A stretch of DNA of 64,000 nt from assembly GCF_002007105.1 (NCBI RefSeq), contig NZ_MVBC01000005.1:62001-126000 (forward strand), given 5' to 3'. Made by a program: the position numbers and the translations under genes. The stretch is from Hymenobacter sp. CRA2. GTDB lineage: Bacteria > Bacteroidota > Bacteroidia > Cytophagales > Hymenobacteraceae. The stretch's first letter is position 1; each line of letters starts with the position of its first letter. This document shows positions 1 to 64,000 of this stretch, in pieces. The notes under the pieces are model-generated. The model was given only the letters and a program-made list of their open reading frames with translations. It ran no database searches and had not been told where the DNA came from.

Positions 1-626
1 ATCAGGTAGTAGATGTGGCTGAGGCCCTGCCCGCCGAGTTTCAGCGCGGCTACGTGGCCTTTGCCATCGGGGCGCAGCACGCCACCAAGCGCCTGCCGGT
101 GGAGCGCATCATCGAGCTGTGCGCGCAGCTGCGGCGGCCGGTGGTGCTACTCGGCGGGCCCGAGGACGAAAGCACCGGCCACGTGGTGGAACTGCACTTC
201 GAGCAGGTGCCGGCCGAGGCGGAGTCGCCGGGCGTCACGCCGCTGGCCTTGTCGCCGCGGGCGCACTACTACGATAAGAACGCCCTGCCGCCGTCGCGTA
301 CGCTTATCTACAACGCCTGCGGCCGGTTTTCGCTGCATCAATCGGCTTCGTTGGTGCAGCAGGCACAGCTGGTCGTCAGCCACGACACCGGGCTGATGCA
401 CATTGCGGCGGCCTTCCGCAAGGAAATTTTCAGCGTGTGGGGCAACACCATCCCGGAATTCGGCATGTACCCGTACCGCACCGAGTTCCGGGCTTTGCAG
501 GTGGAAGGGCTGGCCTGCCGGCCCTGCTCCAAAATCGGCTACGATAAGTGCCCGCAGGGCCACTTTCGCTGCATGCGCGACATCCGCTTCGACCTGGACC
601 TGACGCCTTCCCGCGACGCCCGCTAA
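1..626 (+). CDS. glycosyltransferase family 9 protein, C-terminal part (5' end outside window)
   Basis: The reading frame is open to the first base of the window, so the N-terminal half is missing and about 207 residues remain. The visible part fits the C-terminal nucleotide-sugar-binding domain of family 9 (heptosyltransferase-like) glycosyltransferases: an RLP/ERI helix after a GAQHATKR segment, then VVSHDTGLMHIAAAF, the family's conserved donor-binding loop. Such enzymes transfer a sugar onto lipopolysaccharide or another envelope glycan at the inner face of the cytoplasmic membrane. The acceptor cannot be told from this fragment. The C-terminus carries a Cys-rich segment (CRPCSKIGYDKCPQGHFRCM) that may bind metal. 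The gene ends 38 bp before a convergent DUF2695 gene. Confidence 0.85.
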   Translation, partial: QVVDVAEALPAEFQRGYVAFAIGAQHATKRLPVERIIELCAQLRRPVVLLGGPEDESTGHVVELHFEQVPAEAESPGVTPLALSPRAHYYDKNALPPSRTLIYNACGRFSLHQSASLVQQAQLVVSHDTGLMHIAAAFRKEIFSVWGNTIPEFGMYPYRTEFRALQVEGLACRPCSKIGYDKCPQGHFRCMRDIRFDLDLTPSRDAR

Positions 627-663
627 GTAGCCGCAAGCCCGCTGCTACGGTACGGTGCCAGCG

Positions 664-972
664 CTACAGAATGCCGGCGTACTGCTCCTGGACTTTGGCC
701 CGCACGGCGCAGTCGCAGCGGCCGCCGTGGCGGGAAAGGAACTGCCGCAGCGGCTCGAAGGCCACGCCCTGAGCGGCGGCAAAACAGCGCGTATGGCCCA
801 GCGTATCATCGCAGCTATGGGTGCTGAGGCGCTGGTCGAGGTAGTCAAACAGCTCGGCCAGCTGCTCGGTGGTCAGCGGCAGATTGGCCAGCAGGGCGGC
901 GCGCTGTGGCTGACGAAGTAAAGGCGAAAGGGTAGGCCGGCGAGGATGTTCAGTAGCGGCGAGCATAGGCAA
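664..972 (-). CDS. DUF2695 domain protein
   Basis: This is a 102-residue protein. The C-terminal half has the DUF2695 pattern: CDDTLGHTRCFAAAQG, then a helix, then GGRCDCAVRAKVQE. The cysteines could bind metal, but the role of the family is unknown. The ATG at 972 was chosen; a second Met lies two codons downstream. It converges with the glycosyltransferase on the other strand and is divergent from OsmC. Identification rests on the characteristic Cys and His arrangement only. Confidence 0.75.
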   Translation of the reverse strand: MPMLAATEHPRRPTLSPLLRQPQRAALLANLPLTTEQLAELFDYLDQRLSTHSCDDTLGHTRCFAAAQGVAFEPLRQFLSRHGGRCDCAVRAKVQEQYAGIL

Positions 973-1132
973 GGGAGTAAGCTTCAGGGGTAAGTTAAGC
1001 AGTTGAGCTTTACCAAGCTAGTGGGCCGCAGGAGGCCGCGCAACTTTATCCACCCATCCGCCGCACAAACCAGCCGCATTGGCTACCTTTTCGGTCTTGC
1101 TGCCACCCACACCTCTCGCTTAATCTTCACCT

Positions 1133-1606
1133 ATGGAAGCTGCTACCACTGCCCCCGCGCCGTACACCGTGCTGGTGCGCGTTGGCCCCGATGCCTTGAT
1201 GGCCGACGTACAGGCCGGACGCCACACCTACATCATCGACGAGCCCCTCGGCGTGGGCGGTCAGGACCGCGGCCCCACGCCCTACGACCTGCTGCTCTCC
1301 GCCCTCGGGGCCTGTACCGCCATTACGCTGCGCCTCTACGCCACCCAGAAAAACTGGCCGCTCGACGGCATCGAAGTGCGCCTGCGCCACCAGCGGGTAC
1401 ACGTGCAGGACTGCCAGGCCTGCGAAGCTGCCGATGCGCGGCTGGACGAAATTCACAAGGAGCTACGCCTGCTCGGCGACTTGAGCGAAGCGCAACGGCA
1501 GCGGCTGGAGCAGATTTCGCAGAAGTGCCCCGTGCAGAAAACCCTGCTGGCCGGCGTGCGCATCAGCACCCGGCTGCTGCCCGCCGAAGAATCATTTCCC
1601 GCCTGA
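1133..1606 (+). CDS. OsmC family peroxidase-like protein
   Basis: A 157-residue OsmC/Ohr superfamily protein. The two redox cysteines of the family are visible: C61 in SALGACTAITLRLYA at the start of the central helix, and C132 in KCPVQKTL. Family members reduce organic or other hydroperoxides in the cytoplasm with thiol reductants. The TPYDLLLSALGAC segment is closer to the OsmC/YhfA branch than to Ohr. It starts a compact set of three plus-strand genes (gaps of 13 and 9 bp) that continues with two small zinc-binding proteins, so the three are probably co-transcribed. The ATG gives the usual family length. Confidence 0.9.
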   Translation: MEAATTAPAPYTVLVRVGPDALMADVQAGRHTYIIDEPLGVGGQDRGPTPYDLLLSALGACTAITLRLYATQKNWPLDGIEVRLRHQRVHVQDCQACEAADARLDEIHKELRLLGDLSEAQRQRLEQISQKCPVQKTLLAGVRISTRLLPAEESFPA

Positions 1607-1619
1607 CACTGCCGTAGCT

Positions 1620-1889
1620 ATGCAGCGCAAACTCTGCTCCCATCTCGCCGCCCTCAACCACGTCACGCCCGCCGCCGAGTACGCCTGCGCCGAATGTATC
1701 GCCCAGGGCGACACCTGGGTGCACCTGCGCGTGTGCCAGGAGTGTGGCCACGTCGGCTGCTGCGACGACTCCAAGAACAAGCACGCCACCCGGCACTACC
1801 ACGCTACCCAGCACCCGGTCATTGCTTCCGCCGAACCCGGCGAAAGGTGGCTCTGGTGCTTCGCCGACCAGTCATTTGCCGAGTACTAA
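1620..1889 (+). CDS. UBP-type zinc finger domain protein
   Basis: An 89-residue protein that consists almost wholly of a UBP-type (ZnF-UBP) zinc finger: C-x(18)-C-x2-C, then VCQECGHVGCCDD, then HATRHYHATQHPV, with Cys and His spacing as in the family. In eukaryotes this fold binds ubiquitin C-termini. Bacterial stand-alone copies have no proven partner. It lies 13 bp after the OsmC gene and 9 bp before another zinc-ribbon gene. Fold is confident, function unknown. Confidence 0.88.
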   Translation: MQRKLCSHLAALNHVTPAAEYACAECIAQGDTWVHLRVCQECGHVGCCDDSKNKHATRHYHATQHPVIASAEPGERWLWCFADQSFAEY

Positions 1890-1898
1890 GCTGCCGCG

Positions 1899-2303
1899 AT
1901 GAAAATCCTGTGGTGCTGGCGCTGCCAGCAGGATATGCCCATGCTGGAGCCCGCCGAGTTTCGGCTGATGATACGGGCCAGGGAAGAAGGCATGGGGCTG
2001 GTGGAGCAGGAGCGGTTGAGACGCGGCGGGTCTGCGTTGGCTCCCCTGGCGCTGGAGGGCCTGGCCGAACGTTTTCGGCCCATGCTGGAAATGTACCGCC
2101 TGCTGACTGGCTTCGAGGAAACCAACCCCAACGCCGTGTACCACCATAGCACAGCCCAGTTCGGCCCGCCCTGCCCGCAGTGTCACAAGCCGCTGCGCAC
2201 ACCGCAGGCCCGCTACTGCCCGCAGTGCGGTTTCGGCAAAGACGACATGAGTGCCGATCCGCGGCCGTTGCTCCTAAAACGGCCCGATTTGTTCAGGGAA
2301 TAA
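1899..2303 (+). CDS. hypothetical protein with terminal zinc ribbons
   Basis: A 134-residue protein with a CWRCQQDMPML motif at the N-terminus and a double CxxC ribbon (CPQCHKPL...CPQCGFG) near residues 99-118. The middle is helical and Arg/Glu-rich. The Cys pairs predict structural zinc. No catalytic motif is visible. It is the last gene of the OsmC operon and is followed at once by a strong bidirectional terminator. Similar small 'zinc ribbon' proteins occur in other Bacteroidota, but I do not recognise a named family. Confidence 0.75.
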   Translation: MKILWCWRCQQDMPMLEPAEFRLMIRAREEGMGLVEQERLRRGGSALAPLALEGLAERFRPMLEMYRLLTGFEETNPNAVYHHSTAQFGPPCPQCHKPLRTPQARYCPQCGFGKDDMSADPRPLLLKRPDLFRE

Positions 2304-2338
2304 AAAAGGTCCGTCAAATGAAATGACGGACCTTTTTT
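2302..2338. terminator. bidirectional intrinsic terminator
   Basis: A 15-bp perfect stem (AAAAAAGGTCCGTCA paired with its complement) around a 7-nt loop. There is a run of A on the left and a run of T on the right, so it can stop transcription of both the OsmC operon (+) and serS (-), which converge here. The left arm overlaps the last base of the upstream stop codon. Confidence 0.92.
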
Positions 2339-2354
2339 ATTCAAGCTAAGCTAT

Positions 2355-3635
2355 TTATTGTCCCAGCTGCTGAAATCCGCAATAGCGGTGCAGCACCTCG
2401 GGCAGCTTGATGGTACCATCAGGCTGCTGATTGTTTTCCATCAAGGCCGCCACGATGCGCGGCAGCGCCAGCGCCGAGCCGTTGAGCGTGTGCAGCAGCT
2501 GGGTTTTGTTGTTTTCGTCGCGGTAACGCAGTTTCAGGCGGTTGGCCTGGTAGGTTTCGAAGTTTGAGGCCGAGCTGACCTCCAACCAGCGCTGCTGCGC
2601 CGCCGACCACACTTCCAGGTCGTAGGTCAGGGCCGAGGTGAAGCCCATGTCGCCACCACAGAGGCGCAGCACGCGGTAGGGCAGACCCAGCTGCTGCAAG
2701 AGCCCTTCGATGTGGGCCACCATGCCGTCGAGAGCCGCGTAGCTGTCTTCGGGCTTGGCAATCTGCACGATTTCCACCTTGTCGAACTGGTGCAGGCGGT
2801 TCAGGCCGCGCACGTGGGCGCCCCAGGAGCCGGCCTCGCGGCGGAAGCAGGGCGTGTAGCCCGCGTTGCGGATGGGCAGGCGCTCCGTCGGGATGATTTC
2901 GTCGCGGTAGAGGTTGGTGATGGGCACCTCCGCCGTCGGAATCAGGTACAGGTCATCGGCCGTGGCGTGGTACATCTGGCCCTCCTTGTCGGGCAGCTGG
3001 CCGGTGCCGTAGCCCGACGCCTCGTTGATGAGAATCGGCGGCTGGATTTCGGTGTAGCCCGCGTCGATGGCCTGCTCCAGGAAGAAGTTGATGAGGGCGC
3101 GCTGCAGACGGGCGCCCTGGCCCTTGTACACGGGGAAACCGGCGCCGGTAATCTTGTTGCCCAGCTCGAAGTCGATGATATCGAGCTTCTTGATCAGCTC
3201 CCAGTGCGGCTGCGCGTCGGCAGGCAGCTCGGGCTTCTGGCCTACTTCGCGCACCACTTCGTTGTCGTCGGCCGAGCGGCCGGCAGGCACGCTCGCGTGC
3301 GGCACGTTCGGGATGCGGTACAGCGCGTCCTGCAGCTCCTTTTCGGTCTGCGTCAGCTCTTCGGCGGCGGCTTTGGTTTGCTGCTTCAGCTCCGCGGTGC
3401 GCACCTTCAGCGTCTCGGCGCCGGCCTTGTCGCCGCTCTTCATCAGCCCGCCGATCTGCTGCGCCAGCTTGTTGGCCTCGCCCTGCGCCGAGTCGTGCTC
3501 GGTTTGCAGCTGGCGGCGGCGCTGATCCAGGCTCAGGATGCGCTGCACCTCGGCTTCGGCATTGGGGAAATTCCTTTTCGCTAGGCCGGCCAGCACGCGG
3601 TCGGTTTGCTCCTTCAGAACGGAAACTTGCAGCAT
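2355..3635 (-). CDS. serS: serine--tRNA ligase
   Basis: SerRS charges tRNA-Ser in the cytoplasm. The 426-residue length is standard. The N-terminal long coiled-coil arm (about residues 25-110, Gln/Glu/Lys-rich) binds the tRNA variable arm. The class II catalytic core follows: motif 2 in CFRREAGSWGAHVRG and motif 3 in GSALALPRIVAALMENNQ. The start MLQVSVLKEQ at 3635 fits the family; a GTG/ATG start 18 bases upstream would add an unlikely MCFDCV. A TACTTTTG match to the -7 element lies at 3664-3671 on the minus strand, about 30 nt upstream of this start, which supports the choice. Confidence 0.96.
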   Translation of the reverse strand: MLQVSVLKEQTDRVLAGLAKRNFPNAEAEVQRILSLDQRRRQLQTEHDSAQGEANKLAQQIGGLMKSGDKAGAETLKVRTAELKQQTKAAAEELTQTEKELQDALYRIPNVPHASVPAGRSADDNEVVREVGQKPELPADAQPHWELIKKLDIIDFELGNKITGAGFPVYKGQGARLQRALINFFLEQAIDAGYTEIQPPILINEASGYGTGQLPDKEGQMYHATADDLYLIPTAEVPITNLYRDEIIPTERLPIRNAGYTPCFRREAGSWGAHVRGLNRLHQFDKVEIVQIAKPEDSYAALDGMVAHIEGLLQQLGLPYRVLRLCGGDMGFTSALTYDLEVWSAAQQRWLEVSSASNFETYQANRLKLRYRDENNKTQLLHTLNGSALALPRIVAALMENNQQPDGTIKLPEVLHRYCGFQQLGQ

Positions 3636-4167
3636 AACGCAGTCAAAACACAATGAAACGGGGCAAAAGTAGCGGTTTTCGCCCGTGCCCGGCAGTACGG
3701 GCCGCTACTCGTTGGGTTAGTCGCTCTTCCACTCGTAGCTGGTGGCATGCGCATCGGTCAGCTTATAATAGGGAATTCAGCAGGCGAGGTAAAGGCAAAA
3801 CACTCTGCAAAGCTGCGTATGCAGATGCGCCGCTAATGGGCCTGCTGGGCCGGGCTGAACTTTCCCCATCTGCGAATAGTTAAATTTCTGCCCGGCGTCC
3901 ATAAAAAAGCTGTATCCTATTGGGGCTTTTGGGCGTATTGCGTAACATTGCGGAAGCAAGCCGGCGCCCGAGGCCGGGCTTCGCCCCGAGCGAATCGCCC
4001 GAACCGTTTCAGTCCCAGCGCCCGGACCCTCTACCTGTTTTGCCACTCTGCCCGCGCGTCAGCGCTGCGTTACCGTTGGGTTGTGTGTCGTGGCGGCCTG
4101 CATAGGCTGGGCCACGGCGGCCGTTGCCGGGCATCTCCACCCCGATTTTCCCTCCCCGTACCTCTTT
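3636..4167. other. 532-bp intergenic region between serS and rho
   Basis: Divergent upstream region of serS (-) and rho (+). The only element I can support is the serS -7 box, TACTTTTG on the minus strand at 3664-3671. The rho-proximal 250 bp is GC-rich and could be a long rho leader, as rho genes are often autoregulated, but no specific hairpin or attenuator was identified. The short ORFs here have no recognisable protein features. Confidence 0.5.
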
Positions 4168-6393
4168 ATGTACACTATTGACGAGCTCAAGGACCGGTTG
4201 TTGTCCGAGCTGAAGGAAATTGCCGAATCCTTGAACGTGGGCAATTTCCGCCGCCTGAGCAAGCAGGACTTGATTTATAAGATTCTGGATCAGCAGGCCA
4301 TTACGCCGCTCGATAAACTGCCCAGCAAGCGCGATACCACCGAAAACGAAGCCCCTGTCGCCGCTCCCGCGGCCGAAGCGCCAGCGGCCCCGGCGGCACC
4401 AGCCCGCCCCGAGCGCCGCACCAGCCGCAACGGCGTAGCGAAAGCCGCTGCCGCCGCTGCTCCGGCTGCTGCGGTGGTAGCCGAAGCCCCAGTGGCCGTG
4501 GCCGAAGAAGCCCCGGCTGCGCCCGCCGCCCCTGCTACCAATGGCCGCACCCCGCGCGGCGGCCAACGCCCTGCCCGTGGCAGCCGCAACGCCGCTCCGG
4601 TGGCTGCCGCTGAAGTTGCCGAGGCTCCTGTAGCCGAAGTAGCTACTCCCGTACTGGATGTGCCCGCGCCGCTACAGGAAGCGGTAGCGCCGCCCGTGGA
4701 AGCCCCGGCGCCGCGTCCGGCCGAAGAGGTACCCCGCCCGGTGCGCTTCGTAGTGCCGCAGCCCGGCCGCGAGCCGCGTGAAATCCGGCCCGCTGACTAC
4801 CGCCGCGACGCCCCACGGCCCGACCGCAACCGTCCGCAGGAAGGTGCACAGGGCGTAGCTACTCCGCCCGCACCGCGCCCGAACCCCGATGCCCCGCGCA
4901 TTATCGTGCCCCAGCCGCCCCGCGAAGAGCGGGAGGTGCGCGACGGGCGGGAGCCCCGCGAAAACCGGGACGGCCGCGACCTGCGCCGCGACGAGCCGCG
5001 CCGCAACGATGAGCAACGCCGCCCGGATGAGCCCCGCCGGGAAGAAGTGCGCCGCGATGAGCTGCGTCGGGACGAGCCGCGCCGCGAGGAACTGCGCCGT
5101 GACGAACCCCGCCGCGGCGACGAGCAGCGCCGGGAAGGCCGCGAGGAAGGCCGCCGCGATGAGCAACGAGGCGACCGGTTCAACCGCGACCGTGACCGGC
5201 AGCAGCCGCGCCCGGCCGGCGAGCAGCAGCCGCAGCAACAGCAGCGCGCCCCGCAGGCGCCCCGCGTGGATTCGTTGGAAATCACCATTCCGAGCGAAGG
5301 CGCCCTGGAAATGATGCCCGACGGTGGCTACGGCTTCCTCCGCTCGCCTTACTACAACTACCTCGCCTCGCCCGACGACATTTACGTGTCGCCGCAGCAG
5401 GTGAAGCAGTACTCCTTGAAGGCCGGCGACACGGTGAAGTGCACGGTGCGTCCGCCCAAAGAAGGCGAAAAGTACTACGCGCTGGTGTCGGTGGAGAACA
5501 TCAACGGCCGCTCGGTGGAAGATGTGCGCGACCGGATTTCCTTCTCGCACCTCACGCCGCTCTTCGCCGATGAGCGCCTGAAGCTCACCACCACGCCCAA
5601 CCAGCTCAGCACGCGTATTCTTGACCTGTTTGCTCCCATCGGCAAGGGGCAGCGCGGCCTGATCGTGGCCCAGCCCAAGGTGGGCAAAACGGTGCTGCTG
5701 CAGGAAATTGCCAACTCCATCGCCGAAAACCACCCCGAGGTGTACCTGATGATTCTGCTCATCGACGAACGCCCCGAGGAAGTAACCGAGATGCAGCGCA
5801 CGGTGAAAGCCGAGGTGCTCAGCTCGACCTTCGACGAAACGGCCGACCGCCACGTGAAAATCGCCGCCATGGCGCTGGACAAGGCCAAGCGCTTGGTGGA
5901 ATGCGGCCACGACGTGGTCATTCTGCTCGACTCCATCACCCGCCTGGCCCGCGCCTACAACACGGTGCAGCCTTCGTCGAGCCGCATCCTGTCGGGTGGT
6001 ATCGACGCCGGCGCGCTGCAGAAGCCCAAGCGCTTCTTCGGGGCGGCCCGCAACGTGGAAAATGGCGGCTCGCTGACCATCATTGCGACGGCGCTGATTG
6101 ACACGGGCTCGAAGATGGACGAGGTTATCTTCGAAGAATTCAAGGGCACCGGCAACATGGAACTGGTGCTGGATCGGAAGCTGGCCAACAAGCGCATTTT
6201 CCCGGCCATCGATGTGCCGGCTTCGGGCACGCGCCGCGAAGACCTGCTCATGGGCAAGGACGAGCTGAGCCGTACTTGGGTACTGCGCAAGTTCATGTCC
6301 GACATGTCGGCCACCGAGGCCATGGAGTTCCTCAAGGACCGCATGAAGGGCACCCGCGACAACCTGGAATTCCTGGTGTCGATGAACGGCTAA
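4168..6393 (+). CDS. rho: transcription termination factor Rho with long disordered insert
   Basis: Rho is the hexameric RNA helicase that ends transcription. An N-terminal SAP-like Rho_N segment ([20 protein letters not shown]) is followed by about 320 low-complexity residues (about 45-368): first Ala/Pro/Glu-rich, then an Arg/Asp/Glu block (about 255-350) of DEPRR- and EELRRD-type repeats, then a Gln/Pro stretch. The conserved body starts near residue 370 with the cold-shock RNA-binding fold ([18 protein letters not shown]). Walker A (QPKVGKT) is near 502-509 and Walker B ([11 protein letters not shown]) near 582. Total 741 residues against about 420 in E. coli. ATG 4168 was chosen because MYTIDELKD is the canonical N-terminus. 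A strong terminator follows. Confidence 0.97.
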
Positions 6394-6414
6394 TCAACCG
6401 CACGTTCTACAAGC

Positions 6415-6456
6415 CAACGGCCCGCCGGACAATGCTGTCCGGCGGGCCGTTGTGTT
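6415..6456 (+). terminator. rho terminator
   Basis: A perfect 16-bp stem (CAACGGCCCGCCGGAC and its complement) with a 6-nt loop AATGCT, then TGTTTT, 22 bp after the rho stop codon. Confidence 0.88.
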
Positions 6457-6755
6457 TTCCGGGTGATGATCAGGCGGTGGCTGTGCCTTGGTCGCTGCGT
6501 CGTGGCGGTTGCCACAAGTAAGTGCAGCCGCACAACCAGCGAAGCCGCAGAGAATCAAGTGATGGTTAATGGAGGTAGGTGCTAGCTTGATAGAGCTAAG
6601 TTGGCCAGTGAAAAGTTAACGGTAGAATAGTGAAGCTTTATGGTTGATAAATAATATTGATTGTTGTTGGTCTAATTCCACCCGGCCTGTCTGTTGCCAA
6701 GCAGACCGTACTTTCGCAGGCCGACACTACCCTTCGTCGTTTACCATTGCCTGCT
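6457..6755. other. intergenic region, no gene found
   Basis: About 300 bp between the rho terminator and the DsbA-family gene. The second half is AT-richer than its surroundings and must hold the promoter of the downstream gene. The best -7-like octamer, TACTTTCG near 6709, has one mismatch to TAnnTTTG and no TTG at the right distance. Nothing else is visible. Confidence 0.4.
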
Positions 6756-7436
6756 ATGTCTGCCACTGCTGCCGTTCAACTGCTCTACATTTTCGATCCG
6801 CTATGCGGCTGGTGTTACGGCACCGGGGCCGTTAGCGAGCGGCTGGCCGAGGAATACGCCGACCGGGTGCCCACCACGGTACTGAGCGGCGGCATGGTGA
6901 CGGGGCCGGACGTGCAACCCATCCGCAACGTGTGGGAATTCGTGAGCCAGGCTTCGCAGCAGGTAACCGAGGTAACGGGCGTAGCGTTTGGCGACGCGTA
7001 CCGGCGCCTAGGCGAAGAAGGCAGCTACATCAGCAACTCCGAGCCGCCGAGCCGCGCGCTGATGGTGTTCAAGCAACTCGACCCGCTGAACCGCGAGGCC
7101 GCCTTTGCTCATGCCTTGCAGCGGGCGCATTTCGTAGAAGGCCGCGACCTGAACGCGCCCGAAACCTATACCGAACTGGCCCGGCAGTTTAGCCTCGACC
7201 CCGAGGAGTTTCTGCGCTGGTGGGACAACGACGCCAGCCGGCAGGCCACGCAGCAGGAGTTTGAGGTGGTGCGTCAGCTCGGCGTGCAGGGTTTTCCCAC
7301 GCTCATCCTCGTGCACGGCCAGGATGGCTACGTGCTGGCGCGCGGCTACCAGCCCTACGAGGCGCTGAAAGCCGGCCTGGAGCAACTGTTGCAGGAAACG
7401 GCCGCACCCGGCGCGGCGCCCCAGCCTCAAGCCTAA
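6756..7436 (+). CDS. DsbA family thioredoxin-fold protein
   Basis: A 226-residue protein of the DsbA/FrnE-type thiol oxidoreductase group. The active site DPLCGWCYG carries C17 and C20, followed by a helical insertion and the cis-Pro strand QGFPTLILV. No signal peptide is present at this start, so it is likely cytoplasmic, as for FrnE-like disulfide isomerases. The start at MSATAAVQLLYIFD is preferred to an upstream in-frame ATG at 6657, which would add about 33 residues without family character. It converges on a lipoprotein gene with only 14 bp between the stop codons. Confidence 0.9.
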   Translation: MSATAAVQLLYIFDPLCGWCYGTGAVSERLAEEYADRVPTTVLSGGMVTGPDVQPIRNVWEFVSQASQQVTEVTGVAFGDAYRRLGEEGSYISNSEPPSRALMVFKQLDPLNREAAFAHALQRAHFVEGRDLNAPETYTELARQFSLDPEEFLRWWDNDASRQATQQEFEVVRQLGVQGFPTLILVHGQDGYVLARGYQPYEALKAGLEQLLQETAAPGAAPQPQA

Positions 7437-7450
7437 ACGGTCTGCCGCGC

Positions 7451-8089
7451 CTACCCGCCGAAGCCGCCGATGCGCACCACCTGCCTGCGCAGCGGCGACC
7501 AGGCAATGCGGCGGCCGTCTTCCTTGCCCACCAGGTACTGAAAGCTCACGGTACCGTTGCGCTTGCGTAGATCGTCCCACACCACCCGGTCGACGGTGCC
7601 CGGCTGGTAGGTGGCTTTGGGGTCGATGGCCGGCTGGTGGAAGTTCTTGGGAGCGAAGAATTCGCCCATGCGTCGGCGTAGGAAGGCTTCACGTTCCTGC
7701 CGGGTAGCGTCGGGTTTGTTCATCTCGTACACCATGGAGGCTTCCAAATCAGCCGAGCTCAGGGCTTCGCGGAAGATGACGGTGCCATCGGCCGCGGTAA
7801 TGGTGAACGTGGCCTCGCCGCCGAGCAGCGAGTCGCCGCGCAGCACCAGCTGAAACAGATCGGGAGCGGAAGGAGAGGAGAATAAGTGGCGGGTGCGCAC
7901 GGCCTTGAGCGTGTCGGAGTGCACATTGGTGGCCGAGGCCGCCGTGGTGTCCATGGGCGCCAGGGGAGGGGCGTCGCTGGAATCGGTAGCGGCCGAAGGC
8001 GGGCCGGCACTACGGTCGGTAGAAGGCGTGGAACAGGCCGTCAGCAGAGCGGCTGTGAGCAAGAAGGGGGCAAAGCGGCATACTTTCAT
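7451..8089 (-). CDS. putative lipoprotein of unknown function
   Basis: A 212-residue protein with a lipoprotein signal peptide: MKVCRFAPFLLTAALLTACS, lipobox LTAC with the lipidated Cys at 19. A Ser/Ala/Pro/Asp-rich linker follows to about residue 60, then a globular domain with several beta strands (DLFQLVLRGDSLL, ATFTITAADGTVIF) and a basic, Gly-ending C-terminus. No family was recognised. The start was chosen at the signal peptide; the frame stays open for 137 more codons upstream, but that part is an antisense-type shadow of the UbiA gene. Confidence 0.8.
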   Translation of the reverse strand: MKVCRFAPFLLTAALLTACSTPSTDRSAGPPSAATDSSDAPPLAPMDTTAASATNVHSDTLKAVRTRHLFSSPSAPDLFQLVLRGDSLLGGEATFTITAADGTVIFREALSSADLEASMVYEMNKPDATRQEREAFLRRRMGEFFAPKNFHQPAIDPKATYQPGTVDRVVWDDLRKRNGTVSFQYLVGKEDGRRIAWSPLRRQVVRIGGFGG

Positions 8090-8139
8090 AGCGAAACTGT
8101 ACGCGGCCAAACCGGCGAGTGTTGAGCTGGCAACCGGCC

Positions 8140-9027
8140 TCAGTAGCGCCAGTGGCGCAGGGCCAGCATCAGAATAAACGCCGCGCTCAGGCATAGGGAC
8201 GATACCTGATTCATGCGCATGGTGCGCCGAAAATCGGCGGCGGCCGGCGCTTCCCACACCTGCCACACCCAGCGGGTAAACAGCGCTACCACGGGCAGGG
8301 TGGCCACGGCAAATACGGCCAGAAACAACAGTTCCCGGCGCAGCCAGTAAGCATAGCCAAGCACCAGCGCCCCGGTCAGCAGCCCCAGGCCGGCAAACAG
8401 GAAGGTGCCCCGCACGCCCAGCAGCAGGCTCAGCGTCTGGTCGCCGCGCTGCCGGTCTTCCTGGTGCTGGTACACCTGCGTGAGCGGGTACGAGCCGCAC
8501 AGGAACAGGCTGCTGACCCCGGCCACCAGCAGGTTAGCCGGGGCGAGGATTTCGTCGGGGGCGCCGCCGGCCCCCACCTGCGTCATCAGAAAGGTAAACG
8601 CACCCTGAAACAGCACCACCACCAGCGTGCTGATGACGGGGTACTTCTTGAGGCGAATCCGCTCGTAGCTGTAGGCTTTCGAGACAAGCAGGTACACGGC
8701 CAGCAGGCCCGCAAACGGCAGCGACACCAGCGCGGCGCCGAGCACGGCCAGCCCATCGAAGAGCAGTACCAGGTGCCACAGCTCGCGCGTGACCTGGGGC
8801 GGGCGCTCCAGGCCGCCGATGCTGCCCTCGTCGCGGTCGAACCAGGAGTTGTACCCGTTGGAGGCGGGGTAGGCCAGCAGGTGCAGCACCACGAACACAC
8901 CCGCCGCCTGCCCCACCGAAAACGGCCCGCGCAACGCACTCAGCGCAAACCAGTACACCGGCATCAGGTACACCGAGAACGGAATGCGCAGCAGCGGCAG
9001 GGCGCGGCGGTAAGCGGGCAGGAGCAT
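8140..9027 (-). CDS. UbiA family prenyltransferase
   Basis: A 295-residue polytopic membrane protein with about eight hydrophobic segments. It carries both polar signature loops of the UbiA superfamily: NSWFDRDEGSIGG after helix 2, and YQHQEDRQRGDQTL after helix 6. These loops bind the Mg-diphosphate of an isoprenyl donor, and the enzyme attaches the prenyl chain to an aromatic or quinone-like acceptor. The acceptor is unknown. The adjacent upstream gene (31 bp away, same strand) is a membrane-associated methyltransferase, a partnership typical of lipid-soluble aromatic or polyketide tailoring. Confidence 0.88.
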   Translation of the reverse strand: MLLPAYRRALPLLRIPFSVYLMPVYWFALSALRGPFSVGQAAGVFVVLHLLAYPASNGYNSWFDRDEGSIGGLERPPQVTRELWHLVLLFDGLAVLGAALVSLPFAGLLAVYLLVSKAYSYERIRLKKYPVISTLVVVLFQGAFTFLMTQVGAGGAPDEILAPANLLVAGVSSLFLCGSYPLTQVYQHQEDRQRGDQTLSLLLGVRGTFLFAGLGLLTGALVLGYAYWLRRELLFLAVFAVATLPVVALFTRWVWQVWEAPAAADFRRTMRMNQVSSLCLSAAFILMLALRHWRY

Positions 9028-9058
9028 GGCGTAAATGTAGCGGACGCGTAGGCTTACG

Positions 9059-9853
9059 CTACTGAGCCGATTTGGGCCAGCCGATCAGGTACGTTACTTC
9101 CGGGCCCCAGGCGTGGCGCACTTTGCCGGCCTGCCAGGTGTACTGCCCAGCCGTGTCGGCGCGGTGGGCCAGGGCCAGCAGTTGTTCGGGCGGGTACATG
9201 CGCAGGATGGACACGCAGCCGTCCCAGATGGTAAAGAGCGGAATCAGCGGCACGAGGTAGGTGAAAAACAGGCGGCTCAGGCTAAACGGGCGGATAAAAG
9301 GCGTGATGAGCAGCTGCGCGACGGGCAGCACCGTGAGGGCCAGCAGGATTTCGGCCCAGTGCTTGCCGGCGCCCTCGAACACGCCGATGCCGGTGCCGGC
9401 CCGTACGGCGTCGCGCAGCAGGGCCTCGCCCACGGCCGGGCGGAAGTGGTGAAACGCCGAAAATACCGCCCGAAAGCCCGATAGCCCGGCTGGCACTTCC
9501 AAGGCATTTACCGCTTCCGGCGCAAACCGGATGGCGCCCTGCGTCTGCGCTTCGATGTGGCGCCAGGCGGCCGGCTGCGGGTACAGGTCGGTGAGGGTAA
9601 TCTGGGCCTCGGGCACCAGCTCCGCGCGCAAAGCCCGCAGTACGTCTTCGGTGCCGCCGCCCGCGCCCGCGCACAGCTCCAGCACCTGCGTCTGGCCGGT
9701 GCGGCGCAGCCCCTCGGCCAGCAGCGGCACTATAGGACGGTAGGTGTGCAGGTGCGTAATCATGAAGCGCAGGTAATCCATCATGCCCGCCCGCACGGCG
9801 TTAGGAAACCAGCTTTGGTCTTCGAATTCGAACAGGTGCAGGCGCAGCTTCAT
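9059..9853 (-). CDS. class I SAM-dependent methyltransferase with membrane segment
   Basis: A 264-residue protein. Motif I of Rossmann methyltransferases is VLELCAGAGGGTEDV (residues 57-71), with the acidic end of strand 2 in TLTDLYP (about 87-92) and a motif-IV-like FSAFHHF (131-137). Residues about 168-209 are strongly hydrophobic (EILLALTVLPVAQLL and LFFTYLVPLIPLF), which suggests membrane association. The target is unknown. It lies upstream of the UbiA prenyltransferase in the same orientation and downstream of a small membrane protein (5 bp gap), so the three may form one operon. Confidence 0.85.
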   Translation of the reverse strand: MKLRLHLFEFEDQSWFPNAVRAGMMDYLRFMITHLHTYRPIVPLLAEGLRRTGQTQVLELCAGAGGGTEDVLRALRAELVPEAQITLTDLYPQPAAWRHIEAQTQGAIRFAPEAVNALEVPAGLSGFRAVFSAFHHFRPAVGEALLRDAVRAGTGIGVFEGAGKHWAEILLALTVLPVAQLLITPFIRPFSLSRLFFTYLVPLIPLFTIWDGCVSILRMYPPEQLLALAHRADTAGQYTWQAGKVRHAWGPEVTYLIGWPKSAQ

Positions 9854-9857
9854 ACGC

Positions 9858-10379
9858 CTAAGGTACGCGCACAGGCTGGCGCAGTTCGCGACGGTTCAGC
9901 CAAGCCGCGGCGCTAAGCGAGGCTAGCCACCAGCCAAGCACGGAGACGAGCAATTGCGTGTGGCGCCAAAATGCCTTGATGGATTCGGTTGTGCGCAGCG
10001 GCTCATCGACGATAAGTGGAGCTAGCAGGAGCAGGGGCGCGGCGTGCACCAGCGTGCTGCCGCCCAGCAGCCAACTCCAGCGTTGCCAAGGCCGCCAGTG
10101 GTCTAGGTGACGGTAGAGCTGGCGCTGCAGCAGCGTCATGACTACGGGGGAGGGAAAAGACAGCACCACCGCCGCCAACCAGCACAACAGGCAGAGCCCT
10201 AGTGTCTGGCCCGTGCGCATCAGTAGCGAATCGCTCGTTGCGTGGCTTTCACTGAAAACCCAAAGGCGCACAGGCAGGGCCAGCAGTACCCATAGCGCCG
10301 GAGTCAACCACCAGTGAAAGAGGCTGCGGGTAACCGCCAGGTCCTTCGCAGACTGGCGTTGGGAAGTGAATTCAAGCAT
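9858..10379 (-). CDS. four-helix membrane protein of unknown function
   Basis: A 173-residue protein with four predicted transmembrane segments (around WWLTPALWVLLALPV, LGLCLLCWLAAVVLSF, LLGGSTLVHAAPLLLLAPL and LLVSVLGWWLASLSAAAWL). No family was recognised. The start at MLEFTSQRQ (ATG, 10379) was chosen because codons further upstream run under the divergent promoter of the next gene and do not look like protein. It ends 5 bp before the methyltransferase start, so translational coupling is likely. Confidence 0.7.
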   Translation of the reverse strand: MLEFTSQRQSAKDLAVTRSLFHWWLTPALWVLLALPVRLWVFSESHATSDSLLMRTGQTLGLCLLCWLAAVVLSFPSPVVMTLLQRQLYRHLDHWRPWQRWSWLLGGSTLVHAAPLLLLAPLIVDEPLRTTESIKAFWRHTQLLVSVLGWWLASLSAAAWLNRRELRQPVRVP

Positions 10380-10420
10380 GCACGGGTTCGAGGGAGGGCA
10401 ACAAATATTTCCGGAAGATA

Positions 10421-10450
10421 TTGCGGGGCCGAAGCCAATCTGTAGCTTTG
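10421..10450 (+). promoter_or_regulatory. Bacteroidota-type promoter of the 10471 gene
   Basis: TTG at 10421-10423, then exactly 19 nt, then TAGCTTTG at 10443-10450: a full match to the Bacteroidota -33/-7 consensus. The predicted transcription start falls inside the operator-like CAAAG-CTCTG sequence just downstream. Confidence 0.75.
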
Positions 10451-10467
10451 CCATACAAAGTGCTCTG
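10446..10467 (+). promoter_or_regulatory. operator-like element, copy A
   Basis: CTTTG-N4-ACAAAG-N2-CTCTG, ending 3 nt before the ATG at 10471. The same arrangement with identical spacing recurs at 11579-11600 and 12012-12033. The CTTTG is part of the -7 element, and the CAAAG..CTCTG part is an imperfect dyad. Confidence 0.6.
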
Positions 10468-10470
10468 AAT

Positions 10471-11172
10471 ATGAAGCCTGCCGTTGATCCGTTAGCCCAG
10501 CTTGCCGAAATCCGCTCCATCATGGAGCGTTCCTCACGGTTTATTTCCCTGAGCGGCCTGTCGGGCGTAGGAGCTGGGGTGGTGGCACTGGCCGGGGCCG
10601 CTTTCGGGCATTGGTACCTGAACACGCAGTTTGGCGGCAAAAACGGCGTGGAGCTGTACGGCGCTTCCTTTGGCAGCAAAGAGGGCTTTGTGCACCTGAT
10701 AGAAGGCTCGCCGGACTTGCGCTTGTCGACGCTGCCCTTCCTGCTGATGCTGGCCTTGGGCATCATCGCGCTGGCCGGGGGAGTGGCGGTATTCTTTACC
10801 CAGCGCCGCACCCGCAGCTCGGGCCGCTCGCTCTGGGACCCGGTGGTGCGCCGCCTGTTCTGGAGCATGGCCATTCCGCTGGTGGCCGGCGGGCTGTTTT
10901 GCCTGCAGCTCTACCTGCGTGGCGCCGTGGGGCTGGTGGTGCCGGCCATGCTCATCTTTTACGGCGTAGCTTTGCTGAACGCCAGCAAGTATACCCTGGA
11001 TGAAATTAAGCTGCTGGGTATCTCCGAAATAGCCATTGGTTTAGTGGCAAGCTTGGCTCCCAACTGGGCCTTTCTGTTCTTTGCACTCGGGTTCGGCCTG
11101 TGCCACATCGGTTACGGCCTGCTCATGTACAACCGCTACGAGCGGCAGGCCCACGCCGCCTCGGCGGACTAA
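10471..11172 (+). CDS. integral membrane protein of the winged-helix/DUF4153-like cluster
   Basis: A 233-residue protein with an N-terminal amphipathic helix (residues 1-30, IRSIMERSSRF) and six hydrophobic segments: around 31-52, 92-112, 132-150, 155-172, 186-205 and 209-225. No named domain was recognised. It is the first gene of a plus-strand cluster (membrane protein, winged-helix regulator, small membrane protein, DUF4153-like protein) and has its own consensus promoter and operator copy A, so it is probably controlled together with the downstream genes. ATG 10471 sits just after the operator; an upstream ATG at 10366 would precede the promoter. Confidence 0.85.
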   Translation: MKPAVDPLAQLAEIRSIMERSSRFISLSGLSGVGAGVVALAGAAFGHWYLNTQFGGKNGVELYGASFGSKEGFVHLIEGSPDLRLSTLPFLLMLALGIIALAGGVAVFFTQRRTRSSGRSLWDPVVRRLFWSMAIPLVAGGLFCLQLYLRGAVGLVVPAMLIFYGVALLNASKYTLDEIKLLGISEIAIGLVASLAPNWAFLFFALGFGLCHIGYGLLMYNRYERQAHAASAD

Positions 11173-11224
11173 GCTGCCGTAGTTGCCCGCTTTTCATCCG
11201 CTAGCGGCCCGGGGCCGTACCTGC

Positions 11225-11232
11225 TACCTTTG
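11225..11232 (+). promoter_or_regulatory. -7 element of the winged-helix regulator
   Basis: TACCTTTG matches TAnnTTTG exactly, 30 nt before the GTG at 11263. No TTG lies at the expected distance upstream. A possible TTG start at 11230 lies inside this box, which favours the downstream GTG. Confidence 0.5.
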
Positions 11233-11262
11233 CCGCCTGACTCCGGTCAGCGTCCTGCTTCC

Positions 11263-11562
11263 GTGAAACATGTCATCCACCAGCTCAACAAGGCCTTCGA
11301 CCACCGCGTGCGGCTGGGCGTGATGGCCGTGCTCATGGCCAATGACGCGGTCAGCTTCAACGACCTGAAGGAAACGCTCCAACTGACCGATGGCAACTTG
11401 GCCAGCCACGTGGCTGCCCTCGAAAAAGCGGGCTATCTGCAGGTCAATAAGCAGTTTGTGGGCAAGAAGCCCAACACCACGTACGCCGCCACTGCCGAGG
11501 GCAAACAAGCTTTTCAGGACCACCTAACCACGCTCGAAAAGCTGCTGCGCGCCGACGGATAA
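11263..11562 (+). CDS. winged-helix transcriptional regulator (PF13601-like)
   Basis: A 99-residue single-domain DNA-binding protein. The winged-helix core reads LGVMAVLMANDAVSFNDLKE, then the recognition helix region TDGNLASHVAALEKAGYL, then the wing VGKKPNTTYAATAEG, and a final dimerisation helix. This is the layout of the small MarR/ArsR-like regulators of PF13601, which bind palindromes as dimers. No ligand domain is present. The GTG start at 11263 gives the normal family N-terminus (KHVIHQLNKAFDHRVRLGV). The three CAAAG..CTTTR operators around it are the obvious candidate targets. Inference only. Confidence 0.9.
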   Translation: MKHVIHQLNKAFDHRVRLGVMAVLMANDAVSFNDLKETLQLTDGNLASHVAALEKAGYLQVNKQFVGKKPNTTYAATAEGKQAFQDHLTTLEKLLRADG

Positions 11563-11578
11563 TTTTTTTGGCCATAAA

Positions 11579-11600
11579 CTTTGCGAAACAAAGTACTTTA
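11579..11600 (+). promoter_or_regulatory. operator-like element, copy B
   Basis: CTTTG-N4-ACAAAG-N2-CTTTA, ending 3 nt before the ATG at 11604. The core AAAGTACTTT (11590-11599) is a perfect 10-bp palindrome. Same layout as copies A and C. Confidence 0.62.
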
Positions 11601-11603
11601 TAA

Positions 11604-11885
11604 ATGAGTATACTGCGCTACGAAACTTTACCTCACTGCCGCCAGAAGGCCGCTTCTGCTGATGAAGCGCTGCTGGCGCTATTGCTTACCGCGGGAGCCG
11701 GTATACTTTTCCTTACCAGCTGGCTTTTGCTGCCTCCGCTGCTTGGGCTAGTCACCGATTTCGAGGCTTCGGCCCTGACAGGTGCCAGCTTGACGCTGAC
11801 TGGCAGCGCGGCGGCAGTGGGGTGGTGGGTACTCCGCCGCTGTGGCCGCGGCGCTACGAAGGTTCGGCCGGCGTGTGGGGCGTAA
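11604..11885 (+). CDS. small membrane protein, probably frameshifted near its end
   Basis: A 93-residue ORF with two hydrophobic segments (LLALLLTAGAGILFLTSWLLL, about 23-43, and a second at about 57-76). After VGWWVLRR it ends in a Cys/Arg/Gly-rich tail that does not look like protein. In the frame shifted by two bases, codons from about 11835 read PLWPRRYEGSAGVWGV and then a clean membrane helix ending at 11971. So the native product may be about 120 residues with a frameshift near 11820-11840, in a G-rich run. It could also be genuine with a translationally coupled second ORF. Confidence 0.6.
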   Translation: MSILRYETLPHCRQKAASADEALLALLLTAGAGILFLTSWLLLPPLLGLVTDFEASALTGASLTLTGSAAAVGWWVLRRCGRGATKVRPACGA

Positions 11886-11971
11886 TGCTGCTCAGCGTAG
11901 GATTTCTGTTGGCACTAGCGGTGGCGTGCTTCTGGATTTTGCTAGTAGTAAGTGGGGCAAAGCAGGAATAA
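11885..11971 (+). CDS. 28-codon membrane helix ORF, overlapping the previous stop (TAATG)
   Basis: ATG at 11885 overlaps the TAA of the previous ORF. The product, MLLSVGFLLALAVACFWILL plus VVSGAKQE, is a single transmembrane helix. The frame is also open upstream with protein-like sequence (PLWPRRYEGSAGVWGV), so it is either the displaced C-terminus of the preceding gene or a tiny coupled membrane peptide. The frameshift explanation seems more likely to me. Confidence 0.4.
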   Translation: MLLSVGFLLALAVACFWILLVVSGAKQE

Positions 11972-12011
11972 ACTCCGACGGCCCAAGCAGAGGCTTTTTT
12001 AGATCAATAAG

Positions 12012-12033
12012 CTTTGAAATACAAAGAACTTTA
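12012..12033 (+). promoter_or_regulatory. operator-like element, copy C
   Basis: CTTTG-N4-ACAAAG-N2-CTTTA, ending 6 nt before the ATG at 12040. It has the same order and spacing as copies A and B. Outside this element the three upstream regions do not resemble each other. Confidence 0.6.
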
Positions 12034-12039
12034 CATCTT

Positions 12040-13707
12040 ATGAGCGTACTCCCGCTTTTCTCCACCGAAGCCGCATTGCGCACCGCTGCTCCAGCGGCCA
12101 GTAGCACCTGGCGCCCGGTCCGCTTAGCACTGACGACCACCCAGAAATGGCTCCTGCCGCTGGGCGTCGTGCTGTTTGACGTGTTGTTCTGGCAGCAGGG
12201 CATGGGGCTGAACCTGGCCCTGTACACCCTGCTGGCAACGCTGGCTCTGCTGGCGAGCTGGCCGCACGCTGCCTGGCGCTCGGGCTACTTCCAGCTGACC
12301 CTGGCCGGAGTACTGCTGAGCTGCGGCGCCATGGGCTGGTACGGCTCGTTTACGGCGGCGCTGGCCTGTAGCGGTTCCCTGCTGATGCTGTGGGGCTACG
12401 CCAACCAGCCGCACCTGAAATTGCTGATCCTGGCTTTGCTGACCGGGTTCGGCGCGGCGGTGGAGGTAATCGTGGCCTTGCCGCCGGCGCTGGCACGGCG
12501 CCTGCCCAGCCGCGAAACCAAGGCCGGCCGCGTGCTGTGGTACGCCCGGCTGCTGCTGGTGCCGGTGCTAGTGCTCGGGGTGTTTCACATGCTGTTTGTG
12601 GTGGCCAACCCGCACTACAGCGCTGTGGTGGATACCGTGTGGCAGCAACTGAGCCTGTGGCTAAGCCGCTGGCTGGAACTGCTCTCGTTCGGGCACCTGC
12701 TGTTTTGGGGGCTGGCCCTGGCAGTTACGGCGACCGTGCTGCTGCGCGTGCCACTCCCGGGGCTGGCGCAGTGGGAAGCGCGTTTTGGCGAAGTGGTGCT
12801 GCGCCGCCGCGACTGGGTGGCCTCCTTTGCCGTGCGCCACCCCGATTTCAGCAGCCGTAGCTTCCGTCTGGCCGATCTGCGCAAGGAATACCTGGCGGCC
12901 GTGGCCGTGTTCGGGCTGGTAAATCTGCTGCTGCTGGCCGTCAACGCCATCGACATCAGCTGGCTGTGGTTTGGCTTCGAGCCGGAACCGGGTTTCAACC
13001 TTGCGCAATTCGTGCACGAGGGGACCTACGTGCTCATTTTCAGCATTCTGCTGGCCATGGGCATCGTGCTCTGGTTTTTTCGCCGCAACCTTAACTTCTA
13101 CCGGCCCGGCCTGCCCGCCCTGCGCTGGGGCGCTACCGTGTGGGTCCTGCAGAACGCGGTGCTGGCCGTATCGGTGGGCCTGCGCAATTACTACTACATC
13201 AGCCACATGGGCTTGGCCTACAAGCGCATCGGCGTGTGCTTTTTCCTGCTGCTGACCTTGTTCGGGCTCATGACCATCCTGCTCAAGATCTGGCAGCGCC
13301 GCTCGGCTTTCAGCCTGGTGCGCCTCAATAGCGTGGCCGCCTACGTGGTGCTGCTCAGCCTGGCCCTGGGCAACTGGGAAAGTTGGATTGCGCGCTACAA
13401 CCTCACCACGGGCTTCGCGCAGATTGATTACGGCTTCCTGCTCGACATGCCCGGCCGCGTGCTGCCCGAGCTAGTTCGGCACCGGGCCACGCTGAACCGC
13501 ACGCCGCACATCGTGCGCGCCAACGGCAACTTCTACACCCTCTACGAGGAAGTGAAGCCCGCCGAAGCCCAGCTGCTGCTCGATGCCCGCGTGGCGGAGT
13601 GGCGCCGCACTTACGAGGCCGAAGCCAGCTGGCAGGACTGGACCTACGCCGACTGGGCGGCTTATCAGCAGCTAACCACCGGGTCCAACGCTGCAGTTGC
13701 GCACTAA
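12040..13707 (+). CDS. DUF4153/DUF4173-like polytopic membrane protein
   Basis: A 555-residue protein with about twelve hydrophobic segments. The centre carries the signature I associate with this family: LVNLLLLAVNAIDISWLWF, then VHEGTYVLIFSILLAMGIV, then RRNLNFY and a following helix with LRNYYYISHMGLAYKRIGV. A soluble C-terminal tail of about 100 residues follows. Function is unknown; the family is often found beside small PF13601-like regulators in Bacteroidota, as here. ATG 12040 lies right after operator copy C; the frame extends upstream, but that part reads through the operator and is not protein-like. Confidence 0.85.
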   Translation: MSVLPLFSTEAALRTAAPAASSTWRPVRLALTTTQKWLLPLGVVLFDVLFWQQGMGLNLALYTLLATLALLASWPHAAWRSGYFQLTLAGVLLSCGAMGWYGSFTAALACSGSLLMLWGYANQPHLKLLILALLTGFGAAVEVIVALPPALARRLPSRETKAGRVLWYARLLLVPVLVLGVFHMLFVVANPHYSAVVDTVWQQLSLWLSRWLELLSFGHLLFWGLALAVTATVLLRVPLPGLAQWEARFGEVVLRRRDWVASFAVRHPDFSSRSFRLADLRKEYLAAVAVFGLVNLLLLAVNAIDISWLWFGFEPEPGFNLAQFVHEGTYVLIFSILLAMGIVLWFFRRNLNFYRPGLPALRWGATVWVLQNAVLAVSVGLRNYYYISHMGLAYKRIGVCFFLLLTLFGLMTILLKIWQRRSAFSLVRLNSVAAYVVLLSLALGNWESWIARYNLTTGFAQIDYGFLLDMPGRVLPELVRHRATLNRTPHIVRANGNFYTLYEEVKPAEAQLLLDARVAEWRRTYEAEASWQDWTYADWAAYQQLTTGSNAAVAH

Positions 13708-13723
13708 CCTGTCCAAGCCCGTT

Positions 13724-14047
13724 ATGAACTCTCAACCTGCTTTTATGCCGTTGAATCGCGCCGGTCTGCGGCGAAGCCTGGGCCTGGTGCTTGGGGTGGG
13801 CCTATTGCTGCTACTGTTCCGAACCATCGACGACTTCCCGGAGTCCTGGCAGCGGCCCATCTTCTTTCTGGGGCTGGGCAGCGCCAACACCCTGCTCTAC
13901 TTGCTGGTCACGCGCCGCAGTAGTACCACGCCCGGTGCCGGCAACGCCGGGCAAGCACGGCTGGTGGCCGTGCTGATTCACGTGCTCAGCGCCGGCCTGG
14001 TGCTGCTGGCTTGCCTGTTCATAGCCCTCGGGCTGAACCCGCACTAG
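13724..14047 (+). CDS. small membrane protein of unknown function
   Basis: A 107-residue protein with three hydrophobic segments (GLVLGVGLLLLLF, PIFFLGLGSANTLLYLLV and VLIHVLSAGLVLLACLFIAL). No family was recognised. It starts 16 bp after the DUF4153-like stop codon, so it probably belongs to the same transcript. An in-frame ATG at 13697 would overlap the previous gene by 11 bp; the start at MNSQPAF is the more usual spacing. Confidence 0.72.
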   Translation: MNSQPAFMPLNRAGLRRSLGLVLGVGLLLLLFRTIDDFPESWQRPIFFLGLGSANTLLYLLVTRRSSTTPGAGNAGQARLVAVLIHVLSAGLVLLACLFIALGLNPH

Positions 14048-14073
14048 CCCGGCGGATGATTGCGCCGGGTTTG
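14048..14073 (+). terminator. weak terminator-like hairpin
   Basis: A 7-bp CCCGGCG/CGCCGGG stem around an 8-nt loop, then GTTTG, directly after the stop codon of the small membrane protein. Only a short T run follows, so termination may be partial. Confidence 0.4.
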
Positions 14074-14138
14074 CTACTGACTAATTGCTGATTGCTCACT
14101 CCTGATTTGTCACCGCCTCGCCGCGGCCCGCTACTACC

Positions 14139-14906
14139 ATGACCTTTACTGACTGGACCGCGTACTTCCGCGCCAATAAAACCCACCTGGCCGACGTCAG
14201 CTGGGACGACCCTTACTGCCTCAGCGCCCGCGAAAAACGCGCTGCTGGCCGCTCTCTGCAGCATTTTCAGCGCTTCGAAACCTCCGAGGGCCAGTTTTTG
14301 CAGCAGCGGGCCGCCGACCTTGGCGACCCGGCTTACGTGGCAGCCATCCGCGGCCTGATTCAGGAAGAGGGCGACCATTCGCAGGCGCTGGGGCAGTTTC
14401 TCGACCAGCAGTGCCTGCCGCGCCTGCGCCGCTCCTGGGTGAACGACGCTTTTCGGTGGCTGCGACGCTGGGGCAGCCTCGAAACCACCGTGCGGGTGCT
14501 GCTCACGGCGGAAGTGGTGGGCACGGTGTACTTCCGGGCGCTCTACCACGCCACTTACTCGGGCCTGTTGCAGCAGCTGTGCCTGCGCCTGCTGCGCGAC
14601 GAAGAAATGCACGTCAACTTTCAGTGCTTCACGCTGAGCCAGCTGCGGCCGCGCCGGAGCGCCCTGGGCTGGTGGTGGCGGCAGCGGCTGCACGGCTTGC
14701 TCACGGCCGGCACCGCGCTGGTGGTATGGCTGTGGTACAACCGCGCGCTGTGGGCCGGCGGCATGGGCCCGGTCGGCTTTTTTGCGAGCGTAGCCGAGGA
14801 ATGGGAGCGAGCCTGCAACCTGCTGCGCCAGCCCGAAACCATCAGCATCCGTCCGCCCGCGCCCGCGCCGCACTCGGCCCCCTCATCATACCGCCGTGCT
14901 TCCTGA
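14139..14906 (+). CDS. ferritin-like diiron protein with C-terminal hydrophobic segment
   Basis: A 255-residue protein with the four-helix diiron ligand set: E47 or E50 in helix 1 (FETSEGQ), ExxH in helix 2 (E77-GD-H80), E125 in helix 3 (TAEVVGTVYF) and ExxH in helix 4 (E155-EM-H158). This is the ferritin/rubrerythrin/oxygenase pattern. I cannot tell whether it stores iron, reduces peroxide or oxygenates a substrate. Residues about 184-204 (LLTAGTALVVWLWYNRALW) are hydrophobic and may touch the membrane. Its stop codon overlaps the start of the next gene by one base (TGATG), so coupling to two small membrane proteins is likely. Confidence 0.8.
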   Translation: MTFTDWTAYFRANKTHLADVSWDDPYCLSAREKRAAGRSLQHFQRFETSEGQFLQQRAADLGDPAYVAAIRGLIQEEGDHSQALGQFLDQQCLPRLRRSWVNDAFRWLRRWGSLETTVRVLLTAEVVGTVYFRALYHATYSGLLQQLCLRLLRDEEMHVNFQCFTLSQLRPRRSALGWWWRQRLHGLLTAGTALVVWLWYNRALWAGGMGPVGFFASVAEEWERACNLLRQPETISIRPPAPAPHSAPSSYRRAS

Positions 14907-15400
14907 TGCCGCGCCCGATGACTTTGCCTGTTGCTAATCAAGTGCCCGCCGCGGCCAGCCCCGGCGCGTCGGCCCCGGCGGAGAAAAGCTACTCCGTTGC
15001 CCAGGGGCTGGCCATGTTCCAGCTGTTCAAGGATGCCGTGACCATTCTGCAGCTCAACGTGCTGCTGGTGTTTGCCATCATCATTCCCATTGGCGTGCCG
15101 GGCTTGCTGCTGTGCGCGTGGCGGTGGCGCTTTGCCATCAGGCCGACTTCCCGCACGGCGGCCCTTTGGCACTGGTCGCTTACGCTGGGGCACGAGCTGG
15201 CCTGCACCTGGCTATTCGTGCAGCTCAGCCAGGAACCGCCCGACCCAGACTTTCCCAACTGGCATTTTCTGGCGGCCGGGTACATCATTGGGAGCCTGAC
15301 CTCGGTGCTGGCCCTGGCCGAGGCTTGGGCCCGCAACAAGATTTTCGGCTCAGTATCGAATGCCCCGCTAACTCAAGCTGTGAAAACGGAGGCGCTATGA
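14906..15400 (+). CDS. membrane protein coupled to the ferritin-like gene
   Basis: A 164-residue protein with a Pro/Ala/Ser-rich N-terminus (to about residue 30) and three hydrophobic segments: LQLNVLLVFAIIIPIGVPGLLL (about 53-74), a Trp-rich segment near 92-111, and AAGYIIGSLTSVLALAEAW. No family was recognised. The ATG at 14906 overlaps the upstream TGA (TGATG), and the 3' end overlaps the next start (ATGA), so three genes are translationally coupled. A second ATG at 14918 is an alternative start. Confidence 0.72.
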   Translation: MPRPMTLPVANQVPAAASPGASAPAEKSYSVAQGLAMFQLFKDAVTILQLNVLLVFAIIIPIGVPGLLLCAWRWRFAIRPTSRTAALWHWSLTLGHELACTWLFVQLSQEPPDPDFPNWHFLAAGYIIGSLTSVLALAEAWARNKIFGSVSNAPLTQAVKTEAL

Positions 15401-15744
15401 AATGGCTCTTTAAGGCGCTGCTGGCCGCTGCCCCGCGGCTGCTGTGGTGGGCGCTGGCCGCACTTGTGTTGGCCGCCCTGAATCTGCTTGCGCGCGAGGA
15501 AATCTGGCCCAACACCCCGGCGGCCGAACCCGCCTGCCAGGTACTGCTGGCCGCGAGTGTCATTGGGCTGCTGCTCACCGGGCCGTGGACGCTGTGGCGG
15601 CTGGCCGATGCCTTGCCCTGGGCGGTATTGCGGCTGGGCGCGCGGGTGGCGGCGGTACTGGCTGGGCTGGTCGCATTGCCGGTGGTGCTGTTTGCCCTGG
15701 GAGCCTTGATTGTAACTGGTTCGAAGATGATTGGCGCCGGATGA
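15397..15744 (+). CDS. small membrane protein, end of the ferritin-like operon
   Basis: A 115-residue protein with three hydrophobic segments (LLWWALAALVLAALNLLA, VLLAASVIGLLLTGPW and VLAGLVALPVVLFALGALIV). It overlaps the previous gene by 4 bp (ATGA), a classic coupling signal. No family was recognised. Its frame is also open upstream, but that part is a shadow of the preceding gene. Confidence 0.72.
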   Translation: MKWLFKALLAAAPRLLWWALAALVLAALNLLAREEIWPNTPAAEPACQVLLAASVIGLLLTGPWTLWRLADALPWAVLRLGARVAAVLAGLVALPVVLFALGALIVTGSKMIGAG

Positions 15745-15827
15745 GCCCGCACCCGGCCTGCAACCGGTATATTTGTACTTCCGCCGGCCTGCCTACTTGG
15801 TGCCTGACGTCCGGTGCTTTTCGCCCA

Positions 15828-18221
15828 ATGCCTTCGACCGAAGCTCCGAACCATACCAATCCCACCCCTCGCAAGCCCCGCGCCAAGCGGCCGTGGCCCA
15901 ACCGTCTTTCGCGCATGGCGTGGGCGGTCTTTGCCGTTGCGGCGGGTTTTTTCCTGCTGCTGCCCATTCTGGTAGCCTCCAACTTTCTGTTCCTGTTCGG
16001 CAAGTCGCCGAGCCTGGAGGAGCTGGAAAACCCCAAGGTGGAGCAGCCCTCCGAGGTATACACCGCCGACGGGGTGCAGCTGGGCCGCTACTACCGCGAA
16101 AACCGCTACCCCGTGCCGCTCGACAGCATGTCGCCCTGGTTGGTGAAGGCGCTGGTAGCCACCGAAGACATCCGCTTTCAGGACCACTCCGGCATCGATC
16201 CGCAAGCCCTGGCGGGCTCCGTGGTAGCGACCCTGCGCGGGCAGAAGCGCGGCGGCTCCACCATCACGCAGCAGCTGGCCAAAAACCTCTACAAAACCCG
16301 TCGCGAGGAGCAGGGTGTGCTGGGGAAAGTGCCGGTGGTAGGCACCGTGGTAGCCAAGCTCAAGGAGTGGCTGACGGCCGTGGAGCTGGAGCGTCGCTAC
16401 ACCAAGGAAGAGATTCTGCGGATGTACCTCAACACGGTGGATTACGGCTCGCAGGCCTACGGCATCAAAGTCGCCGCCAAAACGTTTTTCAGCACCACGC
16501 CCGATTCGCTCACGCCCGAGCAGGCCGCTGTGCTCATCGGTGGGCTGAACAACCCCACGGCCTACAACCCTAAGTTTCACCCCGAAGCGGCCACCAAGCG
16601 CCGTAACCTGGTCCTGGCGCGCATGGGGCAGGCGGGCGCGTTGCCCGTTGCTCAGGTGACGGCGCTGCAGGCGCAGCCCATTGTGCTCAGCTACCAGGTA
16701 GAAAAGCACGTGGACGGGCCCGAAAACTACTTCCGCTCGGCCATTAGCCAGTTTGTGAACAACTGGTGCGAGAAGAACGGCTACGACATGTACCGCGACG
16801 GGCTGAAAATCTACACCACCCTCGACTCGCGTATGCAGGCCCACGCCGAAGAAGCCGTGCAGAAGCGCATGAAAATGCTGCAGCGCTCCTTCGACAACTT
16901 CTGGCGCAACCGCGGCAAGAACCCCTGGGTGGACGAGGACGGCAACGAAATTCCGAACTTCATCGAGACGCAGATCAAGCGGACGGAGCTCTACAAGGAG
17001 CTGGCTGCCCGCTACAAGGGCCAGCCCGCCCGCCTCGATTCGGCCCTGCACGCCAAGCGCCCCATGAAGGTGTTTACGTGGAAGGGCGACGGCGACACCA
17101 CGCTGCTGCTCTCGCCGCTCGATTCGCTGGCGTACTACAAGCACTTCCTGCACGCGGGCATGATGTCCATGGACCCGTACACGGGCCACATCAAGGCCTG
17201 GGTGGGCGGGCTGAACTACCGCTTCTTCCAGTACGACCACGTCAAGCAGGGCAAGCGCCAGGCCGGCTCCACCTTCAAGCCTTTCGTGTACCTGACGGCT
17301 CTCGACAAAGGCTACGCGCCCTGTGACCGAATCCGGGACCAGCGCGTGACCATCAAGTACGTGGAAAACGGCAAGCCCATGGAGTGGCAGCCCGACAACG
17401 TGACGCGCGAGTACACCGGCTCCAACATGACGCTGCGCCACGCCATGGCCCGCTCCGTCAACTCCGTGACGGCCCAGCTGACCGAGCGCGTGGGCTGGGA
17501 CGAGGTGGCCAAGTACGCCCACAAAGTCGGCATCCGCAGCAAGCTGCTGCCGGTGCCCAGCATCGGCCTGGGTTCGGCCGGCGACGTGAGCGTGTTCGAG
17601 ATGGTCAACGCCTACAGCACCTTCGTTAATGGCGGTTTTCGGCCCGAGCCGCTCATCGTCACGCGCATTGAGGACCGCAACGGCAACGTCATCAAGCAGT
17701 TTGATCCGCAGCAAACGCCCGCCATTTCGGCCGAAACGGCTTGGCTGATGGTGTATATGCTGCGCGGCGGCATGGAGGAGCCCGGCGGCACCTCGCAGGG
17801 CCTGTGGGACTTCGAGCTGTGGAAGAAGGACAACCAGATCGGCGGCAAGACCGGTACCACCTCCAACTACTCCGATGGCTGGTACATGGGCATCACCAAG
17901 GATTTGGTAACCGGGGTGTGGGTCGGCGGCGAAGACCGCAGCATCCACTTTTTCCGCTCCGAGCAGGGCGAGGGCGGCCGTATGGCCCTGCCCGTATTCG
18001 GCTCGTACATGGAAAAGCTCTACAAGGACTCCGACCTGAGCATCACGCCCGGGCCGTTTCCGAAGTACCCCGGCAAAATCAACCGTAAGTACATCTGCTA
18101 CAGCGAGGACGACCGGCCGCGCCGCAAGAAGATTGAAATTGATACCATTGCCACGGATAACCTGCTGGAGCAGCTCAACACCGGCACTATTGCAGTACCC
18201 GATAGCCTAAAAATCCCGTAA
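15828..18221 (+). CDS. class A penicillin-binding protein (bifunctional transglycosylase/transpeptidase)
   Basis: A 797-residue cell-wall synthase. A short basic N-terminus is followed by one transmembrane helix (about 31-56). The GT51 glycosyltransferase has the catalytic Glu in VATEDIRFQDHSG (E113) and RGGSTITQQLAKNLY. The transpeptidase has GSTFKPF with the acyl-acceptor Ser about 481 (SxxK), SVN at about 543 and KTGT at about 674. It polymerises glycan and cross-links peptides on the outer face of the inner membrane. A TATATTTG -7 element at 15768-15775 lies 52 nt before the chosen ATG. Length and order match PBP1A-type proteins of Bacteroidota. Confidence 0.95.
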   Translation: MPSTEAPNHTNPTPRKPRAKRPWPNRLSRMAWAVFAVAAGFFLLLPILVASNFLFLFGKSPSLEELENPKVEQPSEVYTADGVQLGRYYRENRYPVPLDSMSPWLVKALVATEDIRFQDHSGIDPQALAGSVVATLRGQKRGGSTITQQLAKNLYKTRREEQGVLGKVPVVGTVVAKLKEWLTAVELERRYTKEEILRMYLNTVDYGSQAYGIKVAAKTFFSTTPDSLTPEQAAVLIGGLNNPTAYNPKFHPEAATKRRNLVLARMGQAGALPVAQVTALQAQPIVLSYQVEKHVDGPENYFRSAISQFVNNWCEKNGYDMYRDGLKIYTTLDSRMQAHAEEAVQKRMKMLQRSFDNFWRNRGKNPWVDEDGNEIPNFIETQIKRTELYKELAARYKGQPARLDSALHAKRPMKVFTWKGDGDTTLLLSPLDSLAYYKHFLHAGMMSMDPYTGHIKAWVGGLNYRFFQYDHVKQGKRQAGSTFKPFVYLTALDKGYAPCDRIRDQRVTIKYVENGKPMEWQPDNVTREYTGSNMTLRHAMARSVNSVTAQLTERVGWDEVAKYAHKVGIRSKLLPVPSIGLGSAGDVSVFEMVNAYSTFVNGGFRPEPLIVTRIEDRNGNVIKQFDPQQTPAISAETAWLMVYMLRGGMEEPGGTSQGLWDFELWKKDNQIGGKTGTTSNYSDGWYMGITKDLVTGVWVGGEDRSIHFFRSEQGEGGRMALPVFGSYMEKLYKDSDLSITPGPFPKYPGKINRKYICYSEDDRPRRKKIEIDTIATDNLLEQLNTGTIAVPDSLKIP

Positions 18222-18425
18222 GGCCGCCTTACTGGATTTTTACTTGGCTTGCCGGCAGGGGCTACGAGACGGATGGTGTAAGCTGCGCCACAACATACGC
18301 GGACTGATAGCATAGGACAGCGTTTGGCTAAAGTCCGTGCCTCAGTACCAACACAACACGCGGTTCCCTAGCCGATGCATGAAGCAAATGGCGGGTGCGC
18401 AATTAGCACGCATTCGTCGCTGAAG

Positions 18426-18671
18426 CTACTTTTCGCAGCCGCAGTCCTTACACTCTTGCAGTGTTTGGAAGGGCACCACGCCGCCGCAACCACCCCAGAT
18501 GAACTGCTCACACCGGCCATTTTTGGGATTATAATAATACTTTGGCATAGCAGCCATGCACGGACCGGCGTTGGGCTCCAGCCGGCACTGCTCAGGCAGG
18601 ACGCGTTCTTTCTTTTCGCAACCCAGGAGCGTGCCACAGCTGAGCAAGAGGGCATAGTATATCTGCTTCAT
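18426..18671 (-). CDS. Kunitz/BPTI-type protease inhibitor lipoprotein
   Basis: An 81-residue protein. The signal peptide ends in the lipobox LLGC with lipidated C18. The rest is one Kunitz domain with Cys at 29, 38, 54, 62, 74 and 77 or 79. The first four spacings (9, 16, 8) equal those of aprotinin, and the conserved GPC-x-A, YYYN and WGGCGG pieces are present. The residue after C38, the P1 position that decides which protease is inhibited, is Met39, which points to chymotrypsin- or elastase-like targets rather than trypsin. The C-terminal CKDCGC deviates from the usual CxxxC. It is monocistronic, with long spacers on both sides. Confidence 0.85.
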   Translation of the reverse strand: MKQIYYALLLSCGTLLGCEKKERVLPEQCRLEPNAGPCMAAMPKYYYNPKNGRCEQFIWGGCGGVVPFQTLQECKDCGCEK

Positions 18672-18785
18672 ACCTTGAGGAGTCGAGGCAGCGAAGAAAA
18701 GTTGCAAAGCAACATTATCGCAGCTACTTAGCCGCCTAGGCCAGAGCAGTCATCCGCTCTCTTAAACTGGCGGTGAGGCTGGCTA

Positions 18786-19715
18786 CTACTCCTCGTCGCG
18801 CTGGTAGAAGGAGGCCAGCGCGCCGCGCAGCTCCGGGTACTCAAACTGGAAGCCCTGCTCCATGATTTTCTGCGCACTCACGCGCTGCGAGGCCAACACA
18901 ATTTCGCTCATCTCGCCCATCACCAGCTTCAGGCCGAACTCCGGCACCTTGGGCAGTACCAACGGGCGGTGCAGGGCGTCGGCCAGGGTGGCAGTGAATT
19001 CTTTATTGGTCACCGGGTTGGGTGATACTGCGTTGTAAGTGCCCTGCCACTCTGATTCTTCCATCATCTGAATCAGCAGCCGGCATACATCGTCGATGTG
19101 AATCCACGACATGTACTGCCGGCCCGAGCCGAGCACGGCGCCCGCCCCCAGCTTCACCGGACGGGCAATGGTTGGCAGCGCGCCACCCTCGTTGCTGAGG
19201 ACTACCCCAATGCGCGTGACCACCGTGCGGATGCCCAGATCCTGCACTTGCTTGGCAGCCCGTTCCCACTGCGTGGCTACTTCGGCCAGGAAGTCATCGG
19301 CGGGCGCGGGCGGGGCATCTTCGGTGAGTAGTCGGTCGTCGGCGTCGCCGTACACCCCGATGGCCGAGGCCGAGATGAACGCCTTCACGTGGTGGGGCTT
19401 GTCGCGCAGCTCGCGGGCCAGCAGGGTAGTACCGCCCACGCGGCTGGCCAGGATGTCCTGTTTCCGCTCGTCGGTCCACTTGCCTTCCGAAACGCTGGCT
19501 CCGGCCAAGTTCACGATGAAGTCAGCGTAACCGATGGCGGCCTCGTCGATTTGCCCGGCGGCCGGGTCCCAGCGGAAGGAGCAGTAGTGCCCGTAGGTAG
19601 TTTGCCGGCTGAGATGCGCCACCTCATAGCCGGCATCAATGAGCATTTCCGACAACCGCATACCAATCAGGCCGCGGCCACCCGAAATCAACACTTTGCG
19701 CAAGGAAGGTTTCAT
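18786..19715 (-). CDS. TIGR01777 family epimerase (extended SDR)
   Basis: A 309-residue NAD(P)-binding Rossmann protein. The dinucleotide loop is GGRGLIG (residues 12-18). The family's C-terminal DUF1731-like half follows (VPEFGLKLVMGEMSEIVLASQRVSAQKIMEQGFQ split over the segment 255-290). The physiological substrate of the family is not known; it resembles sugar epimerases. A TACCTTTG -7 element at 19768-19775 (minus strand) lies upstream, so it can be transcribed separately from folE 95 bp upstream. See the finding on pterin genes for a possible link. Confidence 0.9.
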   Translation of the reverse strand: MKPSLRKVLISGGRGLIGMRLSEMLIDAGYEVAHLSRQTTYGHYCSFRWDPAAGQIDEAAIGYADFIVNLAGASVSEGKWTDERKQDILASRVGGTTLLARELRDKPHHVKAFISASAIGVYGDADDRLLTEDAPPAPADDFLAEVATQWERAAKQVQDLGIRTVVTRIGVVLSNEGGALPTIARPVKLGAGAVLGSGRQYMSWIHIDDVCRLLIQMMEESEWQGTYNAVSPNPVTNKEFTATLADALHRPLVLPKVPEFGLKLVMGEMSEIVLASQRVSAQKIMEQGFQFEYPELRGALASFYQRDEE

Positions 19716-19809
19716 GGATAGAGCAGTACGCCCGGCTTAATGGGAAAAACGCCGGCCGAAAAGGCCGCAAAGGTACAGCCCAAACGCAAATCGGTAGAGG
19801 GTCAGTTCG

Positions 19810-20472
19810 TTATTTGCCGAGCAGGCGCAGAAACTCGCGCCGCAGGGCTTCGTCCTCCCCAAAACGGCCGCCGTATTCGGCCGTCAGCGTCGAGCTACTC
19901 GTGTCATTCACGCCGCGGCTCATCACGCACAGATGATCGGCCTCGATGAGCACGGCCACATCTTCGGTTTGCAGGCTCTGCTGCAGCTCCAGTGCAATTT
20001 GGCGGGTGAGGCGTTCTTGTACTTGCGGCCGGCGGGCGTAATACTGCACCACGCGGTTGAGCTTCGAGAGGCCCACTACGTGCTTGCCCGGCAGGTAAGC
20101 CACGTGCGCCTTGCCGATGATGGGCACGAAGTGGTGCTCACAGCAGCTGAACAAGGTAATGTCGCGCTCTACCAGGATCTGCTGGTACTGGTAGCGGTTC
20201 TCGAATAGCCGCACCTCGGGTCGGTGCTTGGGGTCGAGGCCGCGGAACCACTCGTTAACGAACATTTTGGCCACGCGGCGCGGGGTACCGGCCAGGCTGT
20301 CATCGGTCAGGTCGAGGCCGAGCAGATCCATGATGTGGCGGAAATGCTCGGTGATGCCTTCGATTTTTTCTTCTTCGCTCAGGGCAAAAGCGTTGGGGCG
20401 CAGGGGCGTACGCAGGTCGGCTGCCAGATGCGAATCGGGCAGGCCGGCGGCGGAGTCGGGCTGGTTAGCCAT
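19810..20472 (-). CDS. folE: GTP cyclohydrolase I
   Basis: A 220-residue type I enzyme that turns GTP into 7,8-dihydroneopterin triphosphate in the cytoplasm, the entry step to folate, queuosine and biopterin-type cofactors. Zinc ligands lie in LFSCCEHHFVPIIGKAHV and in EADHLCVMSRGV; the GLSKLNRVVQYYARRPQ active-site helix is intact. The start overlaps the end of the upstream PTPS-type gene by 8 bp, so both are surely one transcript and the products share a pathway. Confidence 0.96.
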   Translation of the reverse strand: MANQPDSAAGLPDSHLAADLRTPLRPNAFALSEEEKIEGITEHFRHIMDLLGLDLTDDSLAGTPRRVAKMFVNEWFRGLDPKHRPEVRLFENRYQYQQILVERDITLFSCCEHHFVPIIGKAHVAYLPGKHVVGLSKLNRVVQYYARRPQVQERLTRQIALELQQSLQTEDVAVLIEADHLCVMSRGVNDTSSSTLTAEYGGRFGEDEALRREFLRLLGK

Positions 20473-20872
20473 GGTATTCTACAAAATTGCGGTCCGTCTC
20501 GTGGAGCGTGACCGATAAGGCCAGATGAGCGGCCAGGTGAGGACGCAATCGCTGCCAGCACACCATGGCAATATTCTCGGCCGTGGGGTTGAGCTGGCGA
20601 AAATCCGCAACGTCTAAGTTGAGGTTTCGGTGGTCAAAGGTATCCAGAATCTCGCGCTTGATGAGGTCACTCAGGCGCTTGAGGTCATATACGTAGCCCG
20701 TGTCGGGGTCGGGCGTGCCGGTCAGGCGCACCGTCAGCACGTAGTTATGCCCGTGGTAGTTAGGATTGTTGCACGGGCCAAATACGGCCGTGTTCTGCTC
20801 GTCGGACCACCCCGTATTGTGCAGGCGGTGGGCGGCGTTGAAGTGTTCGGTACGACCGATTGTTACGTTCAT
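20465..20872 (-). CDS. 6-pyruvoyl-tetrahydropterin synthase / 6-carboxytetrahydropterin synthase family protein
   Basis: A 135-residue T-fold enzyme acting on dihydroneopterin triphosphate. Zinc His are in FNAAHRLH and in HGHNY. The catalytic Cys lies in FGPCNNPNYHGHNY, a C-x5-HGH arrangement as in animal-type PTPS; QueD usually has C-x3-HGH. The terminal HETDRNFVEY also resembles PTPS. So the product could be 6-pyruvoyl-tetrahydropterin rather than the queuosine intermediate, but the assignment is open. The start MNVTIGRTEHF at 20872 is preferred; an in-frame ATG three codons upstream is possible. Next gene folE overlaps. Confidence 0.9.
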   Translation of the reverse strand: MNVTIGRTEHFNAAHRLHNTGWSDEQNTAVFGPCNNPNYHGHNYVLTVRLTGTPDPDTGYVYDLKRLSDLIKREILDTFDHRNLNLDVADFRQLNPTAENIAMVCWQRLRPHLAAHLALSVTLHETDRNFVEYHG

Positions 20873-20881
20873 GGGGGGCAT

Positions 20882-21136
20882 AACCCGCGGAAGATAAACT
20901 TTGTTTTCAATTTTACATCATCCTAAAGCACAGTACTTTATCAAGGATGTATTTTTGATATGTTGTACTTTGTAAATATGTAAAATTACTAATCTAATAA
21001 AAGTGCTGCTTTCGGAAAAAAATCCTTGGTACTACGTCGGGCATTGTACAGGGTTGGTTAAATTTGGTGAGTTGTTAACCAAGTTTACGCCGGTTACGAC
21101 TTTTTCCAACGTTTCTTCCAACTCATTTCACTTCTT
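20882..21136. promoter_or_regulatory. AT-rich divergent control region with two AAAGTAC words
   Basis: A 255-bp divergent spacer between the PTPS-type gene (-) and the secreted coiled-coil gene (+), much AT-richer than its surroundings. On the minus strand, ACAAAGTAC lies at 20965-20973 and TAAAGTACT at 20932-20940, about 32 bp apart in the same orientation. They resemble the operator halves at 10.4-12.0 kb but lack the full CTTTG-N4-ACAAAG frame. No exact TTG/TAnnTTTG pair could be placed. Confidence 0.35.
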
Positions 21137-21841
21137 ATGAAATCAGGCGTACTCCTCTCACTGTTGCTGTTCGTCCTGACGACTGCTGGTTTCGCGCAAC
21201 GCTCCCCCGTTGACGAAACGGACATGGCTATTAAAGGCATTCCGCGTAAAGGTCAGCGCGTCACGATTCAGTTGGACAGCAAGCGCGTCGAAGACTCGTG
21301 GGTAAAACTCATCAACGAGAAAATCGGCAAGGTAAAGGCTGATAAAGGTGTGTACTCGATGGACGGCGTGGTGGTGGAATCGATTTCCAAAACCCCAATC
21401 CGCATCATCTCGAAAGTAGACGCCGTGCCGACCGGTACCACCGTGTGGTGGTCAATTGACCTGGGCAACGCTTACCTGAGCAAAGACGCCACGCCGCAGC
21501 AGTGGAAGTCGGCCGAAACCTACTTGAAGGACTTTGCTCGCAGCCTGTACCGCGAAGACATTGCCCTGCAGATCAACGAAGCTGAAAAGGCCCTGATCAA
21601 CTCGCAGAACAACCACATGGCCGTTATTGCTAAGCAGGACGCTATCAAGAAGGACATTGAGAAGAACAAAGCCAAGAAGATTGAAATTCAGCAGCAGCTG
21701 GCCGAAAACGCCGCCGATCTGGTGAAGCTCAACAACATGGTGGACTCCAACCTGAAAGAGCAGGAAGCCGCTCGCGCCGACATTGTGAACATGCGCGTGC
21801 AGCTGGAGTCGGTAAAAGAGCGCATGAACAAAATCGAGTAG
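21137..21841 (+). CDS. secreted coiled-coil protein of unknown function
   Basis: A 234-residue protein with a Sec signal peptide (MKSGVLLSLLLFVLTTAGFA, cut before QRSPV). A small beta-rich domain follows (residues about 30-120, VTIQLDSKRVEDSWVKLINE and a WWSIDLGNAYL stretch), then a long helical segment from about 140 to the end, rich in Lys, Glu and Gln with heptad character (IEKNKAKKIEIQQQLAENA and LESVKERMNKIE). It is likely periplasmic and oligomeric. No named domain was recognised. A good terminator follows, so it is a single-gene unit. Confidence 0.82.
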   Translation: MKSGVLLSLLLFVLTTAGFAQRSPVDETDMAIKGIPRKGQRVTIQLDSKRVEDSWVKLINEKIGKVKADKGVYSMDGVVVESISKTPIRIISKVDAVPTGTTVWWSIDLGNAYLSKDATPQQWKSAETYLKDFARSLYREDIALQINEAEKALINSQNNHMAVIAKQDAIKKDIEKNKAKKIEIQQQLAENAADLVKLNNMVDSNLKEQEAARADIVNMRVQLESVKERMNKIE

Positions 21842-21873
21842 TCTGCCCCGCTACTTAAGATTAGCTCAACCTG

Positions 21874-21911
21874 AAGCGGCCCCGCCTACCCGGCGGGGCC
21901 GCTTTGTTTTT
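21874..21911 (+). terminator. intrinsic terminator
   Basis: A 13-bp perfect stem (AAGCGGCCCCGCC and complement) with a 5-nt loop, then TGTTTTT. It ends the secreted coiled-coil gene. The convergent lipoprotein gene ends 9 bp further on. Confidence 0.88.
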
Positions 21912-21919
21912 GGCGGCAG

Positions 21920-22582
21920 TTACCGCGTTGCCTGCCGGATTTGCTTTTCGGCGGCGCGCTCGTCGCGCCAGCCCACCACACGCACTTCGCCTGGTTCGCC
22001 GGAGCGCTGAAACCACAGCCGTAATACCTCGCGGGCGGTGGGGTACTGGCTAAGCAGCTCGTGCCAGGTGGTAACCGGCAGGATGCGCTGGCTTGGTCTT
22101 GCTGGCACCGTCACCAGTACCGATTCCATTTCGCCGGCCCGGTCGAGCAACAGCAGCCCGATGGGAATAACTTCCAGCACCGTACCCGCAGGCTGGCTTT
22201 CGGCCAGCACCAGCGCGGGCTGCCGCTGGCCTTCGGGGTGCCGCGGCGAAGCCGGTAAGTGCGTGGCGGGAACGAAGCCCAGGTTAGCGGGCGTCGGCAG
22301 AAACGAGACCATGCGGTCAACACCGGCGCGTTGCTCAGGCTGAAAAGTGTTCTGCGCAGCGTTGTAGCGCACGAGGCGGTTGGTGCCGGCAGGCATTTCC
22401 ACTACCACTTGCAGCAAGTGGCGCTCCTCCGAGTACGTTGGCAGCTCATCATAACGCGACTGGCAGCCGACCAGAAGGCCAGCTGCCAGTGCGACAAGGG
22501 ATGCCCAGCGCCCGAAGGCGTGGTTACTGCAGGAGCTGGTCGAGCAAGCGTAGGGGGTTGGCTTTTTGCAGGTTGAGAACAA
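21920..22582 (-). CDS. pyrophosphatase-like lipoprotein lacking metal-binding residues
   Basis: A hydrophobic segment with lipobox (LVALAAGLLVGC) leads into a domain that follows the soluble family I pyrophosphatase fold: VVVEMPAGTNRLVRYN, then GVDRMVSFLPTPANLGFVPAT, then VIPIGLLLLDRAGEMES. The DGDPxD loop that binds the catalytic metals reads EGQRQPA here, and the Lys and Glu of the substrate site are also replaced, so it should be inactive as a pyrophosphatase. No ATG or GTG lies near the signal peptide; the nearest candidate is a TTG at 22582, inside the 3' end of the M1 gene. The start is therefore uncertain. Confidence 0.68.
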   Translation of the reverse strand: MFSTCKKPTPYACSTSSCSNHAFGRWASLVALAAGLLVGCQSRYDELPTYSEERHLLQVVVEMPAGTNRLVRYNAAQNTFQPEQRAGVDRMVSFLPTPANLGFVPATHLPASPRHPEGQRQPALVLAESQPAGTVLEVIPIGLLLLDRAGEMESVLVTVPARPSQRILPVTTWHELLSQYPTAREVLRLWFQRSGEPGEVRVVGWRDERAAEKQIRQATR

Positions 22583-25520
22583 AGCGGATGCGGTCGGTGA
22601 AGTCCTTACGGCTGTTGGGAAGGCCGTCGGCGTACTGCGAGCCGGCCACCGGCAAATAAAAGCGCAAGAAGTCATTGAACACCGGCAGTACTAAGCCGGC
22701 GTCGTAGAACAGGCGCTGGTCGCGGCCGTTAGGCAGTAGCTGGCGGCGGTCGGTGGCCCCAAAATCGGCAAAAACTGCGAAGGACGTCACCGGAAGGTCA
22801 GCTTCCAGGTTCAGCGTGGTCAGCCAGCGGTTGGTAGCCACGGGCAGGAAGGCTTTAAAGGCGCCGTCACGGTCGTCGGTCTGGTGCACCTGCGCCGTGT
22901 AGGCGTCGGATATCTGCCGGCGGTCAAGGAAGGTCGTTTGGCGGCGGTAATCGGGGCTGCCGCTCAGGCCCATCACGTAGCGGAAGTTGTCGGCCTGCTG
23001 GTTGAAGAACCGGCCGCCAAACAAGCGGGCGCGCACGCCGTGCTTAGCCGAATACAAGTGCGCGTAACGGACGGCCGCTCGTGCCAGTAGGGGAGCTTCG
23101 TAGCTGGTGCCGGCCTTGCGCGGGGTGAAGCTGTTCAGCTCCAGCTCGGCACCGAACTGCCGGATAGCGTCGCCGCCGCGCAGCTCGTAGCGGGCCGTCG
23201 GGATGATGTTGTCGGAAAGGAAGTCATCTGACCGCACGATGGTGTAAGCAAGCTGCACCGTTTGCTGCGGGCCAGCGGGGCGCCGGCGGCGCAGCTCCAG
23301 CATCACGCTGGGTTCCAGCTTGGTGTAGCGCTCAAAACGCGTGGCTAGGAAGCTGGTGGTGACGCGCTGCAGCACGCGGCCGCTGGGCAGGGAGTTGAGG
23401 TTGATCTGTCCGAAGCCTTTCAGGTCGCCGCGGTTGAAGCTGAACATGGGCGCTACCACGTAGCTGATGCGGTTGAGCACCAGCGGGTTGTTGTAGAAGG
23501 CAGCGCCGAGCATAAACTTGTCGTAGGTGTTGGCTCCGAGCACGGGCAGCCAGTTCACGGCCGAACGGTCCCAACGCTCCATGCTCAGCAGCGGCCGCAG
23601 GCGCACCGGTTCCAGCGTGGACAGCGCGCCGCTGAGGCGGCGCCGGTCGTCGCGGCGGTTCAGCTGGGGCGTAAGGTACTGCGGGTCGACAACCACGGCA
23701 GCTACTTCGGGCGTGCGGCGGAAGTTGAGTTGCGTAACGTCCGTATCCTCCGTGTTAGAGTTGGTTTCGGCTTCGCGGCCGCCAAATACTGGCGTCCATT
23801 GCAGTTCCAGCACCTTGCCTTGCGTATCCACGGTAGCCACAGGCACGGCCCAGGGCGAGGTGGATTCGTTGCGCACTAGCACTTTCACCTGCTGATCGGC
23901 CAGCATCAGGTCGCCGATGGTGGCGTTGTAACGCGTGGTCGTGCCCATCATCTGCTGGAAGAACCAGTCCAGCTTCTGGCCGGCGGCTTCTTCAAACGCC
24001 GCCTGAAAATCGGCCGGGCTGGGGTGACGGAATTTCCATCGGTCGAAGTACAGCCGCATACCCTGGTCGAACTTCTCCTGACCAAGGTAGCCAGCGAGGT
24101 AGCGCAGCAAGCCGGCCGTCTTCATGTACACTACTGCTCCGTAGTTGTAGCCCGTGTACCCGGCGGCTGGTACGCCTGCCACCGCCTGGTCGTAGCCGCG
24201 GCTGGCGGGCACCTGCCACTGCAGCTGCGATATGGCCGCAGCTGGCACGCCTTCCAGATCGAACTTGGCGGCCACCTTGGGGCCCGTAGCCACTTTGGCC
24301 AACGGGTCCGATGGCGGCTGCTGAGCCGCTTCGGTCACGCGGCTTTCCAGGTAAGTGTTTACGCCTTCGTCCAGCCACGGGTACTCCCGCTCGTTGGAAG
24401 CCAGAATGCCGTAAAACCAGTTGTGGCCTACTTCGTGGATGATGGCAAATGGGTCAGTCACCGTCACCATGGGGTACTCCATGCCCGAGCCGGCGCTCAG
24501 CGCCCCGTCGACGGCGGTAGCAGCCGAGTACGGGTATTCGCCTACCCAGCGGGAGTAGCCTTGCAGGGCGTAGCGCAGGTCGTTGCGGTGGGCCACCCAG
24601 CCCTTGGCATTGCCGTTGGTGAAGAGCATCCACGCCGTCACCACGCGGCCCGAGCCGGGCAGCGTTACGGTGTCCTTGAGCACGTTGAAGCGCTTGTCGG
24701 CAAACCAGGCGAAGTCGTGCACGCGGTCCTGCACGTAGCGCAGGGTCTTGGTGTTGGGGGCCGAGGCCGGAAACTTATCGTCCTTGCCGAAGCCGTCCGG
24801 ACTGGCCGCCTTCTGCGCCCCGGCGGTGGCCAGCTGATCCAGGCGGGCTTTTTCGTCGGGGTTCTGCAGCTCACCGGTGGCGCCCACCACGTAGTTGTCG
24901 GGCAGCGTGATGCGCACATCGAAGGAGCCGAACTCGGAGTAAAACTCGCCCTGATCAAGGTAGGGGATGGGGTGCCAGCCGCTGCGGTCGTACACCGCCG
25001 GCTTCGGGTACCACTGGCTGATCTGGTAGCTCTGCCCCACGTGGCCCATGCGCGAAAAGGAGTCGGGCAGTTTTACGCGGAAAGGCGTGCTGATGGTGAC
25101 GCGCTGGCCCGGCTGTAGCGGCTGCGGCAGCACCAGCTTGGCTATATCGGGATTCTGCGAGTCGTATTGCAGCTGGGCCGACTGCCCGTCCACTTTGAAG
25201 TCGAGCTGATCGATGTAGCCGCGCTGGCTGGCCTTGGCAAACTCGTACTTGCGCTTGTCCTGCTGCCGCTGCTGGCGGGCAAAGGCGCTGCTGTTGTCTT
25301 TGTAAGCGTTGGGCCAGAGGTGAATCCAGATGAATGGCAGCGCGTCGGGCGAATTGTTGACGTACTGCATTTCCTCGCGACCCGTGAGCAGGTGCTGCTG
25401 GTCGTCGAGGCTCACGTCGATGGAGTAATTGACTTCCTGCTGCCAGTAGGGGCGGTCAGTCTGCGCCGAAGCCGCCAGGGGCAGCACCGCCAGCGCGAGG
25501 CCAGCTAATAGTTTTTGCAT
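22524..25520 (-). CDS. M1 family metallopeptidase (secreted)
   Basis: A 998-residue zinc aminopeptidase-like protein. A signal peptide (MQKLLAGLALAVLPLAASA) is followed by the M1 beta-domain and the catalytic domain with HEVGH at about 362-366 and the downstream Glu ligand in YPWLDEGVNTYLES. The exopeptidase GxMEN signature appears as GSGMEYP. Residues beyond about 620 form a long beta-rich region of unknown fold, with many Arg/Tyr/Leu strands that could be a surface or barrel-like part. The start was placed at the signal peptide; an extension of 43 codons upstream lacks support. Confidence 0.93.
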   Translation of the reverse strand: MQKLLAGLALAVLPLAASAQTDRPYWQQEVNYSIDVSLDDQQHLLTGREEMQYVNNSPDALPFIWIHLWPNAYKDNSSAFARQQRQQDKRKYEFAKASQRGYIDQLDFKVDGQSAQLQYDSQNPDIAKLVLPQPLQPGQRVTISTPFRVKLPDSFSRMGHVGQSYQISQWYPKPAVYDRSGWHPIPYLDQGEFYSEFGSFDVRITLPDNYVVGATGELQNPDEKARLDQLATAGAQKAASPDGFGKDDKFPASAPNTKTLRYVQDRVHDFAWFADKRFNVLKDTVTLPGSGRVVTAWMLFTNGNAKGWVAHRNDLRYALQGYSRWVGEYPYSAATAVDGALSAGSGMEYPMVTVTDPFAIIHEVGHNWFYGILASNEREYPWLDEGVNTYLESRVTEAAQQPPSDPLAKVATGPKVAAKFDLEGVPAAAISQLQWQVPASRGYDQAVAGVPAAGYTGYNYGAVVYMKTAGLLRYLAGYLGQEKFDQGMRLYFDRWKFRHPSPADFQAAFEEAAGQKLDWFFQQMMGTTTRYNATIGDLMLADQQVKVLVRNESTSPWAVPVATVDTQGKVLELQWTPVFGGREAETNSNTEDTDVTQLNFRRTPEVAAVVVDPQYLTPQLNRRDDRRRLSGALSTLEPVRLRPLLSMERWDRSAVNWLPVLGANTYDKFMLGAAFYNNPLVLNRISYVVAPMFSFNRGDLKGFGQINLNSLPSGRVLQRVTTSFLATRFERYTKLEPSVMLELRRRRPAGPQQTVQLAYTIVRSDDFLSDNIIPTARYELRGGDAIRQFGAELELNSFTPRKAGTSYEAPLLARAAVRYAHLYSAKHGVRARLFGGRFFNQQADNFRYVMGLSGSPDYRRQTTFLDRRQISDAYTAQVHQTDDRDGAFKAFLPVATNRWLTTLNLEADLPVTSFAVFADFGATDRRQLLPNGRDQRLFYDAGLVLPVFNDFLRFYLPVAGSQYADGLPNSRKDFTDRIRFVLNLQKANPLRLLDQLLQ

Positions 25521-25674
25521 AGGAAAGTAAGGGGCGAATGCGTGGCGAAAGTACGTGTTCAAGGCCGAAGGCGTTTTCCCGCTCGTGCCCGCGCATAACC
25601 CCGGCTTTCCGGCGCACGTTAGCCTGATGCCGCAGCTTGGAAGATCCACGTTTCACCCTCAACCCGCGTAGCTC

Positions 25675-26085
25675 ATGCAAAAGGACTCGAATCACCAAGT
25701 ACACCTCGACGCCACGGCCAACTTCCTCAGCGGTGATTTGCAGGAAGGTGCCGCCCGCGCCAGCCTCGACAACCGCCTGCAGAACTGGATTGAAGACCTG
25801 AAAGTGGCGCACAACCCCGAGCTGCACGACCTCATCACCGATTTGCAGGCCCTGAAGGCGCACTTCGGCGGCGGGGCCATCGACCACAAGCTGGTGGGCC
25901 AGCTGCTGCACCGCCTCGGCGTCAATACCCAGAAAGCGGCCCACTTCGCTCAGGAGAGTGGCATTCAGTCGCGCATTGAGAACCTTGGCCAAGCGCTGCT
26001 GGAGGCAGCCAAGCAAGTAGCGGGCGGCCGTACTTCCGCCGAAGATGACCTGCGGCAGGATTCTGCAAACCGCAAAAACGCCTGA
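25675..26085 (+). CDS. conserved hypothetical protein, helical
   Basis: A 136-residue soluble, mostly helical protein (RLQNWIEDLKVAHNPELHDL, KLVGQLLHRLGVNTQKAAHF, RIENLGQALLEAAKQV). No signal peptide, membrane segment or known motif. Codon use matches its neighbours, and the N-terminal helices are regular, so it is probably real. It is divergent from the M1 gene and convergent with the ribosomal operon. Confidence 0.72.
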   Translation: MQKDSNHQVHLDATANFLSGDLQEGAARASLDNRLQNWIEDLKVAHNPELHDLITDLQALKAHFGGGAIDHKLVGQLLHRLGVNTQKAAHFAQESGIQSRIENLGQALLEAAKQVAGGRTSAEDDLRQDSANRKNA

Positions 26086-26151
26086 ACCCAATAGCTCGTT
26101 GCGTAGCACTTCGAGCCGCGCCTGAGGAGTTGCTCCGCTTGAATTGCGCAT

Positions 26152-26191
26152 AAAAAACCGGGCCTCCACCGCAAGGGTAGAGGCCCGGTTT
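26152..26191 (-). terminator. terminator of the ribosomal-protein operon
   Basis: A stem AACCGGGCCTC / GAGGCCCGGTT (26156-26166 with 26180-26190), extended by weaker pairs inside, with a run of T on the minus strand (six A at 26152-26157 on the plus strand). It lies 21 bp after the rplS stop codon. Confidence 0.85.
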
Positions 26192-26211
26192 GAGCTTGGA
26201 GACAGGGTGCC

Positions 26212-26568
26212 TTAGGCGCGCTTCTCTTTGATACGAGCAGCTTTGCCCGAGAGGCCGCGCAGGTAGAACAGGCGGGCGCGACGCACTTTACCGCGGCGGA
26301 TCAGCTCGATCTTGTCGATGTTCGGCGAGATGATCGGGAAGATACGCTCGGTGCCGATCTGGTTCGACACTTTGCGCACGGTGAAGGTTTCACCGTTGGT
26401 GCCCGAGTTCCGGCGCTGGATAACCACGCCCTGGAACTGCTGAACGCGCTCCTTGTTGCCTTCGCGGATCTTAACGTGCACGTTTACGGTGTCACCGGCA
26501 GCGAATTCCGGGAAGCTGGCGCGGCGCTCTTTGGCTTCCTGGTTGATGAGGTCGAGAAGTTGGCTCAT
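26212..26568 (-). CDS. rplS: 50S ribosomal protein L19
   Basis: An 118-residue L19 at the 30S-50S interface. The conserved [35 protein letters not shown] and [20 protein letters not shown] segments are all present. The ATG at 26568 ([12 protein letters not shown]) gives the normal N-terminus; a 21-codon extension upstream is not family-like. It is the last gene of the rpsP-rimM-trmD-rplS operon, separated from trmD by 92 bp. Confidence 0.97.
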
Positions 26569-26660
26569 GACAGCAAAAAAATCTAAAAAAGGCGGCGCCG
26601 CCGCCCAAGTGGTTTCAGTAAGGAGGCGCAAATATAGTGAGTTTCGCCCGGGCTACAACA

Positions 26661-27398
26661 CTAAGCGTTAGGTTTTTTCCGGCGGCGCGGCTTGCGCGGC
26701 TCTTCAAAGGCTTCCGCGGGCATATCAGCCAGCAAATCGGGGCGACGCTGCTGGGTGCGGGCCAGGGCCTGCTCGTGGCGCCAGTCCTCTACTTTGGGCG
26801 TGTCGCCCGACATGAGGATGGCTGGCACCTCGCGGCCGCGCCACTCCGCCGGGCGGGTGTACACCGGTGGCGCCAGCAGATTGTCTTGAAACGAGTCACT
26901 GAGGGCGGATTCCTCATTGCCGAGCACGCCCGGCAGCAGGCGCACCACGGCGTCGACTACTACGGCCGCGCCTAGCTCACCGCCGCTGAGCACGAAGTCG
27001 CCCACGCTGATTTCCTCCGTCACGTACTCCTCGCGGATGCGCTCATCCACGCCCTTGTAGTGGCCGCAGAGCAGAATCACGTTCTGCAGCAGCGAGAGGC
27101 GGTTGGCGGCCGCCTGCCGGAACGTGGGCCCGTCGGGCGTGAGGTAGATGATGGCGTCGTACGCGCGTTCGGCCCGCAGCCCGTCGATGCAGGCGGCAAT
27201 GGGCTCGGGACGCAGCACCATGCCGGCCCCGCCGCCAAAGGCGTAGTCGTCGATCTGCCCGTGCTTGTTGATGGCGAACTGGCGCAAATCGTGCAGGTGA
27301 ATTTCCGCCAGGCCTTTTTCCTGGGCCCGCTTCACGATGGAATGGGCAAAGGGGCTGGTCAGCAATTCCGGCTGGCAAGTGATGATGTCGAAGCGCAT
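26661..27398 (-). CDS. trmD: tRNA (guanine(37)-N1)-methyltransferase
   Basis: A 245-residue SPOUT methyltransferase that makes m1G37 in tRNAs reading CNN codons and so prevents frameshifting. The trefoil-knot SAM site is visible: [14 protein letters not shown] and [24 protein letters not shown], plus the N-terminal [13 protein letters not shown] and [19 protein letters not shown]. The last 30 residues are basic ([12 protein letters not shown]). It follows rimM by 45 bp. Confidence 0.97.
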
Positions 27399-27443
27399 GA
27401 CGCGGGTGCAGCAGCAGGGGTGAGGCTTGGAAACAGCAGACGG

Positions 27444-28040
27444 TTACTGAGCGGCTTTTTCGTCTTCCGACGGTTCCGCTTCGTCCTCGTCATCCGGCGC
27501 GCCGGGGTTGAGGTAGATGTCGAGCAGGCCTTCGGGAAGGGTGACGTGCAGCTCCTTGGTGTCCTCGTCGGCGTGCTGAATCAGCTCGTCGACTACCGGA
27601 ATCAGCACTTCCTGCTCCTGGTAGCGCATGGCCAGCAGTACCTGCTCCGGTAGTTCGTAAAACGACTCCACGGTGCCCAGCCGGCCTAGGTTCGCGTCGA
27701 CCACGGTATAGCCCACCACCTCGTGGAAGTAGAACTGGTCTTCTTCCAGCTCGGGCAGGTCGGCCAGCGGGCGGTACAGCTTCAGCCCGCGGAACAGCTC
27801 CGCGTCCTCGATGCGGTCCACGGTTTTGAGCTTGAGCAGTACGCGGGTGCCGGCCTGCGGCGTGAGGCGCTCCACGGCGAAGGGGTGCAGCTTGCCCGAG
27901 CCGGCCGGGCGCTCCACGAATACTTCGGCCACTTTGCGGTAGTCCTCCACGCTGTCCACGTCCAGCTCGGCCACCAGTTGCCCGCGCAGGCCGTGGGTTT
28001 TTACCACATAGCCCAGCTCGTAGCTTTCGTCAAGGTTCAT
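27444..28040 (-). CDS. rimM: ribosome maturation factor RimM
   Basis: A 198-residue 30S assembly factor that binds uS19. The N-terminal barrel (ELGYVVKTHGLRGQLVAELD) and the C-terminal PRC-barrel (YFHEVVGYTVVDANLGRLGT) are both recognisable. An acidic tail (DDEDEAEPSEDEKAA) ends the protein. A palindromic repeat of about 100 bp separates it from rpsP upstream. Confidence 0.95.
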   Translation of the reverse strand: MNLDESYELGYVVKTHGLRGQLVAELDVDSVEDYRKVAEVFVERPAGSGKLHPFAVERLTPQAGTRVLLKLKTVDRIEDAELFRGLKLYRPLADLPELEEDQFYFHEVVGYTVVDANLGRLGTVESFYELPEQVLLAMRYQEQEVLIPVVDELIQHADEDTKELHVTLPEGLLDIYLNPGAPDDEDEAEPSEDEKAAQ

Positions 28041-28075
28041 GGGAGTTGATGAGTTGTTGAGTTTGGGAGTTAAAA

Positions 28076-28155
28076 AGTTTAGGAGTTATTGAGTTTAAGA
28101 GTTGAAGCCTCCAGGTGGAAACTCCAAAACTCTCAAACTCAATAACTCCTAAACT
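28076..28155. repeat. long imperfect palindrome between rpsP and rimM
   Basis: Perfect 21-bp arms (28076-28096 and 28135-28155), rich in GAGTTT and CTAAACTC words, extended inward by six more pairs after one mismatch. It sits inside the operon and has related GAGTT words in front (28041-28070). It could form a strong hairpin in the mRNA. Confidence 0.8.
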
Positions 28156-28175
28156 CAAAAACTTCCTAAACTGAA

Positions 28176-28715
28176 TTAGGCGTTTTCCTCGGTGCTTTCG
28201 GCCGGAGCTTCGGCAGCCTCGGGAGCTTCAGCAGCCGGAGCGTTGGCAGCGGCAGCAGCGGCTTGCTTCTGACGCAGTGCTTCAGCGCGAGCCTCGCGCA
28301 CCTTGGTTTCGGCGGCCAGCTGCTGCTTGCGCGCTTCGTCCTTGGCGGCGCCCACGTCGGTGCGCTTGCCTTCAATCTTGGCGTTCTTCTCGTCCAGCCA
28401 CGTGGTGTAGCGCTGATCAGCTACGTCCTGCGTGATGGCGCCTTTGATAACGCCGAGCTGCAGGTGTTTGCGGAACAGTACACCGCGGTACGACAGCATG
28501 GCGCGCACGGTGTCGGTGGGCTGGGCGCCCTTCATCAGCCAATCGAAAGCCTTGTCGGCGTCGAAGTTGATGCTGGCCGGGTTGGTGAGCGGGTTGTAGG
28601 TACCGATCTTCTCGATAAAGCGGCCGTCGCGCGGGCTGCGCGAGTCAGCTACTACGATGTCGTACATAGCGGCCTTTTTGCGGCCGCGGCGGGCGAGGCG
28701 GATTTTAACTGCCAT
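28176..28715 (-). CDS. rpsP: 30S ribosomal protein S16 with C-terminal extension
   Basis: S16 of the small subunit: [39 protein letters not shown] and [21 protein letters not shown]. The body of about 85 residues is followed by about 95 residues rich in Lys/Glu and then Ala/Glu/Pro ([17 protein letters not shown]), a low-complexity tail common in Bacteroidota S16. A TACCTTTG -7 element at 28773-28780 (minus strand) lies 58 nt upstream. It starts the rpsP-rimM-trmD-rplS operon. Confidence 0.97.
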
Positions 28716-29128
28716 AAACCGTGTCGGTTAGGTGACGCAACTCGTGCGTCGGATGAAAAAATATTTGGGCTGCAAAGGTAGGTATTTTCAGCGCATCAGC
28801 TACCTGCGGTGCAAAATTATAACGCTTATGGTAGCCGCTTGATGGCCCCGTTGCCCAGCCCCCATGGCTAAGCAGACTTAGGCCAAGGGCCAAATACCGT
28901 TAGGGAAACGCAAAACTGCCCTTTTGCCCGAGTCGCTAGCAGGTGTGGTGGGCTACCGCCATTTGTCAAACAAAGGCTATAAACAGGCCTGTAGCTAGAT
29001 GGCAGGTTATGAAGCGAATGGGGCGGCAAAAGTATATCAAAAGTTTAACCTTAACATCACAATATTCACTTGCTTGTATTGAAGTTTAACCCTTCTTTTC
29101 AGGCATTATTTCACTTAATCATCTTTTC
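28716..29128. other. 413-bp divergent intergenic region
   Basis: The spacer between rpsP (-) and the secreted protease gene (+). It holds the rpsP -7 box (28773-28780 on the minus strand) and, from about 28960, an AT-rich stretch before the protease that must contain its promoter; no exact TTG/TAnnTTTG pair could be fixed. No gene or RNA was seen. Confidence 0.45.
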
Positions 29129-30685
29129 ATGAAAAAAACATTATTACTCGCATTGTCATGTTGGCTGCTATGGCAAGGGCCAGCAAAAGCTCAACAAATC
29201 AGCCCGGTATGCGCCACGCCGAATGCGCAACCCCACGCGGCAGGCACTGCTGCCCGCATCGCGCCGGGGGGAGGTGACCCGCCCCTGCCCGCGCCTTGGT
29301 GTACCGACCGAAGGAACATTAAGGTCAATGTGCATTACATCCTGCGTTACGACGGCACGGGTAACTTCAACGAGTTCAACGACGGCACTAATGAGTTTGT
29401 CCCCGTAGGGCAAACCAGCGCCCCGCAATTGCCCACCAACCCGCAAGCCAACGGTTACGAATTTGCAAAAGGCATCGTGTGGGCTGCCAACGTGCAGCTC
29501 GACAGCCACCCGCAGATGACCAGCCCCGCGGGCAACACCATTGCCAATCCGCACTCCAAGCTCAACTTCGTGCTGCGGGGCGTGTACTTCCACCGCCGTT
29601 CCGACCTCTACAACTACACCAACACCAACCACAGCAGCACGGGCAACGGCATTGCCAGCCCTGACCAGTTTGATCAGTTAGGCAGAAACAAGGCCGACGA
29701 AATCAACGTGTTGGTGCTCGGCCAGGACGATAACCCGAACTACGAATACCTAGGCGGAATTGCCCGCGGCTTTGGGTACGCCAACGCGCAGAACTGGGTG
29801 AAACTGCTTAACGTGTGGCGTATTCATTGGAGCTGCCGCCTGAGCAACAACCCGCTAGCCAGCTGGGCGACCGGGCAGGTACTTACCCACGAAGTAGGGC
29901 ACTTACTTTCCTTGCAGCACCCGTTTCAGGGCGACAACTGCGCCGACACTGACGGTATCTGCGGCAACAACATGATGGACTACTGCGGTGGGGGATACGC
30001 GCTGACGCCCTGCCAGATCAGCACCATGCAGCAGCAACTCAACATGTACTGGAACAACTACATCGGCAGCTGCGGGTGTATCGTGCCGCATGCGTCTATG
30101 GAAGTGCCTGAGTGCACGGCCGGCAATACAACGGATATCTGGTTGGAGGGCCGGGGTAGCTTTGCCGAAGATGCGCATACGGTAGACATAGTCGAGATTG
30201 ACGGCTACGGCGCCCCGGTGCCCGGCACCCAGGCAAGCTACTCTTACTTCAGCCCTGCGAGCCGCCTGAACCTGGCAACGATTTACACCTTCGCACCCAA
30301 CAAGCGCTACGACGTGCGGCTAACGGTCAGCTCGGGGTGCGGTTCGAACGCCGTGACCAAGACGATTTCCACCGGGGTACGTTGTGCGCCCGTCGAGTAC
30401 CTCGCGCGTAGCAGTGCGGCGGGCAACGCCCCCGGCAAAGCGGCGTTGGCCGAGCTAAGCGTGTTCCCGAACCCGGCACGGGGTACGGCCGAAGTGCTCT
30501 GGCAAGGTGGCGAAGGCAAAACAGTGCCGGTACAGCTGCTCGACGCCACTGGCCGCGTAGTTTGGAAAGGTCAGCTGACGGGCGCGCAAACCCGGATTCC
30601 GCTGACTGGCATCAAAGCCGGAGTGTATTCGCTGGAGGTGCAGGCTGCCACCGGTATGGTGCACCGACGCCTGCTGGTAGAATAG
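29129..30685 (+). CDS. M43-like zinc metalloprotease with T9SS sorting domain
   Basis: A 518-residue secreted metzincin. A Sec signal peptide (MKKTLLLALSCWLLWQGPAKA) precedes the catalytic domain with HEVGHLLSLQH, three His ligands and the catalytic Glu. Downstream, NCADTDGICGNNMMDYC gives the Met-turn and disulfides typical of the M43 pappalysin/cytophagalysin group. A PKD-like or Ig-like region follows, then a type IX secretion C-terminal domain (LSVFPNPARGTAEVLW... KAGVYSLEVQ...RRLLVE), so it should be exported through the outer membrane and attached to the surface or released. It converges with the desaturase at a 27-bp terminator. Confidence 0.88.
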   Translation: MKKTLLLALSCWLLWQGPAKAQQISPVCATPNAQPHAAGTAARIAPGGGDPPLPAPWCTDRRNIKVNVHYILRYDGTGNFNEFNDGTNEFVPVGQTSAPQLPTNPQANGYEFAKGIVWAANVQLDSHPQMTSPAGNTIANPHSKLNFVLRGVYFHRRSDLYNYTNTNHSSTGNGIASPDQFDQLGRNKADEINVLVLGQDDNPNYEYLGGIARGFGYANAQNWVKLLNVWRIHWSCRLSNNPLASWATGQVLTHEVGHLLSLQHPFQGDNCADTDGICGNNMMDYCGGGYALTPCQISTMQQQLNMYWNNYIGSCGCIVPHASMEVPECTAGNTTDIWLEGRGSFAEDAHTVDIVEIDGYGAPVPGTQASYSYFSPASRLNLATIYTFAPNKRYDVRLTVSSGCGSNAVTKTISTGVRCAPVEYLARSSAAGNAPGKAALAELSVFPNPARGTAEVLWQGGEGKTVPVQLLDATGRVVWKGQLTGAQTRIPLTGIKAGVYSLEVQAATGMVHRRLLVE

Positions 30686-30691
30686 TCGGTG

Positions 30692-30748
30692 CTGCCCCAA
30701 CAAAAAGCCCGCGACTTCACCGAAGTCGCGGGCTTTTTGTTGGGGCAG
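30692..30748. terminator. bidirectional terminator, 27-bp perfect stem
   Basis: Perfect 27-bp arms (30692-30718 and 30722-30748) around a 3-nt loop. AAAAAG on the left and CTTTTT on the right let it work for the protease (+) and the desaturase (-), which converge here. Confidence 0.93.
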
Positions 30749-30755
30749 TTTAGGC

Positions 30756-31523
30756 CTAGGCCGCCATGCGCTCCGGCTCCTGGGCCGAGGCCTGCTTTTT
30801 CAGGCGGATGATGCCGAACTTATCCAGCGTCCAGATGACGGGGTAGGTCGGGTCCAGTTCCCACCACTTCACACCAAAGTTGACGCGCATGGGCAGCTTG
30901 TGGTGGTTGTTCTGAAACAGCTCACCGCCGGTAAGGAAGTCAAAGAACAGCGAGTTGCGCGACTTGTCGTTGTTGTCGAAGTTCTGGTAGCCGTACTTGT
31001 GGCCGCTCCAGTTTACGATGGCGCCGTGGACCGGGCCCATCAGGAAGTGGAAGGGCAGCAGCAGGTACAGGTACCACATGCTGGCCGGCACGAAGGCCAC
31101 GTAAAACAGTACGTAGGCTGTGCCCCAGCCCACGCGCGACACCCAATGGTCGCCGATACGCTCCAGGGCGCTCCAGGTGGGGTAGTCGCCCTCGAAGCGC
31201 TTGGCCAGCTCGTACTCGTCGTTGAGGACCGAGTTGTAGATGTTTTTCGTCTTCCACATCATCGTGAAGGCATTCGACGAGAAGTGGGGGGAGTGCGGGT
31301 CCTTCTCTGTGTCGGAGTAGGCGTGGTGCATGCGGTGCAGCAGCGCGTAAGCCCGCGGCGAGAGGTACGACGAGCCTTGCGCCAGGTAGGTCAGCAGGAA
31401 GAAGAACCGCTCCCAGAAACGGTTCATGGTGTACATCTTGTGGGCCGCGTAACGGTGCAGGTAAAACGTCTGCACGAAGAGCGACAGGTACCAGTGCCCG
31501 ACGAAAAACAGCAGGATCGGCAT
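30756..31523 (-). CDS. acyl-CoA/fatty acid desaturase
   Basis: A 255-residue membrane diiron desaturase. Three His boxes are visible: HRYAAH (23-28), HRMHH (63-67) and QNNHHKLP near the C-terminus; hydrophobic helices lie at 1-20, 38-55 and about 130-165. It puts a double bond in fatty acyl chains and adjusts membrane fluidity. The ATG at 31523 (MPILLFFVGHW) was chosen because a perfect promoter (31598-31627) ends at 31598, so the GTG at 31598 lies inside the -7 box and cannot be used. Confidence 0.9.
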   Translation of the reverse strand: MPILLFFVGHWYLSLFVQTFYLHRYAAHKMYTMNRFWERFFFLLTYLAQGSSYLSPRAYALLHRMHHAYSDTEKDPHSPHFSSNAFTMMWKTKNIYNSVLNDEYELAKRFEGDYPTWSALERIGDHWVSRVGWGTAYVLFYVAFVPASMWYLYLLLPFHFLMGPVHGAIVNWSGHKYGYQNFDNNDKSRNSLFFDFLTGGELFQNNHHKLPMRVNFGVKWWELDPTYPVIWTLDKFGIIRLKKQASAQEPERMAA

Positions 31524-31597
31524 GAAGCGGTGTGGAAAAAATGTGGTAAAGCCTTGACGCCTAAACGCGTCAAAGGCCGTTTGGTTCAAGCGAAGCA

Positions 31598-31627
31598 CAA
31601 ACGTAGTGCACCGGCAAAGTTCGGCAA
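31598..31627 (-). promoter_or_regulatory. Bacteroidota-type promoter of the desaturase
   Basis: On the minus strand: TTG (31627-31625), 19 nt, then TACGTTTG (31605-31598), a full consensus match. It fixes the desaturase start downstream, at 31523. Confidence 0.75.
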
Positions 31628-31696
31628 AATGACTTTTGTCAGTGCCGCTTAAAGCGCAACGCGGCGCATATCGTTCACCGGCGGGCGTTTGTTGAG

Positions 31697-32413
31697 CTAG
31701 TTTACCAGCTCGCCGCTACGAATCGGGTCCCACACCTCTGCGTCGGGCAGCGGAGCCACGATGTCCATTTCCTGGTGCGTGACGGGGTGCTTGAAGCGCA
31801 GCCGCCGGGCGTGCAGGGCAATGCTCAGGTCGGGCAATGGGGCCATGGCTCCATATTTCACGTCGCCGGTGATGGGCGTGCCCAAGCCGGTGCTCAGCTG
31901 CACCCGGATTTGGTGCGGGCGGCCGGTGATGGGGTTGACCTCGATCAGGTAGCGGTGGCCTACTTGGCCCAGTACCTTGTAGTTCAGCTCGGAGCGCTGG
32001 CCCTGCGGGTGCTTCTGCGGGTAAGCCTTGGTCACGTTGCGCATCGGGTCCTTCAGCAGCCAGTGCACTAGGTTGCCTTCGGGCTGCTGCGGCATCTTGC
32101 CCACCAGTGCCCAGTAGGTTTTGTGCATCAGGTTGTCGCGGAACATTTCGTTGAGCCGGCTTAAGGCCTTGCTGGTTTTGGCCAGCACCACGATGCCCGA
32201 TACGGGCCGGTCGATGCGGTGGCACACGCCGATGAAGGCGTTGCCGGGCTTCTTGTACTTCAGCCGCAGGTACTCGGCGGCTTTCACGGAGAGCGGCTCG
32301 TCGCGGGTTTCGTCGGCCTGCACCAGCGTGCCGGCGGTTTTATTGACGATGAGCAGGTGGTTGTCTTCGAACAGAATTTCTTTCTGCTCTGACCAGATGG
32401 CAGGTCTGTTCAC
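31697..32413 (-). CDS. RluA family pseudouridine synthase
   Basis: A 238-residue RluA-type enzyme that isomerises uridine in rRNA or tRNA. The catalytic motif HRIDRPVSG carries D68; the KTYWALVG and PHQIRVQL segments that follow are also conserved. There is no S4 domain. The target position cannot be told from sequence. It lies upstream of the desaturase promoter with no obvious partner gene. Confidence 0.92.
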   Translation of the reverse strand: MNRPAIWSEQKEILFEDNHLLIVNKTAGTLVQADETRDEPLSVKAAEYLRLKYKKPGNAFIGVCHRIDRPVSGIVVLAKTSKALSRLNEMFRDNLMHKTYWALVGKMPQQPEGNLVHWLLKDPMRNVTKAYPQKHPQGQRSELNYKVLGQVGHRYLIEVNPITGRPHQIRVQLSTGLGTPITGDVKYGAMAPLPDLSIALHARRLRFKHPVTHQEMDIVAPLPDAEVWDPIRSGELVN

Positions 32414-32715
32414 TAGCGGAGTCCGGAAAAGGTAAAGGCGGCGGGGCGGGCTCGGAATAAGTCAACTTTCAGCAACAAACGCGCGCTCCACTGCGGGAGC
32501 CGGTTGCCGCACCGACCGACGGTAACTGCAAATAAACGACAGAGTTCGGACTTGCATTGTGCCGCCGACCCGTTGGGTCCGCAGACGACCCCCCCAACCA
32601 CCGCGAATAACAGCGGCGCCGCGTCCTTGTTGGAGCGCGGCGCCGCAAAATTTTACGCGTCGTTCAGCAGCCGGTGTGGTGCCTCGGCCTGGAGTAGGCT
32701 GGCACGCCGGAAAAG
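32414..32715. other. 302-bp intergenic region
   Basis: Between panB (-) and the RluA gene (-). A GC-rich hairpin GCGGCGCCGCG / CGCGGCGCCGC lies at 32613-32623 and 32636-32646. It has no T run on the minus strand, so it is only a weak candidate for a panB terminator. A TACCTTTT octamer near 32427-32434 (minus strand) may be a degenerate -7 box for the RluA gene. No gene was recognised. Confidence 0.45.
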
Positions 32716-33531
32716 CTAGTAGGCTTCTTTCTCAGTGGGAAATTCGCGGCTCTTCACGTCCGACACATATTGCGTCACGGCCTGGTGCATCAGGTCGCCC
32801 AGCTCGGCGTAGCGGCGTAGGAAACGCGGCTTGAATTCCTGCGTGATGCCCAGCATGTCGTGCACCACCAGCACCTGCCCGTCTACCTCGGGGCCTGCGC
32901 CAATGCCGATAACCGGGATGGTCAGCTGCTCGGCTACCTGCTTGGCCAGGGAGGAGGGAATCTTTTCCAGCACCAGCGCAAAGCACCCCAGCTCTTCCAG
33001 CAGTTTGGCGTCCTCGATGAGCTTCTGGGCTTCGGCTTCTTCCTTGGCCCGCACGGTGTAGGTGCCGAACTTGTAGATGCTCTGCGGGGTGAGGCCCAGG
33101 TGACCCATCACCGGGATGCCGGCCGTCAGGATGCGAATGATGCTTTCCTTGATTTCGGCGCCGCCTTCCAGCTTGATGCCGTGCCCGCCCGACTCCTTCA
33201 TGATGCGAATGGCCGAGCGCAGTGCCTCCGACGAATTGCCCTGGTAGGAGCCAAAAGGCATATCCACCACCACGAAGGACCGGCCCACCGCCCGTACTAC
33301 GGAAGCCGCGTGGTAGATCATCTGGTCCAGCGTGATGGGCAGCGTGGTTTCGTGCCCGGCCATTACGTTAGAGGCCGAGTCGCCCACCAGCAGCACGTCG
33401 ACGCCGGCGCCGTCCAGGATTTTGGCCATGGAGTAATCATAGGCGGTGAGCATGGAGATTTTCTCGCCGCGCTGTTTCATGGCCAGCAGCTGGTGCGTGG
33501 TCACGCGTTTGATTTCCTTGTGTTGGGACAT
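32716..33531 (-). CDS. panB: 3-methyl-2-oxobutanoate hydroxymethyltransferase
   Basis: A 271-residue enzyme of pantothenate (CoA) synthesis. It transfers a hydroxymethyl group from methylene-THF to alpha-ketoisovalerate. The TIM-barrel signatures are intact: [31 protein letters not shown] and [21 protein letters not shown]. The ATG at 33531 ([14 protein letters not shown]) fits the family; a 48-codon upstream extension is not protein-like. It forms a single-gene unit here. Confidence 0.96.
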
Positions 33532-33643
33532 GCCTGCCAGGAAAGTAAGGGTACCATAATCCGCCGGGGGCGGGGCCGTAAAACTGCGGCTTTTTTGGCA
33601 ATTAGAACCGCTCGTGCGCAGGTAGCCCGCAGGTGTTAAAAGC

Positions 33644-33677
33644 GCGTGCCCGCTTTCCGGGTGGAAAGCGGGCACGC
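33644..33677 (-). terminator. lptD terminator
   Basis: A perfect 15-bp stem (GCGTGCCCGCTTTCC and complement) with a 4-nt loop. On the minus strand it ends in CTTTTAAC. It lies 24 bp after the lptD stop codon and upstream of panB. Confidence 0.85.
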
Positions 33678-33700
33678 GGTAGGCAAGGCGCCCGGAACCG

Positions 33701-36538
33701 TTAGCGGTTGAGGAAGGTGCGGTTGCGGTTCAGCTTCAGGTCCTGCAGTAGCGCCGATTTGGCCCCGATGGTGACGTTGAAGCCCTGAATAGGTCCGAAG
33801 GGCGTCCAGCTACCCGTAATCTGCCAGCAGTGCAGGTCGCGGAAGAAGTTGAGCTGCGTCAGGGTGATTCGGCGCGACACGAAGTCGTAGCCCGAGGTGT
33901 AGCTGACGCGCATCTTGTCGGTCAGCTTAATCTCGCCGCTCACGTTCATCGACACGGTGGGCCAGGAACGCGGGCGCGTGATGCCGGCGCGGGCGATGCG
34001 CGGACCCGGGTCTTGGTAAAGGGCGCCCAGCGAGGCATTGAGCGTCCACGGAATGGAGAAGTCGAGGTAATCGACGTAGGAATCGGGCTGGTTGGGGTTG
34101 CCCAGCACCGGGTCGTTGGCGGGAGCCACGCGCTGGGCGCGGTTGGCGGGTTGGCCCGAGCGGCGGTTGCTGTCGAACTGGTAGGTGAGCTGCGCCGACG
34201 CGTTGTCCCAGCGGGCCAGGCGCGGCTTGGGCTGGTTCCACAGGTACTCATTGATGAGTGTGCCCGTGGAGTCACGCTGGTAGAAGTTCAGCGACGACGA
34301 CACGAGGATGTTCAGCTTCTGGGCTACCTGCGTGCGGAAGCTGCCCGCAAGCGGCGCCAGCTTGAAGGCGTTGGCCGCGAAGTTGTAGCCGGTGCTGAAG
34401 TCCAGCCCGTCGATCAGGCTGACCTTCTTGAACGGCTCGTTGCCGGTGGTGTCGTTGCTGTTGCGCACCTTCATTTCCACCTGGTTCTGCAGGCTGAAAC
34501 TCAGCTGGCTGACCTGGCCGCCGCCCGGTTGCTGCCCGGCAAAGCCCTGGAAGCGCGAGAATTGGGCCCGCGTAAACTCCTGGCCGCTGGTGTTGAGCAC
34601 GTCGGCCGGCAGCGAGAAACGGGAGCTTACGTTGTACGGGTCCTGGTAGTAGTAAGGGTCGGCGTAGAAGTTGGGGGAGTAGCTGTAGCTCAGGCTCGGG
34701 GCCACGCGGTGGCGCAGGGCCTGGATCTTGCGGCCCGGTCGGCGGTTGATAGTGCCGTACAGGTTGGTGGAGAGCGAGGCGCTGCCGGAGTAGTTATTGA
34801 CGGGGTAGAAGCCGCGGACGGTATCGATGCGTATGGCTTGGGCTTCCTGGATGTACTTGTAGGTCAGCTGCTTGAAATACCAGGCCGAGCTGTAGTTGAT
34901 GGAGGGCGCAAACGAGAGGTGGCGCAGCACGGTGTAGTTGCCCAGCGAAATGCCAAAGCGGTGCAGGATGTTCGTCTGGGCGTTGCGCAGCAGCGGCGAG
35001 AGGTTGTTCAGCCGCACCGGGATATTGCGCGAGGTAGCCAGGCCGCCGATCAGCGGCAACCCGGTGCTGAGCGAGCGGGCGGCTTCGGTGTTGGTGATGC
35101 GGTTCTGCCCGGTGAATTGGTAGTCCACCGCAAACTGCTCGTACCACAGGTCGCGCTGGGGCAAGCCAAACAACCGGTACAGGTTTTGGCGCTGCACGCC
35201 CACGGTCACGTCGGGCAGCGTCAGGTTCACCGTGCCCGTGAGCGTGTTCAGGTCCTGGCTGGCCTGAATGGCGTAGTTGATGGGCAGGTTGCGCAGCTGC
35301 TTGGAGTAGCTAATGGAGGAGTTGAAGGCCGGCGTGAGGTAGTTGCGCACGTCCAGCGAGTTCTGCTGGTTGTATTCCGGGCTACCGGTGCGCACGTTGG
35401 CCGAAAAGCGGCCGCCGCCGGGCCTTGGCGTAGGCGTGTGCGACCAGCTCAGCCAGAACGTGCGTGGCTTGATGGTGCGGCGCGCGTTGTTGTTGGCGGT
35501 CAGGTCAGTGCCGCCGAGAATGGCCGTGGCGGGCCGGCGCGAGTAGCTAAACTCCAGGCGGCCGTCGTAGCGGTAGCGCTTGCGGTACGTCATGTCGGCA
35601 TTCACGCCCCAGCCGCCGGTGGCGTCGAGGTTGCCGGCGTAGAAGCTGCCCGTCACGCGCGCGCCGATGTATTCATTGACAGCCCAGTAGTAGCCGCCGT
35701 TGGTCAGGTAAAAGCCGCGGTCGATGGCCTGCCCGAAGGTGGGGATAATCAGGCCCGAAGCACGTGATTTGCCCGGGGTGGGAAAGTAGCCGAACAGAAA
35801 GCCCAGCGGCGTGGGAATGTCGCCGATAACCAAGTTGAAGGGGCCGGTCACCACGTTTTTGCGCGGCACCACCTTCATCTTGGTCGAATTGATGTAGAAG
35901 TGCGGGTGCTCCAGGTTGCAGGTGGTGTAGCGCCCGTGCAAGCCGTAGATTTCGTTCAGCTCGTTTTTCTTCACCACTTCGGCGTGGATGTAGCCTTCGC
36001 CCTGCTGGGTAATGGCCTCCGAAATCTTGCCCTTCTTCGACTTGAAGTTGTAGGCAATGCGCCCGGCCTGGTAGGTCTCGGCCGCGTCCTTGAACACAGG
36101 CTTGTCGCGCACCTTACCCGTGGAGTCGGCCTGGCCCTCGGCCGTGAGCAGGTTTTGGCTGTAGTCGACGGTGATGACGCCCGCTTTCAGGTCCATCTCG
36201 CCGTAGTTTACGCTGGCCTTGTTGTAGAGCACGGCGCGCTTTTCCTGCACGTTGAAGCGAATCGAGTCCTTGGCCTGGTACGTCACCGTGGTTTCGATGT
36301 CGCCCTTGGGCTTCACGCCTACGCGCAGAGAGTCGGCGCCGGTACGGGCGGTATCGGGGCGGACGGTGGCTGGAGCGGTAGGCGGAACGGCCCCGCCGGG
36401 CCGCGGCACGGGGCGCTGCTGCGCCACTGCCACCGTGGTCAGCAGGCAATAACTGAACAGCAAGGAAAGCGTACGCACAGAGCGAAGCGCCCACCCACTG
36501 CGGCATAGCGTTTGAATATGCACCGCGGAAAGAGTCAC
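33701..36538 (-). CDS. lptD: putative LPS-assembly protein LptD
   Basis: A 945-residue outer-membrane protein. An N-terminal signal region (about 20-40) and a Pro-rich linker are followed by an OstA/LptA-like beta-jellyroll ([25 protein letters not shown]) and then a long barrel of alternating strands, e.g. [31 protein letters not shown] split over several strands. This is the Bacteroidota-type LptD that places LPS in the outer leaflet. The start is a GTG at 36538; a second GTG lies five codons on. A TATTTTTG -7 box at 36575-36582 lies upstream. It is divergent from an amidase gene. Confidence 0.88.
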
Positions 36539-36611
36539 GAAGAGCAGATTTGCTTTATTTTGTGGCTAAGAGTGCAAAAATAGCGGGTAGCCGCCCCATC
36601 TAACGAACTCC

Positions 36612-37448
36612 GTGCGGAATATTGTCCTTCTCGGCACTGCCTTGCTGGCGTTGGGCGTAAGCTCGGCGGCGAGCGTCGCGCAACAACCCGATTCCACCAG
36701 CGCCCCCAGGAGCCACGTGGTGCCTTCTACGGGCGGTTATCGCCTGCGCACCGTGGTGCTCGACGCCGGTCACGGCGGCAAGGACCGGGGCTGCGCCGGG
36801 CAGTCGGCCCGCGAGGCGGACGTATCGCTCAAGATCATCCTGGAGCTGGGCCAACTCATTGAGGAGAATATGCCCGAGGTAAAAGTGGTGTACACCCGCA
36901 AGACCGATGAGTTTGTGGAGCTGGCCGACCGCGCGGGCATTGCCAACAAAAACAACGCCGACCTGTTTATCTCCGTGCACTGCAACGCTGGCCCCTCGGT
37001 AGCGCACGGCACGGAGGTGTGGACCATGGGCCCGCACAAAACCGAAGCCAACCTGGCCACGGCCAAGCGCGAAAACGCGGTAATCCTGCAGGAAGACAAC
37101 TACAAGGAGCGCTACAGCGGCTTCGACCCCCGCTCGCCGCAGTCGCACATCCTGTTTTCGCTCTACCAGAGTGCCCACATCGACAACTCCCTGCGCTTCG
37201 CTGCGAAGGTCGACCATGAGTTTCGCACCTCTGTGGGGCGCACTTCGCGCGGGGTGAAGCAGGCCGGTTTTCTGGTGCTGTGGAAGTCCACCATGCCTTC
37301 GGTGCTCATCGAGGCGGGCTTCCTGACCAATCCCACCGAGGAGCGGTACTTGAACGATAAGTCTGGACAGTCGTATATGGCCTCGGGTATCTACCGCGCG
37401 TTTCGCAAGTACAAGCAGGACCTGGAAGCCAGCAGCGCTGCCGATTAA
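36612..37448 (+). CDS. N-acetylmuramoyl-L-alanine amidase (Amidase_3)
   Basis: A 278-residue periplasmic zinc amidase that cuts stem peptides from peptidoglycan, used in cell separation. A signal peptide (MRNIVLLGTALLALGVSSAASVA) is followed by VVLDAGHGGKDRG (first Zn His), a Glu ligand in SAREADVSL, SVHCNAGP (second His) and the catalytic Glu in LIEAGFLTNPTEE. The start is GTG at 36612. It is divergent from lptD; the MlaD-family gene follows 77 bp downstream. Confidence 0.93.
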   Translation: MRNIVLLGTALLALGVSSAASVAQQPDSTSAPRSHVVPSTGGYRLRTVVLDAGHGGKDRGCAGQSAREADVSLKIILELGQLIEENMPEVKVVYTRKTDEFVELADRAGIANKNNADLFISVHCNAGPSVAHGTEVWTMGPHKTEANLATAKRENAVILQEDNYKERYSGFDPRSPQSHILFSLYQSAHIDNSLRFAAKVDHEFRTSVGRTSRGVKQAGFLVLWKSTMPSVLIEAGFLTNPTEERYLNDKSGQSYMASGIYRAFRKYKQDLEASSAAD

Positions 37449-37525
37449 GTGGCCGCTGCTTGCCATCTTGCGCCGCGGCGCTGCCCTGCCTCCTTTATCT
37501 CCCTCTCTCGTCGCTCCCCCTCGCC

Positions 37526-38557
37526 GTGTCCAAAGAAGCCAAAGTTGCCCTCCTGGCCATTGTTGCCCTTGTGGCGTTGTTTGTTGGCTTTCGATTCCTG
37601 AAAGGCAGCAATGTCTTTTCCTCCGACCGCACCTTTTACACCACCTTCCGCAACGTGGATGGCCTCAATGATGGGGCGGCCGTGCTGCTCAACGGGGTGC
37701 CCGTGGGGCAGGTAAAAAGTCGTGAACTGGTGCTCGGCCAGCGCAACCAGGTACGCGTGGCCCTCGAAATACAGAAGCGCGTGGAAGTCGGCGACTCCAC
37801 GCTGGCCGTGCTCGGCGGCTCGCTGCTGGGGTCCAAAACCATCGACTTGCGCCAGGGCCGCAACACCAAAATCTTCGACGGTGGTGAGGAAATCCGCGCC
37901 TTCGCGCCGGCCAGCATCACCGACGCCTTTCAGGCCAAAGCCGGCTCGGTGCTCGGTACTGCCGACTCGACGCTGATCAAAGTCAACCAGTTTCTGAGCA
38001 AGGAAGCCCGCCTGAGCCTTCAGCAAACCTTGCTCAACTCGCAGGCTACCACCGAGGCGCTGCGCAACCTGCTGGTGGCTAACCAGCGCAACATCAACCA
38101 GATTACCACTAACATGGCTAAGTTGAGCTCCTCGCTGACCGTGACGGAGCGCAAGTTTGACCAAGTAGCCACCAATCTGGCCCTCATTACCGACACGCTT
38201 AAGCGCGCGCCGCTGGCCAAAACCGTGCGCGACCTGAACACCACCGTGGGACAGGCGCAGGTGGCCATGAAGCAGCTGAACCAGTCGCTGACGACCACGA
38301 AAGGGTCGCTCGGCAAGCTCATCAACGACGATTCGCTCTACACCAACCTGAACGCCACCTCGGCTTCGGCCAACGCGCTGCTCGTCGACCTGAAAGCCAA
38401 CCCCAAGCGCTACGTGCACTTCTCCGTGTTCGGCGGGGGCGGTAAGGAAAAGAAGAAGACCGAAACCGAGCGGAAGCCCGACGGCTCGGTGGAGCGCGAA
38501 ACCAAAACCGTAACGCAGCAAACTACCACGCCCGTAGATACCGCTGTGCGTCCTTAA
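37526..38557 (+). CDS. MlaD family protein (lipid-transport substrate-binding subunit)
   Basis: A 343-residue protein anchored by one N-terminal helix (KVALLAIVALVALFVGFRFL, about 5-24). The MlaD/MCE domain follows (FYTTFRNVDGLNDGAAVLLNG, residues about 37-120). A long helical stretch (about 145-310) is rich in Ala, Leu, Asn and Thr, and the last 30 residues are Lys/Thr/Glu-rich. MlaD-family proteins carry phospholipid across the periplasm as hexamers with an MlaE/MlaF-type ABC partner, which is not in this window. The GTG at 37526 (VSKEAKVAL) fits the family. A terminator follows. Confidence 0.9.
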   Translation: MSKEAKVALLAIVALVALFVGFRFLKGSNVFSSDRTFYTTFRNVDGLNDGAAVLLNGVPVGQVKSRELVLGQRNQVRVALEIQKRVEVGDSTLAVLGGSLLGSKTIDLRQGRNTKIFDGGEEIRAFAPASITDAFQAKAGSVLGTADSTLIKVNQFLSKEARLSLQQTLLNSQATTEALRNLLVANQRNINQITTNMAKLSSSLTVTERKFDQVATNLALITDTLKRAPLAKTVRDLNTTVGQAQVAMKQLNQSLTTTKGSLGKLINDDSLYTNLNATSASANALLVDLKANPKRYVHFSVFGGGGKEKKKTETERKPDGSVERETKTVTQQTTTPVDTAVRP

Positions 38558-38577
38558 CCTCAACAAGACCAACGCCG

Positions 38578-38608
38578 AAAAGCCCGTGCCGACAGCGCGG
38601 GCTTTTTT
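38578..38608 (+). terminator. intrinsic terminator
   Basis: Stem AAAAGCCCG / CGGGCTTTT extended by a GC pair pair inside, then TTTTTT, 20 bp after the MlaD-family stop codon. Confidence 0.8.
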
Positions 38609-38700
38609 GTGTCTGGCAGCGAAAATAACGGGCCAGGCAGCGGGCAAGAGGTTTTTCTGCAACCTTCCTAACACTCGTTAGGTTGATGCGTTAAATAGCT

Positions 38701-38708
38701 TACCTTTG
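38701..38708 (+). promoter_or_regulatory. -7 element of the acyl-CoA carboxylase gene
   Basis: TACCTTTG, an exact match to TAnnTTTG. A TTG start at 38706 lies inside it, so translation must begin downstream, at the GTG at 38760. The nearest TTG upstream (38683) is only 15 nt away, so the -33 box is not clear. Confidence 0.55.
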
Positions 38709-38759
38709 AAATACGCCTCCCCGGCGTCCGTTCCCTTTCCCCAACTGCTTCCCACTCCC

Positions 38760-40415
38760 GTGAACCCGACTGCTGCTCCCACCCGCCAAGACCTCGAATT
38801 CAATAAAAACGAAGACCAGCTCAAGCAGCTGAATTTTCAGCTGCAGAAGCGCCTGGAGAAAGTCCGACTCGGCGGCGGCGAAAAGCGCATTGCCGCGCAC
38901 AAGGCCAAGGGCAAGCTCACGGCGCGGGAGCGGATTGAGTACTTGATTGACAAAGGCTCGGCAACCATCGAAATCGGGGCCTTCGCCGGCGAGGGCATGT
39001 ACAAGGAGGAAGGCGGCTGCCCGAGCGGCGGCGTAGTCGTGGTAATCGGCTACGTGCAGGGCCGGCAGTGCGTCATCGTGGCCAACGACGCCACGGTGAA
39101 GGCTGGAGCGTGGTTCCCCATCACGGCCAAGAAAAACCTGCGCGCCCAGGAAATCAGCATCGAAAACAAGCTGCCGATTATCTACCTGGTGGACTCGGCC
39201 GGTGTGTACCTGCCCATGCAGGACGAAATCTTTCCCGACAAAGAGCACTTCGGCCGCATCTTCCGCAACAACGCGGTAATGTCGTCGATGGGCATTGTAC
39301 AGCTGGCCGCCATCATGGGCCCGTGCGTGGCTGGTGGGGCCTACCTGCCGATTATGTCCGACGAGGCCATGATTGTGGACGGGACGGGCTCGGTGTTTCT
39401 GGCGGGCTCCTACCTAGTGAAGTCGGCCATCGGCGAATCCATCGACAACGAGACGCTGGGCGGGGCTACCACGCACTCGGAAATTTCGGGCGTGACGGAC
39501 TACAAGTTCAGCAGCGACGAGGAGTGCCTGGACCACATCCGCAACATCTTCGACAAGCTCGGGGCCCAGCCCACGGCCGGCTTCTCGCGCAAGGCTCCCC
39601 AGTCTCCGGCCGAAGACGAGCGGGAAATCTACGGCCTGCTGCCCGCCGACCGGGTGAAGCCCTACGACATGATGGACATCATCAGGCGGCTCGTGGACAA
39701 CTCGGAATTTGAGCCTTACAAGGACCTCTACGGCCAAAGCCTGATCTGCGGCCTTGCGCGCATCGACGGCTGGGCGGTGGGCATTGTGGCCAACCAGCGC
39801 AAAATCGTGAAGACCAAGAAGGGCGCCATGCAGATGGGCGGCGTTATCTACTCCGACTCGGCCGACAAGGCGGCGCGCTTCATCATGAACTGCAACCAGA
39901 AGCGCATTCCGCTGGTGTTTCTGCACGACGTGTCGGGCTTCATGGTCGGTTCGCAGTCGGAGCACGGCGGCATTATCAAGGACGGGGCGAAGATGGTCAA
40001 CGCCATGTCGAACTCCGTGGTGCCGAAGTTCTCGGTCATCATCGGCAACAGCTACGGCGCCGGCAACTACGCCATGTGCGGCAAAGCCTACGACCCGCGC
40101 CTGATCGTAGCCTGGCCTACCGCTCAGCTAGCGGTGATGAGCGGGGCCGCCGCGGCTAACACGCTGCTGCAGATTCAAGTGGCTGCGGCCGAGGGCAAGG
40201 GCGAACAGCTCACCGAGGAGGCCAAAAAGGAAATGTTCGACAAGATCAAGGCCCGCTACGACGAGCAACTCTCGCCCTACTACGCCGCTGCCCGCCTCTG
40301 GGTGGACGCCGTCATCGACCCGCTGGAAACGCGCAAGGTAATTTCCGAAGGCATCAGCATGGCCAACCACGCCCCGATTGAAAAGGCGTACAACGTGGGG
40401 GTGATTCAGGTATGA
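38760..40415 (+). CDS. acyl-CoA carboxylase carboxyltransferase subunit beta
   Basis: A 551-residue biotin-dependent carboxyltransferase (propionyl- or methylcrotonyl-CoA type). Both crotonase-like halves are visible: GAWFPITAKKNLRAQEISIENK, then DSAGVYLPMQDEIFPDKEHFG and GPCVAGGAYLPIMSDE in the N-terminal half; DVSGFMVGSQSEHGGIIKDGAKM and GAGNYAMCGKAYDPRL in the C-terminal half. It carboxylates acyl-CoA with carboxybiotin from a separate alpha subunit not in this window. The start is GTG 38760, fixed by the -7 box at 38701-38708. The next gene starts 18 bp downstream. Confidence 0.94.
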   Translation: MNPTAAPTRQDLEFNKNEDQLKQLNFQLQKRLEKVRLGGGEKRIAAHKAKGKLTARERIEYLIDKGSATIEIGAFAGEGMYKEEGGCPSGGVVVVIGYVQGRQCVIVANDATVKAGAWFPITAKKNLRAQEISIENKLPIIYLVDSAGVYLPMQDEIFPDKEHFGRIFRNNAVMSSMGIVQLAAIMGPCVAGGAYLPIMSDEAMIVDGTGSVFLAGSYLVKSAIGESIDNETLGGATTHSEISGVTDYKFSSDEECLDHIRNIFDKLGAQPTAGFSRKAPQSPAEDEREIYGLLPADRVKPYDMMDIIRRLVDNSEFEPYKDLYGQSLICGLARIDGWAVGIVANQRKIVKTKKGAMQMGGVIYSDSADKAARFIMNCNQKRIPLVFLHDVSGFMVGSQSEHGGIIKDGAKMVNAMSNSVVPKFSVIIGNSYGAGNYAMCGKAYDPRLIVAWPTAQLAVMSGAAAANTLLQIQVAAAEGKGEQLTEEAKKEMFDKIKARYDEQLSPYYAAARLWVDAVIDPLETRKVISEGISMANHAPIEKAYNVGVIQV

Positions 40416-40433
40416 AACGCAGAGTGGCTACCA

Positions 40434-40886
40434 ATGGACAGGCTGTATTCCTTTGACTGGTACGACGGCATAAGGGGTGGGGTGGCCACGTACAACGGGC
40501 AGCCCTGCTACTTCGAAAGCCAGTGCGTGGATATCTTCACGCAAGGCGTCGACTGGTTCAAATTGAGCCCGATATCGAACGAGGCGTTTGAACAGGAAAT
40601 TGAGCAATGGACCTTGTGGCGCAAATACGACGCTGCTTTTCGAGCAGGTTTGGTTGGCGCTGAGCATCATCCGTTCTTACCTGAAGACGGGGAGAAAGGA
40701 GAAGAGTTACAACGGCGCCTTAATCATCAGCTAGTAATTGATGAGAATAACGTCCTGATAGCTCAAGCCGAATTTTTTGGTCTAGATGAGCAGATAAAAC
40801 AAGCCGATGAAGCTGAACTAGAGGTGCGTTGGACCATCCTTTCAGCACCACCTTCGGCAAGCTGGCGGACTAGCTATGACATATAA
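40434..40886 (+). CDS. hypothetical protein, lower GC than its neighbours
   Basis: A 150-residue soluble protein (MDRLYSFDWYDGIRGGVATY...), Glu/Asp/Trp-rich, with no motif, signal or membrane segment that I recognise. GC content and codon choice are clearly lower than in the flanking genes (many AAA, GAT, AAT, TTT codons in its second half), which suggests recent arrival. It starts 18 bp after the carboxyltransferase gene, ends at a terminator, and is followed by a dead zeta-toxin gene. The layout resembles a small accessory islet. Confidence 0.72.
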   Translation: MDRLYSFDWYDGIRGGVATYNGQPCYFESQCVDIFTQGVDWFKLSPISNEAFEQEIEQWTLWRKYDAAFRAGLVGAEHHPFLPEDGEKGEELQRRLNHQLVIDENNVLIAQAEFFGLDEQIKQADEAELEVRWTILSAPPSASWRTSYDI

Positions 40887-40894
40887 CCGGAAAT

Positions 40895-40925
40895 GCTCCA
40901 CCTGCTCAGGTGGAGCGTTTTATTT
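40895..40925 (+). terminator. intrinsic terminator
   Basis: A perfect 10-bp stem GCTCCACCTG / CAGGTGGAGC with a tight turn, then GTTTTATTT, 9 bp after the stop codon of the hypothetical gene. Confidence 0.82.
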
Positions 40926-40944
40926 GTAAATACCTTGCTATAGG

Positions 40945-41186
40945 ATGAAGCACATCTACCTCCTTGCCGGCTGCAACGGCGCGGGCAAAACCACCGCCGC
41001 CTACGCCCTACTGCCCTTACTGCTCGACTGCTGCGAGTACATTTCAACGAACCAGCGCTGGGCCTTTCGCCAGAGTAGCCCGAGACGGTGAGCGTGCAGG
41101 CGGGGCGGCTGATGCTCACGCGGCCGCAGGAGCTTTATTTACTTCGTGCGACGGGCAGGTGCTGGCCGTGTAGCCCGACGACATAG
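40945..41186 (+). pseudogene. zeta-toxin-family kinase remnant
   Basis: The first 33 codons read MKHIYLLAGCNGAGKTTAAY...CEYI, the N-terminus of zeta-toxin-like P-loop kinases (Walker A GCNGAGKTT). The frame then breaks: a shift by about 41060 is needed to reach GLSPE, a TAG stop at 41076 interrupts it, and PETVSVQAGRLMLTRPQEL follows in the same frame until a stop at 41186. The rest of the gene, including the catalytic centre, is gone. In the original family this kinase phosphorylates UDP-GlcNAc or similar. It is a decayed remnant of a toxin gene. Confidence 0.82.
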
Positions 41187-41223
41187 CGCCGGCTTGGCCG
41201 GTGGAATAAGCCAAGCAGACAAC

Positions 41224-41255
41224 GCAAAACGCCCCGGCCAGCCGGGGCGTTTTGC
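41224..41255. terminator. palindromic terminator
   Basis: A perfect 14-bp stem GCAAAACGCCCCGG / CCGGGGCGTTTTGC with a 4-nt loop. The AAAA and TTTT lie inside the arms, so it can work in both directions, ending the toxin remnant (+) and the serine hydrolase (-), which stops 109 bp further on. Confidence 0.8.
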
Positions 41256-41363
41256 ATTCAGCGCTTTACCACTCACCCAAAGCATGTCACCTCGCTCGCC
41301 GTTAAAGCTTGGGCGGCAACGTGAACCGGGCGTTGCCGGGCGGTTACTATTAGGCGCTGGGGT

Positions 41364-42848
41364 TTATTGTTTCAGGTACTCGGCAGCCGCACGGTTCTTC
41401 GGGTTCAGCTCCAATGCCTTCGCGTAGTGCTGCGTAGCCAGCTTCTTGTTGCCCATGGTGGCATAGGTTTCGGCCAGGCTGTCGTAGGTATTGGCGCTGC
41501 CGGGGTATAGGCGCACGTTCAGCTGAAACACGGCCAGCGCGTCGGCCAGTTGGCCCAGCTCCACCAGCGAGTAGCCCCAGGCGTTGACGGCCTGCTCGGG
41601 CAGGGCGTAGGCCGGGTCCTTGCGGCGAGCCTTCTTCACTTCTTCCTCCAGGTGGCTGAAGCCGCGCTGGCGCAGCGTGCGGTGCAGGGCGCGCAGGGTG
41701 GGCGGCAGGCCGAAGCCATCGGCCACCTGCATATCGGGCAGGTAGCAGGCGGCCAGCGCGTCGATGAACCGCTCGGGGCTGGCGCCTTGCAGGTTGGTAA
41801 GTACGACGAAGGCTAAATCATCCTTGGGGTAGAGGAACACGGCGGAGCGGCCGCCGCCCACCGGCGCCACGGCCGGATGCTCAGGTCTATCGACGGTGGG
41901 CCAGCCCAGGGCGTAACCGGTGAGCTTACCGCCGAAGCTGCGCGTAGTGCCGTTGTTGAGGCGGCCGGGCGTCCAGAGCACAGGCAGGCTGGTGGGTTGC
42001 AGCAACTTGCCTTGTTGCAGGGCAATCAGCCAGCGGGCCATTTCCTCGGCCGTGGAGCTCATACCCGCCGCCGTGCGCAGGGAAGGCGGAAACACCTCGA
42101 ACAAATTGCGCATCTCCTTGCCGCGGCGCACTTGCCCGTCGATGTACTGGGTGAAGGTGTAGCCCCGGGCCATGCGGGGCAGCACGTCATGGGCGTCGCC
42201 GGAGGAGGTGCGGGGCATGCCCACTACATCGAGCTGCCGCTGCCGGATAAACTCGGCGAAGGGCTGGCCGCTGAGCTTATCGATCAGCTTGCCCAGCAGC
42301 AGGTAGTTGGTTTGGTTGTAGGCAAACTGCTGACCCGCGGGGAAGTCCAGCGGCTGGGTTTGCACCTGAGCCCAGGCGGCTTTTTCGTTGTTTTCGGTCA
42401 CCAGCGCGTCCTCGGGCATGATGTCGGGTAGGCCGGAAGTGTGCGTGAGCAGCTGCCGCACCGTGACGGGGTGCCAAGTGGCGGGCAACTCGGGCAGGTA
42501 GCGGCCGATGGGGGCGGCCAGGTCGAGCTTGCCGGCTTCCACCAGTTGCATGGCCGTCACACCCACGAAAGCCTTGGTAATCGAGTTGAGGAAAAAGCGC
42601 GTCTGCCGCGTAACGGGCACCGAGTCCTGCACGTTGGCCAGCCCGTACTGCGCCAATTTCTCGACGCGACCATGGCGCACCACCGCCAGCTGCACGCCCG
42701 GAATGCGCAGCTGCTGCATGGCCCGGCGCACCAGCACATCCACGCTGTCGGGAGTTGCCTGGGCCAAGCCCGCCGAGGCATTGCTCAGCACGATGATAAG
42801 TGCCGCGCCAGCAGTGCGCAGCCAGTGGGGGAGTCGGTAGTTTTTCAT
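41364..42848 (-). CDS. serine hydrolase (beta-lactamase/PBP-like fold) with C-terminal TPR tail
   Basis: A 494-residue secreted protein. A signal peptide (TAGAALIIVLSNASAGLA) is followed by the class C beta-lactamase/esterase domain with the nucleophile in FFLNSITKAFVG (SxxK = SITK), a Tyr motif in FAYNQTNYLLLGKL, and VGGGRSAVFLY as the third motif. Residues from about 385 form helices ending in TPR-like repeats (DSLAETYATMGNKKLATQHY, AKALELNPKNRAAAEYL). The natural substrate is unknown; such enzymes include D-aminopeptidases and esterases. The start was placed at the signal peptide; 111 codons upstream are not protein-like. Confidence 0.9.
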   Translation of the reverse strand: MKNYRLPHWLRTAGAALIIVLSNASAGLAQATPDSVDVLVRRAMQQLRIPGVQLAVVRHGRVEKLAQYGLANVQDSVPVTRQTRFFLNSITKAFVGVTAMQLVEAGKLDLAAPIGRYLPELPATWHPVTVRQLLTHTSGLPDIMPEDALVTENNEKAAWAQVQTQPLDFPAGQQFAYNQTNYLLLGKLIDKLSGQPFAEFIRQRQLDVVGMPRTSSGDAHDVLPRMARGYTFTQYIDGQVRRGKEMRNLFEVFPPSLRTAAGMSSTAEEMARWLIALQQGKLLQPTSLPVLWTPGRLNNGTTRSFGGKLTGYALGWPTVDRPEHPAVAPVGGGRSAVFLYPKDDLAFVVLTNLQGASPERFIDALAACYLPDMQVADGFGLPPTLRALHRTLRQRGFSHLEEEVKKARRKDPAYALPEQAVNAWGYSLVELGQLADALAVFQLNVRLYPGSANTYDSLAETYATMGNKKLATQHYAKALELNPKNRAAAEYLKQ

Positions 42849-43371
42849 GGCGGAGAGAGAGGCGGAGTAAGGAAAAGCGTCGGCGTGGCAGGCTGAAGGG
42901 CGAATGTAGACGGCAGATGGTCGTCCGAAGCTTCGCGTTGCCCCACCGCCTGCGGGCGGCCGTAGAAGCTTAAGAGACAGTCTGATAAAATTTGGTATTT
43001 CATCAGTGGACGGCGTATTGTAACTGAGAAAAGCAAAGCTCCACATCAGAGCCCGTGGCATCTTGCCGATCCGGCGAAAAGTGTGGCTGGGGAGGTGCTG
43101 GTTTTCTCGCCAGTGAAACGACTGCCCGGTAACACAAAAGCCCCGGCTCCCACACGGGCCGGGGCTTTGCACGTTTAGCAAGTACCGCCCACCCGTTGGC
43201 GCAGCACTTCACTCGCCGCAAAGGTCAGGCATGCGTGTGTGCTGGGCGTTGCCGTAAGGTTATGCTTCTGTGTTGCTCTGAGCCTACTCCATAAAGTTCT
43301 GCGCCATTGGGATGAATATCTTCTACTTTCGTCCCGGTTGCCCCGTGCGGCTACGATACGTTTGTGCTACC
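42849..43371. other. 523-bp divergent intergenic region with a lone hairpin
   Basis: The spacer between the serine hydrolase (-) and the HExxH protein (+). A perfect 11-bp hairpin AAAGCCCCGGC / GCCGGGGCTTT lies at 43137-43147 and 43158-43168, shaped like a terminator although no gene ends here. A TACGTTTG -7 box at 43357-43364 precedes the ATG at 43372, only 7 nt away, which implies a very short leader. Short ORFs in between look random. Confidence 0.5.
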
Positions 43372-44679
43372 ATGAAAAGAGCTTTCCTTGGTGCCTGCGG
43401 CCTGGCCGCCGGCGTGCTACCCGCTACGGCGCAAAAAGCCGCAGCGCAAACCGTCTTCACCGCCGACGTCGACCACTTCTGGCAGGCCTACGACAGCGTG
43501 CGCAGCACCCCCGACCCCGCCCGGCAGCTGGCATTTATGCAGCGCCTGTACGTGGACCGGGGCAGCGCGGGGCTGGCCGCCTTCATGAAAGCGCGCAATT
43601 ACTCGGCCGCGCTGTGGGTGGAGCGAATCAACAAGTACCCTAAGTTCTGGGCTTCGGTGCGGCCCAACACGTTGGCAGTAAAAACGAAGACAAAAGATAT
43701 CGAGCGGGGCGTGCAGCATCTGCGCCGCCTTTACCCCGAGTTGAAAGACGGACAGATGTACTTCACCGTCGGCGCGCTGCGCTCCGGCGGCACGGTGGAC
43801 GGCACGATGGTGCTGATTGGGACCGAAATAGCCACCGGTACGGCCCGGACCGACGTATCTGAATTTTCGGACAAGTGGCTGGCCACGGTGTTTCAGCACC
43901 AGTCGCTCGACAACGTGGTGGCCCTGAACGTGCACGAGTACGTGCACACCCAGCAGCGCGGCGAAGGCACCACGCTGCTGGCCAATTCCCTGCACGAGGG
44001 CGCCTGCGACTTTGTGGCCGAGCTGGCCATGCGGCAGCCCCTGCGCGTGGCTTACTTGGCGTACGGTGCCGCGCACGAGGCCGAGCTGCGGGCCAAGTTC
44101 AAGCAGGAAATGTTCGGCGACGACCAGCGCGACTGGCTTTACAATGGCGCCAGCGCCCGGACTGTGGCCGACCTAGGCTACTTCATGGGCTACGCCATTC
44201 ACAAGGCCTACTACAGCCAAGCCAAAGACAAGCGCAAAGCCATCAAGGACATCATCGAGCTGGACTACTCCCAGCCCGAGGCGGTGGAAAGCTTCCTGAA
44301 GCAGTCGGGCTACTACCCCGAGGGCTGGGACAAAGCCGCCCTGGTGGCCGCGCAGCAGGCCCGCTACCCGGTACTGACGCAGCTGTTGCCCTTCGCCAAC
44401 GGCGCCACCAACGTGGACCCAGCCGTCCGGCAGCTGGTGCTGCAGTTCGACCGCGCCATGGACCTGCAGGGCCGCTCGTTTGCGCCCAGTGAGCGGGGCC
44501 AGGAGTACTTCCCGCTGAAAAACCCCGTGGGCTTCTCGCCCGACGGCAAAACCTTCACGCTGGACGTGGAGCTGCAGCCCAACCACGAGTACGAGTTTGT
44601 GGTGACGCCGCGCGGCTTCAAGTCGCAGGACGGCTACCCGCTGCGCGAGGCCTACACCGTGCGCTTCAAAACCCGCTAG
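43372..44679 (+). CDS. putative HExxH zinc metalloprotease with C-terminal Ig-like domain
   Basis: A 435-residue secreted protein. Signal peptide MKRAFLGACGLAAGVLPATA. A helical domain with LNVHEYVHTQQRGEG (HExxH) and a second Glu/His-rich helix LHEGACDFVAEL (ExxxD) fits a gluzincin of the DUF2268 type, where the second Glu would be the third zinc ligand. The last 95 residues form an Ig-like/Big_5-type beta domain (RQLVLQFDRAMD...HEYEFVVTPRGF). The substrate is unknown. The start was placed at the signal peptide; a longer frame begins at 43312. Confidence 0.83.
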   Translation: MKRAFLGACGLAAGVLPATAQKAAAQTVFTADVDHFWQAYDSVRSTPDPARQLAFMQRLYVDRGSAGLAAFMKARNYSAALWVERINKYPKFWASVRPNTLAVKTKTKDIERGVQHLRRLYPELKDGQMYFTVGALRSGGTVDGTMVLIGTEIATGTARTDVSEFSDKWLATVFQHQSLDNVVALNVHEYVHTQQRGEGTTLLANSLHEGACDFVAELAMRQPLRVAYLAYGAAHEAELRAKFKQEMFGDDQRDWLYNGASARTVADLGYFMGYAIHKAYYSQAKDKRKAIKDIIELDYSQPEAVESFLKQSGYYPEGWDKAALVAAQQARYPVLTQLLPFANGATNVDPAVRQLVLQFDRAMDLQGRSFAPSERGQEYFPLKNPVGFSPDGKTFTLDVELQPNHEYEFVVTPRGFKSQDGYPLREAYTVRFKTR

Positions 44680-44684
44680 CAGTT

Positions 44685-45035
44685 ATGGCCGAAGCCAGGT
44701 TGAAAGTGCTGTTCGTGTGCACCATCAACCGCATGCGCAGCGCCACCGCCCACGAGCTGTACCGCCACGATGCGCGCTTCGAGGTGCAGTCGGCGGGCAC
44801 GGCAGCCACGGCCCGGCAGGTGCTCACGCCCGAGCTGCTGGCCTGGGCCGACGCCGTGGTGGTAATGGAAAAAGCCCACCGCAGCGCCATTCGTAAGCAG
44901 TTTCCGCAGGTCTACGCACAGAAGCACATCGTCTGCCTATACATTCCCGATGAGTACGACTACCAGCAGCCCGAGCTGGTAGCCATGCTGCAGCAGCGCT
45001 TCGAGGACGTGTACCGCCGCGGGCTGCTGGGCTGA
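44685..45035 (+). CDS. low-molecular-weight protein tyrosine phosphatase-like protein
   Basis: A 116-residue phosphatase fold. The P-loop LFVCTINRMRSATAHEL gives Cys12-x5-Arg18-Ser, with a helix after it as in LMW-PTP. The usual late Asp (general acid) is expected in the loop near YIPDEYDYQQPEL. The protein is shorter than the typical 150 residues, as in a group of small 'PTP family' proteins in Bacteroidota, so activity is likely but not certain. It begins 5 bp after the HExxH gene's stop, so co-transcription is likely. Confidence 0.85.
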   Translation: MAEARLKVLFVCTINRMRSATAHELYRHDARFEVQSAGTAATARQVLTPELLAWADAVVVMEKAHRSAIRKQFPQVYAQKHIVCLYIPDEYDYQQPELVAMLQQRFEDVYRRGLLG

Positions 45036-45113
45036 GCTGGCACTACGGGTAAAAAGACCGGACCCGGGCCCGCCCGCTTGCGTATAGCCTTCAATTCAAC
45101 CGAAGCGAAGATT

Positions 45114-46850
45114 ATGGCCAAGACAACTGTAGCCGAAATGACGGTGGATACCCTGGTAGCCGCCGGCGTACGGCGCATTTATGGCGTGGTGGGCGACTCG
45201 CTCAATGCCATTACCGACGTCATCAGCCGCCGGCAGGACGACATCCAGTGGGTACCGGTGCGCCACGAGGAAAGCGGCGCCTTCGCTGCCGGCGCCGAAG
45301 CCCACCTGACCGGCACGCTGGCCGTGTGCGCCGGCAGTTGCGGCCCCGGCAATACCCACCTCATCAACGGCCTCTACGACTGCCACCGCAGCCGCGTGCC
45401 CGTATTGGCCATTGCCGCCCAGATTCCCACCGGCGAAATCGGCAGCGGCTACTTCCAGGAAACGCACCCCACCCGAATTTTCCAGGAGTGTAGCTGCTAC
45501 TGCGAGGAAATCGTGCACCCCGACCAGATGCCGCGGGTGCTGGAAATAGCCATCCAAACGGCCCTCACCCAGCGCGGCGTGGCCGTGGTCATTATCCCCG
45601 GCGACTTTGGTCACGTGGAAGTGCCCGCTCTGAAGCCCGCCCTGCCCGTGCTGAACCGCTCGGCCCTGCTCGTGCCCGCCGACACGGACGTGCGCCAGGC
45701 CGCCGCCATGCTCAACGGCGCCGAAAAAGTGACCATCCTGGGCGGTGCCGGTTGTGCCGGCGCCCACTCCGAGCTGCTAGAGGTAGCCGAGGCCCTGAAG
45801 GCACCCATCGTGCACGCGCTGCGCGGCAAGGAGTTCATCGAATACGACAACCCCTACGACGTGGGCATGACCGGCCTGCTGGGCTACGCCTCGGGCTACC
45901 ACGCCATCAAGGACTGCGAAGTGCTGCTCATGCTCGGCACCGATTTTCCCTACCGCCAGTTTCTACCCGCCGACGACGCTACCAAGGTCATTCAGGTGGA
46001 TATCCGCGGCGAGCATATCGGGCGGCGCACCCGCGTGGCGTTTGGCCTGATCGGCGACGTGGGCGCCACCCTGCGGGCCTTGCTGCCGCAGCTGCAGGTC
46101 AAAACCGACCGCGCCCACCTCGACAAGGCCTTGGCGCACTACCGCGACTCACGCGAAAACCTCGATGACCTGGCCACCGGCACCCCCGGCAAAACGCCCA
46201 TCCATCCGCAGTACCTGGCGCGCACCATCAACGAGCTAGCCACCTCCGACGCCATTTTTACCTGCGACGTGGGCACGCCTACCGTGTGGGCCGCCCGTTA
46301 CCTGCACCTGAACGGCCGGCGCCGCCTCATCGGCTCCTTCAACCACGGCTCCATGGCCAATGCCATGCCCCAGGCCCTCGGCGCCCAGCTCACGCACCCC
46401 GAGCGGCAGGTCATTGCCCTGTGCGGCGACGGCGGCTTTGCCATGCTCATGGGCGACTTTCTCACGCTGCGCCAGCTGCGCACGCCTGTCAAAATCGTCA
46501 TCTTCAACAACAGCTCCCTGGGCTTCGTGGAGCTGGAAATGAAAGCGGCCGGCCTGCTCGAATACGGCACCGAGCTGCAGAACCCCAACTTCGCTGCCAT
46601 GGCCGAAGCGGCCGGCGTACGCGGCATCCGCATCGAAGACCCGGGCGAGCTGCCTGCCCAGCTGCGCGAGGCCCTGGCCCACGACGGTCCGGTGGTGGTG
46701 GACGTGGTGGTGAACCGCGCCGAGTTGTCGATGCCGCCCACCATCGACCGGAAACAGGCCATGGGCTTCAGCCTGTACATGGTCAAAGCCATCATGAACG
46801 GCCGCGGCGACGAAGTGCTGGACCTGGCCACCAGCAACCTGCTGCGCTGA
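45114..46850 (+). CDS. poxB: thiamine-pyrophosphate-dependent pyruvate oxidase (PoxB-like)
   Basis: A 578-residue TPP enzyme. Catalytic Glu in [16 protein letters not shown], the central FAD/ADP-binding-like domain ([15 protein letters not shown]), and the C-terminal TPP site ([13 protein letters not shown], then [14 protein letters not shown], a GDG-N pattern). Length and order match PoxB, which oxidises pyruvate to acetate and CO2 and passes electrons to quinone at the membrane, but other pyruvate- or acetolactate-type enzymes share this layout. The ATG at 45114 ([11 protein letters not shown]) is typical. The C-terminal membrane-binding helix of E. coli PoxB is not obvious. Confidence 0.9.
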
Positions 46851-47019
46851 AGAAGGCCGCCCGCGGGCACTTTCCAGCTCGCTGCCGGTGTTTTAACGCG
46901 GTCCTATATCGGCCGCTGCTGAGCTCAACAGGCGCGGCAGCGGCCGATTATCATTTACCTTTGAAGACGGACGAAGCGGCGCTACAACCCTGGGAACCTG
47001 CTTTGGCACCGATACCTGA

Positions 47020-47904
47020 ATGACTAACAAAGAAATCAAAGCCCTTATCTCGCTGCTCGACGACGCCGAAATCCGGCCCCAGATCGAAGGGCGCATCCAC
47101 GAGCTGGGCGAAAGCGTGATTCCGTTTCTGGAAGAATCGTGGGAGGAAAGCCTCGACCCGGAGCAGCAGCAGCGCCTCGAGGAGCTCATCCACGACCTGC
47201 AGTTTGCGGGCCTGAAGGAGCGCCTGCGCGTGTGGCGCGACTCCGGCGGCGAAAACCTGCTGGAGGGCATGTGGCTCATCAACAAGTACCAGTACCCCGA
47301 CGCGGATTTGCAGGCGCTGAACCGCGCCATCGAGCAGCTGCGCTACGAGGCCTGGACGCTGATGTCGGCCGAAATGGGCCCCATCGACCAGGTGCGGGCC
47401 CTGAACCACGTGCTGTTCAAGGTGCACCGCTTCGCCGCCAACACCCAGAACTTCCATGCGCCGGCCAACTCCATGCTGCACCTGGTGCTGGAAACGCGCC
47501 GCGGCAATCCGCTCACCCTGTGCGTGATATACCTGCTGGTGGCCCAGCGCCTGAAGCTGCCCGTGTACGGCGTGAACCTGCCCAACCTCTTCATCCTGAC
47601 CTATAAGCCCGAGGAAGAGCAGCACCAGCCGTTCTACATCAACTGCTACAACCGCGGCCTGATCCTGACGCGCACCGACATTGAGCACTACGTGGCGCAG
47701 CTGAACCTGCCCGCCAACGATATCTTCTTCGAGCCCTGCTCGCACCTCGACATCGTGCGCCGGGCCCTGCGCAACCTCTCCGTAAGCTTCGAGAAGATGC
47801 AGGAGCCGGAAAAAGCCGCCGAAGTCAGCATGCTGCTCGCTATTCTAACGGGGGAAGAAACGCCCGCCCCCAGCAGCGAAGAAGGCGAGCCGGACGAAGA
47901 GTAG
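47020..47904 (+). CDS. transglutaminase-like (SirB1-type) protein
   Basis: A 294-residue soluble protein with two parts. The first 110 residues are helical with HEAT-like spacing (FLEESWEESLDPEQQQRLEEL). From about 110 it matches the SirB1/Transglut_core2 family: MLHLVLETRRGNPLTLCVIYLLVAQRLKLPVYGVNLP and HFSTLD-like LTYKPEEE, FYINCYNRG. The function of the family is poorly known; catalytic Cys is not in the usual place, so enzymatic activity is uncertain. A TACCTTTG -7 box at 46956-46963 precedes it. Confidence 0.85.
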   Translation: MTNKEIKALISLLDDAEIRPQIEGRIHELGESVIPFLEESWEESLDPEQQQRLEELIHDLQFAGLKERLRVWRDSGGENLLEGMWLINKYQYPDADLQALNRAIEQLRYEAWTLMSAEMGPIDQVRALNHVLFKVHRFAANTQNFHAPANSMLHLVLETRRGNPLTLCVIYLLVAQRLKLPVYGVNLPNLFILTYKPEEEQHQPFYINCYNRGLILTRTDIEHYVAQLNLPANDIFFEPCSHLDIVRRALRNLSVSFEKMQEPEKAAEVSMLLAILTGEETPAPSSEEGEPDEE

Positions 47905-47928
47905 AAGGACTGAAAGCATAACGCCTGT

Positions 47929-48024
47929 CATCCTGACGAAGAAAGGACCTTACCACGCGTGAACGAATCGTGACAACGATGGTCGTTCAGCAGTGATAAG
48001 GTCCTTTGCTTTTGGCTCAGGATG
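47929..48024. repeat. REP-like 96-bp palindrome between convergent genes
   Basis: Nested inverted repeats: outer CATCCTGA (47929) with TCAGGATG (48017), then AAAGGACCTTA (47942-47952) with TAAGGTCCTTT (47997-48007), and inner GAACGA/TCGTTC plus ATCGT/ACGAT. It begins 25 bp after the transglutaminase-like stop and ends 24 bp before the redoxin stop. It has the look of a repetitive extragenic palindrome and may also terminate both genes. Confidence 0.8.
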
Positions 48025-48047
48025 CCAGGCAATTTGCCTGGGTTGGC

Positions 48048-48653
48048 TTAGTTGCGCTTGATCAGGCAGCCGGAAGCGCGCTTCTCGGCAATAGCGGCCG
48101 ACTGCCCGGCTACCACCGCGTCAATGGCGCTTTTCAGGTAGTGCTCCTTGGCGTAGGCTTCCATCTGCGGGTTGTCGTCGATGGCGCCGCGGTAGCGCAC
48201 CGTGAAGCCACCCGCCACCGGCTGCAGCACCACGGCTTCGGGCGTCTTGGTGACGCCGAGCAGGCTGATAGCTTTCAGGCCTTCGTCGGTGAGGTAGCTC
48301 ACGTCGGCGCCGGAGGTTTTCACCTTCAGCTTATCCGAGTTCAGGGTTTCGGCCGTCTGCTCCAGGTTGATGGGCGCCGTTACGAAAAGGAATTCCACGC
48401 CCTGTGCGGCGTAGGTGCTGCTGAGGCTGCTCAGGCGGCTTTGGTACAGGCGCGAAAAAGGGCAGGCGGGGTTGGTAAATACCACCACCACGGCCTTACG
48501 GCCCGTGAAAGAGCTAAGCGAAACGGCCGAGTTATCGGCGCGCTTCAGCGTGAAATCGGATACCAGCGCAGTCTGGGCCCGCGCCGTGGTAACGGCCACG
48601 GTGGCCGTGAGTAGCAAAGCGGCGGCGAGCAGGGAAAAGCGGCGAAAAGACAT
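48048..48653 (-). CDS. secreted thioredoxin-like (redoxin) protein with CPFS site
   Basis: A 201-residue periplasmic thioredoxin-fold protein. A signal peptide (LLAAALLLTATVAVTTARA) precedes SDFTLKRADNSAVSLSSF and the active site NPACPFSRLY (C63, S66): the second Cys of CxxC is Ser, so it is a monothiol variant like some AhpC/TSA-type redoxins. The cis-Pro strand KTPEAVVLQP is intact. A lone Cys in the tail (SGCLIKRN) could act as resolving Cys. The start is at the signal peptide. It lies 16 bp downstream of the phosphopantetheinyl transferase. Confidence 0.87.
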   Translation of the reverse strand: MSFRRFSLLAAALLLTATVAVTTARAQTALVSDFTLKRADNSAVSLSSFTGRKAVVVVFTNPACPFSRLYQSRLSSLSSTYAAQGVEFLFVTAPINLEQTAETLNSDKLKVKTSGADVSYLTDEGLKAISLLGVTKTPEAVVLQPVAGGFTVRYRGAIDDNPQMEAYAKEHYLKSAIDAVVAGQSAAIAEKRASGCLIKRN

Positions 48654-48669
48654 ATGGGCGGGCTGACAA

Positions 48670-49338
48670 TCAGCGGGAAGAAGTAGGGGAGAGGCACCAG
48701 GTAAGCACGCAGCCCGAAGGTAGCAGCTCGTAGCCAAGTTGGTGCCGGGAAGGCGGCTCGTCGGGCGGAAGCAGGTGGCCGGTGAGGGTGCCGGCCGCAG
48801 TCAGGGCGAAGGGCTCCAGCTGAATGTGCTCCTTGAACAGGAGCCGGCGGCGGCTGTAAAGCTTGTAGAGCGTTTCCTTGGCGCTCCAGTAAAGGCTGTG
48901 TTTTACATCGTCGGGGCCGGCGTCGAGCAGCTCGGTTTCGGAGAGAAACTTGCGGGCCAGTTGCCGGGCTTTGGGCCGCACTAGTTCAACATCTATGCCA
49001 ACGCGCCCATCGGTGGTCAGCAGCGCCGCGGCCCATTCGCCGGAATGCGACAACGACACGCCAAATGCGGGTAATTCGGGGATAAATGGCTGACGCGTAA
49101 CCTCGTCGTTGCGCACCGAGGCCGGTGCGTCGGTCAGCTCACTGAGCAACGCATGCGCCAGCACGCGGCCAGCCAGCCACTGCCGCGGGCGCTCCGGGTC
49201 GCGGCCTGCGGGCAGCAGCCCGGCGTACGTGGCTGCATTGGGTAGCTGGGTCAGCAGCTCTTCCACCGACTCGGTAAGGTGCCAGAGGCCGAGGCGGGCG
49301 GAGGCGGAAGGCAGGTCGATGAGGCGGTGAAGCGGCAC
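48670..49338 (-). CDS. 4'-phosphopantetheinyl transferase superfamily protein
   Basis: A 222-residue Sfp-type enzyme that moves phosphopantetheine from CoA to carrier proteins. Mg-binding signatures are present: VGIDVELVRPKAR and WSAKETLYKLYSRRRLLFKEH. The N-terminal half with SLSHSGEWAAALLT is typical. Carrier protein partners are not in this window. The start is GTG at 49338 (MPLHRLIDLPSASARLG); a longer frame to 49428 lacks support. It lies upstream of the redoxin gene with a 16-bp gap and is divergent from the WD40 gene. Confidence 0.88.
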   Translation of the reverse strand: MPLHRLIDLPSASARLGLWHLTESVEELLTQLPNAATYAGLLPAGRDPERPRQWLAGRVLAHALLSELTDAPASVRNDEVTRQPFIPELPAFGVSLSHSGEWAAALLTTDGRVGIDVELVRPKARQLARKFLSETELLDAGPDDVKHSLYWSAKETLYKLYSRRRLLFKEHIQLEPFALTAAGTLTGHLLPPDEPPSRHQLGYELLPSGCVLTWCLSPTSSR

Positions 49339-49463
49339 GGCAAACGGGGGCGAAAACAGTCCGAAGGACGTGAATTTAAGCCCAACTACGGTGCGGCCGG
49401 GTCGGCGGCTGTACTTTTGCGGCGGCACCAGCCTGGCCGGCGCCGCTCCGATTCATCGCGCCC

Positions 49464-50396
49464 ATGACTGCTACCACCCGCCCGCAAGTACAGAAACTAG
49501 CGGCCCTGACCGGGCACCGCGACTGCGTGTACGCGCTGGCCGGCCACCCGCAGGAAGCCACCTTTTACTCGGCCGGGGCCGATGGCTTGGTCGTCGCCTG
49601 GAGCGTGGACGAGCCCGAGCAGGACGGACAGCTCATGGCCCGCGTCGAGAATTCAGTGTACGCGCTGCACTACGAGCCGGCACGGCAGCAGCTCATCATC
49701 GGCCACAACTACCAGGGCGTACAGGTAATCGGGCTGGAGGACAAAGCGCTGCTGCACGCCACCGCGCTGCCGCCCGCACCCATCTTCGACTTCGCTTACT
49801 CCGCCGCGCGGGAGCGGCTGTACGTGGCCCTCGGCGACGGCACGCTGGCGGTACTGCGCACCACCGATTTTGCCGTGCTGCGCCTGCTGCGCCTCAGCGA
49901 CAAAAGCCTGCGCTGCCTTAGCCTGCACGAAGCCCGGAACGAGCTGGCCGTGGGCAGCTCCGACCACCGGTTGCGCATCCTCGACGCCGACACGCTGGCC
50001 GTGAAGCACACGCTCACCGATGCCACCAATTCGGTATTCACCGCAGCTTTTCATCCCACCGGCAACCTGTTGTATTCGGCCGGCCGCGATGCGCATTTGC
50101 GCGTGTACGACGCCGCCAATGGCTACCGCGAAGCCTTTACCGTGGTGGCGCACCTGTTTGCCATCAATCACCTCACCTTCAGCCCCGATGGGCAGCTGCT
50201 GGCCACCTGCAGCATGGACAAGAGCATCAAGCTGTGGGACGCCGCCTCGGGCCGCCTGCTGCGCGTGGTGGATCGGGCGCGGCACGCCGGGCACGGCACC
50301 TCGGTGAACCGCCTGTTTTGGTCGGGGCGGCAGAATCGGCTAGTTTCGTGTAGCGACGACCGTAGCCTGGCCATTTGGCAGGTCAGCACCGAGTAG
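49464..50396 (+). CDS. WD40 repeat protein
   Basis: A 310-residue protein made of about seven WD-like blades, best seen in HRDCVYALAGHPQEATFYSA, LAINHLTFSPDGQLLATCS MDKSIKLWD and SVNRLFWSGRQNRLVSCSDD. No signal peptide, so it is cytoplasmic and likely a protein-binding beta-propeller. Bacterial single-domain WD40 proteins have no general function. A TACTTTTG -7 box at 49412-49419 lies 45 nt upstream. It is divergent from the phosphopantetheinyl transferase. Confidence 0.9.
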   Translation: MTATTRPQVQKLAALTGHRDCVYALAGHPQEATFYSAGADGLVVAWSVDEPEQDGQLMARVENSVYALHYEPARQQLIIGHNYQGVQVIGLEDKALLHATALPPAPIFDFAYSAARERLYVALGDGTLAVLRTTDFAVLRLLRLSDKSLRCLSLHEARNELAVGSSDHRLRILDADTLAVKHTLTDATNSVFTAAFHPTGNLLYSAGRDAHLRVYDAANGYREAFTVVAHLFAINHLTFSPDGQLLATCSMDKSIKLWDAASGRLLRVVDRARHAGHGTSVNRLFWSGRQNRLVSCSDDRSLAIWQVSTE

Positions 50397-50511
50397 TTGG
50401 TATTGAGCAGCACGTGCAAAGTCAGTTGGGTTGGTGCCGAAAATCCGGCGGCGCCGCTGCACTTTTTCCCGCTTGCTCAATGCCCGGTACTCCATACCTA
50501 ATACCAGCATC

Positions 50512-51516
50512 ATGAAAATTACCGCCCTCGATATCCGCCAGAAAACCTTCGAACGCGCCTTTCGCGGCGTCGACAAAGACGAAGTAGACGGCTTTCTGCT
50601 GACCCTCTCGCAGCAGTGGGAGCGGATGACCGACGAAAACCGCGAGCTGCGCCGCCAGCTGGAGCAGGCCCAGCAGGACGTGCAGCGCATGCGCGAGGTG
50701 GAAACCTCCCTCTACCGCACCCTCAAAACGGCCGAAGACACGAGCAGCAGCATCGTGGACCAAGCCCAGAAAGGCGCCGACCTCAAGCTGCGCGAAGCCA
50801 AGATGCAGGCTGAGCAGATGCTGTCGGAAGCCCGGCAGAAGGCCCGCTCGGTGGTGGACGAAGCCTATAAGCACGCCGAAAAAGCCATTGCCGACATGCA
50901 GCGCGAGGTGAAAGTGCTGGGCCAGGAGCACCAGCGCCTCGAAGGCGTGTACGACAGCCTCGTGCGCGACCTGCACCAACTGGCCACCGATGTGCAGGAA
51001 AAAGTAGCCAAGGCTGAGGAGCGGCCGCGCGACTCGGTGGCGGCTATCCTTTCGCGTGCTGCCAGCGTAAAGGTTACTCGCGAGGAACCCGCCTCGCCCG
51101 CAACCGACGCCGCTATGTACGTGCCTGCTTCCTCTTCCTCCGGTTCCTCTACCGCTTACGTTCCCGCGCCAGCTGCCGCTACCGGTGGCAGCGCCGTGGG
51201 TTTCGAGCCGACCAGCCGCCCCATTGGGCCGCAGCCGGGCCGGCAGCCCCAGCCGGGCTCCCCCTCGCACCCCGAAATCAGCCCCAGCGAGCCGCGCGAA
51301 AACCCCGGCGTGGCCGACCCCGGCCGCATTTACCAGCCCGAGCCGGCTACCGTCCCCAATCCGGTGGAGCCTCGCATCGAGCCGACGCAGCCGGATATCC
51401 AGCCGGTAGGGCCGCCCTCCCCCGAAATTGCGCCCCAGCCTTCGCCGCACCCCGGCTTTGCCGCCACCCCGGCCGTAGCCGCCGAAGCGGAGAAGTCGTT
51501 CTTCGACGAAATTTAA
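50512..51516 (+). CDS. DivIVA domain-containing coiled-coil protein
   Basis: A 334-residue protein. The N-terminal DivIVA domain is clear: MKITALDIRQKTFERAFRG, DKDEVDGFLLTLSQQWE, a membrane-binding and curvature-sensing fold. A long coiled coil follows to about residue 185 (RQLEQAQQDVQRMREVE, QKGADLKLREAKMQAEQML). The last 150 residues are Pro/Ser/Ala/Glu-rich and disordered. In Firmicutes DivIVA proteins organise poles and septa; the role in Bacteroidota is not established. The ATG at 50512 follows a short spacer from the WD40 gene, so the two may be co-transcribed. Confidence 0.9.
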   Translation: MKITALDIRQKTFERAFRGVDKDEVDGFLLTLSQQWERMTDENRELRRQLEQAQQDVQRMREVETSLYRTLKTAEDTSSSIVDQAQKGADLKLREAKMQAEQMLSEARQKARSVVDEAYKHAEKAIADMQREVKVLGQEHQRLEGVYDSLVRDLHQLATDVQEKVAKAEERPRDSVAAILSRAASVKVTREEPASPATDAAMYVPASSSSGSSTAYVPAPAAATGGSAVGFEPTSRPIGPQPGRQPQPGSPSHPEISPSEPRENPGVADPGRIYQPEPATVPNPVEPRIEPTQPDIQPVGPPSPEIAPQPSPHPGFAATPAVAAEAEKSFFDEI

Positions 51517-51576
51517 ATCACGAGTTTAGGCGGATTTTTCAGATTCCACGGATTTTTGTGGACGAATATCGTCTAG

Positions 51577-51615
51577 GTAGTGCCACGGCCTGAAAGCTGT
51601 GGCACTACTTGTTTT
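51577..51615 (+). terminator. intrinsic terminator
   Basis: A perfect 10-bp stem GTAGTGCCAC / GTGGCACTAC with a 12-nt loop, then TTGTTTT, 60 bp after the DivIVA-type stop codon. Confidence 0.72.
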
Positions 51616-51758
51616 AAGCGGTTGGCCGCACGAGCCCGCGGGGAGGGCATTTTTGCTTCCTTTGCCGGTATTGAAAGGAGGCAGGCCCCAAAGCAGTCAG
51701 CCGTGGGCCGGCGCCGGCCGTCAACTCACCATTTCACCACTTCACTATTTCACCGCCA

Positions 51759-52130
51759 ATGGGTCAGATTGCACTGGAAGGCCTCGAATTCTTCGCGTTT
51801 CACGGCTACTACGACGAGGAACAGAAAATCGGCAACAAGTACGGTGTGGACCTGCGTGTGCGCACCAACCTGTACCGGGCCGGCAGCACCGACCACCTCT
51901 CCGAAACCGTCAACTACGAGGTGCTTTACCGCGTGGTGGCCGAGGAAATGCAGGCCCCCGCGCGGCTGCTGGAGCACCTAGCGCACCGCATCATCGACCG
52001 GGTGATGCACGAGTTCGGGCACGTGCGCTGGGTGGAAGTAAGCGTGTCGAAGTTCAACCCGCCGGTGGGCGGTATCTGCCAGCGTGCCCGCGTGACCTTG
52101 AAGCGCAAGCGGCCCCAGCCGGCTATGTAA
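51759..52130 (+). CDS. folB: dihydroneopterin aldolase
   Basis: A 123-residue T-fold enzyme of folate synthesis that splits dihydroneopterin into 6-hydroxymethyl-dihydropterin and glycolaldehyde. Typical pieces: IALEGLEFFAFHGYYDEEQKIG (catalytic Glu and the FHG loop), ETVNYEVLYRVV and VEVSVSKFNPPVGG. Substrate-binding Glu and Lys residues are present. It is a single gene in this window; folE lies 31 kb away. The next gene converges with only 2 bp between stop codons. Confidence 0.95.
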   Translation: MGQIALEGLEFFAFHGYYDEEQKIGNKYGVDLRVRTNLYRAGSTDHLSETVNYEVLYRVVAEEMQAPARLLEHLAHRIIDRVMHEFGHVRWVEVSVSKFNPPVGGICQRARVTLKRKRPQPAM

Positions 52131-52132
52131 GG

Positions 52133-52798
52133 CTACACCGCATAACCCTGCTCCCTGATCTGCGCCCGAATCAGCTCCTGGGCTTCCCAATAATGACGGC
52201 TCTTTTTGTCGGAGCAGATCAACTCGAAAAGGTGATCCGCTTGCCCAAGGTCGGTACTGTCGGCGGCGGGGCCGGGCAGCTGGTACAGATGGCGCAGCGT
52301 GGCCAGGGCGTGGTAGCGCACCAGATAGTCTTTGTGAGCAATCAGGGCCAGCACCGTAGCCGGAATAGTGGCGGGCAGTTGCGCCAGCGTAAACCCCAGG
52401 CGCAACCCGACCAGCACATCCAGCAGTGTAAACTCCGATAGCTTGGAGCGGAGCAGGGCATTGAGCCGCGTCGCGTCGAGGGCCTTCGCGTCGATGCGGG
52501 CAATGGCGGGAAGCGCGTACGCCCCAGCCGAGGCTAGAAACTCGTGGAGTACCGGCAGGGCCGCGCGGCTGCGCAGGTGGCCCAGGCCAATGATGGCGCG
52601 TGAGTCGGCGGTGCGGGCTTGCAGGCCGGCTATCAGTTCCTGCTCGGCTACGGCTTGTTCGGCCGGTGTCAGCGCGTCGAGGGCAGCGGTGTTGGCGTCG
52701 TAGCCGTCGTGCCAAGCCAGGTACTGATCAATTGGGTCGAAGAACTCTTGGCGGAAGTGGTCGAGTGCAGGGGAGGAGGCAGAAGTGACGTTGGCCAT
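52133..52798 (-). CDS. HEAT-like repeat protein of unknown function
   Basis: A 221-residue soluble all-helical protein with HEAT-like pairs (ALPVLHEFLASAGAYALPAI, LIAHKDYLVRYHALATLRHLYQL). No catalytic motif. HEAT proteins usually bind other proteins or nucleic acids. The ATG at 52798 (MANVTSASSPALDH) was chosen; a further 28 codons upstream are not protein-like. It is divergent from the BlaI-type regulator and shares its upstream spacer with the operator array. Confidence 0.75.
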   Translation of the reverse strand: MANVTSASSPALDHFRQEFFDPIDQYLAWHDGYDANTAALDALTPAEQAVAEQELIAGLQARTADSRAIIGLGHLRSRAALPVLHEFLASAGAYALPAIARIDAKALDATRLNALLRSKLSEFTLLDVLVGLRLGFTLAQLPATIPATVLALIAHKDYLVRYHALATLRHLYQLPGPAADSTDLGQADHLFELICSDKKSRHYWEAQELIRAQIREQGYAV

Positions 52799-52923
52799 AA
52801 GCAGCGGCAAAGTAGTAATAGCGCAGCAAACGCAGGAGAGAAGGTTTGTAGAGTTATTTGGCGGTAAATCAGGAAGCTGCACGCAGCCTTGTTGTATCTG
52901 GCACGGTCTATATTACGTGCTTT

Positions 52924-52996
52924 CACGAAATAATTCGTAGCAAATACTTGACATCTACGATGTGTTTCGTATATGTTTGCTACGAAGCCATTCGTA
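52924..52996. promoter_or_regulatory. three-site operator array for the BlaI-type repressor
   Basis: Three copies of a 16-bp dyad TACGAA-N4-TTCGTA: site 1 at 52924-52939 (CACGAA, one mismatch), site 2 at 52956-52971 (TACGAT, one mismatch) and site 3 at 52981-52996 (perfect). Sites 1 and 2 flank the -33 TTG, and the -7 box lies between sites 2 and 3. BlaI/MecI dimers bind dyads of this length, so repression of the own operon is likely. Confidence 0.75.
52948..52979 (+). promoter_or_regulatory. promoter of the BlaI/M56 operon
   Basis: TTG at 52948-52950, 21 nt, then TATGTTTG at 52972-52979, a good match to the Bacteroidota consensus with slightly long spacing. It lies within the operator array. 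Confidence 0.65.
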
Positions 52997-53013
52997 AAGG
53001 CTGACTTACCCCG

Positions 53014-53439
53014 ATGACTAAGAAAAACATACCGCGCCCGACGGAATCGGAGCTGGAGATTTTGCAGGTGCTCTGGCAGCACGGCCCGAGTACCGTACGC
53101 TTCGTCAATGACGAGCTGAGCAAGCGGCGCGACGTGGGCTATACCACCACCCTGAAGCTGCTGCAGCTGATGCACGAAAAGGGCATCGTGACGCGCGACG
53201 ACAGCAGCCGCACGCACGTGTACCGCCCGGCCCTGCGCGAGCAGGAAACCCAGGGGCAGATCATCGACCGTCTGCTGGAAGCGGCCTTCGGCGGCTCGGC
53301 CCTGAAGCTGGTGCAGCAGGCCCTGGGCAACCGCCGCACCACCCGCGAAGAGCTGGATCAGATCCGCGACTTACTCGACAACATCGACCCACAGACCCCG
53401 CCTCCACCCACAACCGACGCTTCCGATGAACTGGCTTGA
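53014..53439 (+). CDS. BlaI/MecI/CopY family transcriptional repressor
   Basis: A 141-residue protein. The winged-helix N-terminus reads RPTESELEILQVLWQHGPST with the recognition helix in YTTTLKLLQLMHEKG and a wing ending in VYRPALREQET; the C-terminal helices dimerise (LLEAAFGGSALKLVQQAL). In this family, signal-activated cleavage by the partner M56 protease inactivates the repressor. It overlaps the M56 gene by 14 bp. The upstream array of three dyads is its likely operator. The ligand class of the system is unknown. Confidence 0.93.
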   Translation: MTKKNIPRPTESELEILQVLWQHGPSTVRFVNDELSKRRDVGYTTTLKLLQLMHEKGIVTRDDSSRTHVYRPALREQETQGQIIDRLLEAAFGGSALKLVQQALGNRRTTREELDQIRDLLDNIDPQTPPPPTTDASDELA

Positions 53440-55936
53440 GAATCTGCTGACGCCCACGCTGGTTCGCGCCGTGGGCTACACCATTCTGCACTCGTTGTGG
53501 CAAGGGGCCGTGGTAGCCCTGGCCCTGGGCGGGCTGATGCTCGTGTTGCGCCGGCACTCGGCGCAGGTGCGCTACCGCGTCACGGCCGTTGCCCTCGGGC
53601 TGCTGCTGCTGCTGGCGGGCGTCACCTTCCTGCGTTACTACTGGACGGGGCTGCCGGCCGCTGCGCCAGCAGATTTATCTGCCGTAGCCACGGAAAGCGT
53701 GGAACTAGCCGCGCCGGTGGCAGCCGTGGAAGGCCCGCTGAGCACCAAAACTGTGCTGCGCTACGTGGAGCACCACTTGCCGCTGCTCGTGGCGCTGTGG
53801 TTCCTGGGCCTGCTCACCATGACGCTGCGCCTGCTCGGCGGACTGGCCTACGTGCAGCGCCTGCGGCACTACGGCACCCGGCCGTTGGGCCTGCTCTGGC
53901 AAAACCGCCTCAATGCGCTGGCTGAGCGCGTGGGCCTCGATAAGTCGGTAGCCTTGATGGAATCCTCGCTGGTGCGCGTGCCGGTAGTAGTAGGCCACCT
54001 GCGGCCCATAATTCTGCTGCCCCTGGGCGCCGTGGCGGGCCTATCGGCTCTGCAGCTGGAGGCCATCCTCGCCCACGAGCTGGCCCACGTGGTGCGCCGC
54101 GACTACCTCATCAACCTGCTGCAATCCGTCGCCGAAATCCTGTTTTTCTACCACCCGGCCGTGTGGTTCCTGACGACTACGCTGCGCTCGGAGCGCGAAA
54201 ACTGCTGCGACGACGTGGCCGCTTCCCTCTGCGGCGACCCGCTGGTGCTGGCCCGGGCCCTGGCTGCCCTGGCCGAGCTGGGCCTGGAGCGCGCCGTGGC
54301 TCCGCGCCTGACCATGGCCGCTGTGGGTCCGAAAGGCTCCTTGCTGACGCGGGTACGCCGCCTCGTGCAGGGCCGCACGGCGCCCACGTTTACCGAGGGC
54401 TTTATGGCCGCCTGCGTGGTTATCGTGGGGCTGATGATGCTTTCCTTCACGGCTGCCGCCGCGCTGGCCAACCCTCGCCTGACCGCCGAAGCCCCGCGCC
54501 TGCTGCGCAACACCGTGCTGAAGCCTTTCCTGCGGGAAGTAGTGCAGCCCGAAGAAGTATGCGCCGACGAACCGGTGGTGCCCGCCTCGTGGGAAGTGCC
54601 GGTGCGGCCGGAACTGGTCCCGGCGGCTCCCGCTGACGACGATGACGACAAGCGTAAGCGCAAAAACAAGCGCAAAGACACGAGCAACCAAGTGGTGGTA
54701 GTGGATGGCAACGGCCGCCGCGGCAACCCCAGCACCGTCGTTATCGAGAAAGACAAGAAAGGCCGCGTCACGGAGCTGTACGTCAACGGGCAGCGTGTGG
54801 AAACCAACGCCGCTGATGGACGCGGGGGCAAAGCCGGCAAGGATGTCAGCACGCAGATCATCCGCGTACCGCTGGATACCTATGCCCGCCTGGAGCCCGG
54901 CGACTTCAAGTTTGACTACAAGTACGATCAGAAATTCAACGAAGCCGAGTTCAGAAAGCAGTTCAAGGCGCTGGACCTGAATGCGCAGCAGCTCGTGCGG
55001 CTGAAAACGCTGGGCCACAGCAGCCACTGGCAGGACGTGCAGCGCCAGGCCCTGGCCGACGCCGAAAAGTCGCTGCTGAAAGCGCGACTCGACCGCGACC
55101 TGAGCGAGGATGAGCGCGACAAAATCGAAGACGCCTTGGACCGCATCCACGACCAGCGCGACGAGCTGCGCGACCGGGACGAAGAAATGCGTGAGCGGGA
55201 CAACGACGCCCGCGCCCGCCTGAACGAAGAGCGCGCCCGGCGTAACGAAGAGCTGGCGCGCCGCAGCGAAGAGCGTGCCCGCCAGAACGAGGAACGCGCC
55301 CGAGTGAACGAAGAGCGGGCACGTGAGCGGGAAGAACGAGCCCGGGAGCGGGAGGAACGCGCCCGCCGCATCGAGGAACAGTTTGTGGCCGAGCTGCGCA
55401 GCGAAGGCCTGATCAAGGACGAGAAGAACTTCGAGCTGCAGCTGTCGGAAAGCAAAATGACCGTGAACGGCGTGGAGCAGCCCGAAAGCGTGCGCCGCAA
55501 GTACCTGGACCGCTGGGCCAGCGCCAACGGCCGTGGCCTGGGCGCCACGGGCAAGCTGAGCATCGGCCGCAGCAGCAACAACTCGCACACCTGGATTTCG
55601 GACAACGGCGGCAGCAACGTGGCACCGCCGCTGCCACCGGCCGCGCCGCGGGCACCTCGCGCCGGCGTAGCACCGGTGCCCCCGGCCCCGCCGCGGGCCC
55701 CACGGGCTCCGCGCCTGCGCACCACCATGGTCAACGGTGTAAACCTGGCCGATGAGCTGCGCAAGGACGGGCTGATCGGCGAGGCCGACCGCAGCTTTCA
55801 ATTCCGCCTCAACGGCAGCGAAATGGTGGTCAACGGCAAGAAGCAGCCCGCCGCCACCGCCGACCGGTACCGCAAGCTGATGGGCGGCGAGAAGGGCGGC
55901 AAAGTCAACATGGACATCGTCGTCAACGCCGATTGA
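53426..55936 (+). CDS. BlaR1-like M56 family metallopeptidase with unusual C-terminal half
   Basis: An 836-residue membrane protease-sensor. About four hydrophobic segments are interleaved with the zinc site HELAH (217-221, in LEAILAHELAHVVRRDY). BlaR1 usually ends in a penicillin-binding sensor domain; here it is replaced by a basic KRKRKNKRK linker, a coiled coil rich in Glu/Arg (about 560-650) and two copies of a 45-residue unit: ELRSEGLIK...MTVNGVEQP (near 654) and ELRKDGLIG...MVVNGKKQP (near 775), separated by a Pro/Ala/Arg linker. This suggests a different stimulus than beta-lactams. It overlaps the repressor by 14 bp. Confidence 0.9.
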   Translation: MNWLENLLTPTLVRAVGYTILHSLWQGAVVALALGGLMLVLRRHSAQVRYRVTAVALGLLLLLAGVTFLRYYWTGLPAAAPADLSAVATESVELAAPVAAVEGPLSTKTVLRYVEHHLPLLVALWFLGLLTMTLRLLGGLAYVQRLRHYGTRPLGLLWQNRLNALAERVGLDKSVALMESSLVRVPVVVGHLRPIILLPLGAVAGLSALQLEAILAHELAHVVRRDYLINLLQSVAEILFFYHPAVWFLTTTLRSERENCCDDVAASLCGDPLVLARALAALAELGLERAVAPRLTMAAVGPKGSLLTRVRRLVQGRTAPTFTEGFMAACVVIVGLMMLSFTAAAALANPRLTAEAPRLLRNTVLKPFLREVVQPEEVCADEPVVPASWEVPVRPELVPAAPADDDDDKRKRKNKRKDTSNQVVVVDGNGRRGNPSTVVIEKDKKGRVTELYVNGQRVETNAADGRGGKAGKDVSTQIIRVPLDTYARLEPGDFKFDYKYDQKFNEAEFRKQFKALDLNAQQLVRLKTLGHSSHWQDVQRQALADAEKSLLKARLDRDLSEDERDKIEDALDRIHDQRDELRDRDEEMRERDNDARARLNEERARRNEELARRSEERARQNEERARVNEERAREREERAREREERARRIEEQFVAELRSEGLIKDEKNFELQLSESKMTVNGVEQPESVRRKYLDRWASANGRGLGATGKLSIGRSSNNSHTWISDNGGSNVAPPLPPAAPRAPRAGVAPVPPAPPRAPRAPRLRTTMVNGVNLADELRKDGLIGEADRSFQFRLNGSEMVVNGKKQPAATADRYRKLMGGEKGGKVNMDIVVNAD

Positions 55937-55943
55937 TAATGCC

Positions 55944-55978
55944 ACGGGCCGGCCGGGAAATCTTCCTTGCCGGCCCGT
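55944..55978. terminator. GC-rich hairpin, possible terminator
   Basis: A perfect 10-bp stem ACGGGCCGGC / GCCGGCCCGT around a 15-nt loop, 8 bp after the M56 stop codon. There is no T run, so it may be a Rho-assisted or purely stabilising structure. Confidence 0.45.
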
Positions 55979-56113
55979 AGTGCGTCCATTTGGATAGCAT
56001 ATTTCCGCGCTCGGTGCAGGATTTTATAAATTCTCGGGTGGGCAAGCAACGCTTTGGGGGGCCTCATCATCTATCGCGCACTTCCCTCTCTCTACCCCCC
56101 TCCTTATTCCTCC

Positions 56114-58795
56114 ATGTTTACCCGTCCGCTGTTGCTGTTGCTGTGTCTGCTTATTGGTGGGCCTGCCCTGGCGCAGACATCTGCTCCGGCCGCCGACGCG
56201 GCTACCGCAGCCAACACTCCGGCCCCGAAAAAGCACCTGCAGGCCGTGCGCATCGCCGGCGGCATCAAGCTCGACGGGCAGCTCGACGAGCCGGTGTGGC
56301 AGCAGGCGCCCATTGCGACTGACTTCATCCAGAACCGGCCCAACCCCGGGCCGCCCGAGCGCCACAAAACCGAGGTGCGCGTGCTCTACGACGACGCCAA
56401 CCTCTACGTGGGCGCCATCATGCACGATGTGAGCCCCGATTCCATCCTGCGCGAGCTGACGGCCCGCGACAACATCGGCAACTCCGACTTTATCGGCATC
56501 TTCCTCGATACCTACCACGACAAGCTCAACGGTTACGGCTTCATCGTGACGACCGGCGGCGTGCAGGCCGATGCGCGCTACTCGCCCGCCGGCGGCGAAG
56601 ATTTCAACTGGAACGCCGTGTGGGACTCGCGCACCAGCATTCAGGGCACCGACTGGGTGGCCGAGCTGCGCATTCCGTATTCGGCCATTCGCTTCAGCAA
56701 GGCGCCGACGCAGCTGTGGGGCGTGAACTTCATGCGCCAGCGCAAAAAGGAAAACCAGGCTTTCTTCTGGAACGAGGTGAAGCCCGCCGTCGACGGCTTC
56801 GTGAACCAGTGGGGCGAACTGGAGGGCGTCAGCAATGTGCAGCCGCCCCTGCGCCTGTCCCTGACGCCGTACGTTTCGGGCTACGTGGAGCACAACCCCG
56901 TAGCCGAGGGCAACCAGCGCCGCACCACCACGAGCTTCAACGGCGGAGCCGACGTGAAGTGGGGCATCAACGAAAGCTTCACGCTGGACGCCACGCTGGT
57001 CCCCGACTTCGGGCAGGTGCAGAGCGACAACCAGGTGCTTAACCTGTCGCCCTTCGAGGTGCAGTTTGCCGAAAACCGGCAGTTTTTCACCGAAGGCACC
57101 GAGCTATTCAACAAGGGCGGCCTGTTCTATTCCCGCCGGGTGGGCGCCACACCCATCGGTTTTTACGGCGTGGGCCGGCAGCTGCGTGAGCACCGCCGCG
57201 ACGGCGACGGCAACATCCACCGGGGCGAATTCGTGGTGAGCAACCCCGCCGTGACGCGCCTGCTGAACGCCACCAAGGTGTCGGGCCGCACCAAGAACGG
57301 GCTGGGCATCGGCGTGTTCAACGCGCTGAGCAACGACGTGTACGCCACGGTGGAGGACAGCACTACCGGCGCGCGGCGCGACATTCTCACGCAGCCGTTT
57401 TCGAACTACAACATCGTGGTGCTCGACCAGTCGCTGAAAAACAACTCGTACGTGTCCTTGATCAACACGAACGTGACGCGCTGGGGCCGCACCTACGACG
57501 CAAACGTGACCGGCGGGCTGTTTCGCTTCGCCAACAAGAAGAACTCCTACGCCGTGGACGGGCGCGTGGTGTACTCGCGCCGCCGCGGCAACGAGTTCGG
57601 CTCCGACACCACGCGCATCAACGACCGGGACGGGTACAAGTACCGGGTGAGCGTGGGCAAAATCAGCGGCAACTTCACCTGGAACCTCAGCCACGGCATC
57701 GAGTCGCAGGCCTACAACCCGAATGATCTGGGCATTCTGTTCGGCAACAACAACATCACCCAGGAGCTCTACCTGAGCTACAACAAGTACAAGCCCTTCT
57801 GGAAGGTCAACAACCTCTACACCTGGGCCGGTGTGGCGCACTCCATGCTCTACCAGCCCACGCAGTACCAGAACGTGAACTTGTACGGCGGCTGGAACAC
57901 CACCTTCACGAAGAACTTCCTCTCCGCAGGGATGAACTTCGACGCCAACCCCGTGACGCGCGATTACTACGAGCCCCGTTCGCGCGACGTGCTGGGCATC
58001 GACCTGGGGCCGTACTGGGTGCGCGTGCCGGCCAACGTGAACGTGGGCGGTTTCCTCTCCTCGGACTACCGCAAGAAGATGGCCTACGACCTGAACGCCG
58101 GCATCCGCGTGTACGGGCAGGACAACCGCCTGCCGCGCCCGCGCCGCCTTGGCATTGGTTGGAGCCTGTCGCCGCGTTACCGCGTCAACAACAAGCTGAA
58201 CTTCCGCTACTCGCTCGACTGGAACTACTCGCACAACCAAATCGGCTACGTCAACGGCGGCATGGATTCCGACGAGGTGCTGGACCAGCCCTTCATGGAC
58301 CAGATCATCCTGGGGCGCCGCAATGTGGTGACGGTGTCCAACGTGCTGCAGATGGCGTACACGTTCACCAACCGCATGTCGTTCACGTTCCGCACGCGCC
58401 ACTACACCAGCAACGTGCGCTACCGCGACTTCGCCCGCCTGGACCCTGCCGGCGCGGAAGAGCTGGTGGATTACCGCCGCAACCGCGACAACACCTACAA
58501 CGCCTTCAACATCGACGCGGTGTACTCGTGGTGGTTTGCGCCCGGCTCGCAGGTGAGCATTGTGTGGAAAAACGCCGGCTACACCTCTCTCGACGCGGAG
58601 CGGGCCACGCCGCTGTACTTCGACAACCTGAGCAACACCGTCAACACCCCGCACAACAATTCTGTCTCCATCAAAATCCTTTATTACCTGGATTACCTGA
58701 CGGTGAAGCGAAGCCTGCGCTGGGGGCCGCCGTCTGTGCCGCCCGCCTCCACAATGCCGCTGCCAACGGCACCGCCGCAGGTACGCCCAAACTAG
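56114..58795 (+). CDS. DUF5916 protein, CBM9-like plus outer-membrane barrel
   Basis: An 893-residue outer-membrane protein. Signal peptide MFTRPLLLLLCLLIGGPALA. A CBM9-like domain (about 40-230; KLDGQLDEPVWQQAPIATDF, then NSDFIGIFLDTYHDKLNGYGF) is followed by the DUF5916 region (FGQVQSDNQVLNLSPFEVQF and NRQFFTEGTELFNKGGLFY) and a beta-barrel of many Tyr/Phe/Arg strands. The ligand is unknown; such proteins may bind a carbohydrate or act as porins. It is a single-gene unit, followed by a terminator. Confidence 0.9.
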   Translation: MFTRPLLLLLCLLIGGPALAQTSAPAADAATAANTPAPKKHLQAVRIAGGIKLDGQLDEPVWQQAPIATDFIQNRPNPGPPERHKTEVRVLYDDANLYVGAIMHDVSPDSILRELTARDNIGNSDFIGIFLDTYHDKLNGYGFIVTTGGVQADARYSPAGGEDFNWNAVWDSRTSIQGTDWVAELRIPYSAIRFSKAPTQLWGVNFMRQRKKENQAFFWNEVKPAVDGFVNQWGELEGVSNVQPPLRLSLTPYVSGYVEHNPVAEGNQRRTTTSFNGGADVKWGINESFTLDATLVPDFGQVQSDNQVLNLSPFEVQFAENRQFFTEGTELFNKGGLFYSRRVGATPIGFYGVGRQLREHRRDGDGNIHRGEFVVSNPAVTRLLNATKVSGRTKNGLGIGVFNALSNDVYATVEDSTTGARRDILTQPFSNYNIVVLDQSLKNNSYVSLINTNVTRWGRTYDANVTGGLFRFANKKNSYAVDGRVVYSRRRGNEFGSDTTRINDRDGYKYRVSVGKISGNFTWNLSHGIESQAYNPNDLGILFGNNNITQELYLSYNKYKPFWKVNNLYTWAGVAHSMLYQPTQYQNVNLYGGWNTTFTKNFLSAGMNFDANPVTRDYYEPRSRDVLGIDLGPYWVRVPANVNVGGFLSSDYRKKMAYDLNAGIRVYGQDNRLPRPRRLGIGWSLSPRYRVNNKLNFRYSLDWNYSHNQIGYVNGGMDSDEVLDQPFMDQIILGRRNVVTVSNVLQMAYTFTNRMSFTFRTRHYTSNVRYRDFARLDPAGAEELVDYRRNRDNTYNAFNIDAVYSWWFAPGSQVSIVWKNAGYTSLDAERATPLYFDNLSNTVNTPHNNSVSIKILYYLDYLTVKRSLRWGPPSVPPASTMPLPTAPPQVRPN

Positions 58796-58818
58796 CATTG
58801 GGGATAAAAATGGTTGCT

Positions 58819-58860
58819 GAACCGACAAGGCCTGGGCTCAAGTCCGGGCCTTTTCGGTTC
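58819..58860. terminator. terminator hairpin between DUF5916 and VOC genes
   Basis: GAACCGA / TCGGTTC and AAGGCC / GGCCTT pairs with one mismatch form a stem of about 14 bp plus weaker pairs to a tight loop; CTTTTC lies in the right arm. It lies 24 bp after the DUF5916 stop codon. Confidence 0.6.
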
Positions 58861-58893
58861 AGCGAATTCTCGAACGGCTCTACCTTTGCCCGC

Positions 58894-59283
58894 ATGGCAC
58901 AACGCATCGGCAACATCACCCTGCTCGTCCGCGACTACGACGAGGCAATTGCATACTACACCGGCGTCCTGGGCTTCCAGTTACTGGAAGACACGGACCA
59001 GGGCAATGGCAAGCGTTGGGTGGTAGTGTCGCCTGCTGATGCGGGTAACACCGGTCTATTACTAGCCCAAGCCGTCACCGACGAGCAGCGCGCTAGCATC
59101 GGCCGGCAGGCCGGCGGCCGCGTGTTCCTGTTTCTGCACACCGAGGATTTTGAGGCCGACTACGCCCGCTACAAAGCCGCCGGGGTGCAGTTTCTGGAAG
59201 AGCCGCGCTACGAGACCTACGGCTCGGTGGTAGTATTTGCCGACTGCTTCGGCAACAAGTGGGACCTGCTCCAGTTGAAGTAG
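58894..59283 (+). CDS. VOC (glyoxalase/bleomycin-resistance) family protein
   Basis: A 129-residue VOC protein. The beta-alpha-beta-beta-beta units are clear: RIGNITLLVRDYDEAIAYYTGVLGF, then VFLFLHTEDFEADYARYKAAGVQFL and VVVFADCFGNKWDLLQL. The metal ligands and substrate cannot be assigned from the sequence alone. A TACCTTTG -7 box at 58881-58888 lies 5 nt before the ATG at 58894, so the mRNA must have an extremely short leader or be leaderless. The stop codon lies inside a 20-bp palindrome arm shared with meaB. Confidence 0.9.
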   Translation: MAQRIGNITLLVRDYDEAIAYYTGVLGFQLLEDTDQGNGKRWVVVSPADAGNTGLLLAQAVTDEQRASIGRQAGGRVFLFLHTEDFEADYARYKAAGVQFLEEPRYETYGSVVVFADCFGNKWDLLQLK

Positions 59284-59368
59284 CGGCGCAACTCCGTTTC
59301 GCGACGAGCCGCAGGCGAGTACAAGGGGCTGCGCAACCGCTCTTCACCAAACGGAGTTGCGCCGCTAC
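59280..59368. repeat. palindrome whose arms contain both stop codons of two convergent genes
   Basis: Perfect 20-bp arms (59280-59299 and 59349-59368). The outer TAG of the left arm is the stop codon of the VOC gene, and that of the right arm (as CTA on the plus strand) is the stop of meaB on the other strand. The 49-bp middle is GC-rich. It may be a mobile extragenic palindrome or a shared terminator. Confidence 0.8.
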
Positions 59369-60366
59369 AGCCCGAGCAACTGTTCCGCCGCCCCGAATGC
59401 CGTTTGCTGGCCCGCGCGCACGGCCGCCAGCAGCTGCGGCAGCTGCGCCTGCACCTCGGGCCGGGCATAAAACCGCTCCTCCAGCGCCTGCCGGATGGTT
59501 TCGTGGAGCCAGTGCAGGTTCTGCTCCTGCCGACGCTGCTCGAAGAAGCCGTTGCCGCGCGTCAGCTCCAGGTAGCGGCCGATTTCCTGCCACACGCCCG
59601 GCACGCCTTCACCCGACACGGCCGAGCAGGTGCGGGCCACCGGCGCCCAGCCCGAAGCCGCGTGCGGAAACAGATGCAGGGCCGTTTGGTACTCGCGCCG
59701 GGCACGCTTGGCGGCCAGCTCATTGCCCGAATCGGCTTTGGTGATGACCACCGCGTCGGCCATTTCCATGATGCCGCGCTTCACGCCTTGCAGCTCGTCG
59801 CCGGCGCCGGCCAGCATCAGCAGCAGGAAGAAGTCGACCATGCCGTGCACGGCGGTTTCGCTCTGACCCACGCCCACGGTTTCCACGAAAATGACATCGA
59901 AGCCGGCGGCCTCGCAGAGCAGCAGGGCCTCGCGGGTGGCGCGGGCCACGCCGCCGAGGGAGCGGCCGGCCGGGGAGGGGCGGATAAAGGCCTGCGGGTG
60001 CGCGGCCAGCTGATTCATACGCGTCTTGTCGCCGAGGATGCTGCCGCCGCTGCGCTGGCTGGTGGGGTCCACGGCCAGTACGGCGAGCCGGTGGCCTAGC
60101 TCACCCACTAGGTGAGTGCCCAGCGCTTCGATGAAGGTGCTTTTGCCCACGCCCGGTACGCCGGTGATGCCCACGCGCACCGAGCGGCCGGTGTGGGGCA
60201 GCACGGCGCTGAGCACCTGCTGGGCCAGGGCGTGGTCGGAGGGCAGGGTGCTTTCGACAAGCGTAATGGCGCGGCTAAGCACGAGCCGGTCGCCGGCAAG
60301 CAGGCCGTCGATGTACTGGGCGGCGGTAAGACGTTTGGGCACGGCAAGCGGGCAAAGGGCAGACAA
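59365..60366 (-). CDS. meaB: methylmalonyl-CoA mutase-associated GTPase MeaB
   Basis: A 333-residue G3E-type GTPase chaperone that protects and loads adenosylcobalamin on methylmalonyl-CoA mutase. The P-loop is VGITGVPGVGKSTF; Switch residues lie in DPTSQRSGGSILGDKTRM; VETVGVGQSE and a base motif VVITKADSGNE are present. The mutase subunits are not in this window; the acyl-CoA carboxyltransferase 20 kb away belongs to the same metabolism. The stop codon is shared with the palindrome described here. Confidence 0.95.
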   Translation of the reverse strand: MSALCPLAVPKRLTAAQYIDGLLAGDRLVLSRAITLVESTLPSDHALAQQVLSAVLPHTGRSVRVGITGVPGVGKSTFIEALGTHLVGELGHRLAVLAVDPTSQRSGGSILGDKTRMNQLAAHPQAFIRPSPAGRSLGGVARATREALLLCEAAGFDVIFVETVGVGQSETAVHGMVDFFLLLMLAGAGDELQGVKRGIMEMADAVVITKADSGNELAAKRARREYQTALHLFPHAASGWAPVARTCSAVSGEGVPGVWQEIGRYLELTRGNGFFEQRRQEQNLHWLHETIRQALEERFYARPEVQAQLPQLLAAVRAGQQTAFGAAEQLLGL

Positions 60367-60498
60367 TCAACGGCAACTCGCCTGGGTACACTACAGCTGC
60401 GTTGTTTCAGCGGCTTAAATGTAGGTACTTGCGGCGGCGTTAGGGCCCGCCACAGAGCCGGTGAACTTCGGGCCGACCTTCTATTACCACCTTCTGCG

Positions 60499-61899
60499 AT
60501 GCAAAAATCCTTATTCACCGCTCTGGCCCTGGCCAGCCTGGCGCTGGCGCCGCTGGGCCTGCGCGCCCAAAACGAACTGAGCAATTTTGGCTCGACGGGA
60601 CGCGGCGGCGTGGCCAATACCTTCGTCAGCGACTACCAGGCCATCGGCATCAACCCCGCCAACCTCTCGCGGCTAGGCAGCCCGAAGTTTGCCGTGGGCG
60701 TGCTGCAGTTCGGCGTCGGGCTGGGCTCCCAGTCGCTCACGCGCGAGCAGATGTACCGCTTCATCCGGCGTACCGACGATAAGTTAACCCCGAGCGAAAA
60801 GCAGGAGCTGGCCAAAGCTTTTACTTCCGACAATGCCCTAAACCTGAACGCTGACGTAACCACTTTTGGCCTTTCGGTAGCAGTGCCGGGCGTCGGCACC
60901 ATTGCCGTGAGCAACCAGCAGCGGGTGGTGAGCCACATCGGCCTGAACAAGAACATGGCCGAAATCGTGTTCCTGGGCAAGGATGCGCCGATTTACCAGA
61001 ACTACGACCCACGCACTTCGCCGCTGGTATCGGAGGCCCTGGCTGGCACGCGCATGCAGATGAGCTGGCTCAACGAGTTCAACGTGGCTTTCGGCCGCCG
61101 CATCCTCGATAACGACGCCTTCCAGCTTTCGGGCGGGGTGGGCTACCGCTACATTGAGGGCGTGGGCGTGGTCGACATCCGGGTGGAACCGGGCAAGCTG
61201 GAAGCCTACGGTTCCGTGTCGCCGCTGTTCGATATCAACTACGGCGACCTAGCGCGCAACCCGCAGTTCAACTACCGCAAGGGCGGCTCGGGGCTGCGGC
61301 CGGTGGGCAAGGGCAACGGCGTGGACCTGGGCCTGGCGCTGGAAACGGGCAAGTTTCTGCGTGTGGGCGTGTCGGTGACGGATATCGGCAACATGAGTTG
61401 GGAAGGAAACCTGCTCACCGCTAATGACCAGCGCCTGAAGCGCCTGCAATCAACGGGCGTGGATTCCTACAACTTCTTTAAGGAAGCCACCGAGCTGGTA
61501 GCCGCCGGCACCGACAGCCTGTTTCAGTACCAGCCCAGCGAAAAGCGCACCACTGCCTTGCCCACCAAGCTGCGCACCGGCGTGGGCATCCGCATCAGCG
61601 AGTACCTGGAAACGGGCCTGGACGTGACGCTGCCCCTCAACGAAGTGGCGGGTAACCTCACCAAGCCCTTCATCGGCGCCGGCATCGACTTCAAGCCCCG
61701 CCGCTGGGTGCGCCTGAGCAGCGGCCTGACCACCGGCGCGGGCTACGGCTTCAGCCTGCCGCTGGGCGTCACTTTCACCACCAAGTGGTACGAAGCTGGC
61801 GTGAGCACCCGCGACGTTATCGGTTTGTTTGCCTCCGAGCATCCCTACGCCTCAGTAGCGGCCGGTTTCCTGCGCTTCCGGTTCGGGGAGCAGAAGTAG
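60499..61899 (+). CDS. DUF5723 family outer-membrane protein
   Basis: A 466-residue exported protein. Signal peptide MQKSLFTALALASLALAPLGLRA. The body (NELSNFGSTGRGGVANTFVSDYQAIGINPANLSRL) matches the DUF5723 group, a beta-barrel-type family frequent in Bacteroidota; many strands with Gly and aromatic residues follow, and the C-terminus ends FLRFRFGEQK, as in outer-membrane barrels. Function unknown. The start is at the signal peptide; the frame is open for 129 codons upstream through the meaB antisense strand. Confidence 0.85.
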   Translation: MQKSLFTALALASLALAPLGLRAQNELSNFGSTGRGGVANTFVSDYQAIGINPANLSRLGSPKFAVGVLQFGVGLGSQSLTREQMYRFIRRTDDKLTPSEKQELAKAFTSDNALNLNADVTTFGLSVAVPGVGTIAVSNQQRVVSHIGLNKNMAEIVFLGKDAPIYQNYDPRTSPLVSEALAGTRMQMSWLNEFNVAFGRRILDNDAFQLSGGVGYRYIEGVGVVDIRVEPGKLEAYGSVSPLFDINYGDLARNPQFNYRKGGSGLRPVGKGNGVDLGLALETGKFLRVGVSVTDIGNMSWEGNLLTANDQRLKRLQSTGVDSYNFFKEATELVAAGTDSLFQYQPSEKRTTALPTKLRTGVGIRISEYLETGLDVTLPLNEVAGNLTKPFIGAGIDFKPRRWVRLSSGLTTGAGYGFSLPLGVTFTTKWYEAGVSTRDVIGLFASEHPYASVAAGFLRFRFGEQK

Positions 61900-61913
61900 G
61901 TCGGTTACCAACC

Positions 61914-62042
61914 AGAACGTCATTCCGAGCGCAGCCGAGGAATCTCGCGTGCTGATGCCCGATAGTAACTCCTCGTTAAACGAGAAAAATGCTATCAGAC
62001 TAAACACGCAAGATTCCTCGGCTGCGCTCGGAATGACGTTCT
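61914..62042. repeat. REP-like 129-bp palindrome between convergent genes
   Basis: Perfect 32-bp arms (61914-61945 and 62011-62042) with further partial pairing inside (GCGTG/CACGC, GATAG/CTATC, CTCGTT/AACGAG). It lies 14 bp after the DUF5723 stop and 13 bp before the end of the convergent propeller gene. The core word CATTCCGAGCGCAGCCGAGG is typical of dispersed palindromes in related genomes, as far as I recall. Confidence 0.85.
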
Positions 62043-62055
62043 AATTGACAACTAG

Positions 62056-63147
62056 CTACTTGAAATAGCTCTGGATGAAAATGGGCAGGCCGAGCTTGCT
62101 GCGGCGGCCGCCGAGCTTGATGCCGTCATCGACGTACTTAGCTGCTTTGCCGGCCGCATTGGGGCTTTCGATGATACCCAGGAACGGGTTGTCTTCGCGG
62201 GCCACGTAGATGCGGCCGTCGGGGCCGAGCTGCATGGAGCCGATTTTGCGGTTGGCCGAATTCCCGATGGATGTTTTGGCGCCGGTTTTCAGGTCGACCT
62301 GCCAGATCTGGGCGTTGCCGTTGCCGTTGCTGGTGGCGTAGAGCTTGGAGCCGTCGGACGAGAATTCCACGCCGTAGGCTTCCTCGAAGGGGCCGTAGCT
62401 CTTGGGGCTCTTGACCAGCCCGGTGGCGTTGTCGAAATCAAACACCTCGACTTTGTTGGCTTCGCGCCAGATGGCTACGCCGAGCTTTTTGCCGTCGGGC
62501 GAGAATTTCATGCAGCCGATAGCGTTGCGGCCCGGGCCGGCGTGCATGCTGCCCACATTGCTCAAAATGGGTTTGGTCTGCACGCCATCGGGCGTCACGA
62601 GGTAGCTCACGAAGGCGTTGGAGTTCCAGCGGTGGCCCACTACCCAAATGTCGCGTCCGTTCTTGTGGCGCACGGCGGCCAGCTTTTCGGCTACCGGTGA
62701 GATGAGCAGGCCGTTGGTGCGCTTCACGTCGCCCATGCCGTCGGCATCGGTCATGTCCACCACGGAGTAGCGCATGCCTACCTGGCTGCCCTCGGCGGCG
62801 GTGGTGAAGATGTAGAACACGTTGCCGCTGCCGGGGTCGGGAATGACCAGGGCGCTCTGTGAGGAGGATTTGCTACCGGCCAGGCCTTTGCCGTTGGGCA
62901 TGAGTTGATGCTGACGGTTCCACACGTTCACGCCGTTGGTATAAAACAGCAGTTGGCCGCGCGAAGTAGTGGCCACCGACGAGCCTTCGTAGGTCGCCAG
63001 CTTGCCGTCGAGCAGGGGCGTAGGAGCCCCCTGGCGGAAATCGAGGCCGGCCTCCTGGCCGAAGTACCACAGGGACGCTTGCTGCTGGGCCTGGGCGCTC
63101 AGCGTCAGGCACAACGCCAGCAGCAGGCCGAAAAAACGAATCTGCAT
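62056..63147 (-). CDS. secreted beta-propeller protein (PD40/WD40-like)
   Basis: A 363-residue secreted protein. Signal peptide MQIRFFGLLLALCLTLSAQA. The N-terminal segment SLWYFGQEAGLDFRQGAPTPLLDGKL is known from the start of many large Bacteroidota surface and gliding-related proteins. Several propeller-like repeats follow (GCMKFSPDGKKLGVAIWR, YGVEFSSDGSKLYATSNGNG, SMQLGPDGRIYVARE). No T9SS C-terminal domain is present, so it is likely periplasmic or a short derivative. Function unknown. Confidence 0.85.
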   Translation of the reverse strand: MQIRFFGLLLALCLTLSAQAQQQASLWYFGQEAGLDFRQGAPTPLLDGKLATYEGSSVATTSRGQLLFYTNGVNVWNRQHQLMPNGKGLAGSKSSSQSALVIPDPGSGNVFYIFTTAAEGSQVGMRYSVVDMTDADGMGDVKRTNGLLISPVAEKLAAVRHKNGRDIWVVGHRWNSNAFVSYLVTPDGVQTKPILSNVGSMHAGPGRNAIGCMKFSPDGKKLGVAIWREANKVEVFDFDNATGLVKSPKSYGPFEEAYGVEFSSDGSKLYATSNGNGNAQIWQVDLKTGAKTSIGNSANRKIGSMQLGPDGRIYVAREDNPFLGIIESPNAAGKAAKYVDDGIKLGGRRSKLGLPIFIQSYFK

Positions 63148-63256
63148 AAGCTGTACGCGCGGCCAGCCGGGTAGGTGAACGACCCGCCGCGCAAGGCCTA
63201 ATAACGCAAAAGCGTGCCAACGTATGCACCGCGGCCCAAAATCTGCCCCGGATGAG

Positions 63257-63670
63257 CTATTCGGCCGGGTCGGCAGCAGCGGCCCAGGCCCGCGCTTCGC
63301 TGAGCAGCTCGAAGCGGCTCATCTCAAACGAGAACTGCGGCGTGGACTTGTGGTACATGTTGTTTATCGTCAGGCGGTTGAGCACATCTTCCGACTCTAT
63401 CAGCGCCAAGCGGCGCAGGCCCATGTCGTCCAGGGCCGGCAGCAGGTATTCCGATACCCAGGCCAGATCAGCGGGGCGGACGGCCCGCAACTGCCGGTCG
63501 TTGGCTATCCAGCCCGTTATCTGGTATTGTTGTGCCAATTGTAGCCCCTGCTCAATAGCTTGCCGGAATTGCTGACTGCCCGCGAAGCCCAGCCACTCTG
63601 CCTCCAACACTGGGGCAGGGTATTCGTGCAGGTAAATGTTGACAAACGGGTGGGACACGAGCAGTTGCAT
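63257..63670 (-). CDS. conserved hypothetical protein, STAS-like fold possible
   Basis: A 137-residue soluble protein (VSHPFVNIYLHEYPAPVLEAEW, TGWIANDRQLRAVRPADLAWVSEYLLP). The alternating strands and helices and the GWIANDRQLRA core resemble a SpoIIAA/STAS-like domain, but this is not certain. No motif points to an activity. It is a single gene. Confidence 0.68.
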   Translation of the reverse strand: MQLLVSHPFVNIYLHEYPAPVLEAEWLGFAGSQQFRQAIEQGLQLAQQYQITGWIANDRQLRAVRPADLAWVSEYLLPALDDMGLRRLALIESEDVLNRLTINNMYHKSTPQFSFEMSRFELLSEARAWAAAADPAE

Positions 63671-63810
63671 AGCAAGGAAAAGGCACTAGCGGAGCCGCCG
63701 ATGTGGCGGAGCGGCAGTAGGGTGAGCATCAGCGTGCGGCAACTGACTCCGGCAAATTTACTTCTGCCCGCGCCGAAATGGTGATTTCTCCGGATAGCGA
63801 AAGCGGCCGT

Positions 63811-64000
63811 TCAGACAGCCCATTCGTCGTTTTGCAGGCGCGGCAGCAGCTCGTGCACGATGCGGTAGCTCAGGCCCCACAATTTATGCTCGCCCAGGCG
63901 AACAAACGAGATGCGCGCGGCGCGCGGCCAACCGGCGAGCTGCCAGTCTTCGGTGAAGTGCCGGGCAGGGTCCAGCAGCTCGGCCACGCGCACTTCCAGC
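63811..64000 (-). CDS. NUDIX hydrolase, C-terminal end (start outside window)
   Basis: The reading frame continues past base 64000, so only about 62 C-terminal residues are visible: LEVRVAELLDPARHF, then RISFVRLGEHKLWGLSYRIVHELL. This fits the end of CoA-pyrophosphatase-type NUDIX proteins (ARISFVRL...LWGLSYRI), but the NUDIX box itself lies outside the window, so the call rests on the tail only. Confidence 0.6.
   Translation of the reverse strand, partial: LEVRVAELLDPARHFTEDWQLAGWPRAARISFVRLGEHKLWGLSYRIVHELLPRLQNDEWAV

Follow-up and report, generated by a model that had tools for sequence, protein, structure and literature searches.

A short, repeated DNA switch most likely allows a small winged-helix protein of the HTH_34 family to repress a group of membrane-protein genes, some of which have links to the envelope. 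Judged from its sequence and surroundings, the element very probably serves as operator for the HTH_34 regulator whose gene lies between two of the copies, with repression that would be autoregulated and would respond to an envelope signal. The element itself, where it lies, how the loci are laid out and conserved, its restriction to one regulator clade and its registers relative to promoters are all read directly from sequence. Comparative genomics strongly supports this pairing of regulator and operator, repression itself is read from the position of the element relative to the promoter, and we infer the binding, the envelope signal and the role of the accompanying membrane protein, here called gene A.

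In the window, by which is meant the whole 64,000-nucleotide stretch of Hymenobacter sp. CRA2 DNA analysed, the sequence CTTTG-N4-ACAAAG-N2-CTYTR is found exactly at 10446-10467, 11579-11600 and 12012-12033, always on the forward strand (operators A, B and C, respectively), with 3, 3 and 6 nt separating it from the downstream ATG. The coordinates, order and spacing given in the preliminary description were thus exact. These are the sole matches in the window even with up to two mismatches; shuffled windows contained a mean of 0.10 matches and none of 100 shuffles reached three. The flanks of the sites differ, though their distances from genes stay set. The originally proposed form matches all three copies, but its A before CAAAG proves variable in relatives, as seen when own-family and phylum-wide regulator loci are compared, so that the core is better given as CTTTG-N5-CAAAG-N2-CTTT. 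Operator A (CTTTG-N5-CAAAG-N2-CTCTG) has a C inside its third box, a deviation common to the own-genus loci L056, L058 and L059, where the site is in the same position. Operator B lies 16 nt downstream of the regulator stop codon.

The complete genome of 5.88 Mb contains five exact matches, and none to a reversed-pattern control. Searching with the CTTTA form and up to two mismatches gives 10 matches, nine of which are followed by a plausible gene start at 3-115 nt; with up to three mismatches the figure is 22, against 23 for the control, so that the additional matches are noise. There are therefore nine convincing operator copies, and the element is not common genome-wide before unrelated genes, an outcome that had been named in advance as damaging to the idea. 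Eight of the nine precede membrane-protein or ABC-transporter genes and one an MPAB-type oxygenase. The downstream genes are the gene A-HTH_34 pair; gene B; the DUF4153 gene; those for a 190-aa protein with six transmembrane (TM) segments, a DUF2157 protein and a 103-aa protein with three TM segments; an ABC ATPase gene followed by one for a 1203-aa permease-like protein; the gene for a 498-aa polytopic protein; and that for the oxygenase. Hydropathy indicates no TM segments in two of the nine first gene products, the ABC ATPase and the MPAB-type oxygenase.

All the genes beside the three window sites are on the forward strand. Gene A (10471-11172) encodes a 233-aa protein of family MERSSRFISLSGLSG for which hydropathy and charge suggest around six TM segments and an N-terminus inside. 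The regulator gene (11263-11562; GTG start; 99 aa) encodes the presumed repressor. Gene B (11604-11885) is a 93-aa ORF with one TM segment by simple hydropathy, ending early compared with its Hymenobacter edaphi homologue. Operator C is followed by a DUF4153 gene (12040-13707; Pfam 1.6e-33; 116.8 bits against a cut-off of 27) whose product has eight TM segments by simple hydropathy. The earlier view that all three sites precede membrane-protein genes, one of them DUF4153-like, is thereby borne out (6, 1 and 8 TM segments). Starting 19 nt after the DUF4153 gene, and probably a member of its operon, is the gene for a 106-aa protein with three TM segments by hydropathy (13727-14047), which has a weak match to NrsF (E 0.0021) under the Pfam cut-off. 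For 14139-14906, previously labelled ferritin-like, the sole Pfam match is a sub-threshold one to Ribonuc_red_sm (E 0.23).

The regulator matches PF13601 (HTH_34) at 106.6 bits (Pfam 7.3e-31), where the cut-off is 27, covering positions 1-80 of the 80 in the profile and upholding the family assignment made at the outset. It falls under the cut-offs of MarR (16.1 vs 24.6 bits), MarR_2 (21.5 vs 27 bits) and PadR (17.1 vs 27 bits). Its nearest solved relative by sequence, and the only one found, with a full-length domain match, is PH1061 (PDB code 1UB9), deposited as a hypothetical protein. This gene between operators A and B is the only PF13601 gene in its genome.

Conservation was assessed at loci fetched by regulator sequence alone, through a profile scan of a named genome collection; the figures that follow refer to the best 80 of 585 confirmed loci. 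Around 20 of these are from Hymenobacter; other genera represented are Flavobacterium, Chryseobacterium, Cloacibacterium, Pontibacter, Rufibacter, Spirosoma, Siphonobacter and Sediminibacterium, and Saprospiraceae and others also appear. With at most one mismatch allowed, the core is present in 79 of the 80, the only one without it, L216, retaining a 3-mismatch remnant in front of gene A. Absence before orthologues, the second outcome that would have told against the regulon, is therefore not what is seen, either in these best 80 loci or in genomes with gene A, of which 61 of 63 contain the motif. To judge from these sequences, many other Bacteroidota have kept the operator next to this small regulator gene.

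Typically the order runs operator, multi-TM gene A, HTH_34 gene, operator, membrane-protein gene. Where the flank is long enough, 70 of 76 loci have an upstream site and 66 of 76 a site on both sides; a downstream site is present in 74 of 80. In the best 30 own-family regulator loci (L054-L083) both sides are occupied without exception. Across 900 kb of the best 80 loci, 157 core matches are on the regulator's strand and none on the opposite one, with two for the reversed pattern. A mobile or REP-like repeat is ruled out by this orientation (157 to 0), by the set distances from genes and by the differing flanks. In the first 120 nt beyond the regulator stop codon, the best match has 0-1 mismatch in 66 of the best 80 loci, 2-3 in none and at least four in 14, the reversed pattern never having fewer than three there; eight of the 14 have a good site within 400 nt. 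A motif-blind count of dyads places CTTTG-5-CAAAG joint top in the own-family loci L054-L083, fetched through PF13601, where it is found in 30 of 30; the six leading dyads of the unlinked loci (21 plus 4) do not include it. The corresponding 18 of 18 in L091-L108 is no evidence, since those loci were chosen by the motif.

Possession of the regulator domain does not in itself predict the operator. PF13601 is present in all 150 same-family genomes and in 209 of 247 phylum genomes, while the pattern CTTTGNNNNACAAAGNNCTTT occurs in 108 and 38 of them (reversed control in 1 and 4), respectively. That the motif goes with every HTH_34 gene is ruled out by the best phylum-wide PF13601 loci (L112-L141), 26 of 30 having no site, the exceptions being L122, L130, L131 and L137. 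Most of these 30 loci belong to a single other family.

A tree of 162 regulators, comprising 137 linked to the motif and 25 unlinked, separates the two groups almost completely. A single branch, with support of 100/100, carries 134 of the 137 linked sequences together with L216; the linked L110 and L111 adjoin it, while L120, counted as linked, groups with unlinked regulators. Conversely, the main linked clade excludes 24 of the 25 unlinked regulators, taking in only L216. The linked/unlinked label requires three changes on the tree, compared to 23.7 when shuffled. The inner forks are weak because the alignment has few columns. Nearly all motif-linked regulators thus form one deep clade, with a split made imperfect by L120 and L216.

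The motif also tracks gene A. A set of 198 Bacteroidia genomes includes 63 with the gene A family, 70 with the motif and 61 with both, so that the motif is present in 61 of 63 where gene A occurs and in 9 of 135 where it does not (Fisher p 1.4e-38). Two genomes, G294 and G495, have gene A and no exact motif. The reversed control occurs in 19 of the 198 genomes, 13 of which are without gene A, and the nine motif-bearing genomes in that group are accordingly at background level. Co-occurrence of this kind cannot separate a regulator from a constant travelling partner, and taken alone would be compatible with some other transcription factor binding the site and controlling the gene A-HTH_34 operon. 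We nevertheless think such a factor very unlikely: with the motif at control level where gene A is missing (9/135 vs 13/135), any other binder would have to be gained and lost along with the gene A-HTH_34 locus, and the sites also lie on both sides of the HTH_34 gene, whose linked versions fall nearly all in one clade.

The placement of the element relative to promoter sequences bears on how it may act. The housekeeping sigma factor of Flavobacterium psychrophilum is described as recognising TAnnTTTG at -12 to -5 (PMC9723704). Upstream of gene A, a -33 TTG at 10421-10423 and the -7 box TAGCTTTG at 10443-10450, both on the forward strand, agree with the promoter TTG-N19-TAGCTTTG recognised in the preliminary description; the box matches TAnnTTTG and shares its CTTTG with operator A. 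Among the corresponding A-type sites of relatives, 64 of 76 have a TTG at a distance of 21-25 nt upstream (shuffled mean 5.9, maximum 14). The first CTTTG of the operator completes the A-type -7 box, which is of the strict TAnnTTTG form in 27 of 76 sites and TTACTTTG in 38. With the box at -12 to -5, transcription is predicted to begin in the interval separating boxes 1 and 2, at about operator position 10, which would give the operator a span of about -9 to +13.

Sites following the regulator gene are of a different kind. The hallmark of these B-type sites is a T tract, represented in the window by T7 at 11563-11569 (+), which has at least five T residues in 71 of 74 relatives' sites (shuffled mean 5.8, maximum 12). 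Of the 74, only four have a TTG at -33 (6.9 when shuffled) and 12 the strict -7 box; with the -33 TTG absent, the promoter behind B-type sites is undefined. Operator C is similarly preceded by T6 at 11995-12000 (+). It is unlikely that the tract serves as the regulator's terminator: it also precedes sites in loci with no detected HTH_34 gene, namely L006 (L006:955), L008 and L027, and so looks like a promoter feature. Before MQF-type genes, TTTG-N23-TTTG is found in five of 13 sites, which is only suggestive of the first box there serving as a -33 element.

An element overlapping a -7 box and lying close before gene starts might itself be a promoter for an alternative, ECF-type sigma factor, of which seven are reported in F. 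psychrophilum (PMC9723704), rather than a repressor operator. This we consider highly improbable in view of its dyad symmetry, the occurrence of the same element with either an upstream -33 TTG (64/76) or a T tract (71/74), and its tracking of the gene A/HTH_34 locus, neither gene of which encodes a sigma factor. Action as RNA, through a CUUUG-N5-CAAAG hairpin in the 5' leader, we give almost no credence. Copy C does fold in this way (-5.9 kcal/mol, z -1.82), but A and B fold otherwise (z 0.69 and -1.15, respectively), which tells against an RNA leader element, and at A-type promoters the 5' half of the hairpin would lie upstream of the predicted start. Compensatory changes between boxes were not seen among sites that had been collected at no more than one mismatch, a threshold which would hide them.

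Repression by the HTH_34 protein is the mechanism best supported by the position of the operator, which covers the -7 box and predicted start before gene A, and by the fact that, of the gene A/regulator pair, only the regulator matches a DNA-binding family. A dimer of the regulator would most likely occupy the CTTTG-N5-CAAAG dyad, whose half-site centres are 10 bp, or one helical turn, apart; the third box, CTTT[GA], provides a second, overlapping dyad, CAAAG-N2-CTTTG. Since the first box before gene A is part of the -7 element, bound regulator, covering about -9 to +13, would block RNA polymerase. The regulator gene lies just downstream in the same direction and would probably be autoregulated via the gene A promoter. 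At the remaining promoters, mostly of the T-tract type, an operator close before the gene may keep additional membrane-protein genes silent. Repression would be relieved by a signal that is most likely an envelope or membrane disturbance, with the gene A protein most likely the signal transducer or a feedback element. The differing registers, over the -7 box at A-type sites, after a T tract without TTG at B-type sites and possibly at -33 before MQF-type genes (5/13), leave some room for the HTH_34 protein binding the element yet activating, or doing both according to promoter register. We regard that as unlikely: a factor sitting over the start and the -7 box normally prevents transcription, and the -33 register derives from few sequences.

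The genes placed under these operators were surveyed in the best 80 of 585 loci, where 140 genes were tagged as directly following a site and clusters were named from one tested member each. Gene A accounts for 65, the DUF4153 cluster for 24, making it the commonest after gene A, Coq4-like proteins for 13, DUF1361 for eight and CreD for five. Other genes occur in smaller numbers. The targets include CreD, DUF4153, DUF1361, DUF2157, Coq4-like and ABC proteins. Anywhere in the locus, the DUF4153 cluster appears in 41 of the best 80 and the CreD cluster in 22. Loss of CreD is described as damaging envelope integrity in Stenotrophomonas (PMC4689548), and DUF2157 has been grouped with LiaI-LiaF, a sensory domain of envelope-stress operons (PMC11237479). 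These two associations make membrane or envelope homeostasis our best guess for the role of the regulon.

CreD was also approached from the other direction, by fetching 30 loci out of 56 matches. Only one of the 30 (L231) has an operator within about 1.5 kb, ruling out that the operator accompanies CreD wherever CreD occurs. By eye, 26 of the 30 come from genomes that lack gene A, and at these 26 both the operator and a related HTH_34 gene are absent within about 1.5 kb; where a genome has gene A as well as CreD, the distance from CreD to the gene A block is no more than about 3 kb in 13 of 16 cases, again by eye. The window's own genome gave no CreD match.

Gene A appears to represent an undescribed membrane-protein family. 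For the window protein, neither Pfam nor NCBIfam gives a match above cut-off, and there is no convincing solved relative (best E 0.068). At E 0.01, 47 family members match DUF308 in six cases, TMEM128 in four and four further families once each, the HAAS models DUF1700, DUF1129 and DUF1048 being absent from these six families. By simple hydropathy the window protein has six TM segments and the 47 members have 3-6, most often five. The family has a conserved N-terminal segment, last residues MERSSRF[IL]SLSGLSG, and charge bias places the N-terminus inside in the eight proteins looked at. The regulator gene is preceded on its own strand by a family member in 77 of the best 80 loci, at a distance of no more than 150 nt in 64 and of 762 nt at most; in 11, the 503-762 nt between the two genes provide space for another. 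This recurrent neighbourhood leads us to hypothesise that gene A passes the signal to the regulator.

A wider reading can be offered, though only tentatively and as somewhat doubtful. The system may be a one-component transmembrane envelope switch of long standing in the Bacteroidota, in which gene A would sense the membrane and directly control the HTH_34 repressor, while the shared three-box operator, in different promoter registers, would bring in membrane-protein sets that differ by lineage (CreD, DUF4153, DUF1361, DUF2157, Coq4-like and ABC systems), filling a role that elsewhere falls to two-component systems (CreBC, LiaRS) or Psp.

Bacteroidota are abundant and, to our knowledge, few of their transcriptional regulons have been described besides those for sugar use, the SOS response and sigma factors. 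The present one offers a sharp operator, a single candidate regulator per conserved locus and an undescribed family of membrane partners, in a layout recurring across many genera, Flavobacterium and Hymenobacter included. It also places DUF4153, DUF1361 and gene A, all membrane families of unknown function, in a common regulatory context that makes their function directly testable. In agreement with the initial expectation of an undescribed regulon, no description of an HTH_34/gene A regulon was found among the papers listed from the open-licence literature, nor of an operator or regulon for any member of PF13601.

Known systems resemble this one in part. In CreBC-CreD of Proteobacteria the likeness lies in the envelope protein CreD, found here as a cluster in 22 of the best 80 of 585 loci and directly after a site in five; the difference is that a one-component winged-helix repressor would be in control here. 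The proposed dyads of HAAS and PadR-like wHTH proteins (PMC11237479) similarly have a stand-alone wHTH gene beside a TM partner gene. At L213, operator B is followed by the gene for a 104-aa protein with a sub-threshold DUF1129 match (22.4 bits vs a cut-off of 29.1), which may reflect a distant link to HAAS. The Listeria repressors LftR, LstR and LltR, of the PadR type, are described as small stand-alone winged-helix proteins with a membrane-associated partner gene nearby and, as in the putative HTH_34 regulon, a small set of membrane-protein targets (PMC6624303); autoregulation, probable for the HTH_34 regulator, is reported for all three in the same source. Unlike both PadR and HAAS-PadR systems, the regulator here is HTH_34, with PadR below cut-off, gene A is without HAAS, and the phylum is different. 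With those distinctions, PadR-type repressors of membrane-protein genes are the closest known kind.

In a locus of a Cytophagaceae metagenome-assembled genome (L216:5368), the first dyad of the operator, CTTTG-N5-CAAAG, is kept before gene A, the gene for a multi-TM membrane protein, while the third box, CTTT[GA], is not. Retention of the first dyad on its own hints that this would be the essential part of the operator. Elsewhere in the genome of Hymenobacter sp. CRA2 itself, two regulon sites occur with 705 nt between them (L252, G000:C12:1-7000): one lies 62 nt upstream of the gene for a 103-aa protein with 3 TM segments, and the other precedes an ABC ATPase gene, which is followed by that of a 1203-aa protein, permease-like in its first half.

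Within the window, the gene B ORF (11604-11885) ends at a stop at 11885, although its homologue in Hymenobacter edaphi (L142) extends further; in this part of the window (11604-11970) a different frame encodes a hydrophobic, TM-like continuation. The early stop may reflect a frameshift, a sequencing error or decay. The ferritin-like protein encoded at 14139-14906 bears EEGDH and DEEMH motifs, read by eye, and matched Pfam only at sub-threshold level; among the 80 regulator loci (the best 80 of 585), 6 contain a family sharing its N-terminus.

Unlinked HTH_34 regulators, lacking the operator, were seen at four loci of another Cytophagales family (L126, L127, L133 and L136). In a dyad count, the AT-rich dyads GTTTA-5, TTTAT-3 and ATAAA-4 were each found in 4/4 of these, possibly representing a different operator, or chance among near relatives.

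Two loci from a different class of the same phylum (L110 and L111; genomes G215 and G335) carry an operator of the same type together with an HTH_34 gene. At L110, the position of gene A is taken by a membrane-like protein of around 200 aa, missed by the gene A search. These arrangements beyond the class suggest that the switch is older in origin.
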